This document shows, piece after piece, positions 1-35,463 of a stretch of 35,463 bases of DNA. The position numbers were made by a program, and so were the translations under genes. The DNA is from a virus. The DNA lies in IMG/VR virus record IMGVR_UViG_3300021962_000316, positions 1 to 35,463 of that record; one strand, written 5' to 3'. Under the pieces are notes generated by a model, which saw nothing but the letters and a program-made list of their open reading frames with translations, ran no database searches and had not been told where the DNA came from. The stretch's first letter is position 1, and each line of letters opens with the position of its first letter.

Positions 1-127
1 GTGCATCTGATAAGATACCTGCTACGACCATCTCTAGACCGCTGCACTTTGCTGTAATGCTGTCCATGTATTGCTCTTTGATGTCTTCTGTAGACATACC
101 GTACATTGCTTGTTCTCTGCTGTTCAT
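1..127 (-). CDS. Hypothetical protein, N-terminal part only (cut by left edge)
   Basis: An open frame starts with ATG at 127 and runs off the left edge, giving 42 visible codons that begin MNSREQAMYGMSTEDIKEQY. The segment is mildly acidic, rich in Met, Glu and Ser, and has no membrane stretch. It follows the small membrane peptide at 130-225 by 2 bases, so the two are probably translated from one message made from the promoter at 250-278. I do not recognise the family and the C-terminus is missing. Confidence 0.55.
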   Translation of the reverse strand, partial: MNSREQAMYGMSTEDIKEQYMDSITAKCSGLEMVVAGILSDA

Positions 128-129
128 GA

Positions 130-225
130 TCAAACCTTTGTCAAAATGTAGTAGAAAAACGGACCGAATGCAACTGCTACGAACAGCGCTGCTTGGGATA
201 CTTCTATCGCTAGCTCTTTTATCAT
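130..225 (-). CDS. Small single-pass membrane peptide (31 aa)
   Basis: A 31-residue frame begins MIKELAIEVSQAALFVAVAF and continues with Gly-Pro-Phe-Phe-Tyr-Tyr, so almost all of it is one hydrophobic helix. The chosen ATG at 225 has an AAAGGAAC ribosome site just upstream. A second in-frame ATG at 243 sits 6 bases after the -10 box and would make a leaderless 37-aa form. It stops 2 bases before the next gene. Small early membrane proteins are common in T4-type phages, but no specific function can be assigned. Confidence 0.45.
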   Translation of the reverse strand: MIKELAIEVSQAALFVAVAFGPFFYYILTKV

Positions 226-249
226 CTGTGTTCCTTTGTTCATGCCTCA

Positions 250-278
250 ATTATAGCACGAAATGGACAACCTGTCAA
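250..278 (-). promoter_or_regulatory. Sigma70-like early promoter
   Basis: On the minus strand there is a perfect TTGACA, a 17-base spacer and a perfect TATAAT. The spacer begins GGTTGTCC and ends CGTGC, close to the spacers at 3220, 4476 and 6247. Transcription should start near the ATG at 243, ahead of the small genes at 130-225 and 1-127. An AGGGTC-like/TTTGCTTGAC context upstream of the -35 is shared with the other early promoters. Confidence 0.8.
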
Positions 279-342
279 GCAAAGACCATACGTAGCAGTA
301 GGGTATATAGGTACACGAACTGCTCCTTTTAGCATGCTTTTA

Positions 343-395
343 GAAAAACGGCGTAAAAATGCTAATGCTGACATAGACTTATAACGCCGTTTTCT
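343..395 (-). terminator. Hairpin terminator after the 418-651 gene
   Basis: The arms GAAAAACGGCGT (343-354) and ACGCCGTTTTCTC (383-395) are nearly perfect inverted repeats separated by 28 bases. Read on the minus strand, the hairpin lies 23 bases past the stop of the 418-651 gene and ends in a TTTTTC run. That is the position expected for a terminator of that gene. The long loop makes the assignment moderate. Confidence 0.55.
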
Positions 396-417
396 CAGTT
401 CTCAGCGCCAGCAACAC

Positions 418-651
418 TTAAAAAACAGTGCCAGCAAACTGCTCATAGTCGTAAAATGCTACGAGTTTGTCATCTTTGAAGTATACAGTTAAACCCCCAA
501 GATCATCGCGTTCGTCATAAGCGCCAGCAATGAGTGCATCGAACATTTCTTCGAGTCGTTCTTCAGATGTAGTCTCTGATAGCTCAGACCAATCTACAGT
601 GTACTCTGTAGTGTTTATCAGTTCAGATTCAGCTTCTGTTAAAGTGCGCAT
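418..651 (-). CDS. Hypothetical acidic protein (77 aa)
   Basis: A 77-residue acidic protein with an N-terminal Glu/Thr/Ser-rich half and a C-terminal segment LTVYFKDDKLVAFYDYEQF that looks like paired beta strands. ATG at 651 has AGAAAGGTC upstream and a strong promoter at 684-712. A hairpin terminator follows, so it appears to be a one-gene transcription unit. No family was recognised. Size, acidity and its own strong promoter fit an early phage effector of the kind that binds host proteins, which is inference only. Confidence 0.7.
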   Translation of the reverse strand: MRTLTEAESELINTTEYTVDWSELSETTSEERLEEMFDALIAGAYDERDDLGGLTVYFKDDKLVAFYDYEQFAGTVF

Positions 652-683
652 AATATAGACCTTTCTGTTTTGCTACATAGAGT

Positions 684-712
684 ATTATAACACCATATAG
701 AAATCTTGTCAA
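684..712 (-). promoter_or_regulatory. Sigma70-like early promoter
   Basis: Minus-strand TTGACA, 17-base spacer and TATAAT, all consensus. The -35 box overlaps the TGA stop of the upstream gene at 709. It drives the 418-651 gene, whose ATG lies 33 bases past the -10. Its spacer lacks the TTGTCC motif seen in most neighbouring promoters. Confidence 0.8.
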
Positions 713-924
713 TAGCTTTTTGAGGGGAATCTAGCCGTTGGATCTGCCCGAAGTTTCATGCCAGAATTCGATTTACCCCTTGCTGAGACCGGTTTCGGAT
801 TCTTACGGCCTTTGAGTTCTTGAACGTAACCACCGGAAGCTAGAAACTTTGCGACTGCATCCTCTTGCATAGAGCGCGCGACATCTTTCGATACGGGTGC
901 TAGTTCTTTAAGCATTGTATTCAT
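709..924 (-). CDS. Hypothetical basic protein (71 aa)
   Basis: A 71-residue basic protein with the segment VAKFLASGGYVQELKGRKNP followed by a Lys/Arg/Ser-rich tail, so it could bind nucleic acid. ATG at 924 has GAGGAAC about 7 bases upstream. It overlaps the end of the 908-1240 gene by 17 bases, which suggests coupled translation. Its stop overlaps the -35 of the next promoter. No family was recognised. Confidence 0.7.
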   Translation of the reverse strand: MNTMLKELAPVSKDVARSMQEDAVAKFLASGGYVQELKGRKNPKPVSARGKSNSGMKLRADPTARFPSKSY

Positions 925-1240
925 AGTAATGTTCCTCTTCTTTAATTAAAAAAACGCCTCTAACAAGCGAGCTGATAGAGTCAGCCGGGTGCCAGAAATG
1001 TCTGCGATCTCTGTAAACAGTAGAGCTTAAGATCTCAAATGCTTTAGGCCTGATAATAGTGGTACCGTGTGCTCCCCATACGTGTGCCATACAGTCCCAG
1101 CGCTCTTTAGCTCTCTCAAGCGCCCAAGCTCTGCTTTGCTCTTCGCCATAGTAATCTTGATACTGACTAACGTGCGATACGAATAATGTCTCAGATCCGT
1201 CTTCCCAGACCTCTCGAATTAAGTAATCTATTGCTGCCAT
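908..1240 (-). CDS. Hypothetical protein (110 aa)
   Basis: The likely start is the ATG at 1240, giving a protein that begins MAAIDYLIREVWEDGSETLF. A longer frame reaches 1381 but would lie inside the upstream gene, so the short start is preferred. The sequence is rich in Trp, Tyr and charged residues and has no membrane segment. It starts one base after the stop of the 1242-1418 gene, consistent with translational coupling. Function unknown. Confidence 0.7.
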   Translation of the reverse strand: MAAIDYLIREVWEDGSETLFVSHVSQYQDYYGEEQSRAWALERAKERWDCMAHVWGAHGTTIIRPKAFEILSSTVYRDRRHFWHPADSISSLVRGVFLIKEEEHYYEYNA

Positions 1241-1241
1241 C

Positions 1242-1418
1242 TTAAGCAACCTTGTCCCATGCGCGTTTGCTTTCGATTGCGAAGATTGCATATGCCTCAA
1301 TGGTCTTACGAGTCTGTGCCATGGGATTCTCTTTGACAAAAGCAATGAAGTCGAAAAACTCCATTCCCAAGAAGTCTGCATCTGATTCCAAATGCTTGAT
1401 TGCTGTCTCTATTCTCAT
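1242..1418 (-). CDS. Hypothetical protein (58 aa)
   Basis: A short, largely helical protein beginning MRIETAIKHLESDADFLGME. ATG at 1418 follows an AAGGAATA ribosome site and a promoter at 1443-1471. A longer frame to 1475 would run through the promoter, so it is rejected. It heads a small operon with the 908-1240 and 709-924 genes. No family recognised. Confidence 0.65.
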   Translation of the reverse strand: MRIETAIKHLESDADFLGMEFFDFIAFVKENPMAQTRKTIEAYAIFAIESKRAWDKVA

Positions 1419-1442
1419 ACTATTCCTTGTTGCTATGTCTCT

Positions 1443-1471
1443 ATTATAGCACATTCTGATCGTTTGGACAA
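1443..1471 (-). promoter_or_regulatory. Sigma70-like early promoter (variant -35)
   Basis: Minus-strand TTGTCC, 17-base spacer and TATAAT, followed by AGAGACATAG as in the related promoters at 3220 and 4476. The spacer ends AATGTGC like those promoters but carries a different middle part. Upstream, a CCCT...AGGG hairpin and GGGTTATTGCTT precede the -35. It serves the 1242-1418 operon. Confidence 0.7.
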
Positions 1472-1508
1472 GCAATAACCCTTCAGGGCGCTAGGGTACT
1501 TTAAGCGG

Positions 1509-1537
1509 TTGACAGAACTTTGAAACGATGTTAAAAT
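1509..1537 (+). promoter_or_regulatory. Plus-strand promoter-like element facing gene 3' ends
   Basis: TTGACA, 17-base spacer and TAAAAT on the plus strand. The same arrangement with a near-identical spacer end (GAACGATGT or GAAACGATGT) recurs at 3276 and 4542. Here it reads into an AT-rich gap with the DnaA boxes and then antisense into the 1680-2024 gene. No plus-strand gene lies ahead of it. Whether it is active is unknown. Confidence 0.5.
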
Positions 1538-1679
1538 AGTAGATTGCTTTAAAGATTATAATGATTTAATTAAAACGATTATCATCTAGTATTATCTGAC
1601 CATATTCAAACATCTACAACGCTATTCCGCTTTTCTATATAGGCTCGATTATCCACAGGTTATCCACAGTATTATCTAC
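1538..1679. other. AT-rich intergenic gap with two tandem DnaA boxes
   Basis: This gene-free stretch holds two perfect TTATCCACA boxes in the same orientation at 1649-1657 and 1660-1668, with start points 11 bases apart, about one helical turn. To their left lies a very AT-rich stretch (about 1550-1600) that could melt easily. TTATCCACA is the classic high-affinity binding site of bacterial DnaA. The layout is compatible with a replication origin or a DnaA-responsive control site. I see no credible gene in it. Confidence 0.6.
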
Positions 1680-2024
1680 TTAATCTCTATCTCGCATAGA
1701 ATCTATCATAGCATTATCGTTTAATTCCTTATAGTTTCTTCTATCTATTACGTGACTATTATCTAATGCCGTTACGTGTTCTACAGTATATTCGTTATTA
1801 ACTGGATAAACGGTTTTACTCGTTTTAATCATATCTTTAATCGCTCCTATATCGTGTCTCGTATAATACGTTCCTATATAGAATCCTTCTATATTCTTTA
1901 GGCCTAGAAGAGTTCTGGGACTATCAACATACTGATATACTACGTTTATATCGTCTCTATGCTTATGCATAAACTCGTTATATTCGTTATAATTACCAGA
2001 AACAATATACTTCATTTTAATCAT
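1680..2024 (-). CDS. Hypothetical protein (114 aa)
   Basis: The frame starts at ATG 2024, with AAGGAATAATCT as ribosome site; a second in-frame ATG three codons on is possible. The protein begins MIKMKYIVSGNYNEYNEFMH and is rich in Tyr, Asn and Asp. No membrane segment or known motif. It follows two tiny membrane frames and is the last gene before the DnaA-box gap. Function unknown. Confidence 0.65.
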   Translation of the reverse strand: MIKMKYIVSGNYNEYNEFMHKHRDDINVVYQYVDSPRTLLGLKNIEGFYIGTYYTRHDIGAIKDMIKTSKTVYPVNNEYTVEHVTALDNSHVIDRRNYKELNDNAMIDSMRDRD

Positions 2025-2027
2025 AGA

Positions 2028-2096
2028 TTATTCCTTATCGTGGATTACTATTAAAAATATTAGAATTATAAACAAAATATATGCTAGAAACGGCAT
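2028..2096 (-). CDS. Possible tiny membrane peptide (22 aa)
   Basis: A 22-codon frame encodes a hydrophobic peptide, MPFLAYILFIILIFLIVIHD followed by Lys-Glu. Its ATG directly follows the TAA of the 2097-2216 frame (TAAATG), and its own stop lies 3 bases before the ATG of the next gene. The ribosome site of that next gene forms its last codons. The tight packing supports it, but it is very short and could be a translational-coupling leader. Confidence 0.35.
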   Translation of the reverse strand: MPFLAYILFIILIFLIVIHDKE

Positions 2097-2216
2097 TTAG
2101 TCTTTTCCCACGATTATTGCTATTGAACACGCGATTAACGATAGAATCAAGTAGTATACATCGTTTGTATGTATTGCATATAATGAGAAGATTATTGCTG
2201 GAATATAGAAAATCAT
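2097..2216 (-). CDS. Small membrane protein (39 aa)
   Basis: A 39-residue frame with two hydrophobic stretches, MIFYIPAIIFSLYAIHT and YYLILSLIACSIAIIVG, separated by Asn-Asp-Val. It starts in an ATGA overlap with the stop of the 2213-2410 gene, typical of coupled translation. It fills a gap that would otherwise hold nearly 190 gene-free bases. No family recognised; a two-helix hairpin in the inner membrane is the likely form. Confidence 0.5.
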   Translation of the reverse strand: MIFYIPAIIFSLYAIHTNDVYYLILSLIACSIAIIVGKD

Positions 2217-2410
2217 TTTACATTAAAATGCTTTAGAATCGTTTCTGCGTATGTGCCGCCACCTTGTTTATATACATCTTTTACTTGATTTGCACACTCG
2301 CGAATAATCTCTTTCGCGAAGTTTTCGAGAATAACATCAGTTGATTCTGAATGATCTAGTGGGTCTCTATCGAGAATAGTAGCATACTTATCAATTAAAT
2401 TATCAAGCAT
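2213..2410 (-). CDS. Hypothetical protein (65 aa)
   Basis: A 65-residue, mostly helical acidic protein beginning MLDNLIDKYATILDRDPLDH. It contains EIIRECANQV and a GGGTYAETILKHF ending. Similar short phage proteins with an I-x-E-C-A/V pattern are common and uncharacterised, including the 8957-9220 protein of this window. It overlaps its upstream neighbour by 8 bases. Function unknown. Confidence 0.7.
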   Translation of the reverse strand: MLDNLIDKYATILDRDPLDHSESTDVILENFAKEIIRECANQVKDVYKQGGGTYAETILKHFNVK

Positions 2411-2594
2411 TTCCTAAATCCTGGTATAGAGCATTATCTGCGTCTTCTAGTGATGAGATATAATCATTATACCAAACATCGAATCGAATTGGATCGACCT
2501 CTTTTAGAATATAACCAAATGAATATTCGATACCAGCTAGATTAACCGGCGGATAATCGTCGTTTAACATATCCATAAACTCTTGCTTATTCAT
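2403..2594 (-). CDS. Hypothetical protein (63 aa)
   Basis: An acidic 63-residue protein beginning MNKQEFMDMLNDDYPPVNLA and rich in Asp, Tyr and aromatic residues. It overlaps the genes on either side by 8 bases, so it sits in a translationally coupled run of four small genes (3011 down to 2213). No motif or membrane segment. Function unknown. Confidence 0.7.
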   Translation of the reverse strand: MNKQEFMDMLNDDYPPVNLAGIEYSFGYILKEVDPIRFDVWYNDYISSLEDADNALYQDLGNA

Positions 2595-2799
2595 ACTTTA
2601 ATTCCTCCCAAACTCTTTCTCTTACTACAGTATCTCCCGCTTCTTCGTATGCGGGATCATCTGCTAATTGCTGTAATAATCCCGATACTTGATGCCAGGT
2701 TAATCTGGCGCGTTTAGCTAAATCGACGATTCTGAATACTTCATAATCACCTTGTTCTGTGAACATTCCATATTCTGGAACTACTATATTATTTTGCAT
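2587..2799 (-). CDS. Hypothetical protein with a possible small HTH (70 aa)
   Basis: A 70-residue protein whose middle, FRIVDLAKRARLTWHQVSGL, reads like a helix-turn-helix: a helix, a turn around ARLTW and a recognition-like helix. That suggests DNA binding, but the call rests on pattern only. It shares one base with the upstream stop and overlaps the next gene by 8 bases. The start is the only ATG that fits the packing. Confidence 0.6.
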   Translation of the reverse strand: MQNNIVVPEYGMFTEQGDYEVFRIVDLAKRARLTWHQVSGLLQQLADDPAYEEAGDTVVRERVWEELKYE

Positions 2800-3011
2800 T
2801 ATGATTGCGCCTTAGGTAATTTCATAAACTCTGATAATTGATAAATGACTTCTTCATAAGCATCGCATAAATCCTCGTCTGTATCCTGAAAATGTTCCCA
2901 ATTTTCAGCAATTGATTGTAAACCTAAAATAATCTCAGAACCAAATCCGGATCTTTTAGTATAATCAGCAATTAGATCAAATTCTGATAATGTGTTATAA
3001 TTTATAGACAT
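2799..3011 (-). CDS. Hypothetical acidic protein (70 aa)
   Basis: An acidic, helical 70-residue protein beginning MSINYNTLSEFDLIADYTKR. ATG at 3011 follows AAGGAAACATT, a good ribosome site lying just past the stop of the 3021-3194 gene. It is second in the operon from the promoter at 3220. No family recognised. Confidence 0.7.
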   Translation of the reverse strand: MSINYNTLSEFDLIADYTKRSGFGSEIILGLQSIAENWEHFQDTDEDLCDAYEEVIYQLSEFMKLPKAQS

Positions 3012-3020
3012 AATGTTTCC

Positions 3021-3194
3021 TTATTCTGAGTAAATAGAGTTTTCGGCAGATTCGATTATTTCCTGAGTTTCAGCAAATAATTTAGTATCCTCGGGTTGAA
3101 TTAGACCCCGATAATTAGCTTCAAATAAGCAACTTAAAAGCATTTGAATTTGAGCATTATTTAGCTCGACTAAAATTGTGTTTTCTTTTTGCAT
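3021..3194 (-). CDS. Hypothetical protein (57 aa)
   Basis: A 57-codon frame beginning MQKENTILVELNNAQIQMLL, with an acidic C-terminal half. ATG at 3194 has AGAAGGAAATAGA upstream and the promoter at 3220-3248 just before it. It heads the operon of small genes down to 1680. The sequence is helical with no cysteine motif or membrane segment. Function unknown. Confidence 0.65.
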   Translation of the reverse strand: MQKENTILVELNNAQIQMLLSCLFEANYRGLIQPEDTKLFAETQEIIESAENSIYSE

Positions 3195-3219
3195 TCTATT
3201 TCCTTCTTACTATGCCTCT

Positions 3220-3248
3220 ATTATAGCACATTTTGGACAACTCGTCAA
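3220..3248 (-). promoter_or_regulatory. Sigma70-like early promoter
   Basis: Minus-strand TTGACG, 17-base spacer AGTTGTCCAAAATGTGC and TATAAT. The spacer is identical to that of the promoter at 4476 except for its first base. The downstream AGAGGCATAGTAAGAAGGAAAT leader is also shared with 4476. GGGTTATTGC precedes the -35. It serves the operon beginning at 3194. Confidence 0.8.
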
Positions 3249-3275
3249 GCAATAACCCTTCAGAATACTGGGGTA

Positions 3276-3304
3276 TTGACAAAACACTTGAACGATGTTA
3301 AAAT
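3276..3304 (+). promoter_or_regulatory. Plus-strand promoter-like element facing gene 3' end
   Basis: Plus-strand TTGACA, 17-base spacer ending CTTGAACGATGT and TAAAAT, located 2 bases before the stop of the minus-strand 3307-3858 gene. It would make RNA antisense to that gene. The element at 4542 shares the last 12 spacer bases. Activity is not shown by the sequence. Confidence 0.5.
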
Positions 3305-3306
3305 GC

Positions 3307-3858
3307 TCACTCTTCAGTATTATCAGCTTCGTATTCGTACATGCTATCACTGATACCAAACTCTGCATCTAGCTCTTCAGGAATAGTACGCTCAACTTCT
3401 TCTGCTGACATACCGCTAAGTTCATAGTAATCGTCTGAACCATTTTCATACATTCCAGCATAGCACATACCAGACTCATAGTATTTTGCCTCAACCTGAA
3501 AACCCATGCGTTCTAGCTTTTCATAAAACTGAATCGGTGGTGACCAAGCTGTATCAAATACTGCCTCGAGTGCGTCAGGATACTCTGGATCGATGTCGAC
3601 GCTATGACATTCCGTGTCCCACTTCGTTCCCCATTCATTTACGCAAAAATCATACCAGGATGCGTAACCATATTTCTCGATGTTTGATTTTGTCAATTCC
3701 TCATCTGTCTGAGGAGATGCAATTGACTCAGACAGACCTTTCGGCACCGGAACAAACTCATTAAAGAATTTACCTTGAGTCAAAGCGTCGCGCGCTCGAA
3801 TAATCATAGCTGGATCTTCATGAGTGAGGCGAACTGTATTACTGCACCAATTAGGCAT
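3307..3858 (-). CDS. Api92-like protein (183 aa)
   Basis: The N-terminus MPNWCSNTVRL is the hallmark of the Api92/DUF1281-like family found in phages and prophages, which carries a ferredoxin-like fold of unknown function. Further family-like features are NEFVPVPKG near residue 35, NEWGTKWD near 75 and a DTAWSPPIQFYEKL segment near 105. The C-terminus is very acidic. ATG at 3858 has AAGGAATAGAT upstream. It overlaps the putative antisense promoter only at its stop. Confidence 0.75.
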   Translation of the reverse strand: MPNWCSNTVRLTHEDPAMIIRARDALTQGKFFNEFVPVPKGLSESIASPQTDEELTKSNIEKYGYASWYDFCVNEWGTKWDTECHSVDIDPEYPDALEAVFDTAWSPPIQFYEKLERMGFQVEAKYYESGMCYAGMYENGSDDYYELSGMSAEEVERTIPEELDAEFGISDSMYEYEADNTEE

Positions 3859-3867
3859 ATCTATTCC

Positions 3868-4137
3868 TTAAATCAAATCAATTTGTACTTGCTTAGCAAT
3901 TTGAGTAGTATTCATACTCTTCATACTAACCATCGTTGGCAATTCCTCGTTTGCTCTTTTAGCAAAATATCGATCATTACTCAAACGCAATAACCCATCA
4001 AATGCTGCCTGCTTCAAACTATGATGAGCAAACACACTTGACACACCGCCTACCGTAGTGTAGATTCCAAAGCCATCTATGATAACTCTGATCTTTTGCG
4101 AGTTCTTGAACCCGTCGATTAATGTCTTAGTACGCAT
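3868..4137 (-). CDS. Hypothetical basic protein (89 aa)
   Basis: Begins MRTKTLIDGFKNSQKIRVII; the ATG at 4137 lies in a TAATG overlap with the upstream stop, which decides the start over a GTG two codons earlier. Basic overall, with KQAAFDGLLRLSNDRYFAKR in the middle. No known motif. It is second in the operon from the promoter at 4476. Function unknown. Confidence 0.65.
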   Translation of the reverse strand: MRTKTLIDGFKNSQKIRVIIDGFGIYTTVGGVSSVFAHHSLKQAAFDGLLRLSNDRYFAKRANEELPTMVSMKSMNTTQIAKQVQIDLI

Positions 4138-4451
4138 TACCACTCCAATTCTTTAGCTGGGAAACGAATCTTGCCTTCATACTCTAACTGATCTTTCTCG
4201 AACTCTGTCAAGTAGTCGTCGCCGACAATGTTCCAGCTCAAAATAGACTCACGATAAAACTCGTCATCGCTCTCGATCTGTGAGCGTAAGCAAAAGATTG
4301 CTTTGACAGCTTCCTCATCGCCACCTTTGAACCGCTTGATAACGTAATCGCTACCGCCTTTAGCTTTCCAGTATTGAGGACACTCGCCGGTGCCGTCCCA
4401 ATCATGTGCGCCATAATTTTCGTATACTTGAGTTGAAATGAGCAATTTCAT
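4137..4451 (-). CDS. Conserved phage hypothetical protein (104 aa)
   Basis: The likely start is ATG 4451 (MKLLISTQVYENYGAHDWDG), with AGAAGGAAATAT upstream; the longer frame to 4508 runs through the promoter. The N-terminal block with YENYGAHDWDGTG and CPQYWKAKGG is familiar to me from uncharacterised phage proteins. No catalytic motif is evident. It heads a three-gene unit with 3868-4137 and the Api92-like gene. Confidence 0.7.
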   Translation of the reverse strand: MKLLISTQVYENYGAHDWDGTGECPQYWKAKGGSDYVIKRFKGGDEEAVKAIFCLRSQIESDDEFYRESILSWNIVGDDYLTEFEKDQLEYEGKIRFPAKELEW

Positions 4452-4475
4452 ATATTTCCTTCTTACTATGCCTCT

Positions 4476-4504
4476 ATTATAGCACATTTTGGACAACCCG
4501 TCAA
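4476..4504 (-). promoter_or_regulatory. Sigma70-like early promoter
   Basis: Minus-strand TTGACG, 17-base spacer GGTTGTCCAAAATGTGC and TATAAT, followed by AGAGGCATAGTAAGAAGGA as at 3220. It drives the 4137-4451 operon. Confidence 0.8.
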
Positions 4505-4541
4505 GCATTCCCTAGCAACTTGTATGGGTACTACAAAACGC

Positions 4542-4570
4542 TTGACAGAATACTTGAACGATGTTAAAAT
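4542..4570 (+). promoter_or_regulatory. Plus-strand promoter-like element facing gene 3' end
   Basis: Plus-strand TTGACA, 17-base spacer ending CTTGAACGATGT and TAAAAT, 5 bases before the stop of the minus-strand 4576-4890 gene. It belongs to the same repeated family as 1509 and 3276 and would produce antisense RNA. Confidence 0.5.
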
Positions 4571-4575
4571 GCACA

Positions 4576-4890
4576 CTAGGCTGTAATCCAGTCGCCGTCA
4601 TTATCTCTAAATGTAATAGTTTCATTACCATCATATTCATCGATTCTAAAATCGCGACCAATATCAACCCATTCTATTTCTAAATCAGATGCGCCACCAA
4701 AATACCCACCGGGATATTTCTCTTCGCAGTATAACATTATAGTTTCATAACTAGTATTATCTTCAACCATTTTGACGATAAACGGATCAAATAATATCTC
4801 GGGATATTGATTATTCCAAGTATACCACCCAGAACCAAAATCTGGTGAATATAGTACTGCTACTTTATTATCTCTTATTAACTTATCCAT
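4576..4890 (-). CDS. Conserved phage hypothetical protein (104 aa)
   Basis: Begins MDKLIRDNKVAVLYSPDFGS followed by GWYTWN, a block I associate with uncharacterised T4-type phage proteins that begin with an R-D-G/N-K-V-A-V-L strand. The rest is acidic with EEKYPGGYFGGASDL and a C-terminal EWVDIGRDFRIDEYDGNE segment. It overlaps the upstream gene by 8 bases. Function unknown. Confidence 0.7.
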   Translation of the reverse strand: MDKLIRDNKVAVLYSPDFGSGWYTWNNQYPEILFDPFIVKMVEDNTSYETIMLYCEEKYPGGYFGGASDLEIEWVDIGRDFRIDEYDGNETITFRDNDGDWITA

Positions 4891-5182
4891 GATGTATTAC
4901 CAATATCAAATTGCTGTTTTTAATTTCGGATAAATCCGACGGTTCATATATTTGCTGTTCGCCATCCCATTGATCTTGATCGAATTTAGGATGCTCCGGT
5001 TTAATAGGATTAAACTTTACTAAATTGCCAGTATGATGGGACATTATCTGTACATATGCTGGAAATACTCCTTTTGTCATATTGGTTGACATTATGATTG
5101 TATTCCACCCACGAATATTTTTCTCGTATTTTAAATTCCTTAGATTATGTACCATTCTAGATACCTCTCGAATCTTATTCAT
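4883..5182 (-). CDS. Hypothetical protein (99 aa)
   Basis: Begins MNKIREVSRMVHNLRNLKYE and is basic in its first third, with a Pro/Asp/Gln-rich second half. ATG at 5182 lies 5 bases after the stop of the AAA+ ATPase; a second start at M11 is possible. Translation is probably coupled to the ATPase. No family recognised. Confidence 0.6.
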   Translation of the reverse strand: MNKIREVSRMVHNLRNLKYEKNIRGWNTIIMSTNMTKGVFPAYVQIMSHHTGNLVKFNPIKPEHPKFDQDQWDGEQQIYEPSDLSEIKNSNLILVIHHG

Positions 5183-5187
5183 TATAA

Positions 5188-6096
5188 TTATGCACCTTGT
5201 GTCAATACATATTTCGCCAGATTCTTCCAGTCGCCGCCTTCAGCGCGAATCTTTGTCGTTGAGATTAATGAGCGTAAACTCAAATTCTCAATGCTGTTGC
5301 TAATGCTACGAATAAATGCAATTGCGTCAGCTTTATGTGCTGTTGCAAACTCTGGCATAAATGCTTCGTCATTAATCAATACTTCCATACGCTCGATCTT
5401 TTGATCTTGTGTCATGCTCAAGTCAACGCACATAGCACGAGACTTAACAGCTTGGTCTACACGATCAAGATCCATATTACTAATAAACACAATGCTACCG
5501 GTAAACTTAAAGTTTCTAGGCAGATCGTCATCTTTCATATCTGCATTCCAGTTAATCCACCTGTCGCCGTATGAGTCTAAAGCACCCTTGAGCAAGTTAA
5601 GAGCAACTGGGTCTTTGAGCACGCTATCGCAGTCGTCAAACACTAACACTTGACCGTTGCCTTCGAACAATGTGCGATACAGACCTTTAGCGGTACTGTA
5701 ACCTTTGACTACACGAAATGACTTGCTAGTGTTAATACGTTCGCCTTCTTCGAATGACGCTACATCTGTAGTGTCGATCAAGTTCTGTGCTTTGAGCGAT
5801 TTCAAAACAGTATGAGTCTTACCCAAGCCGCCTTGACCTGTGATAATAGCAGATGCAATAGTTTTCTTAGCAACCATCGTCACCATTTGTTCAACAAATG
5901 CAAAACGCTTGTTAATACCAAACTCGTCAACCTTGGGTTGCGTGTTAACAGCGCCGCTGGTCAATTCAACTTGCAAACCCAGCTTAGCAATCTGGTCGCG
6001 AACATATGATTCGTGACGTGATCTTGAGACCATTTTGCCGTCGACAAAGCCCTCGAAACGATTCTTAGCTTTGTTAAATGTTACTTTTACACGCAT
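5188..6096 (-). CDS. AAA+ ATPase (302 aa)
   Basis: Walker A GQGGLGKT lies at residues 87-94, Walker B QVLVFDDCD follows, and SIVFISNMD looks like sensor 1. The N-terminal 80 residues form a small separate domain. The preferred start, ATG 6096, has an excellent AGGAGC site. An in-frame extension of 48 codons to ATG 6240 crosses a promoter and hairpin, and may represent an alternative long form from the upstream promoter. The family is an AAA+ P-loop ATPase of phage type. A role in replication or DNA handling is plausible, but the substrate is unknown. Confidence 0.85.
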   Translation of the reverse strand: MRVKVTFNKAKNRFEGFVDGKMVSRSRHESYVRDQIAKLGLQVELTSGAVNTQPKVDEFGINKRFAFVEQMVTMVAKKTIASAIITGQGGLGKTHTVLKSLKAQNLIDTTDVASFEEGERINTSKSFRVVKGYSTAKGLYRTLFEGNGQVLVFDDCDSVLKDPVALNLLKGALDSYGDRWINWNADMKDDDLPRNFKFTGSIVFISNMDLDRVDQAVKSRAMCVDLSMTQDQKIERMEVLINDEAFMPEFATAHKADAIAFIRSISNSIENLSLRSLISTTKIRAEGGDWKNLAKYVLTQGA

Positions 6097-6129
6097 ATTA
6101 GCTCCTGTGTTTTGCGCTACAATGTCATT

Positions 6130-6158
6130 ATTATAAGTGCTTTTGGACACTTCGTCAA
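6130..6158 (-). promoter_or_regulatory. Sigma70-like promoter, proximal (P2) for the AAA+ ATPase
   Basis: Minus-strand TTGACG, 17-base spacer starting AAGTGTCCAAAAG and TATAAT. GGGTCTTTGCTTGAC precedes and includes the -35, matching the other early promoters. The mRNA would have a leader of about 30 bases with AGGAGC before ATG 6096. Confidence 0.75.
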
Positions 6159-6160
6159 GC

Positions 6161-6187
6161 AAAGACCCTTTACTGCGCTGGGTCTTT
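6161..6187. other. Hairpin between tandem promoters
   Basis: AAAGACCC (6161-6168) and GGGTCTTT (6180-6187) are a perfect 8-base inverted repeat around an 11-base loop, directly upstream of the P2 -35 box. It could terminate or pause transcripts from the distal promoter at 6247, or act as an operator. There is no long T run after it on either strand, so termination is uncertain. Confidence 0.5.
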
Positions 6188-6214
6188 TGCATTTGCATTT
6201 TATTTGCATTTGCA
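6186..6214. repeat. Two copies of a 12-base direct repeat
   Basis: TTTGCATTTGCA occurs at 6186-6197 and 6203-6214, starting 17 bases apart; each copy is itself two TTTGCA units. The repeats sit in the leader between the two ATPase promoters. They may be protein-binding iterons or simple low-complexity sequence. Confidence 0.6.
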
Positions 6215-6246
6215 CTGTTTGACTGTTTTTTTGTTACCATGCCCTA

Positions 6247-6275
6247 ATTATAGCACATTTTGCACATTCTGTCAA
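6247..6275 (-). promoter_or_regulatory. Sigma70-like promoter, distal (P1) for the AAA+ ATPase
   Basis: Minus-strand TTGACA, 17-base spacer GAATGTGCAAAATGTGC and TATAAT, all consensus. ATG 6240 follows the -10 after 6 bases and would be at or near +1. It is divergent from the plus-strand promoter at 6320. Confidence 0.8.
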
Positions 6276-6319
6276 CCGAAAACCCTTATCATATCATGGT
6301 CTTTTGAATACCCTTACGG

Positions 6320-6348
6320 TTGACACGGATACTAAAAGGTGTTATAAT
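6320..6348 (+). promoter_or_regulatory. Sigma70-like promoter of the plus-strand block
   Basis: Plus-strand TTGACA, 17-base spacer and TATAAT, followed by TGTGGC and then ATG 6355. Forty-four bases separate its -35 from that of the divergent P1 promoter, so both could be controlled together. The message for the GIY-YIG gene would be leaderless or nearly so. Confidence 0.8.
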
Positions 6349-6354
6349 TGTGGC

Positions 6355-6660
6355 ATGATTAGAAAAAAACGCATTGATCGTAAGCACATTGTCTACTGTC
6401 TGACTAACGTCGAGACTGGCGACTTCTATATTGGTATTACTCAGGGTTTCAGAAAAAGAGACCTCAAAATACGCGTACAAAAGCACATTAGACGAGCATT
6501 GACTGAGCATAAGTCCTGGGCATTATGCGACGCTATAAGGTCCTACGGGGTCTCAGCGTTTGTTGCACAAGAGCTTGCTGTCATTAGGGGCAAGCGTGAA
6601 GCGCATGCTTTGGAAAGATTGCTAATAGGTGAGTTGGCGCCAACATTGAATTCACATTAA
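6355..6660 (+). CDS. GIY-YIG nuclease-like protein (101 aa)
   Basis: The segment HIVYCLTNVETGDFYIG (residues about 10-26) is the GIY-YIG core (here V-Y-C...Y-I-G), followed by an Arg-rich helix with RVQKHIRRAL and H39-like His. A Glu late in the chain (ALERLLIGEL) fits the family's catalytic Glu. The family covers homing and other nucleases that cut DNA. ATG 6355 lies 6 bases after the -10 box, with no ribosome site, so initiation is probably leaderless. A longer frame from 6304 starts upstream of the promoter and is unlikely. It opens the plus-strand block. Confidence 0.75.
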   Translation: MIRKKRIDRKHIVYCLTNVETGDFYIGITQGFRKRDLKIRVQKHIRRALTEHKSWALCDAIRSYGVSAFVAQELAVIRGKREAHALERLLIGELAPTLNSH

Positions 6661-6694
6661 TCATGAAAAAAGCGGATGGAGAAAGAGATAGATT

Positions 6695-6913
6695 ATGAAT
6701 AGTCGAGACATAAATAACTTACAGTTTCTAATGAATGCTTCTAATGAAGAATTCGAGCAATGGTGTTTGCGTGCAACGCCAGATGATTATGATTATGCAT
6801 TAAGTCTATTTAAGGCAAAACGTGCAATTGATATGATGCATCAATTAGAAAAACCTGTAAACGATATATCTGATGCAAAAGATATATTAAAAAAATATAC
6901 TCTAAAAGGTTAA
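6695..6913 (+). CDS. Hypothetical helical protein (72 aa)
   Basis: Begins MNSRDINNLQFLMNASNEEF, followed by a conserved-looking W-C-x-x-A-T-P-D-D-Y-D-Y-A block. The protein is acidic and helical. GGAGAAAGAGATAGATT precedes the ATG. Similar short proteins occur in T4-type aquatic phages, in my recollection without known function. It lies 34 bases after the nuclease gene. Confidence 0.7.
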   Translation: MNSRDINNLQFLMNASNEEFEQWCLRATPDDYDYALSLFKAKRAIDMMHQLEKPVNDISDAKDILKKYTLKG

Positions 6914-6917
6914 TATA

Positions 6918-7163
6918 ATGGGTAGACAATCCGATTGGTTTATTGCTAATGGTTATAAACATACCTACGATTTAGGTGATAGGATAATGGGTCTTTGGAA
7001 TGGCATACCCTTTGTCGGTAGTGTAGGTAATGATCGTTTAGTTAATCTTATTGACGGACCTGAAATTACTGTGCATTTAGATCTCCCTATTAAATATAAA
7101 GATACAGTGTATAACATCATTATAGTAAAGCACAAAGATGTGGTACGACTTAAGCAAAGCTGA
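6918..7163 (+). CDS. Hypothetical beta-rich protein (81 aa)
   Basis: Begins MGRQSDWFIANGYKHTYDLG; the body alternates hydrophobic and polar residues, suggesting a small beta barrel, and ends in a basic strand. It starts 4 bases after the upstream stop. Its end overlaps the small membrane frame at 7138. No family name could be assigned. Confidence 0.7.
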   Translation: MGRQSDWFIANGYKHTYDLGDRIMGLWNGIPFVGSVGNDRLVNLIDGPEITVHLDLPIKYKDTVYNIIIVKHKDVVRLKQS

Positions 7164-7236
7164 TTGGTTATTCTTAGCAATCGTCGTGTCATTTGAATTA
7201 TGCTTTGTCATAATAGTATTGACTTATCTGTTGTAG
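7138..7236 (+). CDS. Small single-pass membrane protein (32 aa)
   Basis: A 32-residue frame begins MWYDLSKADWLFLAIVVSFE and continues as one hydrophobic helix to Leu-Leu. It overlaps the end of the previous gene by 26 bases and has only a weak ribosome site (AGTAAAG). Its C-terminal part overlaps the next promoter. Packing and hydrophobicity support it, but it may not be translated. Confidence 0.4.
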   Translation: MWYDLSKADWLFLAIVVSFELCFVIIVLTYLL

Positions 7237-7247
7237 TGCGTTATAAT
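7219..7247 (+). promoter_or_regulatory. Sigma70-like internal promoter
   Basis: Plus-strand TTGACT, 17-base spacer and TATAAT, 22 bases before ATG 7270, with AAGGAACAAT as ribosome site in between. It drives the coupled run 7270-9583. Confidence 0.75.
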
Positions 7248-7269
7248 ATAAAGATTCACAAGGAACAAT

Positions 7270-7476
7270 ATGGATTTTAGAACAGAGATTATTGATGTTA
7301 CTCGACGTCATTATGAGACAAAAATCGAGCAACATCGAATCAATGCAGAAGTTATTCTTAATCATGTAGTTAGTATCGGATTAGGTGAGGACATTACTAA
7401 TGCGTTTGATAATGAGATTGCTAGAATGGCGGAGTATGAGAATAAACTGCTGACATTAAAACACTATTTTAAATGA
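7270..7476 (+). CDS. Conserved phage hypothetical protein (68 aa)
   Basis: Begins MDFRTEIIDVTRRHYETKIE, a block I recall from short uncharacterised proteins of T4-type aquatic phages that carry T-E-I-I-D-V-T-R/H-x-H-Y. The whole protein is predicted helical and likely coiled. AAGGAACA precedes the ATG. It ends in an ATGA overlap with the next gene. Confidence 0.75.
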   Translation: MDFRTEIIDVTRRHYETKIEQHRINAEVILNHVVSIGLGEDITNAFDNEIARMAEYENKLLTLKHYFK

Positions 7477-7718
7477 CTGATGACGAGGCAGAACAAGCTA
7501 GATTAAAAGCATTAAATGCTGCTCTTAAAGATATAAGAGCAGGCAAAGATCCGGATGCTGTTCTGGAAGCTATGTCTAAATCATTAACTGCAAAGTTAAT
7601 GCATCCTATTATAGCTAAGATAAAGAATACTAAAATAGAATTTGATTTAGAAGAACATAAAAGAAAATATAACGAAGCATTTACAAATGGAAGACACGGA
7701 AATAGCAGCAATAGCTAA
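7473..7718 (+). CDS. Protein resembling the GluTR dimerisation tail (81 aa)
   Basis: A helical, charged protein with AGKDPDAVLEAMSKSLTAKL followed by Met-His-Pro. This resembles the C-terminal dimerisation region of glutamyl-tRNA reductase (HemA), where a D-P-x-x-V-L-x-x-L-S-x-x-L-T-x-K-L-x-H pattern is usual. Full HemA is over 400 residues and its catalytic domain is absent here, so this is not an enzyme. It starts in an ATGA overlap and overlaps the next gene by 32 bases. Role unknown. Confidence 0.7.
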   Translation: MTDDEAEQARLKALNAALKDIRAGKDPDAVLEAMSKSLTAKLMHPIIAKIKNTKIEFDLEEHKRKYNEAFTNGRHGNSSNS

Positions 7719-7833
7719 TCATATGCGAGAAGTATTCGGAGATAAAGTCCCCTCGCCTGAGCATTATCCCAAGATGTTTGATTATTATCTAAAACTGTAT
7801 ATCTATTTTTATAGGAAAGATTTAGTAGTATGA
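7687..7833 (+). CDS. Conserved small phage protein (48 aa)
   Basis: A 48-residue frame with REVFGDKVPSPEHYPKMFDY in the middle and a Tyr-rich end. I recall this block (V-P-x-P-E-H-x-P-x-x-F) from small uncharacterised phage proteins. It overlaps the 7473-7718 gene by 32 bases and shares ATGA with the next gene, so it is part of the coupled run. Confidence 0.6.
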   Translation: MEDTEIAAIANHMREVFGDKVPSPEHYPKMFDYYLKLYIYFYRKDLVV

Positions 7834-8114
7834 TTGTAAATAATATCCCAAGACCAAATGTCGATAAGCTCGATCATGCTGAATATATTGCAAGACAAAT
7901 TCTTGATATTAAGCGAGCTGATACTATTAAAATGGATGAAGCACCTAGACGTGCACTTGAGAAAATTCAAGCAAATGCTCGTATAGAGCAAGCATATATT
8001 CAGGCAAAAGAATTAGAAGAATTAAAATTATATACTGCACATAATAAGCGGCAGGATTACTATGATTACAAACGAATATTATTCGTTGGATTAAATTTTG
8101 ATAGATATAGCTAA
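7830..8114 (+). CDS. Hypothetical helical protein (94 aa)
   Basis: Begins MIVNNIPRPNVDKLDHAEYI; a long Ala/Glu/Lys-rich helix follows, then a C-terminal basic and aromatic tail (YDYKRILFVGLNFDRYS). The start lies in an ATGA overlap and the stop in a TAATG overlap, so translation is coupled on both sides. Function unknown. Confidence 0.7.
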   Translation: MIVNNIPRPNVDKLDHAEYIARQILDIKRADTIKMDEAPRRALEKIQANARIEQAYIQAKELEELKLYTAHNKRQDYYDYKRILFVGLNFDRYS

Positions 8115-8446
8115 TGGCAATCGCACCAACACCCCTGCCTTGGAATAAAGGGATATTATATAATTCAGATAATGTGAAGCATACTGAGTATGCGATTGGC
8201 GGCAAACTGATAACGGCGCAGCTAAATATACAAGATTATGAAGCAATATTGCTTGAAGATGATCCGAATTTTAAAGATGCACTTAAAGCTAGATTGCTCA
8301 ACATGCTAGTAGAATATATGATGGATAATAAGTTAGTTGAATTTACCCAATACCAATCTGCAAGTACAATGGCTCGTACTATATATGCTAGATGCTATGT
8401 TGCACCTGATTCACAAGTTAAAATACTTAAGACACTAAAAATATGA
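8114..8446 (+). CDS. Hypothetical protein (110 aa)
   Basis: Begins MAIAPTPLPWNKGILYNSDN and is a mixed alpha/beta protein with a helical middle (ALKARLLNMLVEYMMDNKLV) and a conserved-looking EFTQY. Related short proteins with an E-F-T-Q segment occur in T4-type phages, in my recollection. Starts in TAATG, ends in ATGA. Confidence 0.7.
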   Translation: MAIAPTPLPWNKGILYNSDNVKHTEYAIGGKLITAQLNIQDYEAILLEDDPNFKDALKARLLNMLVEYMMDNKLVEFTQYQSASTMARTIYARCYVAPDSQVKILKTLKI

Positions 8447-8973
8447 AAACAATTTATATTGATATGGATGGAGTCGTTGCAGACTTCAATGGTTTTATAG
8501 GTAATGTACTCGGTCGCCCTGTTAAATGGACAGACAGAAGCATTACACCCGAAGAATGGGCTAAAGTCGGCGCAATTGAAGATGTATACTTTCAATTACC
8601 ATTACTTAAAGATGCTACAACTCTTGTGGGATATTGCTCACAATTTAAAGATGAATACAATGTAGAGTTCTTAACAGCTTTACCAAGTAAAAAGTCTGTG
8701 CCAACAGCGTCGTCTGATAAAGAAAAATGGATTAATAAATACTTTCCTGGTTACAAAGTAAACTTTGGACCATTTAGTACTGATAAATGGAAATGGTGCA
8801 AGCCTGGCGATATGTTAATCGATGATAAGATGTCTAACATCGATGATTGGTTTGAAAAGGGCAAAGGCATTAGCATTTATTATAAAGAAAACATTCATGC
8901 TACCTTACATCATATTGATAAGGCAATTGGCAAGACAGAACCAATGAGATTTTTAGATGAAACAATTACTTGA
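8443..8973 (+). CDS. 5'(3')-deoxyribonucleotidase-like HAD phosphatase (176 aa)
   Basis: Residues 6-15 IDMDGVVADF are the HAD motif I of the NT5C family, with nucleophile Asp7 and acid/base Asp9. FLTALPS near residue 96 fits motif II (Thr), Lys residues in the DKEKWINKYFPG helix fit motif III, and MLIDDK near 120 fits motif IV. The length fits the family. Such enzymes remove phosphate from deoxynucleoside monophosphates and so adjust the nucleotide pool, probably acting on host- or salvage-derived dNMPs in phage. It starts in an ATGA overlap. Confidence 0.85.
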   Translation: MKTIYIDMDGVVADFNGFIGNVLGRPVKWTDRSITPEEWAKVGAIEDVYFQLPLLKDATTLVGYCSQFKDEYNVEFLTALPSKKSVPTASSDKEKWINKYFPGYKVNFGPFSTDKWKWCKPGDMLIDDKMSNIDDWFEKGKGISIYYKENIHATLHHIDKAIGKTEPMRFLDETIT

Positions 8974-9220
8974 AGACATAGCAAAAGAAGCAGGATTTGT
9001 ATTTTGGGGTGAAGAAGAAATCGGAGACGGCATTGACTGGTCTTGCGATTATACTAAAGAACTAGAGAACCTAGTTGAATTAATCGTTGCAGAATGCGTT
9101 GATGCTGTAGAAGTATCTGATACACACCATGCATATACATCATTTACGCTTGGTATAGCAGAAACATCTAAGGCCAAAGCAGTTAAAGCCATTAAGGATA
9201 GGTTCTATGGAAAAGATTAA
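8957..9220 (+). CDS. Hypothetical acidic protein (87 aa)
   Basis: Begins MKQLLEDIAKEAGFVFWGEE; the segment ELIVAECVDAV resembles the L-I-x-E-C-V/I block found in many small phage proteins, including 2213-2410 here. A C-terminal AVKAIKDRFYGK helix follows. It overlaps the nucleotidase gene by 17 bases. Function unknown. Confidence 0.7.
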   Translation: MKQLLEDIAKEAGFVFWGEEEIGDGIDWSCDYTKELENLVELIVAECVDAVEVSDTHHAYTSFTLGIAETSKAKAVKAIKDRFYGKD

Positions 9221-9299
9221 ACCTGCATTATCATTTATACTCATAGCACTGGCAACCATTGCGATTGTTGTGCTGCAAATCTATCACGGGGCATACTAA
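9207..9299 (+). CDS. Small single-pass membrane protein (30 aa)
   Basis: A 30-residue frame: a short basic start (MEKIKPALSF) followed by a helix ILIALATIAIVVLQIY and a HGAY tail. AAGGATAGG lies just upstream of the ATG. It overlaps the previous gene by 14 bases and ends in TAATG with the next. Good packing and ribosome site support it; function unknown. Confidence 0.5.
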   Translation: MEKIKPALSFILIALATIAIVVLQIYHGAY

Positions 9300-9583
9300 T
9301 GACAAATATTTTAGCTAGCTTTACAGATGACGAAATCGAAGAATGCTTTGAAGGTTCTTCGAATGTTGATATGGTAAGAGAAATTGCAAGCAAATGCGTA
9401 ACTGAAAATAAAACCATTGCTGAAATGGCATTTGGTCAGATGTTTGCTCGTGCTATAGAGGGATTCATCGGAGTCGAATATGAAGACAGCCCCGATGAAT
9501 GGGAAGAAGCTTGGGATATAAATGAAGATTGGGGCATTAGTATTGCCCGCAATCTTAATGATCTTATCTTATCAAAAAAATAA
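9299..9583 (+). CDS. Hypothetical acidic protein (94 aa)
   Basis: Begins MTNILASFTDDEIEECFEGS and is strongly acidic, with a helical core and a Trp-rich C-terminal half (DEWEEAWDINEDWG). It is the last gene of the plus-strand block; its stop codon directly abuts the stop of the opposite-strand cupin gene at 9584. No family recognised. Confidence 0.7.
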   Translation: MTNILASFTDDEIEECFEGSSNVDMVREIASKCVTENKTIAEMAFGQMFARAIEGFIGVEYEDSPDEWEEAWDINEDWGISIARNLNDLILSKK

Positions 9584-9970
9584 TTATAAGTCTTTAACCT
9601 TATCGACTTTATCCCAATAGTCGTCTGGTACTATATTGGAACAATTTGGATCATGCTGTGGTCCAAATATTTCCATGACTTCGCCATCTAAATCACGTAA
9701 TGCAAACACACAATAGTATATTGTATTATCTTCTAACGCTGTTATTGCGTGTTTCTGTTCTTTGCGAATGATGACAAATGTAGGAGCAGTAAACTCTTTA
9801 GGTTCTTTGCCTTCTACTTCAACTTTAATTTTACCAGATGTTAACAATGATATATGGTCAAACTTATGTTTGTGACCTCCAGCAGTTTCGCCGGCTTTGC
9901 TTAAAACATTTTGTCTGACCCAAATGTTACCGAAGTAACCCATTTCAAATAATTGCGGTCCTGCACTCAT
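9584..9970 (-). CDS. Cupin-fold protein, copy 1 (128 aa)
   Basis: The segment GGHKHKFDHISLLTSGKIKV fits cupin motif 1, with His of H-x-H and a third His, and KEQKHAITAL fits motif 2 with its His. Together they could bind one metal ion. The N-terminal MGYFGNIWVRQN block is shared with the copies at 30245 and 34381. All three lie beside tail-fibre genes. The start is in an ATGA overlap with the 9967-10395 gene. A metal-dependent enzyme or a structural accessory is possible; the substrate is unknown. Confidence 0.75.
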   Translation of the reverse strand: MSAGPQLFEMGYFGNIWVRQNVLSKAGETAGGHKHKFDHISLLTSGKIKVEVEGKEPKEFTAPTFVIIRKEQKHAITALEDNTIYYCVFALRDLDGEVMEIFGPQHDPNCSNIVPDDYWDKVDKVKDL

Positions 9971-10395
9971 ACTTCAGCAACGGGTGTTTGTGCAATCCAA
10001 GATAATGTTGGTTCATCCCAATAATATGCTTTTTCAAAACTAAAATCGTCCGGTCTAGGCACAGGCGCATCCCACATACAATTTTCTTCCGAGAATACCC
10101 ATGACGGAAATGGTTGATTCTGCATAGCTTGTGCAATCTTTGCTGCTTTTTCTTCAGCAGTCATATCGCGGTCTTCCCACACATCCATGACAACTCCGTC
10201 AACCCATTGATATGTAGGTTCGCCTCCTATATATTGATATATTCTATTATATGCTGGTCTTGCTACACGAACAAATCTTGCAAAATCTGCAGGTAAATTA
10301 TTCGTATCAATATGCGGGAATGCTTGTCTAAAGTTGTCCCCTAAGATAGGATGATCAACTGGTTGCCCGTCTACAATTTTAATATATAATTCCAT
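9967..10395 (-). CDS. Conserved phage tail-locus protein (142 aa)
   Basis: Begins MELYIKIVDGQPVDHPILGD followed by NFRQAFPHID, which I recall from T4-type aquatic phage proteins of unknown role. Its C-terminal region carries CMWDAPVPRPDD...YYWDEPTLSWI, an aromatic motif shared with the proteins at 28108 and 30709 and the tail of the cupin at 30245. CAAGGAGAAAATAAA precedes the ATG. Location and motif suggest a tail-fibre accessory or assembly role (inference). Confidence 0.7.
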   Translation of the reverse strand: MELYIKIVDGQPVDHPILGDNFRQAFPHIDTNNLPADFARFVRVARPAYNRIYQYIGGEPTYQWVDGVVMDVWEDRDMTAEEKAAKIAQAMQNQPFPSWVFSEENCMWDAPVPRPDDFSFEKAYYWDEPTLSWIAQTPVAEV

Positions 10396-10415
10396 TTTAT
10401 TTTCTCCTTGTACGT

Positions 10416-12179
10416 TTATACGTTTGCTGTATTTGTTGATGGATACGCCCTATATAGGAATGTAGGATTATATCCTGACCACATTAGTCGAACTGCACCA
10501 TTTGCACCTGCACCGCCAACATACGATCCACTATTTAGAGTTCCACCGCCGCCGCCACCGCCAAAGCTGCCGCCCAACGCACCGGGCCCGTTGCCACCAT
10601 TTGTGCCTCCAGAGCCGCCGCCGCCACCATTGAAGGCGGCTCCTGCCGCTCCGTTTGAACCTGCTCCATATATACCTACACCGCCACCTGCGCTCGCGTA
10701 TGCGCCGTTGGTACTCGCACCACCTCCACCGCCACCTCCACCTGAGCCTGCGGTTGAATTTACGGAGTAGCCATATGCACCTTGCGATCCGGTTCCACCG
10801 TTTCCGCTATAACCACCAGCACCACCGCCACCTGTACCAGAATAATCACCAGCGTACGCACCACCTGAGCCACCATTGCCACCGCCGCCTGGATAACTAG
10901 AAGGGTTAATAGCAATACCGCCGGCGGCCTGAGGGACAACTTGATCTTTGCCAGAGGTGCCACCGGTTGCTCTAATATATGAAGAATTGTTAAACCAACT
11001 AGTACCGCCAGGAGTACTTGGGTTATTAGCAGGAGCACCTGCACCAACATTTATTGAATATGTAGTTCCTGAAGTAACGGCAACGTTATTTACCCAGACA
11101 AGGCCACCTCCACCGCCGCCACCGCCGGAATAACGCCCGGGTCCTCCCTGATATCCACCGCCGCCTGCACCTACTGCAAGAACGCTAATGGTTGATACCC
11201 CGGCTGGTGCAACCCATGAGTAAGTGCCCGGTATTGTATATTCTGCTTGTCCCGGAGGAGTTATGCTTGTATCATTTATTATTACATTTGCATTTGCACG
11301 ACCATTATCCAATGATATTGTAAAATATTCTGTGCCCTCTGTTAATAGATCTGCATTTGCAGTAAAGGTTAATACTTGGTTATTAGCTGTTAAATTGCCC
11401 GTCATTAAGGGCGAACCATTAAAGTCTACATTACTTACACCGGTAATGGTATATCCAAGCGGCAACTGGCTAAGTGCATTGGTTACAAATGTTACCGTGA
11501 AACTATTATCTTCATTTACAGATGCAACATTCGCCGTTAACGTATAATATGCAACAGATGTATCATTTATTATTACATTTGCATTTGCACGACCGTTATC
11601 CAATGATATTGTAAAATATTCTACACCGTCAAGTATTAAGTCTGCATTTGCAGTAAATGTTAATACTTGACCATTTGATGTAAAATTACCTGTTAGAGAA
11701 GGAGATCCAATGAAATCAATACTACTTACACCGCCTGTAATAGTATATCCCAATGGCAATGCGTGAATAGCATTTGTATCAAGTGTTATATTAAACACAT
11801 TGCCACCATATTCATTAACAGATGCAACATTTGCTGTTAATGTATAATACGAATCAGATATAGTAACCGGTGCACGAGCTTGACCGTTATCAAGCGACAT
11901 TACAAATGTTTCTGCCCCTTCTGTTACCAAATCATCGCTAATAGTATACGTTCTAGTTTCACCATTTGCGGTAAATGTTCCAGTTAACGATGCATTACCA
12001 ATATCGGCAGAACTCACACCTGTAATTGTATAACCAAAAGAACCAGGTTTGTTCGTTGTAAAGGTTATAGTAAATGAATTACCTTCTACGATATTTGTTA
12101 CAGCTGTGAATAATCCGCTAACAGCCGGGGTAAGCACCATACTCAATCCCCCGCCAAATGATACGTTTCTTATTTCCAT
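10416..12179 (-). CDS. Tail adhesin: three Calx-beta repeats plus glycine-rich domain (587 aa)
   Basis: After a short N-terminal beta segment (MEIRNVSFGGGLSM), three Calx-beta-like repeats lie at about 25-108, 112-208 and 211-305. Each has a V-N/E-E-x-N start and an EG-x-E-x-F-x-I-S-L-D-N-G end. A linker TPPGQAEYTIPGTY leads to a glycine-rich domain (about 330-575) and a YPSTNTANV end. The second and third repeats share 64 DNA bases with one mismatch, showing recent duplication. Glycine-rich C-termini form receptor-binding polyglycine structures in some T-even adhesins; a receptor-binding role is inferred. AAAGGTTAAATAA precedes the ATG. Confidence 0.8.
   Translation of the reverse strand: MEIRNVSFGGGLSMVLTPAVSGLFTAVTNIVEGNSFTITFTTNKPGSFGYTITGVSSADIGNASLTGTFTANGETRTYTISDDLVTEGAETFVMSLDNGQARAPVTISDSYYTLTANVASVNEYGGNVFNITLDTNAIHALPLGYTITGGVSSIDFIGSPSLTGNFTSNGQVLTFTANADLILDGVEYFTISLDNGRANANVIINDTSVAYYTLTANVASVNEDNSFTVTFVTNALSQLPLGYTITGVSNVDFNGSPLMTGNLTANNQVLTFTANADLLTEGTEYFTISLDNGRANANVIINDTSITPPGQAEYTIPGTYSWVAPAGVSTISVLAVGAGGGGYQGGPGRYSGGGGGGGGLVWVNNVAVTSGTTYSINVGAGAPANNPSTPGGTSWFNNSSYIRATGGTSGKDQVVPQAAGGIAINPSSYPGGGGNGGSGGAYAGDYSGTGGGGAGGYSGNGGTGSQGAYGYSVNSTAGSGGGGGGGGASTNGAYASAGGGVGIYGAGSNGAAGAAFNGGGGGSGGTNGGNGPGALGGSFGGGGGGGTLNSGSYVGGAGANGAVRLMWSGYNPTFLYRAYPSTNTANV
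11268..11622 (-). repeat. Duplicated segment inside the Calx-beta adhesin gene
   Basis: Bases 11268-11331 and 11559-11622 match over 64 positions with a single mismatch and encode the end of the third and second Calx-beta repeats (about 291 bases, 97 codons apart). The longer flanks are also alike but less strictly. The repeat unit equals one domain, so recombination could add or remove domains in frame. Confidence 0.8.
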
Positions 12180-12205
12180 TTATTTAACCTTTTATTTCTA
12201 AATTC

Positions 12206-12213
12206 TATTTATG
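12206..12213 (-). promoter_or_regulatory. Possible T4-late-type promoter (one mismatch)
   Basis: Minus-strand CATAAATA, 7 of 8 matches to TATAAATA, 26 bases before ATG 12179. The spacing equals that of the better matches at 14570 and 34378. It overlaps the TAA stop of the upstream gene, which may explain part of the match. Confidence 0.35.
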
Positions 12214-13321
12214 CCGGATATCCGAGCAATATGTTTGATGTAAAATATACATTAGCAAATCCAAACATATAATAATTGCCATTAGTATCGTCCCACGGCA
12301 CTTGCCCAGGGCCGTCATTAACTCCATCTTTAAAATTCGCATTTACGTTTGCTACAATATATTCTGTTCCGGCAAGTACTACACGGCTTACATTAGCTGT
12401 TAATGTAAGTGTTTCGGCAAAAGAAACTGACGGAGAATATTGGTAAAAATCAAGCGTGGTTCCTGTTGTCATTGCATTGATAATTACATTCTGCTGACTT
12501 TGTGTGGGATTATTTTGCGATCCCCCGCCCAAATAATAATTCAATCTACTTGTACTTTCAGTAGACCAATAATTGCTGAAAACAATTTGATTATTTGCAG
12601 TAAATATATCACTGCCCATATTCCGCCTGCCCCAGTGAACACTAGTAATTCCTATAGTATTACTAGTACCAGCTAATTGATAGTCTTCTCCCATAAACCA
12701 TTTATAAGTAACATTCGCGGGTGCTTGCTCAATTTGCACCGGCAATGAAGCTAATACGTTTGTTTTGTAATTGATATTTGCAAATCCAATCATATATCTT
12801 TCGCCGCCTGAACCTGTAACATATTCTCCAGGACCATCATTAACACCATCTAATAAATTAACATTCACATTTGCAATAATATAATCATTATTTAGTACAC
12901 TTAATAATGTTGCATTTTGTGTCAATGTTACTGTTTCTGCAAATCGTGTTGGTAGATAATCATAAAAATCAATTGTAGTTCCAGTAGTCATTGCATTGAC
13001 AAATACATTTACTTCAGCATTACTAAGAGTTTTTCTTCCGCCGCTAACAGTTCCGCTTAAATAACCATTCGCTCTACTAGCAACAGGCGCATAAAATGGG
13101 CGCTGAAAAATAATTTGATTATTGCCTGTCCAAATTGGAGTTTCGGGAGTGCTTAAATTTATACGACCCCAAGTAACACTGGACATTGTAATATTATTAT
13201 TTGTTCCAGACCAATCGTCACTTTCTCCCATAAACCATTTATAAGTAACATTATCAGGTACAGGTGATGCGCTTGGAATACTCCAATTTCCCGACATTAC
13301 TATTCCGCCAGATATTTCCAT
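12209..13321 (-). CDS. Tail-fibre-type protein with an internal duplication (370 aa)
   Basis: Two repeats of about 170-180 residues follow each other after the N-terminus MEISGGIVMSGNWSI. Each starts with NVTYKWFMGE, passes W-G-R and NNQI-x-F, an NAMTTGTT-x-DFY block and FAET-x-TLT, and ends with DGVNDGPG and a GFAN strand. Both are beta-rich. This is a duplicated domain of a structural, probably surface-exposed tail protein. Leader AAGGAAAAATAA is close to that of the 12179 gene. No named family recognised. Confidence 0.7.
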   Translation of the reverse strand: MEISGGIVMSGNWSIPSASPVPDNVTYKWFMGESDDWSGTNNNITMSSVTWGRINLSTPETPIWTGNNQIIFQRPFYAPVASRANGYLSGTVSGGRKTLSNAEVNVFVNAMTTGTTIDFYDYLPTRFAETVTLTQNATLLSVLNNDYIIANVNVNLLDGVNDGPGEYVTGSGGERYMIGFANINYKTNVLASLPVQIEQAPANVTYKWFMGEDYQLAGTSNTIGITSVHWGRRNMGSDIFTANNQIVFSNYWSTESTSRLNYYLGGGSQNNPTQSQQNVIINAMTTGTTLDFYQYSPSVSFAETLTLTANVSRVVLAGTEYIVANVNANFKDGVNDGPGQVPWDDTNGNYYMFGFANVYFTSNILLGYPA

Positions 13322-13331
13322 TTATTTTTCC

Positions 13332-14012
13332 TTAGAATGGGTCTAGAGCAGAACTTACAGCTCCACCGTTATTTATTATTGTGCGATTATTCTCTGAACT
13401 ATCTATTAAGAAATTATCGCTATTGAACATAGTATTTAACAATAAATCTGTGCCAGATATTGCTGTTAATTGAGAAGTTGCAGGAGTGAAGTTTCCAGTA
13501 TATACTTGAGAACCTTTAACATATCTAAAGTTACTTATATATCCAGTATACCCTTCATTTGACGCAAGAAGTCCTATCCATAATGTAGTACTACTTGTAG
13601 TTGGACCTGTGAATGTGCCTTGACTACTACCATCTAAATAAACTGTCCAAGTATTTGATGCAGATGGTCTTGTTACTGCAACATGGTGCCATGTATTTGT
13701 AGTTATAGTTGGCCCGTTAAAGATGACCGATCCAAACTGAGAAACATTTAAAGTTGTATTTGCAATATAAACAACAATACCGCCCGTACTACTACCACCG
13801 CTTCGTGTATTTAACATAGCATAATTTCCGTCACCGCTTGCAGTTGGATACGCCCACCATTCATATGCGACTGCATCCGTATTTGGTGCGGTCACAGTTG
13901 TAGACAAATACTGAGGAACTGTTCTGTCAAAGAACACACTGCCTGGTTCTGGTGGTGGCGGTTTGTTAAATTGCGCGCCCCCTGTAATAGTAACTCCGTT
14001 TATTGTAATCAT
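13332..14012 (-). CDS. LamG/concanavalin-like tail lectin (226 aa)
   Basis: Start chosen at ATG 14012 (MITINGVTITGGAQF); a longer frame to 14123 would lie inside the 40-aa gene upstream. The body has hallmarks of a LamG/concanavalin-type jellyroll: VAYEWWAYPT, NTWHHVAVTRPSASNTWTVY with LDGSSQG, and GYISNFRYVKGSQVYTGNF near the end. Such domains bind sugars or proteins. Similar segments recur in the truncated protein at the right edge. Preceded by a Pro-rich linker (NKPPPPEPGS). A host-surface-binding role is inferred. Confidence 0.8.
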   Translation of the reverse strand: MITINGVTITGGAQFNKPPPPEPGSVFFDRTVPQYLSTTVTAPNTDAVAYEWWAYPTASGDGNYAMLNTRSGGSSTGGIVVYIANTTLNVSQFGSVIFNGPTITTNTWHHVAVTRPSASNTWTVYLDGSSQGTFTGPTTSSTTLWIGLLASNEGYTGYISNFRYVKGSQVYTGNFTPATSQLTAISGTDLLLNTMFNSDNFLIDSSENNRTIINNGGAVSSALDPF

Positions 14013-14017
14013 TTTAG

Positions 14018-14140
14018 TTAAAAGTTTTGCATCGTTAATGAAGTACTTGTAGCAAGCACAGGCGTACCTACTGCTGGCAATTGATAGTTGTCTAAAAAGA
14101 CAACCCCTCCTAAGATTGTGCAATCATATGAATTTATCAT
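14018..14140 (-). CDS. Short tail-locus protein with N-terminal anchor motif (40 aa)
   Basis: A 40-residue frame beginning MINSYDCTILGGVVFLDNYQ; the I-L-G-G-V-V-F stretch resembles the I-T-G-G and V-S-F-G-G starts of neighbouring fibre proteins. It begins in an ATGA overlap with the GIY-YIG stop and ends 5 bases before ATG 14012. It could be a stand-alone anchor piece or a remnant of a longer fibre gene. It contains an 18-base perfect palindrome-like hairpin (14087-14104). Confidence 0.5.
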   Translation of the reverse strand: MINSYDCTILGGVVFLDNYQLPAVGTPVLATSTSLTMQNF

Positions 14141-14547
14141 CTCTGTGTTTCTTTTAAATTCTTGATATGAGTTTTATGCACTCGGCATTGCACTTGCCCA
14201 TTATAATATGCATCTGATTCTAAAACTCGTCTATCCATTTGTTCTCTTGCCTCTAGATAATTGCATAGTCCTTTGTTAGGACATATATGCAGTATCTCTC
14301 TTATAAATTTATCCGCGCCGTGTTTTTCTACATCAGCTTTAACTTCATCAGATGAAGACCAATAATCTCTCCAATCTGACTCTACTTTTAATCTTTTCTT
14401 TTTACCCTTAACTACTTTGGTCTTACGAAACCAGAATAGCTTTTTACCTATATACTTGCGCCCCGTGGCAGTATTAGTAATCAAGTACACATAACCATAT
14501 GCATCCTCAGGGATAACTTCTAATTCTTTATTATCGTATAACCACAT
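14137..14547 (-). CDS. GIY-YIG endonuclease (136 aa)
   Basis: Residues about 17-35 read YGYVYLITNTATGRKYIGKK, the GIY-YIG core (V-Y-L...Y-I-G). A basic Lys-rich stretch follows, then SDWRDYWSSSDEVKADV and a helix with NYLEAREQMDRRVL supplying a candidate catalytic Glu. This family includes phage seg-type and homing nucleases. It has its own late-type promoter at 14570-14577 and sits between nucleotide and tail genes, a common homing position. No second DNA-binding motif is obvious at the C-terminus. Confidence 0.8.
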   Translation of the reverse strand: MWLYDNKELEVIPEDAYGYVYLITNTATGRKYIGKKLFWFRKTKVVKGKKKRLKVESDWRDYWSSSDEVKADVEKHGADKFIREILHICPNKGLCNYLEAREQMDRRVLESDAYYNGQVQCRVHKTHIKNLKETQR

Positions 14548-14569
14548 CTAAATACCAATGTTAAATTAG

Positions 14570-14577
14570 TATTTATA
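14570..14577 (-). promoter_or_regulatory. T4-late-type promoter
   Basis: A perfect TATAAATA on the minus strand, 22 bases before ATG 14547 of the GIY-YIG gene. It overlaps the TAA stop of the 14573-14908 gene. T4 late transcription uses this box with a phage sigma factor. It marks the change from the nucleotide operon to the tail genes. Confidence 0.6.
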
Positions 14578-14908
14578 CGGTCTCCCAATAGTCGTTTCCA
14601 TCGGAAAAGTTATCACCCTCATCTCTTGGTGGAACAAAGAAATAATCATCTGGGTTGGTCATTATATCTTCAGCATCCTCTGCAAGGCCACCACTACCCA
14701 TAATGCCAGCTTTTTGTAGCATTCTGGATTGTATTGATTTTTTGTATCTGTGTTCCTCAGATTCTTCTCGTGCCATATACTCAGTTTGTTTTTCTGAGAA
14801 TACTTTCTTTTGCGCTTCATTCCATTGGCGGGAATTGGCACAAGCCCGAGAACAAAAAGTTCCGGGCTTGCTATGAGCAGTACCACATTTAGGACAAGTC
14901 TTCGTCAT
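14573..14908 (-). CDS. Zinc-binding protein (111 aa)
   Basis: The N-terminus MTKTCPKCGTAHSKPGTFCS with a following RAC gives C-x2-C...C-x3-C, a zinc-finger pattern. A basic helix (QWNEAQKKVFSEKQTEYM) and an acidic, Gly-rich tail follow. It starts within the last 20 bases of the 14889-15038 gene in another frame. Possibly a DNA- or RNA-binding factor; the exact family is not recognised. Confidence 0.75.
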   Translation of the reverse strand: MTKTCPKCGTAHSKPGTFCSRACANSRQWNEAQKKVFSEKQTEYMAREESEEHRYKKSIQSRMLQKAGIMGSGGLAEDAEDIMTNPDDYFFVPPRDEGDNFSDGNDYWETV

Positions 14909-15038
14909 CCTCTTCTTTATCTTCCACCTCTGCTCCGCAGAAAGGGCAGTTGGTTACTGTATAATAATCTTCGTCAAGTGTATGACTTATCTTGAAGAGT
15001 GCATCGCATTCGACGCATTCGTAGTTTTTTCTTGCCAT
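14889..15038 (-). CDS. Zinc-ribbon protein (49 aa)
   Basis: A 49-residue frame with YECVECDALF at the start and NCPFCGAE in the middle gives two C-x2-C knuckles about 20 residues apart, as in rubredoxin-like zinc ribbons. The tail is very acidic (EDKEEDDEDLS). It starts inside the cytidylyltransferase gene and ends inside the next Zn-finger gene. The two overlapping Zn proteins are likely translated together. Confidence 0.65.
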   Translation of the reverse strand: MARKNYECVECDALFKISHTLDEDYYTVTNCPFCGAEVEDKEEDDEDLS

Positions 15039-15478
15039 TGTGCTCCTCTTTTCTTAGCTTCTGCGTCAAATACTCGCTGACGTAAATCAGATGAGCTGAA
15101 GAAGTGATCTCGTTTATTGAAGTATAATTCTATTCCTCTTTTCATGCAAATATCTTTGCCCGTATATTCCGTATCTTTATATTCTTCGCCCAAGATGCGA
15201 ACATCAATAGGTAAAGCCATGAAGATATCTTCAAGTTCTTTTTCTGTAGAATATACTATAATCTCATCAACATGCTTGCACGCTGATACCTGAATCTGTC
15301 TTTCAATAATTGATTGGACAGGTTTATTTTTTGTTTCTCTATCAAGTGTTGGATCGACTTGAATCGCTGCAATTAAATAATCGCATTGACGCTTTGCTTC
15401 TTCCAACATAATTACATGACCCGCATGGAACAGGTCAAATGTAGAACAAGTTACTCCAATTTTCTTATTCGCACTCAT
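14987..15478 (-). CDS. Cytidylyltransferase-like nucleotidyltransferase (163 aa)
   Basis: STFDLFHAGHVIMLEEAKRQ holds the H-x-G-H nucleotide-binding motif (residues 18-21) of the glycerol-3-phosphate cytidylyltransferase-like family. The usual R-x-x-G-I-S-T-S signature seems replaced by FFSSSDLRQRV near residue 127. The enzyme would link a nucleotide to a small phosphate compound. The last 17 residues overlap the Zn-ribbon gene. Starts in an ATGA overlap with the dCMP deaminase gene. A role in surface-sugar or nucleotide metabolism is plausible; the substrate is unknown. Confidence 0.8.
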   Translation of the reverse strand: MSANKKIGVTCSTFDLFHAGHVIMLEEAKRQCDYLIAAIQVDPTLDRETKNKPVQSIIERQIQVSACKHVDEIIVYSTEKELEDIFMALPIDVRILGEEYKDTEYTGKDICMKRGIELYFNKRDHFFSSSDLRQRVFDAEAKKRGAQWQEKTTNASNAMHSSR

Positions 15479-15942
15479 ATTTTCTCCACTTCAATGTTAC
15501 ATTTATTTAAAAATTCTATACCTTCAGTATTTCTATAACTATTTCTATAAAATACTTTTTTAATGCCTGCTATATGTATAAGCTTTGCACAATCAAAACA
15601 CGGTGCATGGGTAATATACATTGTAGCACCTAACCCCGATTCATTAGATTGTGCTAGTTTGCCGATAGCATTCATTTCTGCATGAATAACCTCGGGCTTT
15701 GTCTTTGTACTAATAGTAGTTGTAGGATACTCAGGGCCACCCATGTCAATTATATATGTTGAATGTTCTTCAATTATATCTTCACAAGTATTATTCCAAC
15801 CAGCAGGAGTACCGTTGTATCCAATAGATATAATTCTATTATCTTTCTCAACAACAGCACCAACCTGTAATCTTTTAGCAGAGGATAATTTAGCATAGGT
15901 CTCTGCTACAATTATATGAGCATTATCAAATTTATTCGGCAT
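15475..15942 (-). CDS. dCMP deaminase (155 aa)
   Basis: HAE at residues 87-89 and APCFDCAK with Cys115 and Cys118 are the zinc-binding and catalytic motif of the cytidine/deoxycytidylate deaminase family. GYNGTPAGWNN near 41-51 is typical of dCMP deaminase and its substrate loop. It converts dCMP to dUMP, the substrate of ThyX. Start chosen at ATG 15942, where AAGGAAAATGG is a strong ribosome site; an upstream extension to 16029 would overlie the Zn-finger gene. Confidence 0.9.
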   Translation of the reverse strand: MPNKFDNAHIIVAETYAKLSSAKRLQVGAVVEKDNRIISIGYNGTPAGWNNTCEDIIEEHSTYIIDMGGPEYPTTTISTKTKPEVIHAEMNAIGKLAQSNESGLGATMYITHAPCFDCAKLIHIAGIKKVFYRNSYRNTEGIEFLNKCNIEVEKI

Positions 15943-16111
15943 TCCATTTTCCTTCGGGGCATTTTGTATTAGGCAATAATGTCTTTGCCCATATAGAGCA
16001 ACCACATTTATTACATACCTTAGCACCAATTATAGTAGTAAGGTGTTCACATTCATTACAAATATTTCTTCGTCTTTCGACAAAAGTTATTACTTTTCTA
16101 TCTTCACCCAT
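15932..16111 (-). CDS. Four-cysteine zinc-finger protein (59 aa)
   Basis: A 59-residue frame with ICNECEHL, KVCNKCGCSIWAKTLL and a C-terminal KCPEGKW. The same layout (C-x2-C, C-x2-C-x-C, K, C-P-x-x-x-W) recurs in the protein at 32032-32235, so the two are paralogues. Such small proteins are known in T4-type phages without firm function. It overlaps the HiPIP-like gene and the dCMP deaminase start. Confidence 0.7.
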   Translation of the reverse strand: MGEDRKVITFVERRRNICNECEHLTTIIGAKVCNKCGCSIWAKTLLPNTKCPEGKWNAE

Positions 16112-16302
16112 TTTTTACAATAATATTCTGGACGTACTTTAGCGTCCCAAGTTTTACAATACTTTGTGCCAGGTACATAAGCACCGCAGTTTGCACAATT
16201 CTTTTCACCCTTTGCTTTTTCATAAGCTGGTGGCAATTTTGCTGATATTAACGCACCATCAGCATAGTGTCTCGGTGCGATTACTTCTTTAAATGATTTC
16301 AT
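16090..16302 (-). CDS. HiPIP-like four-cysteine protein (70 aa)
   Basis: The C-terminal half carries CANCGAYVPGTKYC, then KTWDAKVRPEYYCKKW. The spacing C-x2-C-x9-C-x12-C closely follows high-potential iron-sulfur proteins, including the Val and the Y-C-x2-W end; the usual Gly before the aromatic is Tyr here. HiPIPs carry one 4Fe-4S cluster and shuttle single electrons. No signal peptide is seen, so it would stay in the cytoplasm. Its ATG is at 16302, overlapping the nrdB stop by 4 bases. It could instead bind zinc. Confidence 0.65.
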   Translation of the reverse strand: MKSFKEVIAPRHYADGALISAKLPPAYEKAKGEKNCANCGAYVPGTKYCKTWDAKVRPEYYCKKWVKIEK

Positions 16303-17291
16303 TTTTGTTTTGCCCAAACATCTTCCCAGTTACCTGTGTGCGCGGCTTTTGCGTAATCTGTTGCTCTATTCTCAAAGAAGTTTGTGTGAATAGGAGCGTT
16401 AATCATTTCCTCAACCCAAGGTAGCGGATTTCTTTTAACTTTCATAATACCCTTAAGACCAAGGCTAATAAGGCGACGATCAGTAATATAGCGGATGTAC
16501 TGTTTAACGTCATTAGCGTCCAAATTGTCCATAGGCCCCATAGCGAATGCCAGATCAATAAACCGGTCCTCGAGTAAAACCATTTGTTCAGCAATTGTAT
16601 ACAGTTGGCCTTTGAGGTCATCGTTCCAAATCTCCGGATTTTCTTGTATATATGTTCTGAATAATTTAATCATGGACTCACAATGCTGAGTCTCATCTAC
16701 AATAGACCAAGTAACAATTTGTCCCATGCCCTTCATCTTACCATGACGAGGGAAATTCAACAACATAATAAAAGAACTAAACAACTGCATACCTTCAGTA
16801 AATGCTGAGAAGATAGCAATATGCTTTGCTGTATTTTCTTTTGTAGTGTTTTGTTGAGATATATCCAAGACATAGTCATGCTTAGCTTTCATTTCCTCAT
16901 AAGCTAAAAACTCATTATACATTGTCTCGGGCAATCCCAATGTCTCAATCAAATGAGAATATGCTGCAATATGCAGAGCTTCGCGTGCTGCAAAGCCTAA
17001 TAGCATCATTCGTATTTCTGGCTGAGGAAAATAAGGAAGGTAGTTATTGACATACCCGCCAGCAACATCAATATCACCTTGTGTAAAGAATCTAAAGATG
17101 TGTGTTAAGAATTGTTTTTCTTCAGTCGTTAACTTCTTTTTCCAATCTTTAACATCTTCTACCATTGGTACTTCAGTATGCAACCAATGGGATTGCTCAT
17201 GCTTCAACCATGCGTCATACGCCCACGGGTAATTAAAGGGTTTGAAAGAATCTCGTGTATCTGTAAGATTCGATTTTGTCTTTTTAATCAT
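16299..17291 (-). CDS. nrdB: Ribonucleotide reductase small subunit, class I (330 aa)
   Basis: All metal ligands can be placed: Asp73, Glu104, His107, Glu166, Glu200 and His203, with the radical Tyr111. They line up with the E. coli NrdB residues by constant offsets (11, then 38). The protein supplies the tyrosyl radical for reduction of ribonucleotides together with NrdA. It starts in an 8-base overlap with the thioredoxin gene, so radical protein and reductant are coupled. Some segments are shorter than in E. coli. Confidence 0.95.
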   Translation of the reverse strand: MIKKTKSNLTDTRDSFKPFNYPWAYDAWLKHEQSHWLHTEVPMVEDVKDWKKKLTTEEKQFLTHIFRFFTQGDIDVAGGYVNNYLPYFPQPEIRMMLLGFAAREALHIAAYSHLIETLGLPETMYNEFLAYEEMKAKHDYVLDISQQNTTKENTAKHIAIFSAFTEGMQLFSSFIMLLNFPRHGKMKGMGQIVTWSIVDETQHCESMIKLFRTYIQENPEIWNDDLKGQLYTIAEQMVLLEDRFIDLAFAMGPMDNLDANDVKQYIRYITDRRLISLGLKGIMKVKRNPLPWVEEMINAPIHTNFFENRATDYAKAAHTGNWEDVWAKQK

Positions 17292-17532
17292 TGATGAACT
17301 CTTCTACTAAGTTTTTAGCTTTTACGCCTACCATCTTATTTAATACTTGACCATTCTCATCAAGTTTAACAAGTGTCGGCACTCCCCTGATACCATATTT
17401 CATTGCTAACGCTTCATTATCATCTATATCAACAACTTCAATAGGTACATTGGAATCAATGCCTTCCATAATACTTGCCAATGCTTTACATGGTTGGCAC
17501 CATGATGCTGTAAATCTTATTACTTTATTCAT
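17284..17532 (-). CDS. Thioredoxin/glutaredoxin-like protein (82 aa)
   Basis: ASWCQPCK (Cys12 and Cys15) is the active site of a short thioredoxin-fold protein, and GIRGVPTLV contains the cis-Pro. Ordinary thioredoxin is about 105 residues with WCGPC, so this is a short variant. GGAGAATAAAAAA precedes ATG 17532. Its position next to nrdB indicates that it is the dithiol reductant for the phage ribonucleotide reductase. It could also serve the Fe-S proteins nearby (inference). Confidence 0.9.
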   Translation of the reverse strand: MNKVIRFTASWCQPCKALASIMEGIDSNVPIEVVDIDDNEALAMKYGIRGVPTLVKLDENGQVLNKMVGVKAKNLVEEFIND

Positions 17533-17546
17533 TTTTTTATTCTCCG

Positions 17547-17870
17547 TTAAATCGAAAATGAAGAGCCACATCCGCAAGTTGATTGCGCATTTGGATTTGT
17601 TATTTTAAATTCAGATCCCTGTAGATCTTCCTTATAATCTATACTTGCACCTTGCAAATACTGCATACTCATTGCATCAATTAAAACTTTACAATCGCCC
17701 AAAGGCACCTCGAAGTCATCTTCGTTCATTATTTCATCAAAGGTAAATCCATAACTAAACCCAGAACATCCCCCACCCTGCACAAATGTTCTTAGTTTTA
17801 AATTAGGATTGCCCTCTTCTGCGAAAAGATCTAATATTTTTGCTTTTGCTGATTCTGTTATTGTTATCAT
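17547..17870 (-). CDS. erpA: A-type iron-sulfur carrier, ErpA type (107 aa)
   Basis: Cys35 in [11 protein letters not shown] and Cys99/Cys101 in [16 protein letters not shown] are the three cluster ligands of A-type carriers. The C-terminal block is nearly identical to that of bacterial ErpA, and an LQYL-like MSMQYLQG segment agrees. It receives an Fe-S cluster and delivers it to target proteins. ATG 17870 is in an ATGA overlap with the iscA stop. A GTG/TTG extension to 17897 is not supported. Confidence 0.9.
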
Positions 17871-18193
17871 ACTCGAAAACTTTCTCCGCAACCACAACGG
17901 TCACGTTCATTTGGATTTTTAAAATCAAAGCCTTCATTGAGTCCATTTCGAACCCAATCCATTGTTAGTCCATTTAGATACACATCATTTTTTTTATTAA
18001 CAAGAATAACAAAGTCTTGCTGTCCATAATTAATACAGGTATTATCATAATTATAATTATCAACATATTCTAATGTGTATGCAAGTCCACTGCAACCAGT
18101 AGTCTTCACGCCCAATTGAATTCCAACTCCTTTGCCGCGTTTTTGAAGTAGAGTTTTAATTTTCTCGCGTGCTTTTTCAGTAAGCAAAATCAT
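17867..18193 (-). CDS. iscA: A-type iron-sulfur carrier, IscA type (108 aa)
   Basis: Cys34 in [16 protein letters not shown] and Cys100/Cys102 in [16 protein letters not shown] fit IscA, with the same spacing as E. coli IscA within one residue. The sequence differs clearly from the ErpA-type neighbour, so these are two distinct carriers rather than a fresh duplication. It overlaps the end of iscU by 17 bases, so IscU, IscA and ErpA are made from one message. Confidence 0.9.
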
Positions 18194-18569
18194 GTTTTTT
18201 TCTATAATCTTCTACTGCCGCTTTGATTGCATCTTCGGCAAGTATTGAGCAATGTATCTTTACTGGGGGCAATGCTAGTTCTTCGGCGATTTCGGAGTTT
18301 TTGATTGATCCGGCTTCGTCAAGGGTTTTTCCTTTGACCCATTCTGTAATGAGGCTCGAACTCGCAATAGCCGATCCGCAGCCATACGTTTTAAATTTTG
18401 CATCTGTAATAATACCTGTATCATTGTCAACCTTTATTTGTAGTTTCATTACATCGCCGCAAGCTGGCGCGCCAACCATACCAGTACCAATATCATTATC
18501 AGTCTTATCAAAAGATCCGACATTCCTGGGATTTTCATAGTGATCGATTACTTTATTTGAGTATGCCAT
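18177..18569 (-). CDS. iscU: Iron-sulfur cluster scaffold IscU (130 aa)
   Basis: Cys37 and Asp39 in GAPACGD, Cys64 in YGCGSAIASSS and His106-Cys107 are the cluster-binding set. LPPVK at residues 100-104 is the HscA-chaperone recognition motif. The positions differ from E. coli IscU by at most one residue. It assembles 2Fe-2S clusters using sulfur from IscS, which is not encoded here and must come from the host along with HscA/HscB. It follows nrdA after 2 bases. Confidence 0.95.
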   Translation of the reverse strand: MAYSNKVIDHYENPRNVGSFDKTDNDIGTGMVGAPACGDVMKLQIKVDNDTGIITDAKFKTYGCGSAIASSSLITEWVKGKTLDEAGSIKNSEIAEELALPPVKIHCSILAEDAIKAAVEDYRKKHDFAY

Positions 18570-18571
18570 GG

Positions 18572-20383
18572 TTAACCTTCACATGCTAAACAAACGTCTT
18601 CGGTTGCTAATGCTTTCAAGTCAATCTCTTCCATGACTTGTCGCTCTATTTTCTTTGATATCTTATCTGCCTTACCAATCTTTTCTGAACGGCAATAGTA
18701 TAATGTCTTTAAGCCTTGTTTCCACGCTTGAAAGTGAACAGCATGGATATACTTAATATTACTATCGGGTCTAAAGAATAGATTAACAGATTGTGCTTGA
18801 TCTATATACTGTTGTCTATCTGCAGAATGTTGAACAACCCAACGCTGGTCAATTTCCATAGATGTTTTAAATACTTCTTTATCCCAATCAGACAACCAAG
18901 TTAAATGCTGTACCGATCCATCATTAGCAATAATTGAAGACCAGATATCATTGTAGTCATTTTGTGATACTGTACCACTGTCACTTGAAAGATGCTTTTC
19001 AATAACTCTATTTAACCATTTGTTTTTGTTGAGCATTGAACCCGATAAAGTATCTTGTCTATATGCGTTCGCACGAAGGGGCTCAATAGAAGGGGAAGTA
19101 TTACCCATAATGATAGAAGAAGAAGCGTTTGGAGCAATAGCAAGCATATGAGAGAAGCGGCGTCCAGTACCTGCCGCATCGGGTGCTTCGCCTCTTTCGG
19201 TACCCAATTGAATATTTGCATTATCTAGTTCCTTGCGAATGTGACCGAATATCTTATGGTTCAATCCTGTTGCTGATGCCGATTCCCATGGGATGCTTTT
19301 CTTTTGTAAAAGAGCATGCCAACCGAGAGCACCAATACCAATAGACCGTTCGCGAATAGCAGAATATCGTGCGCGTGATATGCTATCAGGAGCATTATCA
19401 ATGAAATACTGCAAGACGTTATCGAGCATCTCTGCAACGTCCCGAAGAAAAAGTCTGTCATCTTTCCAATCATCGTAATACTCCAAGTTCAAAGAGGATA
19501 AGCAACATACCGCAGTACGATCTTTATCCGTAGGTAAAATAATTTCACTGCACAAATTAGATTGTTTAATACTTAGTCCCAGTTTCTTTTGGAACTCAGG
19601 CATTGCTCTATTGCTACTATCAATAAAATGTAGATAGGGCTCACCTGTTTGCATACGCATATCTAAAATACGTTGCCATAATTCTCTTGCTGACACTTTA
19701 TCTCTAACTTCGCCATTGTGAGGATCTTTTAATTCCCATGTGTCATCCATCTCGGGATCAATCATTGCACGTTCAATTAAATGCATAAAATCATCAGTGA
19801 TATTAATACCGTGATGCAAATTCAAACAACGCATATTGGGATCGCCTGTTGGCTTTCTCATCTCTAGAAAAATAAGAATGTCCGGATGAGAAATATCAAG
19901 ATAAGCGGCATAGCTACCACGACGAGTCCTACCTTGTCTATAAGCGAGAGATGATGCGTCATATGTGCGAAGGTGGGGCATGACTCCAACCGATTTATCA
20001 TCCGATGAACGTATTCCGATACCAATTCCAACTCCTCCACCCATCATGGATAACCAATTTACTTCGGCCAGACAATCGACCAAACCTTCTGCACTATCAT
20101 GTAGATAAGGTAAAAAACATGATATAGGAAGGCCACGCTTACTACGCCCAAAGCTGAGAATAGGAGTAGAATAAGACAACCAATGTCTACTGCTGTACTC
20201 ATAAAGTCTTTGCGAATGTTCTCGATTTGACCCGAACGTCTTGGAAACATATGCGAACCTTTCTTGCGGTGAGACCTCATCCTCCTTCATATAGCTTTCT
20301 TTTAATCTTTTAATACCTAGCTCGTCAAATAGACTATCTCTAGAATAGTCGACATTAATCCCATGCACAATTTCTTGCGTCAT
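18572..20383 (-). CDS. nrdA: Ribonucleotide reductase large subunit, class I (603 aa)
   Basis: Catalytic residues can be read directly: Cys89 (PISCFLP) and Cys293 (AVCCLSS) as the redox pair, Asn276, Cys278 and Glu280 in NLCSE, Tyr562-Tyr563 in TLYYCRSEK for radical transfer, and Cys598/Cys601 at the C-terminus. E. coli NrdA has 761 residues; the N-terminal ATP-cone is missing here, so allosteric activity control by dATP is probably lost. It reduces NDPs to dNDPs with NrdB. TTGGAGTAAAG precedes the ATG. Confidence 0.95.
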   Translation of the reverse strand: MTQEIVHGINVDYSRDSLFDELGIKRLKESYMKEDEVSPQERFAYVSKTFGSNREHSQRLYEYSSRHWLSYSTPILSFGRSKRGLPISCFLPYLHDSAEGLVDCLAEVNWLSMMGGGVGIGIGIRSSDDKSVGVMPHLRTYDASSLAYRQGRTRRGSYAAYLDISHPDILIFLEMRKPTGDPNMRCLNLHHGINITDDFMHLIERAMIDPEMDDTWELKDPHNGEVRDKVSARELWQRILDMRMQTGEPYLHFIDSSNRAMPEFQKKLGLSIKQSNLCSEIILPTDKDRTAVCCLSSLNLEYYDDWKDDRLFLRDVAEMLDNVLQYFIDNAPDSISRARYSAIRERSIGIGALGWHALLQKKSIPWESASATGLNHKIFGHIRKELDNANIQLGTERGEAPDAAGTGRRFSHMLAIAPNASSSIIMGNTSPSIEPLRANAYRQDTLSGSMLNKNKWLNRVIEKHLSSDSGTVSQNDYNDIWSSIIANDGSVQHLTWLSDWDKEVFKTSMEIDQRWVVQHSADRQQYIDQAQSVNLFFRPDSNIKYIHAVHFQAWKQGLKTLYYCRSEKIGKADKISKKIERQVMEEIDLKALATEDVCLACEG

Positions 20384-20404
20384 CTTTACTCCAATTTTTT
20401 TATT

Positions 20405-20593
20405 TTAAACTACTGATAGTGCAGCATTACAAATTTGTACTACATATCTTATTGTTTTTTCATCTCCAGCACATTCTTGTGCTACTCTAACATCTTTTAT
20501 TTCTTGTAACAAATAATTTCGTTCCTCAACACTAATGTTTCCTATTTGGCAGGCTTCAACTATTGATTGTATCTCTTGTTCTAATGGATGCAT
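20405..20593 (-). CDS. Conserved small phage protein (62 aa)
   Basis: Start chosen at ATG 20593 in a TAATG overlap with the lipoprotein gene. The sequence begins MHPLEQEIQSIVEACQIGNI and continues with ERNYLLQEIKDVR and AQECAGDE, a block I recall from small T4-type phage proteins. Mostly helical with three cysteines. Located between a lipoprotein and nrdA. Function unknown. Confidence 0.75.
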   Translation of the reverse strand: MHPLEQEIQSIVEACQIGNISVEERNYLLQEIKDVRVAQECAGDEKTIRYVVQICNAALSVV

Positions 20594-20955
20594 TATCGAT
20601 TCTCCCATGCGGTTTTTGTTGCGTTTATTCTTTGTGTCGCTGTCTTTTTGCCTAATTCACAAAAGGTTTTACTTGCACCGCTATTCATCTTTATTGCGTG
20701 ACTATGTAATCCTTTGATATTATCTTTCTGCGGATCATTTCGCCATTCTGTATATTTTGACAAATGCTCTGTATATGCAATTACATTTGACCAATTACTT
20801 TTTTCACAATCAACTTTATTAATCTCAATATCAGCACTGACTAAATAACCAAACATAATTGGGTCATGTGGTCTTGGCCAATATTTTTGCAAATTGCTTA
20901 CAGTACTACATCCTGCAAGCAAAGTAATACTTAATAATACTAATAACTTTTTCAT
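20593..20955 (-). CDS. Lipoprotein (120 aa)
   Basis: The signal MKKLLVLLSITLLAGCSTVS ends in a lipobox L-A-G-C, so Cys16 should be lipid-modified. The mature part has Cys residues in VDCEKSNW and TFCELGK, Trp-rich and basic segments, and no other membrane helix. Envelope location and the neighbouring spanin-like genes suggest a role in lysis or exclusion (inference). AAGGAATAAA precedes the ATG, which shares ATGA with the upstream stop. Confidence 0.7.
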   Translation of the reverse strand: MKKLLVLLSITLLAGCSTVSNLQKYWPRPHDPIMFGYLVSADIEINKVDCEKSNWSNVIAYTEHLSKYTEWRNDPQKDNIKGLHSHAIKMNSGASKTFCELGKKTATQRINATKTAWENR

Positions 20956-21218
20956 TTTATTCCTTCGTATATTGTTTTTTGTACGTTATACCATTCTATC
21001 CATGCATCCATTTTAACTGCACATTCATAATATGCAGTATAGTTTACAGTAACTATTTTTGCTACATCGCTTAATTTTGCGTCAGGGCTAAGTTCTTGTA
21101 GATTTGGGCATTTTGTCAGTAATACTTTAGGCACTTCTGGAAATTTTGCAACAACAGGAACAGTTGTTGAACATCCCGTTAATGATATGAGCAATAAAAG
21201 CATAATGATAGATTTCAT
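20952..21218 (-). CDS. Outer spanin-like lipoprotein (88 aa)
   Basis: The signal MKSIIMLLLLISLTGCST carries a lipobox L-T-G-C at residue 16. The mature protein holds KCPNLQEL, a Pro-rich start (VPVVAKFPEVPK) and NYTAYYECAVK with WIEWYN, typical of Rz1-like outer spanins as I know them. It lies directly behind the membrane/coiled-coil protein at 21215 (ATGA overlap), the expected order for an i-spanin/o-spanin pair that joins the two membranes at lysis. Confidence 0.7.
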   Translation of the reverse strand: MKSIIMLLLLISLTGCSTTVPVVAKFPEVPKVLLTKCPNLQELSPDAKLSDVAKIVTVNYTAYYECAVKMDAWIEWYNVQKTIYEGIK

Positions 21219-21661
21219 CTGCGTTCCTTCGCTGCGTCATTGTGCGATATAAAAAATTCCTTAGGAAGTTCACAAATACCGCCAGGAGCAAATTTAGTAT
21301 CGTATTTGATAATTTCTCTATCTATGTACTTTATAACTTCTTCGCCTTTTTCGCGAACTACCTTTTGCTTATATACTACCTTTTCCTGTATCTTAATGTT
21401 TTCTTTTTTGCTCTCAACTTCTGCGGCGGCAACTTTTGCTTCTAACTCTTTTACTTTTTCCATCATTGCGGCTTGTATGCCAAGTCCGCCTTCAAAGTAT
21501 ACACCCATTACAAACAATACAAATCCTACTATTCTAATAGGAATGTAATAATTGCTTATGAATGGTATAACCTTAAGTACCATGCTGATAATGATAATTA
21601 GCAATCCTGCTGCTAAGATAGCATGAAAGAAAGTACTAGGTAATAGAGATAGATACCACAT
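21215..21661 (-). CDS. Inner spanin-like membrane protein (148 aa)
   Basis: Two hydrophobic segments lie at about 10-30 and 40-57, then a long Glu/Lys-rich coiled coil (about 68-115) and a conserved-looking end CELPKEFFISHNDAAK. A membrane anchor plus coiled coil is the design of Rz-type inner spanins, though these usually have one helix. It would pair with the lipoprotein gene that follows in an ATGA overlap. No endolysin is visible in the window. Confidence 0.65.
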   Translation of the reverse strand: MWYLSLLPSTFFHAILAAGLLIIIISMVLKVIPFISNYYIPIRIVGFVLFVMGVYFEGGLGIQAAMMEKVKELEAKVAAAEVESKKENIKIQEKVVYKQKVVREKGEEVIKYIDREIIKYDTKFAPGGICELPKEFFISHNDAAKERR

Positions 21662-22056
21662 TAAGATTCTAATATTTGTTTAATGTTTGGCGGTACAAAT
21701 GTGTCAGGTTTTAATACCTTACCATCTTCCCGTTTGATCAACTTACCATCAACCATCTTAGACATATTAGATCGCGCAACTTCATCCCATACTGCTTGTT
21801 GCGGAATGCCCAATGAATGTTCTAAGCCTTCAATAACCCATTTCAAATCTGCACACGCATCTGCGATTTCAATTATATCGGTTTCATTCCACGCGTGCAT
21901 CAATTCTTTATATTCTTCTACAATTAACTTCATATAAAGTGCTGCTTGCTCAAATCTTTCTGGTGGTAAACCTGTGTGATCTGGAACACCGGGTTCACCG
22001 TAGACGTTTTGCTCGCCTGCAAGCATAAACTTCTTCACATCATCATTACTGTTCAT
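21661..22056 (-). CDS. MazG-like nucleotide pyrophosphohydrolase (131 aa)
   Basis: EExxE at residues 47-51 (VEEYKEL) and EIADACADL at 63-71 form the metal-binding set of all-alpha NTP pyrophosphohydrolases. The C-terminal VWDEVARSNMSKMVDGKLIK segment is typical of the phage MazG-like group. It would hydrolyse non-standard or regulatory nucleotides. It starts within the last 11 bases of thyX and belongs to the nucleotide operon. Confidence 0.8.
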   Translation of the reverse strand: MNSNDDVKKFMLAGEQNVYGEPGVPDHTGLPPERFEQAALYMKLIVEEYKELMHAWNETDIIEIADACADLKWVIEGLEHSLGIPQQAVWDEVARSNMSKMVDGKLIKREDGKVLKPDTFVPPNIKQILES

Positions 22057-22732
22057 TTACTAAATCCTTAGTCATAGGGAAAATTTCTGTAATCACTTCA
22101 GCAATAGCTAGGGCAATTTCAGCGTGTTCTTTCTGAGTTCCATTGCCAGCTCGTAGAACTATATAGTGGATCCAACTTCTCAAGGTACCATTCATATAAA
22201 GTCTACTAACCGTCAACCCCTCGGGTAGAACTGCACGAGCTTGTTCTTTGGCAATGCCTTTAGCTACTGCCCAAGAATATATATCCCGGGTTTTATTTAT
22301 AAGATCGCGCTGTAAATTTTGCCACTGATAAGCAATTTGTCTCTGTTCATCATTCTGTAAATCTATCTCAACAGAATTTTGTCTGTTTTTAGTATCTTGC
22401 AGACGAGCTTCACGAATAACAAAATCTAAATCCTGTGTAGGATCAGCATATCTTTGACTAAACTCCTGAAAAGAAAAACTTCTATGACGAAGAATCTGTC
22501 GCGCAATATCCCTTGTAGTTTCAATCTCAACGCACGCAGATACCATCTCAAGTGGTGACCAGTGTTGATGTTTAATCAAATACTTAATCAACTTCTCAGA
22601 TGTCTCTGTGTTGTATTGGTTTGCTGGATTCGAAACTCTTGCACAAAATGCTACTAGATCTTGTGCGTCATACAAACCGTCGGACACTAACTCTCGTGTC
22701 GGTTTGCTATAACTAATTAACTTACATTTCAT
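22046..22732 (-). CDS. thyX: Flavin-dependent thymidylate synthase ThyX (228 aa)
   Basis: RHRSFSFQEFSQRY at residues 82-95 is the R-H-R-x7-S signature of ThyX; HWSPLEM near 57 and LRSWIHYIVLR near 185 agree. It makes dTMP from dUMP using methylenetetrahydrofolate and FAD. It links dCMP deaminase and ribonucleotide reductase into a dTTP supply line. T4 uses the unrelated ThyA, so ThyX marks this phage lineage. ATG 22732 directly follows the primase stop. Confidence 0.95.
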   Translation of the reverse strand: MKCKLISYSKPTRELVSDGLYDAQDLVAFCARVSNPANQYNTETSEKLIKYLIKHQHWSPLEMVSACVEIETTRDIARQILRHRSFSFQEFSQRYADPTQDLDFVIREARLQDTKNRQNSVEIDLQNDEQRQIAYQWQNLQRDLINKTRDIYSWAVAKGIAKEQARAVLPEGLTVSRLYMNGTLRSWIHYIVLRAGNGTQKEHAEIALAIAEVITEIFPMTKDLVNEQ

Positions 22733-23749
22733 TTAACACCTCTTCCATGATACGAATTTCATTTTTGCTTCTAGACCATTATATATGTTCTTCTTAATTA
22801 TGTTCAATGGTTCTTTGCCCGTTAACACAATATCATTAATATCTTTTTCTTCTAAAGTCTGCGGCCATACAACAATATTATAATTGCTATTGATAGCTTT
22901 GTCTATAATTTTACAAACTTCTTTGTTTCTAGGTTGGTTGTCAAAAATAACAACTAATCTTTCTTTTGGAATGCCCAATGAATCTAGTTTACCAAATGCT
23001 GTACCTGCAACCGCAATACAATTTGGAATGAATAAACTATCAATAGGACCCTCAACAACATAAACCTTTTTGTTCTTATCCACAAAATCTAAACCAAATA
23101 TAAATGGTTTATCATCATTGATCTTAATAGTAACATATCTTAAAGATTCGCCTCTTAGGGCTCTACAAGTTACACCAACTAATAAACCTTTTTCATCATA
23201 GAAAGGAATAACCAATCTGGGTTCTTTGGTCTTTAATGTGTCTTTATACTTGTCCGATAATTGTTCTATTTTTCTAATGTCGTCGACAAAGTATAACTGT
23301 TTAAATTTTTCTCTTGGGATTTTTCTTTTTAAACAAAACTGCACTGCTTCATTATCATCGGGCAATTTATCTAAACGGTCAAGTAATTCATCTAATAAAT
23401 TTTTTGGTTCAAACACAGGCGCAGCCATTTTAAATTTATCTTCAACCTTTTGATGCGGTTTATTTAATGGCAGACCTTCACTATATCGTTCCATAGTATA
23501 TTGATTATACATCAAAGAGTCCATTTGTTTTAAGAATGACCCAAAGTGTAATGATGCATCGCAGTTATGACATTTATAAAACAAATCGTTTTTAACGGCA
23601 TAAAAGTACCCACGCGTTTTATTCTTTTTTGAAGAAGAATCTCCGCAAATGGTACAACGACAGTTATACAGATGGTCGTTCTTTTGTTTGAACAACGGCA
23701 ACCGATTACTGATTAATTTTAAGTATTTAAGATCAAGAAATAAAGACAC
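22733..23749 (-). CDS. DNA primase, T4 gp61 type (338 aa)
   Basis: A Cys knuckle pair CTICGDSS (about 33-40) and CHNCDASL (about 60-67) forms the zinc-binding domain. A TOPRIM-like core follows: VYVVEGPIDSLF near 230 with the catalytic Glu, and LVVIFDNQPRNK near 266 with Asp. It makes RNA primers for lagging-strand synthesis. The start is GTG at 23749 with GGAG 7 bases upstream, buried in a hairpin. No ATG lies before the zinc finger, so the GTG is convincing. Confidence 0.9.
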   Translation of the reverse strand: MSLFLDLKYLKLISNRLPLFKQKNDHLYNCRCTICGDSSSKKNKTRGYFYAVKNDLFYKCHNCDASLHFGSFLKQMDSLMYNQYTMERYSEGLPLNKPHQKVEDKFKMAAPVFEPKNLLDELLDRLDKLPDDNEAVQFCLKRKIPREKFKQLYFVDDIRKIEQLSDKYKDTLKTKEPRLVIPFYDEKGLLVGVTCRALRGESLRYVTIKINDDKPFIFGLDFVDKNKKVYVVEGPIDSLFIPNCIAVAGTAFGKLDSLGIPKERLVVIFDNQPRNKEVCKIIDKAINSNYNIVVWPQTLEEKDINDIVLTGKEPLNIIKKNIYNGLEAKMKFVSWKRC

Positions 23750-23774
23750 AATAAGACTCCAGGAGAGTCTTATT
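23750..23774 (-). promoter_or_regulatory. Hairpin covering the primase ribosome site
   Basis: AATAAGACTC (23750-23759) and GAGTCTTATT (23765-23774) are perfect inverted repeats around 5 bases. On the minus strand they overlap the end of the -10 box and the start of the message, and the stem contains the GGAG that precedes GTG 23749. The element could be an operator, a translational control hairpin, or a terminator for upstream genes. Confidence 0.6.
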
Positions 23775-23800
23775 ATAATATAAACAGGCTATAAGGTCAA
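23772..23800 (-). promoter_or_regulatory. Sigma70-like promoter of the primase-thyX-RNR operon
   Basis: Minus-strand TTGACC, 17-base spacer and TATAAT. The -35 overlaps the stop of the 23797-24102 gene. It lies ahead of the long run of genes from primase down to 14573. No other strong promoter was seen inside that run. Confidence 0.7.
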
Positions 23801-24102
23801 TTGAAAAGTGGTTGAATCTTATCAATATGGCCAGCTAGGAAGCCAACTACGGCTAATCCGCCCCATGCCATATATGTCCATTTGTCTTTTAATTTTTCCA
23901 TTTGCTCAATCTTATGATTAAGCTCGGCATGCTGAGCGCAAGAAGCATCGTACATCTTATCGAGTTTTGCGCTAAGATCATCGCGCGTTTTATCCAAACA
24001 ATCATGCATTTCCTTAACATCGGTTTTTAAGGTATCAATTTTTTCATTAATACCTTCGACCTTAGTCTCAAGTATGCCGATTCTTTCTTGCGAAGTAGCC
24101 AT
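23797..24102 (-). CDS. Coiled-coil protein with C-terminal membrane helix (101 aa)
   Basis: A long coiled coil (ILETKVEGINEKIDTLKTDV and onward) fills residues 8-75, followed by one hydrophobic helix WTYMAWGGLAVVGFLAGHI near 76-94. This layout resembles XhlA-type hemolysin/holin partners and other small tail-anchored phage proteins. It is 3 bases from the next membrane protein gene. A holin role is possible but not proven; the lysis-like genes are about 2 kb downstream. Confidence 0.65.
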   Translation of the reverse strand: MATSQERIGILETKVEGINEKIDTLKTDVKEMHDCLDKTRDDLSAKLDKMYDASCAQHAELNHKIEQMEKLKDKWTYMAWGGLAVVGFLAGHIDKIQPLFN

Positions 24103-24105
24103 TTT

Positions 24106-24441
24106 TTATTTTTTCTTTTTAGCTTTTGCAACAGCTGTTTTTGTTTTTGTTGTAGCTTTTTTAACTACAGCAGTTGCGTCAGCCAAATTAACTTTGCCGT
24201 CATCATTTACATCAAGTGTAGCTTTTGCCTCTTCAACAAATTCTTTAACTTCTTGAGTAACTGTAGGAACAAATGTAGGTGTTACAGGTGCGGTTGGTGT
24301 TGGTTCAGCCGGCGGTACTTCTTCTACAACAGGTTGAGCCTGTTCTGTTTTTACAACAGTTTCAGGAATATCTTTACCTTTTCTCAAAATAAAATAACCT
24401 GCTACTGCAAGAATTGCGACTGCTACGATGATAATTTCCAT
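24106..24441 (-). CDS. Membrane-anchored protein with dockerin-like Ca loop (111 aa)
   Basis: An N-terminal membrane helix (MEIIIVAVAILAVAGYFILR) is followed by a Pro/Thr/Glu-rich linker. A segment LDVNDDGKVNLADATAVVKK then fits the D-x-N-x-D-G-x-V-N-x-x-D calcium loop of dockerin repeats and EF hands. The C-terminus is Lys-rich. The single loop would be an isolated repeat; dockerins normally have two. Function unknown; it may tether or sense at the membrane. Confidence 0.7.
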   Translation of the reverse strand: MEIIIVAVAILAVAGYFILRKGKDIPETVVKTEQAQPVVEEVPPAEPTPTAPVTPTFVPTVTQEVKEFVEEAKATLDVNDDGKVNLADATAVVKKATTKTKTAVAKAKKKK

Positions 24442-24989
24442 TATTTTCTCCTAAAAATACTATTTGAATCAACCCATTTTTTCTGACGCTTTTTGCTAAT
24501 CGGCGGTTGATCTGGCGGCAATCCCGCAATCCCCGGAGTTACTGCGGCATTGTTTGCTGCAACTGCTCCCTCGCCCTCTTCAGAAAACTGCTTGAATGTG
24601 AACATTTTACGATCATTGAGATACTCCTCAACTAATATAAGTTCTTCATTTAAATCAGACTTAACTTTATTTATATATCTTAATTCCAAGTCAATCGGCT
24701 CTTTGCCTTCTTCTAATGATTCTTTTATTAATGCATATGCAGCTGCTAATGAAACAAATTGTTTATTTGCGATTGGCACCTTTTCCACAATTTTCTTTAA
24801 TCTAAATACTAATCTGTGTAAAAGAGTATAAGCATCTCTTTCCTGTACAGTATTTAGATCGCGCATTTTAATTAATTCATTGCCCTTATCGTCAATGATA
24901 CCTAACTTGAATGCATCTGTTTTGTTAAATGGCGTTACTAGAAGTTTAAGTATTCTATATGCTATAACTGAATCTACAAATTTTCCCAT
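24441..24989 (-). CDS. Conserved T4-type hypothetical protein (182 aa)
   Basis: Begins MGKFVDSVIAYRILKLLVTP followed by FNKTDAFKLGIID and a helical core with ERDAYTLLHRLVFRLKKI. I recall this block as conserved in T4-type aquatic phages, possibly virion-associated. The C-terminal 50 residues are Ala/Pro-rich and basic, ending KKRQKKWVDSNSIFRRK. It sits at the junction of membrane genes and fibre genes. Function unknown. Confidence 0.7.
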   Translation of the reverse strand: MGKFVDSVIAYRILKLLVTPFNKTDAFKLGIIDDKGNELIKMRDLNTVQERDAYTLLHRLVFRLKKIVEKVPIANKQFVSLAAAYALIKESLEEGKEPIDLELRYINKVKSDLNEELILVEEYLNDRKMFTFKQFSEEGEGAVAANNAAVTPGIAGLPPDQPPISKKRQKKWVDSNSIFRRK

Positions 24990-25001
24990 TTTATTTCTCT
25001 T

Positions 25002-26192
25002 TTATACGTTTGCTGTATTTGTTGATGGGTAATATCTATTAGTGCCCCAAATAATTCTAACGGCGCCTTTAGCACCCCAACCAGTGGAGTGCGGGAATCC
25101 TGCGTACCAAAGAGATCCGCCACCACCGCCACCGAATGCGTATCCAGAGCTTCCTACAGTTTGACCATACCCCTGATTGATACTCGCTGGAGGTTCTCCG
25201 CCTGAACCACCTTGACCAGTCCAGCCGGAGTCAAGATAATTTCCAACGCCGCCAGCACCACTTGCGCCTTCACCGTAGATACCTACACCGCCACCGCCTT
25301 TACCTTCATATCTAGTTCTACCGCCAGCACCACCACCGCCACCGTTTCCTGCTAATCCACTAAATGTTTCAGCATTACCACCGTTTCCGCTATAACCCGC
25401 AGCACCACCGCCACCGCCAGTATTAGAATATCCGCCATTGCCGCCGCCTTGACCTATTCGTAAATCGCCGCCGACGCCTTTGCCGCCCAAGACTTGCGCA
25501 CCATAACCACCGCCGGCAAGAATTAAATTCGGTCCAAATGAACTATATCCTCCAGAAGCACCAATTGCGGTATTACTTTGTCCTGCTTGCCCGACAATCA
25601 CCGTATAATTTTGGCCTCCAGTTGTTGTAACATTTCCCCATGACAATGCGCCGCCACCACCACCTGTAGAACCACCGCAACCACCACCACCAACCGCTAC
25701 AACGCTGACAGAAGTAAATCCAAACGGCGCCACAAATGTGTATGTACCTGGAATGGTATATTCTTGTTGACCAGGTGGGGTTTGACTTGTATCATTTATA
25801 ACGATTGAAGAAGATATTCCAGCAAGAGAACTTAATGTTCTACTTGGATCAGTATATACTGCAATAACAAAAGATTCCGTTATGGGTTCAGTTGTTATAT
25901 CTGAGATCAGAGTTATTCCTGTTGCAGTACCAGCGTTTTTAGATATAGAAATAGTGCCTGTAGGTATAGTATTGGATGCAAAGTCAATATTACTAGCATT
26001 GGTAGGTTCTACTGCCCAATAAAGAGTTGTTGATCCGGTTGGCACATATTGTGCAAATACACTGAATGATATACTGTTGCCTTCATTTACACTGTATGCA
26101 GATGGAGTAACCGAACAGGTAATCCTAGGTGATCCGGTGGAAGCAACTGTTATTGGGCCTGCAAATGATATGTCTTGAAAAAACAATGACAT
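25002..26192 (-). CDS. Tail adhesin: one Calx-beta domain plus glycine-rich domain (396 aa)
   Basis: After the start MSLFFQDISFAGPITVAS, a single Calx-beta-like domain (about 25-135: SVNEGNSISFSVFA ... ITESFVIAV) precedes the linker NDTSQTPPGQQEYTIPGTYT. The linker is nearly the same as in the 10416-12179 protein. A glycine-rich domain (about 160-375) and the end YPSTNTANV are also shared. This looks like a shorter relative with two fewer Calx-beta repeats. AAAGGTATAGA precedes the ATG. Confidence 0.8.
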   Translation of the reverse strand: MSLFFQDISFAGPITVASTGSPRITCSVTPSAYSVNEGNSISFSVFAQYVPTGSTTLYWAVEPTNASNIDFASNTIPTGTISISKNAGTATGITLISDITTEPITESFVIAVYTDPSRTLSSLAGISSSIVINDTSQTPPGQQEYTIPGTYTFVAPFGFTSVSVVAVGGGGCGGSTGGGGGALSWGNVTTTGGQNYTVIVGQAGQSNTAIGASGGYSSFGPNLILAGGGYGAQVLGGKGVGGDLRIGQGGGNGGYSNTGGGGGAAGYSGNGGNAETFSGLAGNGGGGGAGGRTRYEGKGGGGVGIYGEGASGAGGVGNYLDSGWTGQGGSGGEPPASINQGYGQTVGSSGYAFGGGGGGSLWYAGFPHSTGWGAKGAVRIIWGTNRYYPSTNTANV

Positions 26193-26193
26193 T

Positions 26194-26583
26194 CTATACC
26201 TTTCTTAATATCTCTATTATATTATTATCTAAAGGTATTTCTGAATCTATCAGAATAAGATCTTTAGATATAATTATTTTTTCCGGCATATAATTTAAAA
26301 ATACTAAAAATGTTTTTAACTGAGGCCAAAACTTTTGATCTATCTTATAGAACAACATCTTTGTGGCCGCCTCAACTCCAAACAAATTGTTTAGTACAAT
26401 TATATGATTTAAAATTAATCTTTCCTTTAATTCTTTACCACTATGATACTTACCAAGAAGTCGTTTAACATATTTAAACCTCTTAATATCATCTAAGAAT
26501 TCCGCCATACCTTTACAGTATGGGTTATCATAGTATTTCATAGCATACATTATAAAGTTTTCTTCAGTCAATTCAAATGTCAT
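26194..26583 (-). CDS. Conserved T4-type hypothetical protein (129 aa)
   Basis: Begins MTFELTEENFIMYAMKYYDN; the blocks MAEFLDDIKRFKYVKRLL and LKERLILNHIIVLNNLFGVE are familiar from a widely conserved T4-type myovirus family whose role is not known to me. All-helical, basic. It is embedded between two glycine-rich adhesin genes, 1 base from the upstream ATG of 26192. It may be a virion or assembly protein (inference). Confidence 0.75.
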   Translation of the reverse strand: MTFELTEENFIMYAMKYYDNPYCKGMAEFLDDIKRFKYVKRLLGKYHSGKELKERLILNHIIVLNNLFGVEAATKMLFYKIDQKFWPQLKTFLVFLNYMPEKIIISKDLILIDSEIPLDNNIIEILRKV

Positions 26584-26595
26584 ATTTTTATTTTA

Positions 26596-27642
26596 TTATA
26601 GATACACTGTATCATTACCTGCTGTTGCATCGGAAACATTAGTTGACGGGAAAGCTCTATTAAATCCCCAAACTATTCGAACTGCTCCAGGTCCACCGCG
26701 ACCTGCAATCATATTAGAAGCAGGAGTTTGCGTTGATGAATAATAGTAACCTCCGCCACCACCGCCGTACAGTCCACCATTATTTCGTATAGAATTAGAA
26801 GGGTTTATACTTGTTACTACATATGAATTGCCATTATATAGTTGCGGTATACCTACATTGTAGCTTCCACCGCCACCGTTGCGAGCAGTTAATGTGCCAC
26901 CTGCTCCGTCTCTACCAAGACCGTAAACATTTACACCGCCACCCCCGGCTCCTTCAACATTAGCAGCAGGTCCGCGTTTCCAAATACTACTGCCGCCACC
27001 TCCCCCGCCGCCACCTGTCACGGCAGCGTTTCCTGCTACGTTGCTGGCATATAAATTTACAACACTTGCATCTCCGCCATTTTGCGTATATCCTGCAGCT
27101 CCACCTCCAGCAAGAATACTTGGCTCGGCCCCACTCGGGCTCACGCCTGAATTTCCACCCAGCGCTCCCCCATCATATGTGCCTGCAGGATATCCTCTAC
27201 CATTGGTGCCGCCTGCATAAAGTTGATTATATCCGCCAGCTGCAATAGTGGATACACCACTTACAGTAACAGAAGAATTTGGGGCTCGCATGGTAATTAT
27301 TCCATCTCCAAATATTCTGGTTTGAGAATTACCAACTACAACTGTAACAGTTTGTCCAGGAGTTACTGGTACATTATTTCTATATGCAAGACCACCACCT
27401 TTTCCGCCTAGAGCAGCATCTGTACCACTAAGTTGTACATACCCAGCTTCTCCCCCACCAATTACAACATAAGATATTGAGTATACATTTGATGGTACTA
27501 TAAAACTATACGTTGTGTTTCCGCTAATACTAGCATTTCCCGGATAAAACGCATTACCTCTTGGCACAGTACCAAGTGTAGGATTAAATTTGACATTGCC
27601 TGAAAAGGTCATGCCGCGGCCGGAAAATGTAAATGTTCCCAT
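26596..27642 (-). CDS. Glycine-rich tail protein (348 aa)
   Basis: The N-terminus MGTFTFSGRGMTFSGNVKFN has the strand-rich anchor look of the other fibre proteins. It is followed by YPGNASISGNTTYSFIVPSN and then a glycine-rich body (about 70-330) ending in a VRIVWGFNRAFPSTN segment like those of 10416 and 25002. No Calx-beta domain is present. It starts in a TAATG overlap with the 27642-28082 gene. A receptor-contacting role is inferred from family resemblance. Confidence 0.75.
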   Translation of the reverse strand: MGTFTFSGRGMTFSGNVKFNPTLGTVPRGNAFYPGNASISGNTTYSFIVPSNVYSISYVVIGGGEAGYVQLSGTDAALGGKGGGLAYRNNVPVTPGQTVTVVVGNSQTRIFGDGIITMRAPNSSVTVSGVSTIAAGGYNQLYAGGTNGRGYPAGTYDGGALGGNSGVSPSGAEPSILAGGGAAGYTQNGGDASVVNLYASNVAGNAAVTGGGGGGGGSSIWKRGPAANVEGAGGGGVNVYGLGRDGAGGTLTARNGGGGSYNVGIPQLYNGNSYVVTSINPSNSIRNNGGLYGGGGGGYYYSSTQTPASNMIAGRGGPGAVRIVWGFNRAFPSTNVSDATAGNDTVYL

Positions 27643-28082
27643 TATACTACGCTAGCTGTTCCGCCAATCATAAACCATTTATGATTTGAATACATTAGTG
27701 TAGCAGTGTCGCCTACATTAGCAAAACGAACATTTGCACCATTGGCAACATTATAACCTAACGAATAAGAACCACCTGCCGATACAGTAGTTAATATAAT
27801 TTTGATTTGACCATTGGCTCCGTTAGGAATTGAAATGTCTGCAGGCGTGCCGCCAATATTAAGATATGTCGTAGGCGTAGTTATACTTACAACACCTGCA
27901 GAAGATAATGTCTGCGGTGTGCCTGTTATCTTAACATTGCCCTGTAGATTTGGATCAGTTAAATCTGCAAGAAAATTAGCAACCGTGATGCTTTTACTTG
28001 TATTTGATTGTACAAGATAAAGCAAATCATTTGGATTTGTTGCTGTTGCTGCAACCAGGTCTGAGATTTTTTGTTTTGCCAT
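27642..28082 (-). CDS. Phage tail-fibre-like protein (146 aa)
   Basis: The N-terminus MAKQKISDLVAATATNPNDL is followed by LYLVQSNTSKSITVANFLAD, a pattern I recall from phage tail fibre and appendage proteins. The rest is beta-rich (strands ending with YSNHKWFMIGGTASV). It is probably a short fibre or collar component. It shares TAATG with the next glycine-rich gene. Confidence 0.7.
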   Translation of the reverse strand: MAKQKISDLVAATATNPNDLLYLVQSNTSKSITVANFLADLTDPNLQGNVKITGTPQTLSSAGVVSITTPTTYLNIGGTPADISIPNGANGQIKIILTTVSAGGSYSLGYNVANGANVRFANVGDTATLMYSNHKWFMIGGTASVV

Positions 28083-28107
28083 TTTGGTATTAAGTTGTTT
28101 TGTTTAT

Positions 28108-28467
28108 TTATTCAGGCAAGACTAGCTCAACCCATGCAAGAGTAGGCTCATCCCAACGATATAATTTACCGTCATTTGGATACGCAACAGGCGCTTCCCA
28201 TAAACATTTATCCTCATTTAATACCCATGAATCAAATCCTTTAGGCGGAATAAATGCATCTCTTGCTGCATCATACGTATATCCAATGCCTGCATAATTT
28301 TTACGCAAAGGAGTCCCGCCTTGTGTATGTACTCCGCCGTGAGTATTATATGATGTTTGAATCCATGTTGCAGGGTCTCCAAACAGACCAGTGTTAATTA
28401 CATCCTGTTCTGCTACAATAACTTGTGCAACAATATTATTTCCATCGATTTGTGCAAAATGTGCCAT
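28108..28467 (-). CDS. Conserved tail-locus protein with aromatic C-terminal motif (119 aa)
   Basis: Begins MAHFAQIDGNNIVAQVIVAE; the middle has KNYAGIGYTYDAARDAFIPP and the end CLWEAPVAYPNDGKLYRWDE...AW. The same blocks occur in the protein at 30709, and the ending in 9967 and 30245. This family is common in T4-type aquatic phages, in my recollection, always near fibre genes. A fibre-assembly or attachment role is inferred. AAGGAGAAAATATA precedes the ATG. Confidence 0.75.
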   Translation of the reverse strand: MAHFAQIDGNNIVAQVIVAEQDVINTGLFGDPATWIQTSYNTHGGVHTQGGTPLRKNYAGIGYTYDAARDAFIPPKGFDSWVLNEDKCLWEAPVAYPNDGKLYRWDEPTLAWVELVLPE

Positions 28468-28479
28468 TATATTTTCTCC

Positions 28480-30237
28480 TTAAAAAATGATTGATCCTGA
28501 TTGCCAGAATCTATAAATTCTATATCCGCCTGTTACTATAACATTCGGCGAACCTGTTGTTGAAGTTGCTGCATCATATGTATCTGGGTAACGAATAATA
28601 ACAACACCGGAACCACCTGCTCCTGCGGGATTTGAGAGATCGGATACACCACCGCCACCGCCGCCCACGTTTACATTACCAGAATTGCCAGGTCCGGTTA
28701 CTTTGCCTGCCCCACCTCCACCTGCACCTCCAGCGCCTCCGCTATTGCCAACACCTCCGCCACCGCCGGCATAGGTTACACTTGTACCTGTTATTGAATT
28801 GGCAATACCAGCACCACCCGGGCCGCCTACTGTGCCGCTTGGAGCATTTCCACCAACTGCTCCCGCACCGCCACCGCCTGCACCGGCAGCATTGCCATCT
28901 TGTGCCCACGGAGTTCCTCCAGCATATCCTTGAGGGGGCGAAGTGGGCGGAGTATTGCCTGCGCCACCTGCTCTTTGTTGCCCGCTACCACCGCCACCGC
29001 CACCGCCACCTGAACCGCCAGGAGAACCATTTGTGGTTGCACCGCCATTATAATAACCACCGCCACCGCCTCCGTTTGCTATAACGGTCATTGCTGCAAC
29101 GATTGAAGAGTTGCCGCCCGTTACACCTTGATTGTAACCTGTTATTGCAGTACCGCCTGCGCCTACTGTGACTAAAATATTACTACTAGGAGCAATTACA
29201 AGATTTGCGCCAGATACATAACCACCTGCTCCGCCGCCGCCACCGTAAATGCCTCCGCCTCCGCCACCACCAGCAACTACTAAATATTCTACCAACGATG
29301 GTTTTGTTGAAGTAGTCACATTCAATGATCCTGATTGCCAGAATCTATAAATGATATTGCCTCCAGATATAGTTACATTTGGAGAACCTGTTGTTGCAGC
29401 AGCCGGATATGTCATTGGGTAACTAATAAAGAATACACCTGAACCACCTTGTCCTGCGCCTGATGAACTGCTATAATTGCCACCACCTCCACCACCACCT
29501 AAATTAGTAGCGCCTGCAGTTCCTGCTCCATTGCCACCTCCACCGGTACCGCCACCCCCAAGTCCGCCCGCAGGAGATGAACCAGTAGTTCCGCCTCCAC
29601 CTCCACCGGCATAAGCAACATTGGAACCAGATATTGTAGAATTTGCTCCTCGGCCGCCTACACCTATACCAACTGTTCCATTTGTGCCAGCTGCGCTTGC
29701 GCCACCGCCACCGCCACCATTGTCATATGAGGAATTGTCAGATGCACCATTGCCGCCAGCAAAACCTTGTCCCGGATATGCTGATCCACCAGCATTGCCT
29801 TTTGAGTTTGCACCGCCGCCTGAGCCACCCGATTTACCTACAAATGCTCCGCTAGATTGAGGGTATGATGCTGAACCATTCCAGCTACCACCACCGCCAC
29901 CACCTACGGATAAGACAATATTTGCACCGCCTACGGGTTGTATATAAGTGTTTCCGCCATTGCCGCCAGAAACACCTGAACTACCGGTTGTTCCACCTGC
30001 GCCAACTAAAATAGAATATGTTGTTCCGATTGCAAGTGCTGTAGTATTTGTTAGATAACCACCGCCACCACCGCCACCACCCCAAACAGATCCACCTCCA
30101 CCACCGCCACCGGCAACTGATAGATATGAAATTGCAAGCTGTAAAGATGGGTCAGTTGGAAATGTAGTTGGCCAAAGGTTTAACCCGGCAAACTCATTTA
30201 CCTTATTTAGCGTTAGAATGTCGTTGTATATTGCCAT
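28480..30237 (-). CDS. Double glycine-rich tail adhesin (585 aa)
   Basis: After the start MAIYNDILTLNKVNEFAGLN, two glycine-rich domains follow, about 35-275 and 315-555. Each begins with a hydrophobic strand (LAISYLSVAGGGGGG, LVEYLVVAGGGGGG) and ends with a YP...TTGSPNV...GG-x-I-I/R-YRFWQSGS segment. The second unit therefore duplicates the first. The glycine content exceeds that of the other adhesins. Polyglycine-type receptor-binding domains are known in T-even adhesins; here the role is inferred. Confidence 0.75.
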   Translation of the reverse strand: MAIYNDILTLNKVNEFAGLNLWPTTFPTDPSLQLAISYLSVAGGGGGGGSVWGGGGGGGGYLTNTTALAIGTTYSILVGAGGTTGSSGVSGGNGGNTYIQPVGGANIVLSVGGGGGGSWNGSASYPQSSGAFVGKSGGSGGGANSKGNAGGSAYPGQGFAGGNGASDNSSYDNGGGGGGASAAGTNGTVGIGVGGRGANSTISGSNVAYAGGGGGGTTGSSPAGGLGGGGTGGGGNGAGTAGATNLGGGGGGGNYSSSSGAGQGGSGVFFISYPMTYPAAATTGSPNVTISGGNIIYRFWQSGSLNVTTSTKPSLVEYLVVAGGGGGGGIYGGGGGAGGYVSGANLVIAPSSNILVTVGAGGTAITGYNQGVTGGNSSIVAAMTVIANGGGGGGYYNGGATTNGSPGGSGGGGGGGGSGQQRAGGAGNTPPTSPPQGYAGGTPWAQDGNAAGAGGGGAGAVGGNAPSGTVGGPGGAGIANSITGTSVTYAGGGGGVGNSGGAGGAGGGGAGKVTGPGNSGNVNVGGGGGGVSDLSNPAGAGGSGVVIIRYPDTYDAATSTTGSPNVIVTGGYRIYRFWQSGSIIF

Positions 30238-30244
30238 TGTACTC

Positions 30245-30706
30245 TTAGATTAATATCCAATCGTTAGTATCTTTATCCCATTCATATAAATTACCATCCA
30301 TTGGATATGGTTTATTCGCAACATCGATACTTAGTTCTTCTAATTTTTTACGTCTTTCCCAATACTCAGGATGAACATCGTTAATAAAATATGGACGTGA
30401 TGTTTCTGGTACTATGTCAGATACATCGCCATCTACATCTCGTATAGCAAAAACACAGTACCAAGCTACATTGTCTGTTATTGCTTTAAATTTATGAGGC
30501 TTTTCTTTTTTAATAACAATGAATGTGGGCGCAGTAAAAGTTCTAGGAGGATTGCCTTCTACTTCAACTTCTACTGTGCCGCTAACCAATAAACTCACAT
30601 GATCAAACAAATGATAATGACCTGATGTTTCATCACCTGCATTCTGTAATTCATTTTGTCTTACCCATATGTTGCCAAAATAACCCAAGTCATGTCGTTT
30701 TCTCAT
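30245..30706 (-). CDS. Cupin-fold protein, copy 2, with fused aromatic tail (153 aa)
   Basis: Start chosen at ATG 30706 (MRKRHDLGYFGNIWVRQNEL), preceded by AGGATAAAT; a longer frame to 30745 overlaps the previous gene. SGHYHLFDHVSLLVSG and KEKPHKFKAI supply the cupin His residues. Beyond the cupin, the last 20 residues (YPMDGNLYEWDKDTNDWILI) are the aromatic motif of the 28108/30709 family, so this copy is a fusion. It lies between those genes and the double adhesin. Confidence 0.75.
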   Translation of the reverse strand: MRKRHDLGYFGNIWVRQNELQNAGDETSGHYHLFDHVSLLVSGTVEVEVEGNPPRTFTAPTFIVIKKEKPHKFKAITDNVAWYCVFAIRDVDGDVSDIVPETSRPYFINDVHPEYWERRKKLEELSIDVANKPYPMDGNLYEWDKDTNDWILI

Positions 30707-30708
30707 AT

Positions 30709-31098
30709 TTATCCTAAAATTGCAACATTGGGCATTTCCACCCAATCTTTAATATCTTCATCCCATGCATAAAATTTACCATCTGTTCCATTATATTTTG
30801 ACGGAACAGGTGGTTCCCACCTGCAAGTATTTTCATTTAAAATCCAACTAGGATATAACTTAGGTGGAATAAATGCATCTCTGCCTTCATCATATGTATA
30901 ACCTATACCTGCAGTGTTTTTTCTAAATCTTTGAGTAAAACTAGATTGTACCCATTTTTTGCTATTCGGCCATAGTGTTTTACAAAACTCTATTCCTTTT
31001 TGTTCGCTTTCAACGCCATCAACAATGATATCAGAATTGTTTATCGCTACAATTTGAATTACAACATTGCTCTCGTCAACTTCTGCAAAATTTGCCAT
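30709..31098 (-). CDS. Conserved tail-locus protein with aromatic C-terminal motif (129 aa)
   Basis: Begins MANFAEVDESNVVIQIVAIN and carries KNTAGIGYTYDEGRDAFIPP, WILNENTCRWEPPVP and GKFYAWDEDIKDWVEM. It is a clear relative of the 28108-28467 protein. GTGAAAGGATTATAG precedes the ATG. It stops 2 bases before the cupin start, so the two are probably co-translated. Confidence 0.75.
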   Translation of the reverse strand: MANFAEVDESNVVIQIVAINNSDIIVDGVESEQKGIEFCKTLWPNSKKWVQSSFTQRFRKNTAGIGYTYDEGRDAFIPPKLYPSWILNENTCRWEPPVPSKYNGTDGKFYAWDEDIKDWVEMPNVAILG

Positions 31099-31109
31099 CT
31101 ATAATCCTT

Positions 31110-32048
31110 TCACGCAAGAGTTGTAAAGGTGCCGCTACCGGTAAATATGTGCAGATACCATCCTGGTCTTGTTGTAGTATCTATTGTGCCACCTGTAGCT
31201 TTTGCTCTAGATGATTGATATGCAATAATTACAATACCACTACCACCAAAACCTTTTACCGCATTACCGTCACCATTGTGCAGGTCCGACCCTCCACCGC
31301 CACCTCCGCCAGAATTTTGTACACCAGGATTACCCCATGAACCAGATGCACCATATGCTGCACCATATGGACCATATCCGCCGGCACCGCCACCGCCGGC
31401 ACCACCAACACCACCTGAGCCTGCACCGTTTAATAATCCACCGCCACCGCCACCGCCAGCAAACCAGCCGCCGGTTACTATACCATTGGGTTGACCTCCA
31501 GATGCTCCTCCAGTAACAACTGCGAATTCTGTATATCGCAAACCTGCGCCTCCAGCCCCACCTGCATTGCCCGATGAATTACTACCAGCAGCGCCTGCAC
31601 CGCCACCACCGCCACCTGCACTATTGTTACCGCCGCCTGCAGGCGTACCGCCAGCAAAACCTTGTCCTGATATACCGGCTTGTGCCGCACCACCGGAACC
31701 ACCCGTCGAATTAAATTTACCGCCACCTACTGCTATAAGATTAACGGTTCCCCCCACTACTGAACTATTAGATCCGTTAGACCCAGCACCAGTAGCACCT
31801 GCAACAGTAACAGTATATGCAGTACTTTTCGTCAATTCTATAGGTGCACCGTTTGGAGTCTTTGGTGTAGAATTATCGCCATAATATAATAAACCACCTG
31901 CACCACCGCCGCCTGTACGATGGTCTCCGCCCGAACCACCCGCAGCAACAATTAACATTTCATATGTATCAGGAGGAATAAACCAAGAACCTTCTATAGA
32001 TAATTGGTAAACTTTACTTAAATTAAAAATATTATTGTATACTGCCAT
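31110..32048 (-). CDS. Glycine-rich tail adhesin (312 aa)
   Basis: The start MAVYNNIFNLSKVYQLSIEG matches the N-terminus of the 28480 adhesin (M-A-x-Y-N-x-I-x-x-L-x-K-V), a probable shared attachment segment. Then SWFIPPDTYEMLIVAAGGSG opens a single glycine-rich domain (about 35-275), and the end has GIVIIAYQSSRAKATGGTID and WYLHIFTGSG. Half the size of the double adhesin, with one glycine-rich unit. Starts inside the Zn-finger gene by 17 bases. Confidence 0.75.
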   Translation of the reverse strand: MAVYNNIFNLSKVYQLSIEGSWFIPPDTYEMLIVAAGGSGGDHRTGGGGAGGLLYYGDNSTPKTPNGAPIELTKSTAYTVTVAGATGAGSNGSNSSVVGGTVNLIAVGGGKFNSTGGSGGAAQAGISGQGFAGGTPAGGGNNSAGGGGGGAGAAGSNSSGNAGGAGGAGLRYTEFAVVTGGASGGQPNGIVTGGWFAGGGGGGGLLNGAGSGGVGGAGGGGAGGYGPYGAAYGASGSWGNPGVQNSGGGGGGGSDLHNGDGNAVKGFGGSGIVIIAYQSSRAKATGGTIDTTTRPGWYLHIFTGSGTFTTLA

Positions 32049-32235
32049 TTTTATTTTCTATAGTAATTCTATCCCATAAATCTATTGGACATTTTTTATA
32101 AGGCAATTTTGTTTTAACTGGCATAAAGCAATTGCATTTATTGCAAAATTTTAGAGTAGTAAAATTCTCACAACCTTCACAAATTTTATATCTGTACTGT
32201 TGTACTTCTTCAGATACAAATAAATTATCTAACAT
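32032..32235 (-). CDS. Four-cysteine zinc-finger protein, paralogue (67 aa)
   Basis: ICEGCENFTTLKFCNKCNCF and KKCPIDLWDR repeat the layout of the 15932-16111 protein (C-x2-C, C-x2-C-x-C, K, C-P-x-x-x-W). A short helical N-terminus (MLDNLFVSEEVQQYRYK) is extra. It overlaps the lectin gene by 11 bases and the next adhesin by 17. Having one copy in the nucleotide operon and one in the fibre locus is notable. Function unknown. Confidence 0.7.
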   Translation of the reverse strand: MLDNLFVSEEVQQYRYKICEGCENFTTLKFCNKCNCFMPVKTKLPYKKCPIDLWDRITIENKNGSIQ

Positions 32236-33493
32236 AAATTTCTACTCTTGCAGATCGGTTAATACCTGTAGTATCTTGGCAGCAAGAAATTCTATCTCCT
32301 GCAGAATAATTTCCCCAAGCACTATCCATACCTATACCACCTGATACGTCACTTGAACCTGTTGCACCACCGCTCGCAAGTGTAGCGGGCGTGGCATAAT
32401 TGCCTTCACCATTCTCATTCCATCCAAATCCCCATCTAACTTTAGCGGCGTTAGAGCCACTGTATGATAATCCTTCATTTTTAAAGTTAAATCCATAAAA
32501 ATTAACATCGGCTTGGCTAGAAAACACTCCATTTGCCCAATTAGATGAAGATTTAGCGAGACCAATAAATTTTCCACCATAATTGCCTGCGGTGTTAACT
32601 GTGCCGGTATTAAATGTACCTGCAGTATTAAAGAAACTTATGGGAGTTATTCTCGTGCCATCATTAAAATTATTTTGCAACCATGACCAGCAACTATATG
32701 GGTTAGTTCCAAGGCCGCCCCCATTAGTTGTAATGTCTGGCCATAATGCCATTATATCTTTAGCTGCAAAATAATTCATAGTATCAAATTTTGCATCTTG
32801 ATTCGTTCTGTCAGTATATGTAGGATTTAACGTATTATTTGTTGTCCAATAATTTGCAGAATAATTAAAGGTCGTACCTGTAGTAGCCTTCATTGCCATC
32901 ATCCATCCGCCACCATTTGCAGATGAATTCATTAAACAGTATACTTGAGTGGGTCCAACCGTTGGTAAATTGATCCAATACAGGCCATCTGTATTTGTGC
33001 CCGTCAATGATTTAATTGACTCAGCGGATAAAGCTGCTCTTGCCGCTGAAGAACCATCTGCGGATAAAGTAGCAATTGTGGATGTTGATACTGGTATAAC
33101 AGGACTAATTAAAATATTACTTGTACTAATAATATTGGGGCCTGTAATAGAATCTGTTCTTAATTGAAATGTTGATATTTTAGAATTAGCATTTATATCA
33201 ATTGAATTTCGTTTTGTAAATTTTATAATGCCTGTGGAATCTACATACAATTGACCGGATAAAGAATTATCATCAAAATCTGCTCTTGTAAGCGCATTAG
33301 GAGAATTTACAGGACTTAGTGTGTAATAAAGAAACTGATTTTGATATTGCTTTTGCGTATCAATTGTAAATTCAATTACTTTTGAGTCCTGTGTCACGGT
33401 TACTATAGGTGTAGCATTTGCCCAGGCATTTTGATTTTGCCTGATCTTTACGTCATTTAACGTAAAAATACCTACTGTATTTGTATCAGCCAT
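32225..33493 (-). CDS. Tail fibre with fibrinogen/intelectin-like C-terminal lectin (422 aa)
   Basis: The N-terminal 150 residues are beta-rich (EFTIDTQKQYQNQFLYYTLS). The C-terminal part has DGLYWINLP (169-177), QVYCLMN (183-189) and NGGGWMMAMKATTG (193-206), the hallmark order of fibrinogen-related and intelectin-type lectins (G-x-Y-W-I, V-Y-C-x-M, G-G-G-W). The second cysteine is in SCCQD near the end. These domains bind sugars or acetyl groups through calcium in animals; here a host-glycan-binding fibre tip is likely. Starts 1 base after the next gene's stop region. Confidence 0.75.
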   Translation of the reverse strand: MADTNTVGIFTLNDVKIRQNQNAWANATPIVTVTQDSKVIEFTIDTQKQYQNQFLYYTLSPVNSPNALTRADFDDNSLSGQLYVDSTGIIKFTKRNSIDINANSKISTFQLRTDSITGPNIISTSNILISPVIPVSTSTIATLSADGSSAARAALSAESIKSLTGTNTDGLYWINLPTVGPTQVYCLMNSSANGGGWMMAMKATTGTTFNYSANYWTTNNTLNPTYTDRTNQDAKFDTMNYFAAKDIMALWPDITTNGGGLGTNPYSCWSWLQNNFNDGTRITPISFFNTAGTFNTGTVNTAGNYGGKFIGLAKSSSNWANGVFSSQADVNFYGFNFKNEGLSYSGSNAAKVRWGFGWNENGEGNYATPATLASGGATGSSDVSGGIGMDSAWGNYSAGDRISCCQDTTGINRSARVEIYVR

Positions 33494-33494
33494 T

Positions 33495-34349
33495 TTAAGA
33501 AATTACTCTACCTGAAACAAAAGCGGAAATTGTATTTGCAAATGATGTATATGCAACCAAACGATCATTTGCATCTAAGCGTTTTACATTCTCACAAATT
33601 TCTACCACACAATTCGTAGGAATAATTAGTGTGTAAACAAAATATGCCTTAGGAGAACCTGTTGCGTTTGCCCAGTACATTGTTGTTGCTACATTTGCTG
33701 TACCAGTATTAACTAAACGAATTGATTCAATAACTGTAGGCGCACCCGTTGAAACATAAACATTTGTGTTTGATAATGTCAACAATGCTGCATTGCTAAC
33801 ATATGCATTGCTAGCAATTCTTTCAAATGTGATTGTAGCATTTAAACTAGTTGTTCCGCCGCATTTTAATTTTAAAATTTCACCTGGTCTAAAGACTTGT
33901 GGCTTCTTTAAAAGCTCTAAAGATAATCTATACGGAATAGGTATCTCGTTACAGTGATTTATTTCTTGATTAGTTACGGTAACAATGTTACTGGATACGT
34001 TAACATTAAGTGCCCCTGCATTATCCATATTTGTAACTAATATTGAATCTACAAGATAACTAAAACCGGGGGTAGAAGGAAACACTATAGCATTTGCCAT
34101 AGATGTTGTTACTGTATATGCCGCAACATTTGAAACTGCGCCAGAAAACAATCCGCTGGTAACTACGCCGCCGGGTGTATATTTGCCGGTAGCACTGTCC
34201 CAAATAAGTCCCTGCCCTGCAGTAGGAGCGGTAGTACTGTTATCAATAATCAATGATGTAAAATTAACATTACTTGCATTAACTGAAGCAACACTGCCTT
34301 CAGAACTTGCAATAGGATTAATTAGTCTTGGATTAATTCTCGTGGTCAT
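33495..34349 (-). CDS. Beta-rich tail/fibre structural protein with duplicated domain (284 aa)
   Basis: Begins MTTRINPRLINPIASSEGSV, followed by a Ser/Asn-rich spacer and IWDSATGKYTPGGV, a phrase typical of phage fibres. Two related beta domains follow at about 90-190 and 195-284 (SYLVDSILVTNMDNAG..., TVIESIRLVNTGTANV...), each ending in a strand like ITFERI or FVSGRVI. A late promoter at 34378-34385 precedes it. It is probably a virion component; the exact part is unknown. Confidence 0.7.
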   Translation of the reverse strand: MTTRINPRLINPIASSEGSVASVNASNVNFTSLIIDNSTTAPTAGQGLIWDSATGKYTPGGVVTSGLFSGAVSNVAAYTVTTSMANAIVFPSTPGFSYLVDSILVTNMDNAGALNVNVSSNIVTVTNQEINHCNEIPIPYRLSLELLKKPQVFRPGEILKLKCGGTTSLNATITFERIASNAYVSNAALLTLSNTNVYVSTGAPTVIESIRLVNTGTANVATTMYWANATGSPKAYFVYTLIIPTNCVVEICENVKRLDANDRLVAYTSFANTISAFVSGRVIS

Positions 34350-34377
34350 TTACAGATGCCTTTTGTTTTTCTAATAT

Positions 34378-34385
34378 TATTTATA
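34378..34385 (-). promoter_or_regulatory. T4-late-type promoter
   Basis: A perfect TATAAATA on the minus strand, 28 bases before ATG 34349, in the AT-rich gap after the cupin gene. It matches the box at 14570 in sequence and spacing. It would start late transcription of the fibre/lectin genes to its left. Confidence 0.6.
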
Positions 34386-34776
34386 TGTCAAGCTTTAATT
34401 GTTTTTCCCAATAATTATCTCTGCAACCTCTAGCAGATCTAGGATCATGCTGCTCGCCGTAAATATCTTCTATTACTTCACCATCTAAATTTCGCAATGC
34501 AAAAACACAGTAATAAATTACATCGTCTTCCAAAGCTACAATTTGATGTTTTAATTCTTTTTTAATTACTATAAATGTGGGAGCAACAAACTCTTTTGGT
34601 TCTTCGCCCTCGACACTTACCAACACACTACCTTTAACAAGCATTGTAACATGGTCAAAGTAATGACGATGCCCATCTTGCGCCTCACCTTTTTTATCAA
34701 GTCTATTTTGTCGTATCCAAATATTACCAAAATAACCAAGATCAGTATGCTTATTGTTTATAATTGGTTCTGTCAT
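34381..34776 (-). CDS. Cupin-fold protein, copy 3 (131 aa)
   Basis: GYFGNIWIRQNRLDKKGEAQ, DGHRHYFDHVTMLVKG and KKELKHQIVAL repeat the blocks of the 9584 and 30245 cupins, with the His set intact. The tail with GEQHDPRSARG is like that of copy 1 (GPQHDPNCSN), so copies 1 and 3 are closer to each other than to copy 2. It lies next to the truncated LamG gene and before the late promoter. Confidence 0.75.
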   Translation of the reverse strand: MTEPIINNKHTDLGYFGNIWIRQNRLDKKGEAQDGHRHYFDHVTMLVKGSVLVSVEGEEPKEFVAPTFIVIKKELKHQIVALEDDVIYYCVFALRNLDGEVIEDIYGEQHDPRSARGCRDNYWEKQLKLDI

Positions 34777-34777
34777 T

Positions 34778-35463
34778 TTATCTTACCTGTAGCATTCCAA
34801 TTGAGGGTGTAAAGTTTGCGGTGTAACGAACATTGCCCTTAGTTACTCGAACATCATCGAGGTATCCATAAAAGAATTCAGACGGACCCGAAGTATAATA
34901 TCCGCCAACAAATTGAATTGCTTCTGTTAAATTGTAACTAGTTGAAGTACCAGCAACATTGCCATTTAAATACAGAGTTTGTGTTGATCCGTTGTTACTG
35001 CCAACCCAAGCAACGTGTGTCCAAGTATTTGCTGCAGGGATAGCTGCAGTTATGCCGTTGCCACCAAGTGCGCCCGCAGCAAAATTGCCGGCACTAAATC
35101 TAATACAGAATGTGCCGCCACCGAAGCCTCCACTTGTAGATGTTACTATTCTACGATATCCATCTGTTTGTATAGGATACATCCAAAATTCTACAGTTGC
35201 GTTGGCGCCACCTATAACTTCTTGCGTGCTTGAAGCAATTTGTAAATAGTCACCTGATCCATCAAAGAATAAACTACTACCTGGGTTTCTTCTGAATGGA
35301 TTAAATGTTCTAACTGCAGTTTGGCCTGTAACAGTAATAGCAAAATTATTTGTAGAATTATCTCTAAATCTATTTGACTGACAAGTTAATAACGATGTGC
35401 CGGATACTGCTGTTAGTGGCTCGGTTGGAGGTGTAAATGCTGCAGTATAAAGTGCTGTGCCTT
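34778..35463 (-). CDS. LamG-type tail lectin, C-terminal part (cut by right edge)
   Basis: An open frame runs from the stop at 34778 past the right edge, giving at least 227 residues without a start. The C-terminal half has VEFWMYPIQT, NTWTHVAWVGSNNGSTQTLY with LNGNVAG, and GYLDDVRVTKGNVRYTANFT, a LamG/concanavalin-type domain. Just upstream lies YTAAFTPPTEPLTAVSGTSL, which looks like the end of another such domain, so repeats are likely. Closest in the window is the 13332-14012 lectin. The N-terminal part is outside. Confidence 0.75.
   Translation of the reverse strand, partial: GTALYTAAFTPPTEPLTAVSGTSLLTCQSNRFRDNSTNNFAITVTGQTAVRTFNPFRRNPGSSLFFDGSGDYLQIASSTQEVIGGANATVEFWMYPIQTDGYRRIVTSTSGGFGGGTFCIRFSAGNFAAGALGGNGITAAIPAANTWTHVAWVGSNNGSTQTLYLNGNVAGTSTSYNLTEAIQFVGGYYTSGPSEFFYGYLDDVRVTKGNVRYTANFTPSIGMLQVR

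Follow-up and report, generated by a model that had tools for sequence, protein, structure and literature searches.

The iscU, iscA and erpA genes analysed here probably form a functional, translationally coupled cassette of large tailed, T4-like environmental phages, which supplements the ISC system and works with partner proteins of the host. As judged from sequence comparisons, this cassette moves between phages by recombination, as a unit or nearly so. The window, that is, the whole stretch of DNA under analysis, is the virus record IMGVR_UViG_3300021962_000316 (35,463 b). On its minus strand, an operon runs in the order nrdA, iscU, the gene for an IscA-type carrier, erpA, trx, nrdB and a four-Cys ORF, with most of these genes overlapping (Table 1). 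The first-pass annotation had placed the three genes side by side between nrdA and the trx-nrdB pair; all three ORFs are confirmed there, with strand and positions unchanged. Coordinates and sequence agree that the iscU ATG follows the nrdA stop codon after 2 bp, that iscU and iscA overlap by 17 bp and that iscA and erpA overlap by 4 bp. The 14-bp gap between erpA and trx holds a GGAG ahead of trx. The ATG at 17870 is the likely start of erpA, the TTG at 17897 being the start of a mechanical ORF only. The WCQPC active site of the thioredoxin stands where thioredoxins usually have WCGPC.

Table 1. Features of the RNR operon and its cassette in the window (positions count from the first letter of the window)
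Feature	Position	Strand	Description	Evidence
nrdA	18572-20383	-	class I RNR large subunit	NF006577 743 bits, cut-off 620
iscU	18177-18569	-	Fe-S scaffold, 130 aa	TIGR01999, Pfam NifU_N, residue census
IscA-type A-type carrier	17867-18193	-	108 aa, C34/C100/C102	PF01521, TIGR02011 best, PDB 1s98
erpA	17547-17870	-	107 aa from ATG, C35/C99/C101	NF010147, PDB 2apn
cassette segment	17533-18571	-	1,039 bp, nrdA stop to trx ATG	absent from related loci
thioredoxin (trx)	17284-17532	-	WCQPC active site	Pfam PF00085 5e-16
nrdB	16299-17291	-	class I RNR small subunit	NF007186 443 bits, cut-off 237
four-Cys ORF	16090-16302	-	70 aa, HiPIP-like (tentative)	overlaps nrdB; top two PDB profile matches HiPIPs

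Each of the three proteins has a clear family. IscU scores 225.4 bits against NCBIfam TIGR01999 (cut-off 192.4) and matches Pfam NifU_N with an E-value of 1.3e-55; its closest PDB match is 1q48, a NifU-like/IscU entry. ErpA, scanned in the TTG-extended frame, scores 163 bits against NF010147 (cut-off 117) and is closest to 2apn (HI1723). For the middle protein, the best model is IscA (TIGR02011) and the closest PDB entry is 1s98 ('yfhF'); since its 127.7 bits lie below the equivalog cut-off of 150.6, it is called an IscA-type best match rather than a certified IscA equivalog. The best NCBIfam E-values of all three proteins are 2e-37 or better, which leaves no room for chance matches as an explanation. 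Both carriers match PF01521 and contain the C and CxC cysteines. The proposal of two A-type carriers thus stands for ErpA and for the family membership of both, while the IscA label holds as a best match only.

Residues C37, D39, C64, H106 and C107 of IscU and its LPPVK sequence (100-104) are intact in 158 of 158 phage rows, and the three cysteines of the carriers are kept in all 158 IscA-type and all 108 ErpA phage rows. These counts cover full-length matches, the window included, with same-contig duplicates kept and partial genes left out. The five IscU residues and the carrier cysteines are taken to be cluster ligands, and LPPVK is presumably the chaperone motif. Together with the TIGR01999 score, the census bears out the description of the scaffold as one with every ligand and the LPPVK motif. 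Between the window and its relative L001, dN/dS is 0.044 for iscU, 0.064 for iscA and 0.049 for erpA, in the same range as the flanking nrdA (0.092) and nrdB (0.040); other cassette comparisons with a finite dS give 0.02-0.33. Low dN/dS and conserved ligands together suggest that the trio encodes working proteins.

Among 50,697 deposited phage records there are only 17 matches to IscU, 11 to ErpA and 10 to IscA, some of which look like bacterial host DNA. Environmental viral contigs contain at least 598 relatives of IscU and 321 of ErpA. The trio, which had been put forward as unusual, is therefore common in environmental viral contigs and rare only among the deposited records. The loci compared were the best 80 of the at least 598 IscU matches, the best 80 of the 321 ErpA matches and all 55 four-Cys loci, every set being chosen by likeness to the window proteins and so favouring the context of the window. 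The resulting 210 viral loci lie on 199 distinct contigs once 11 same-contig repeats are dropped, with near-identical contigs kept separate; many contigs are fragments, and gene absences set lower bounds on presence. All three genes occur on 83 of the 199 contigs, iscU with iscA on 60, iscU alone on 8, iscA with erpA on 7, erpA alone on 5 and iscU with erpA on 2; the remaining 34, all from the four-Cys scan, carry none. Tight trios, with gaps of at most 100 bp, are found on 52 of the 199 contigs. A search for other phages sharing the iscU-iscA-erpA order (UAE) had been proposed, and 37 of these 52 have it, alongside 10 with EUA, 4 with UEA and 1 with AEU. In the ErpA set, IscA is present at 76 of 80 loci and both IscU and IscA at 70; of the ten lacking the full pair, six keep IscA, three of these being no more than 250 bp from a contig end. 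In the IscU set, IscA accompanies 72 of 80 loci and ErpA only 12. Thus iscU and iscA are commonly paired, with ErpA as an extra gene that is rarely seen by itself. At L130, L132, L222 and similar loci, extra sequence lies between iscU and iscA or between iscA and erpA, as if genes had entered the cassette.

Related phages provide sites in which the cassette is missing. At seven junctions read directly (L085, L086, L089, L092, L094, L095 and L136), the nrdA stop codon is followed after 2-3 bp by the trx ATG. Altogether nrdA directly precedes trx, without the 1,039-bp segment, at 13 loci, some of them near-copies of each other. These empty sites come from the 23 of 55 four-Cys loci that have nrdB and no isc gene in view; among the others, L135 has 526 bp of different sequence between nrdA and trx, and in nine the sequence in view does not reach nrdA or trx. 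Compared with L001 in 150-bp blocks, the cassette of the window is 95-100% identical and its trx-side flank 77-83%, whereas the same flank is 93-95% identical to those of the cassette-less L085 and L136. The nrdA-side flank displays no clear difference (95 and 89% to L001, against 89 and 91% to L085 and L136). Between the window and L001, dS is 0.30 for iscU, 0.06 for iscA and 0.08 for erpA, compared with 0.47 for nrdA and 0.80 for nrdB, so that the iscA-erpA part clearly postdates the flanking genes, which for iscU is less evident. A trx side shared with cassette-less phages, and a cassette shared with others, point to recombination having moved the cassette, whole or nearly so. The empty sites may represent the ancestral state or may reflect losses. 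As related phages run without it, the cassette is dispensable.

The partner proteins of the ISC system are almost wholly absent from these loci. When the proteins of the isc operon of Limnohabitans (locus L150) were used as queries against the 210 viral loci, each bounded by contig ends or by 6-10 kb of flank, IscR, HscB and Fdx gave no match, IscS a single weak one (28%) and HscA a single HscA/DnaK-like one. A complete ISC system near the scaffold is therefore not what these loci hold, desulfurase and HscAB being all but missing, in line with the original description of a trio lacking these genes. Supply of the desulfurase by the carrier phages themselves was also considered and rejected: Aminotran_5, the desulfurase-type fold, has weak matches in only 2 of 30 larger viral records, one of them below the cut-off.

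Trees had been suggested as a means of finding the donor group. In the IscA tree, 95 phage rows lie on one side of a branch with an SH-aLRT of 100, against 94 bacterial rows; in the ErpA tree, 59 phage rows lie on one side with a moderate SH-aLRT of 85, against 29 bacterial rows. The IscU tree has two label changes and is poorly resolved because IscU is too conserved. All are quick searches over 107-130 columns with few resolved forks, and they contain long branches (bacterial L352, L354 and L344 for IscA; phage L118, L114 and L006 for ErpA). Their bacterial rows are mainly Burkholderiales, and two of the 29 ErpA rows (L324, L326) are of a divergent paralogue type. The nearest bacterial IscU sequences, in the best 80 among the matches listed from species genomes, are from Burkholderiales or unspecified beta-/proteobacteria and are 84-89% identical; the best ErpA match in 29 such genomes is 52-73% identical in 28 and 33% in one. 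The trio is read from these data as a phage-side lineage of probable proteobacterial ancestry, alongside which other phage lineages may exist, as the rows were selected by the window. The IscA and ErpA groups thus argue for exchange between phages over fresh capture from a present host, which is not favoured because the phage IscA group stands apart. A betaproteobacterial host for the window phage is plausible.

The window is phage DNA and no host chimera. A second contig, of 68 kb, overlaps positions 6068-35463 at 99.98-100% identity and runs on into long tail-fibre-like genes. The ORF at 22733-23749 encodes a phage DNA primase (PHROG 47) matched in 2,382 phage records, the top rows being Methylophilales phage Melnitz (42%), Pelagibacter phage Mosig (41%) and Synechococcus phages (40-41%), all of which we take to be T4-like. 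That the trio might be host DNA, in a chimeric contig or beside a prophage, gains some colour from the likeness of window IscU to that of Burkholderiales; nevertheless, this has virtually no chance of being correct. The Limnohabitans operon runs iscR-iscS-iscU-iscA-hscB-hscA-fdx, with ErpA on another contig of the genome (G038), the phage IscA group is separate from the bacterial rows, and many other viral contigs carry the trio, as does the overlapping 68-kb one. The chimera or prophage that could have undone the claim of a phage-borne module accordingly does not apply. Elsewhere in the window, three look-alike small proteins (9584-9970, 30245-30745 and 34381-34776) share GYFGNIWVRQN or GYFGNIWIRQN and FDH; they sit amid tail-fibre-like genes and are cupin-like by eye only.

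It is proposed that host IscS and ferredoxin would load phage IscU, that host HscA and HscB would unload it through LPPVK, and that phage IscA and ErpA would then carry the clusters to apo-proteins. In this way the phage might redirect host cysteine desulfurase, as the first-pass annotation inferred. Expressed alongside the RNR genes in infected cells, the cassette would keep Fe-S proteins matured as host expression falls. The docking to host partners, the timing and the clients are what we infer here. Candidate clients are respiratory enzymes of the host, radical-SAM proteins of other carriers and, more tentatively, the four-Cys protein of the same operon; family profiles identified no established Fe-S client in the scanned window proteins. 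Of 30 records of carriers or relatives, 13 have radical-SAM matches, 12 of them over the cut-off, with a maximum of 19 in a 347-kb record; PDDEXK_1 is matched in 6 of 30. G004, a 222-kb relative whose RNR operon contains the trio, has six radical-SAM matches, two over the cut-off, and the close, incomplete relatives G001 and G002 have none, nor any to PDDEXK_1. The iscU-bearing viral contigs L039 (346,856 b), L065, L063 and L040 have 9 to 19 radical-SAM matches each. At 160 loci, the protein clusters that recur up to 2.5 kb from iscU or iscA include NrdB (44), NrdA of the window type (27), a PD-(D/E)XK nuclease (26), the four-Cys protein (19), glutaredoxin (17) and a radical-SAM protein (10), the nuclease, glutaredoxin and radical-SAM clusters each being identified from one representative.

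The four-Cys protein is tentatively HiPIP-like. Its four cysteines are invariant in the 13 members aligned from the 55 loci found, and an unguided PDB search put two HiPIPs on top, with E-values of 0.032 and 0.36 from the single sequence and 0.009 and 0.15 from the profile. In an hhalign comparison with five bacterial HiPIPs the cysteines are in register, but the match is weak (E 0.017, probability 2.7%). The 70-aa ORF has no listed match to Pfam HIPIP (PF01355) at E-values up to 5, a range in which speed filters drop most matches above 0.1; it has no Pfam family over the cut-off and no PHROG match, and its AF2 model (pLDDT 52) is unusable. A zinc site is an equal alternative to an Fe-S cluster in this protein. 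As its gene is present at the empty-site loci, it may be at most one client of the cassette. The gene is also seen in contexts with no RNR in view (L098, L104). A regular-expression search for HiPIP-like proteins in the IscU loci returned 18 matches beyond the window and L001, which by eye looked like frame noise and were discarded. Next to the four-Cys ORF, a 59-aa Cys-rich ORF (15932-16111) is DUF6171-like below the cut-off and matches PHROG 13558; it has a relative in all nrdB-bearing loci of the four-Cys set except L136, whose contig stops there.

The position of the cassette invites the idea that it chiefly keeps class I RNR active, through a YfaE-type [2Fe-2S] ferredoxin or by giving iron to NrdB. 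YfaE ferredoxin has a role in maintaining the diferric tyrosyl radical, a subject reportedly treated by Wu in 2007, and Ding reportedly described in 2004 that IscA supplies IscU with iron under scarcity of the free metal. Among the 104 loci flanked on each side by at least 1.5 kb, the distance from an isc gene to nrdA or nrdB is at most 100 bp at 23 and at most 1.5 kb at 28, in several orders and in two RNR families whose NrdA proteins are only about 23% alike. By an informal estimate, this is more than chance placement among the 100-200 genes of a genome would give, but the sampling favours the window context. Window NrdB aligns a tyrosine with the phenylalanine of Chlamydia R2, which is presumably the class Ic distinction, and thioredoxin or glutaredoxin genes recur as neighbours. 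On the other hand, at the search sensitivity applied, 76 of the 104 loci show neither nrdA nor nrdB up to 1,500 bp from an isc gene, the same nrdA-trx-nrdB operon runs without the cassette in related phages, no ferredoxin family was found among the window proteins scanned, and choosing loci by likeness to the window favours just this context. RNR service as the main purpose thus seems unlikely. Also unlikely is a portable, phage-evolved Fe-S line for DNA-precursor supply, entering unrelated class I RNR operons repeatedly and maturing a ferredoxin and the HiPIP-like carrier, such that the RNR radical is kept under iron shortage.

The near absence of partner genes means that the phage proteins would need to dock on host machinery, which would also suit a decoy: IscU and the carriers might titrate host IscS or clusters and so shut down host Fe-S metabolism. 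Yet all full-length phage rows retain the ligands and LPPVK, and two downstream carriers would be superfluous in a decoy, making this explanation very improbable. A working supplement to the host ISC system remains the preferred reading. It gathers the scattered accounts of single phage Fe-S assembly genes into one mobile cassette of three genes that can be recognised and whose empty sites are known, and the matched phage backgrounds with and without it make the purpose of phage Fe-S assembly testable. Were the cassette to serve RNR, phage DNA synthesis would be tied to host iron-sulfur metabolism.

Fe-S assembly genes are already established as part of the viral gene repertoire. The available text of PMC5332604 describes 16 marine viral genomes, 14 with an A-type carrier and six with IscU, so that at least four must have both; the combination of scaffold and carriers, which the first-pass annotation took to go beyond known single genes, had thus been published, even within one genome. 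As in the window, these are iscU and/or A-type carriers in tailed phages, T4-like ones included, and they are read there as serving host and viral Fe-S proteins. Unlike the window, a contiguous IscU with two typed carriers, a site in an RNR operon or empty sites do not figure in that text, and its IscU is placed with gammaproteobacterial (SAR86) homologs, whereas window IscU is nearest to Burkholderiales among the matches listed. HMO-2011-type phages likewise have iscU and erpA in one phage group, but the accessible part of PMC9038755 neither names an IscA-type gene nor states that the two share a genome. Excerpts of other reports mention sufA in two genomes of the OM43-phage group (PMC10580990), a protein for Fe-S cluster biosynthesis in Nitrospirota viruses of Lake Baikal (PMC7678222), transcripts of the HesB/IscA/SufA family in viromes from Baikal (PMC9611531), an iscA ORF on viral contigs associated with Chlorobium (PMC8226683), Fe-S cluster auxiliary metabolic genes credited to Pacific viromes (the review PMC6359870) and Fe-S cluster protein genes of this kind beneath the Ross Ice Shelf (PMC10721903). 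A contiguous trio as a cassette present in or missing from an RNR operon was not found among the matches listed from open-licence PMC literature on phage Fe-S genes and HiPIPs, as far as the accessible portions go.

Phage C48C1 (OQ984149) shares with the window an IscU that is 75% identical, but its record has no IscA or ErpA match. The bacterial isc operon (L150) has iscU followed by iscA, of the same families as in the phage, together with iscR, iscS, hscB, hscA and fdx, and erpA lies on another contig. The phage trio, in contrast, has erpA beside iscA and none of those five genes. Set against these systems, the trio is no new kind of system; it is a richer, mobile form of a published type of auxiliary gene.
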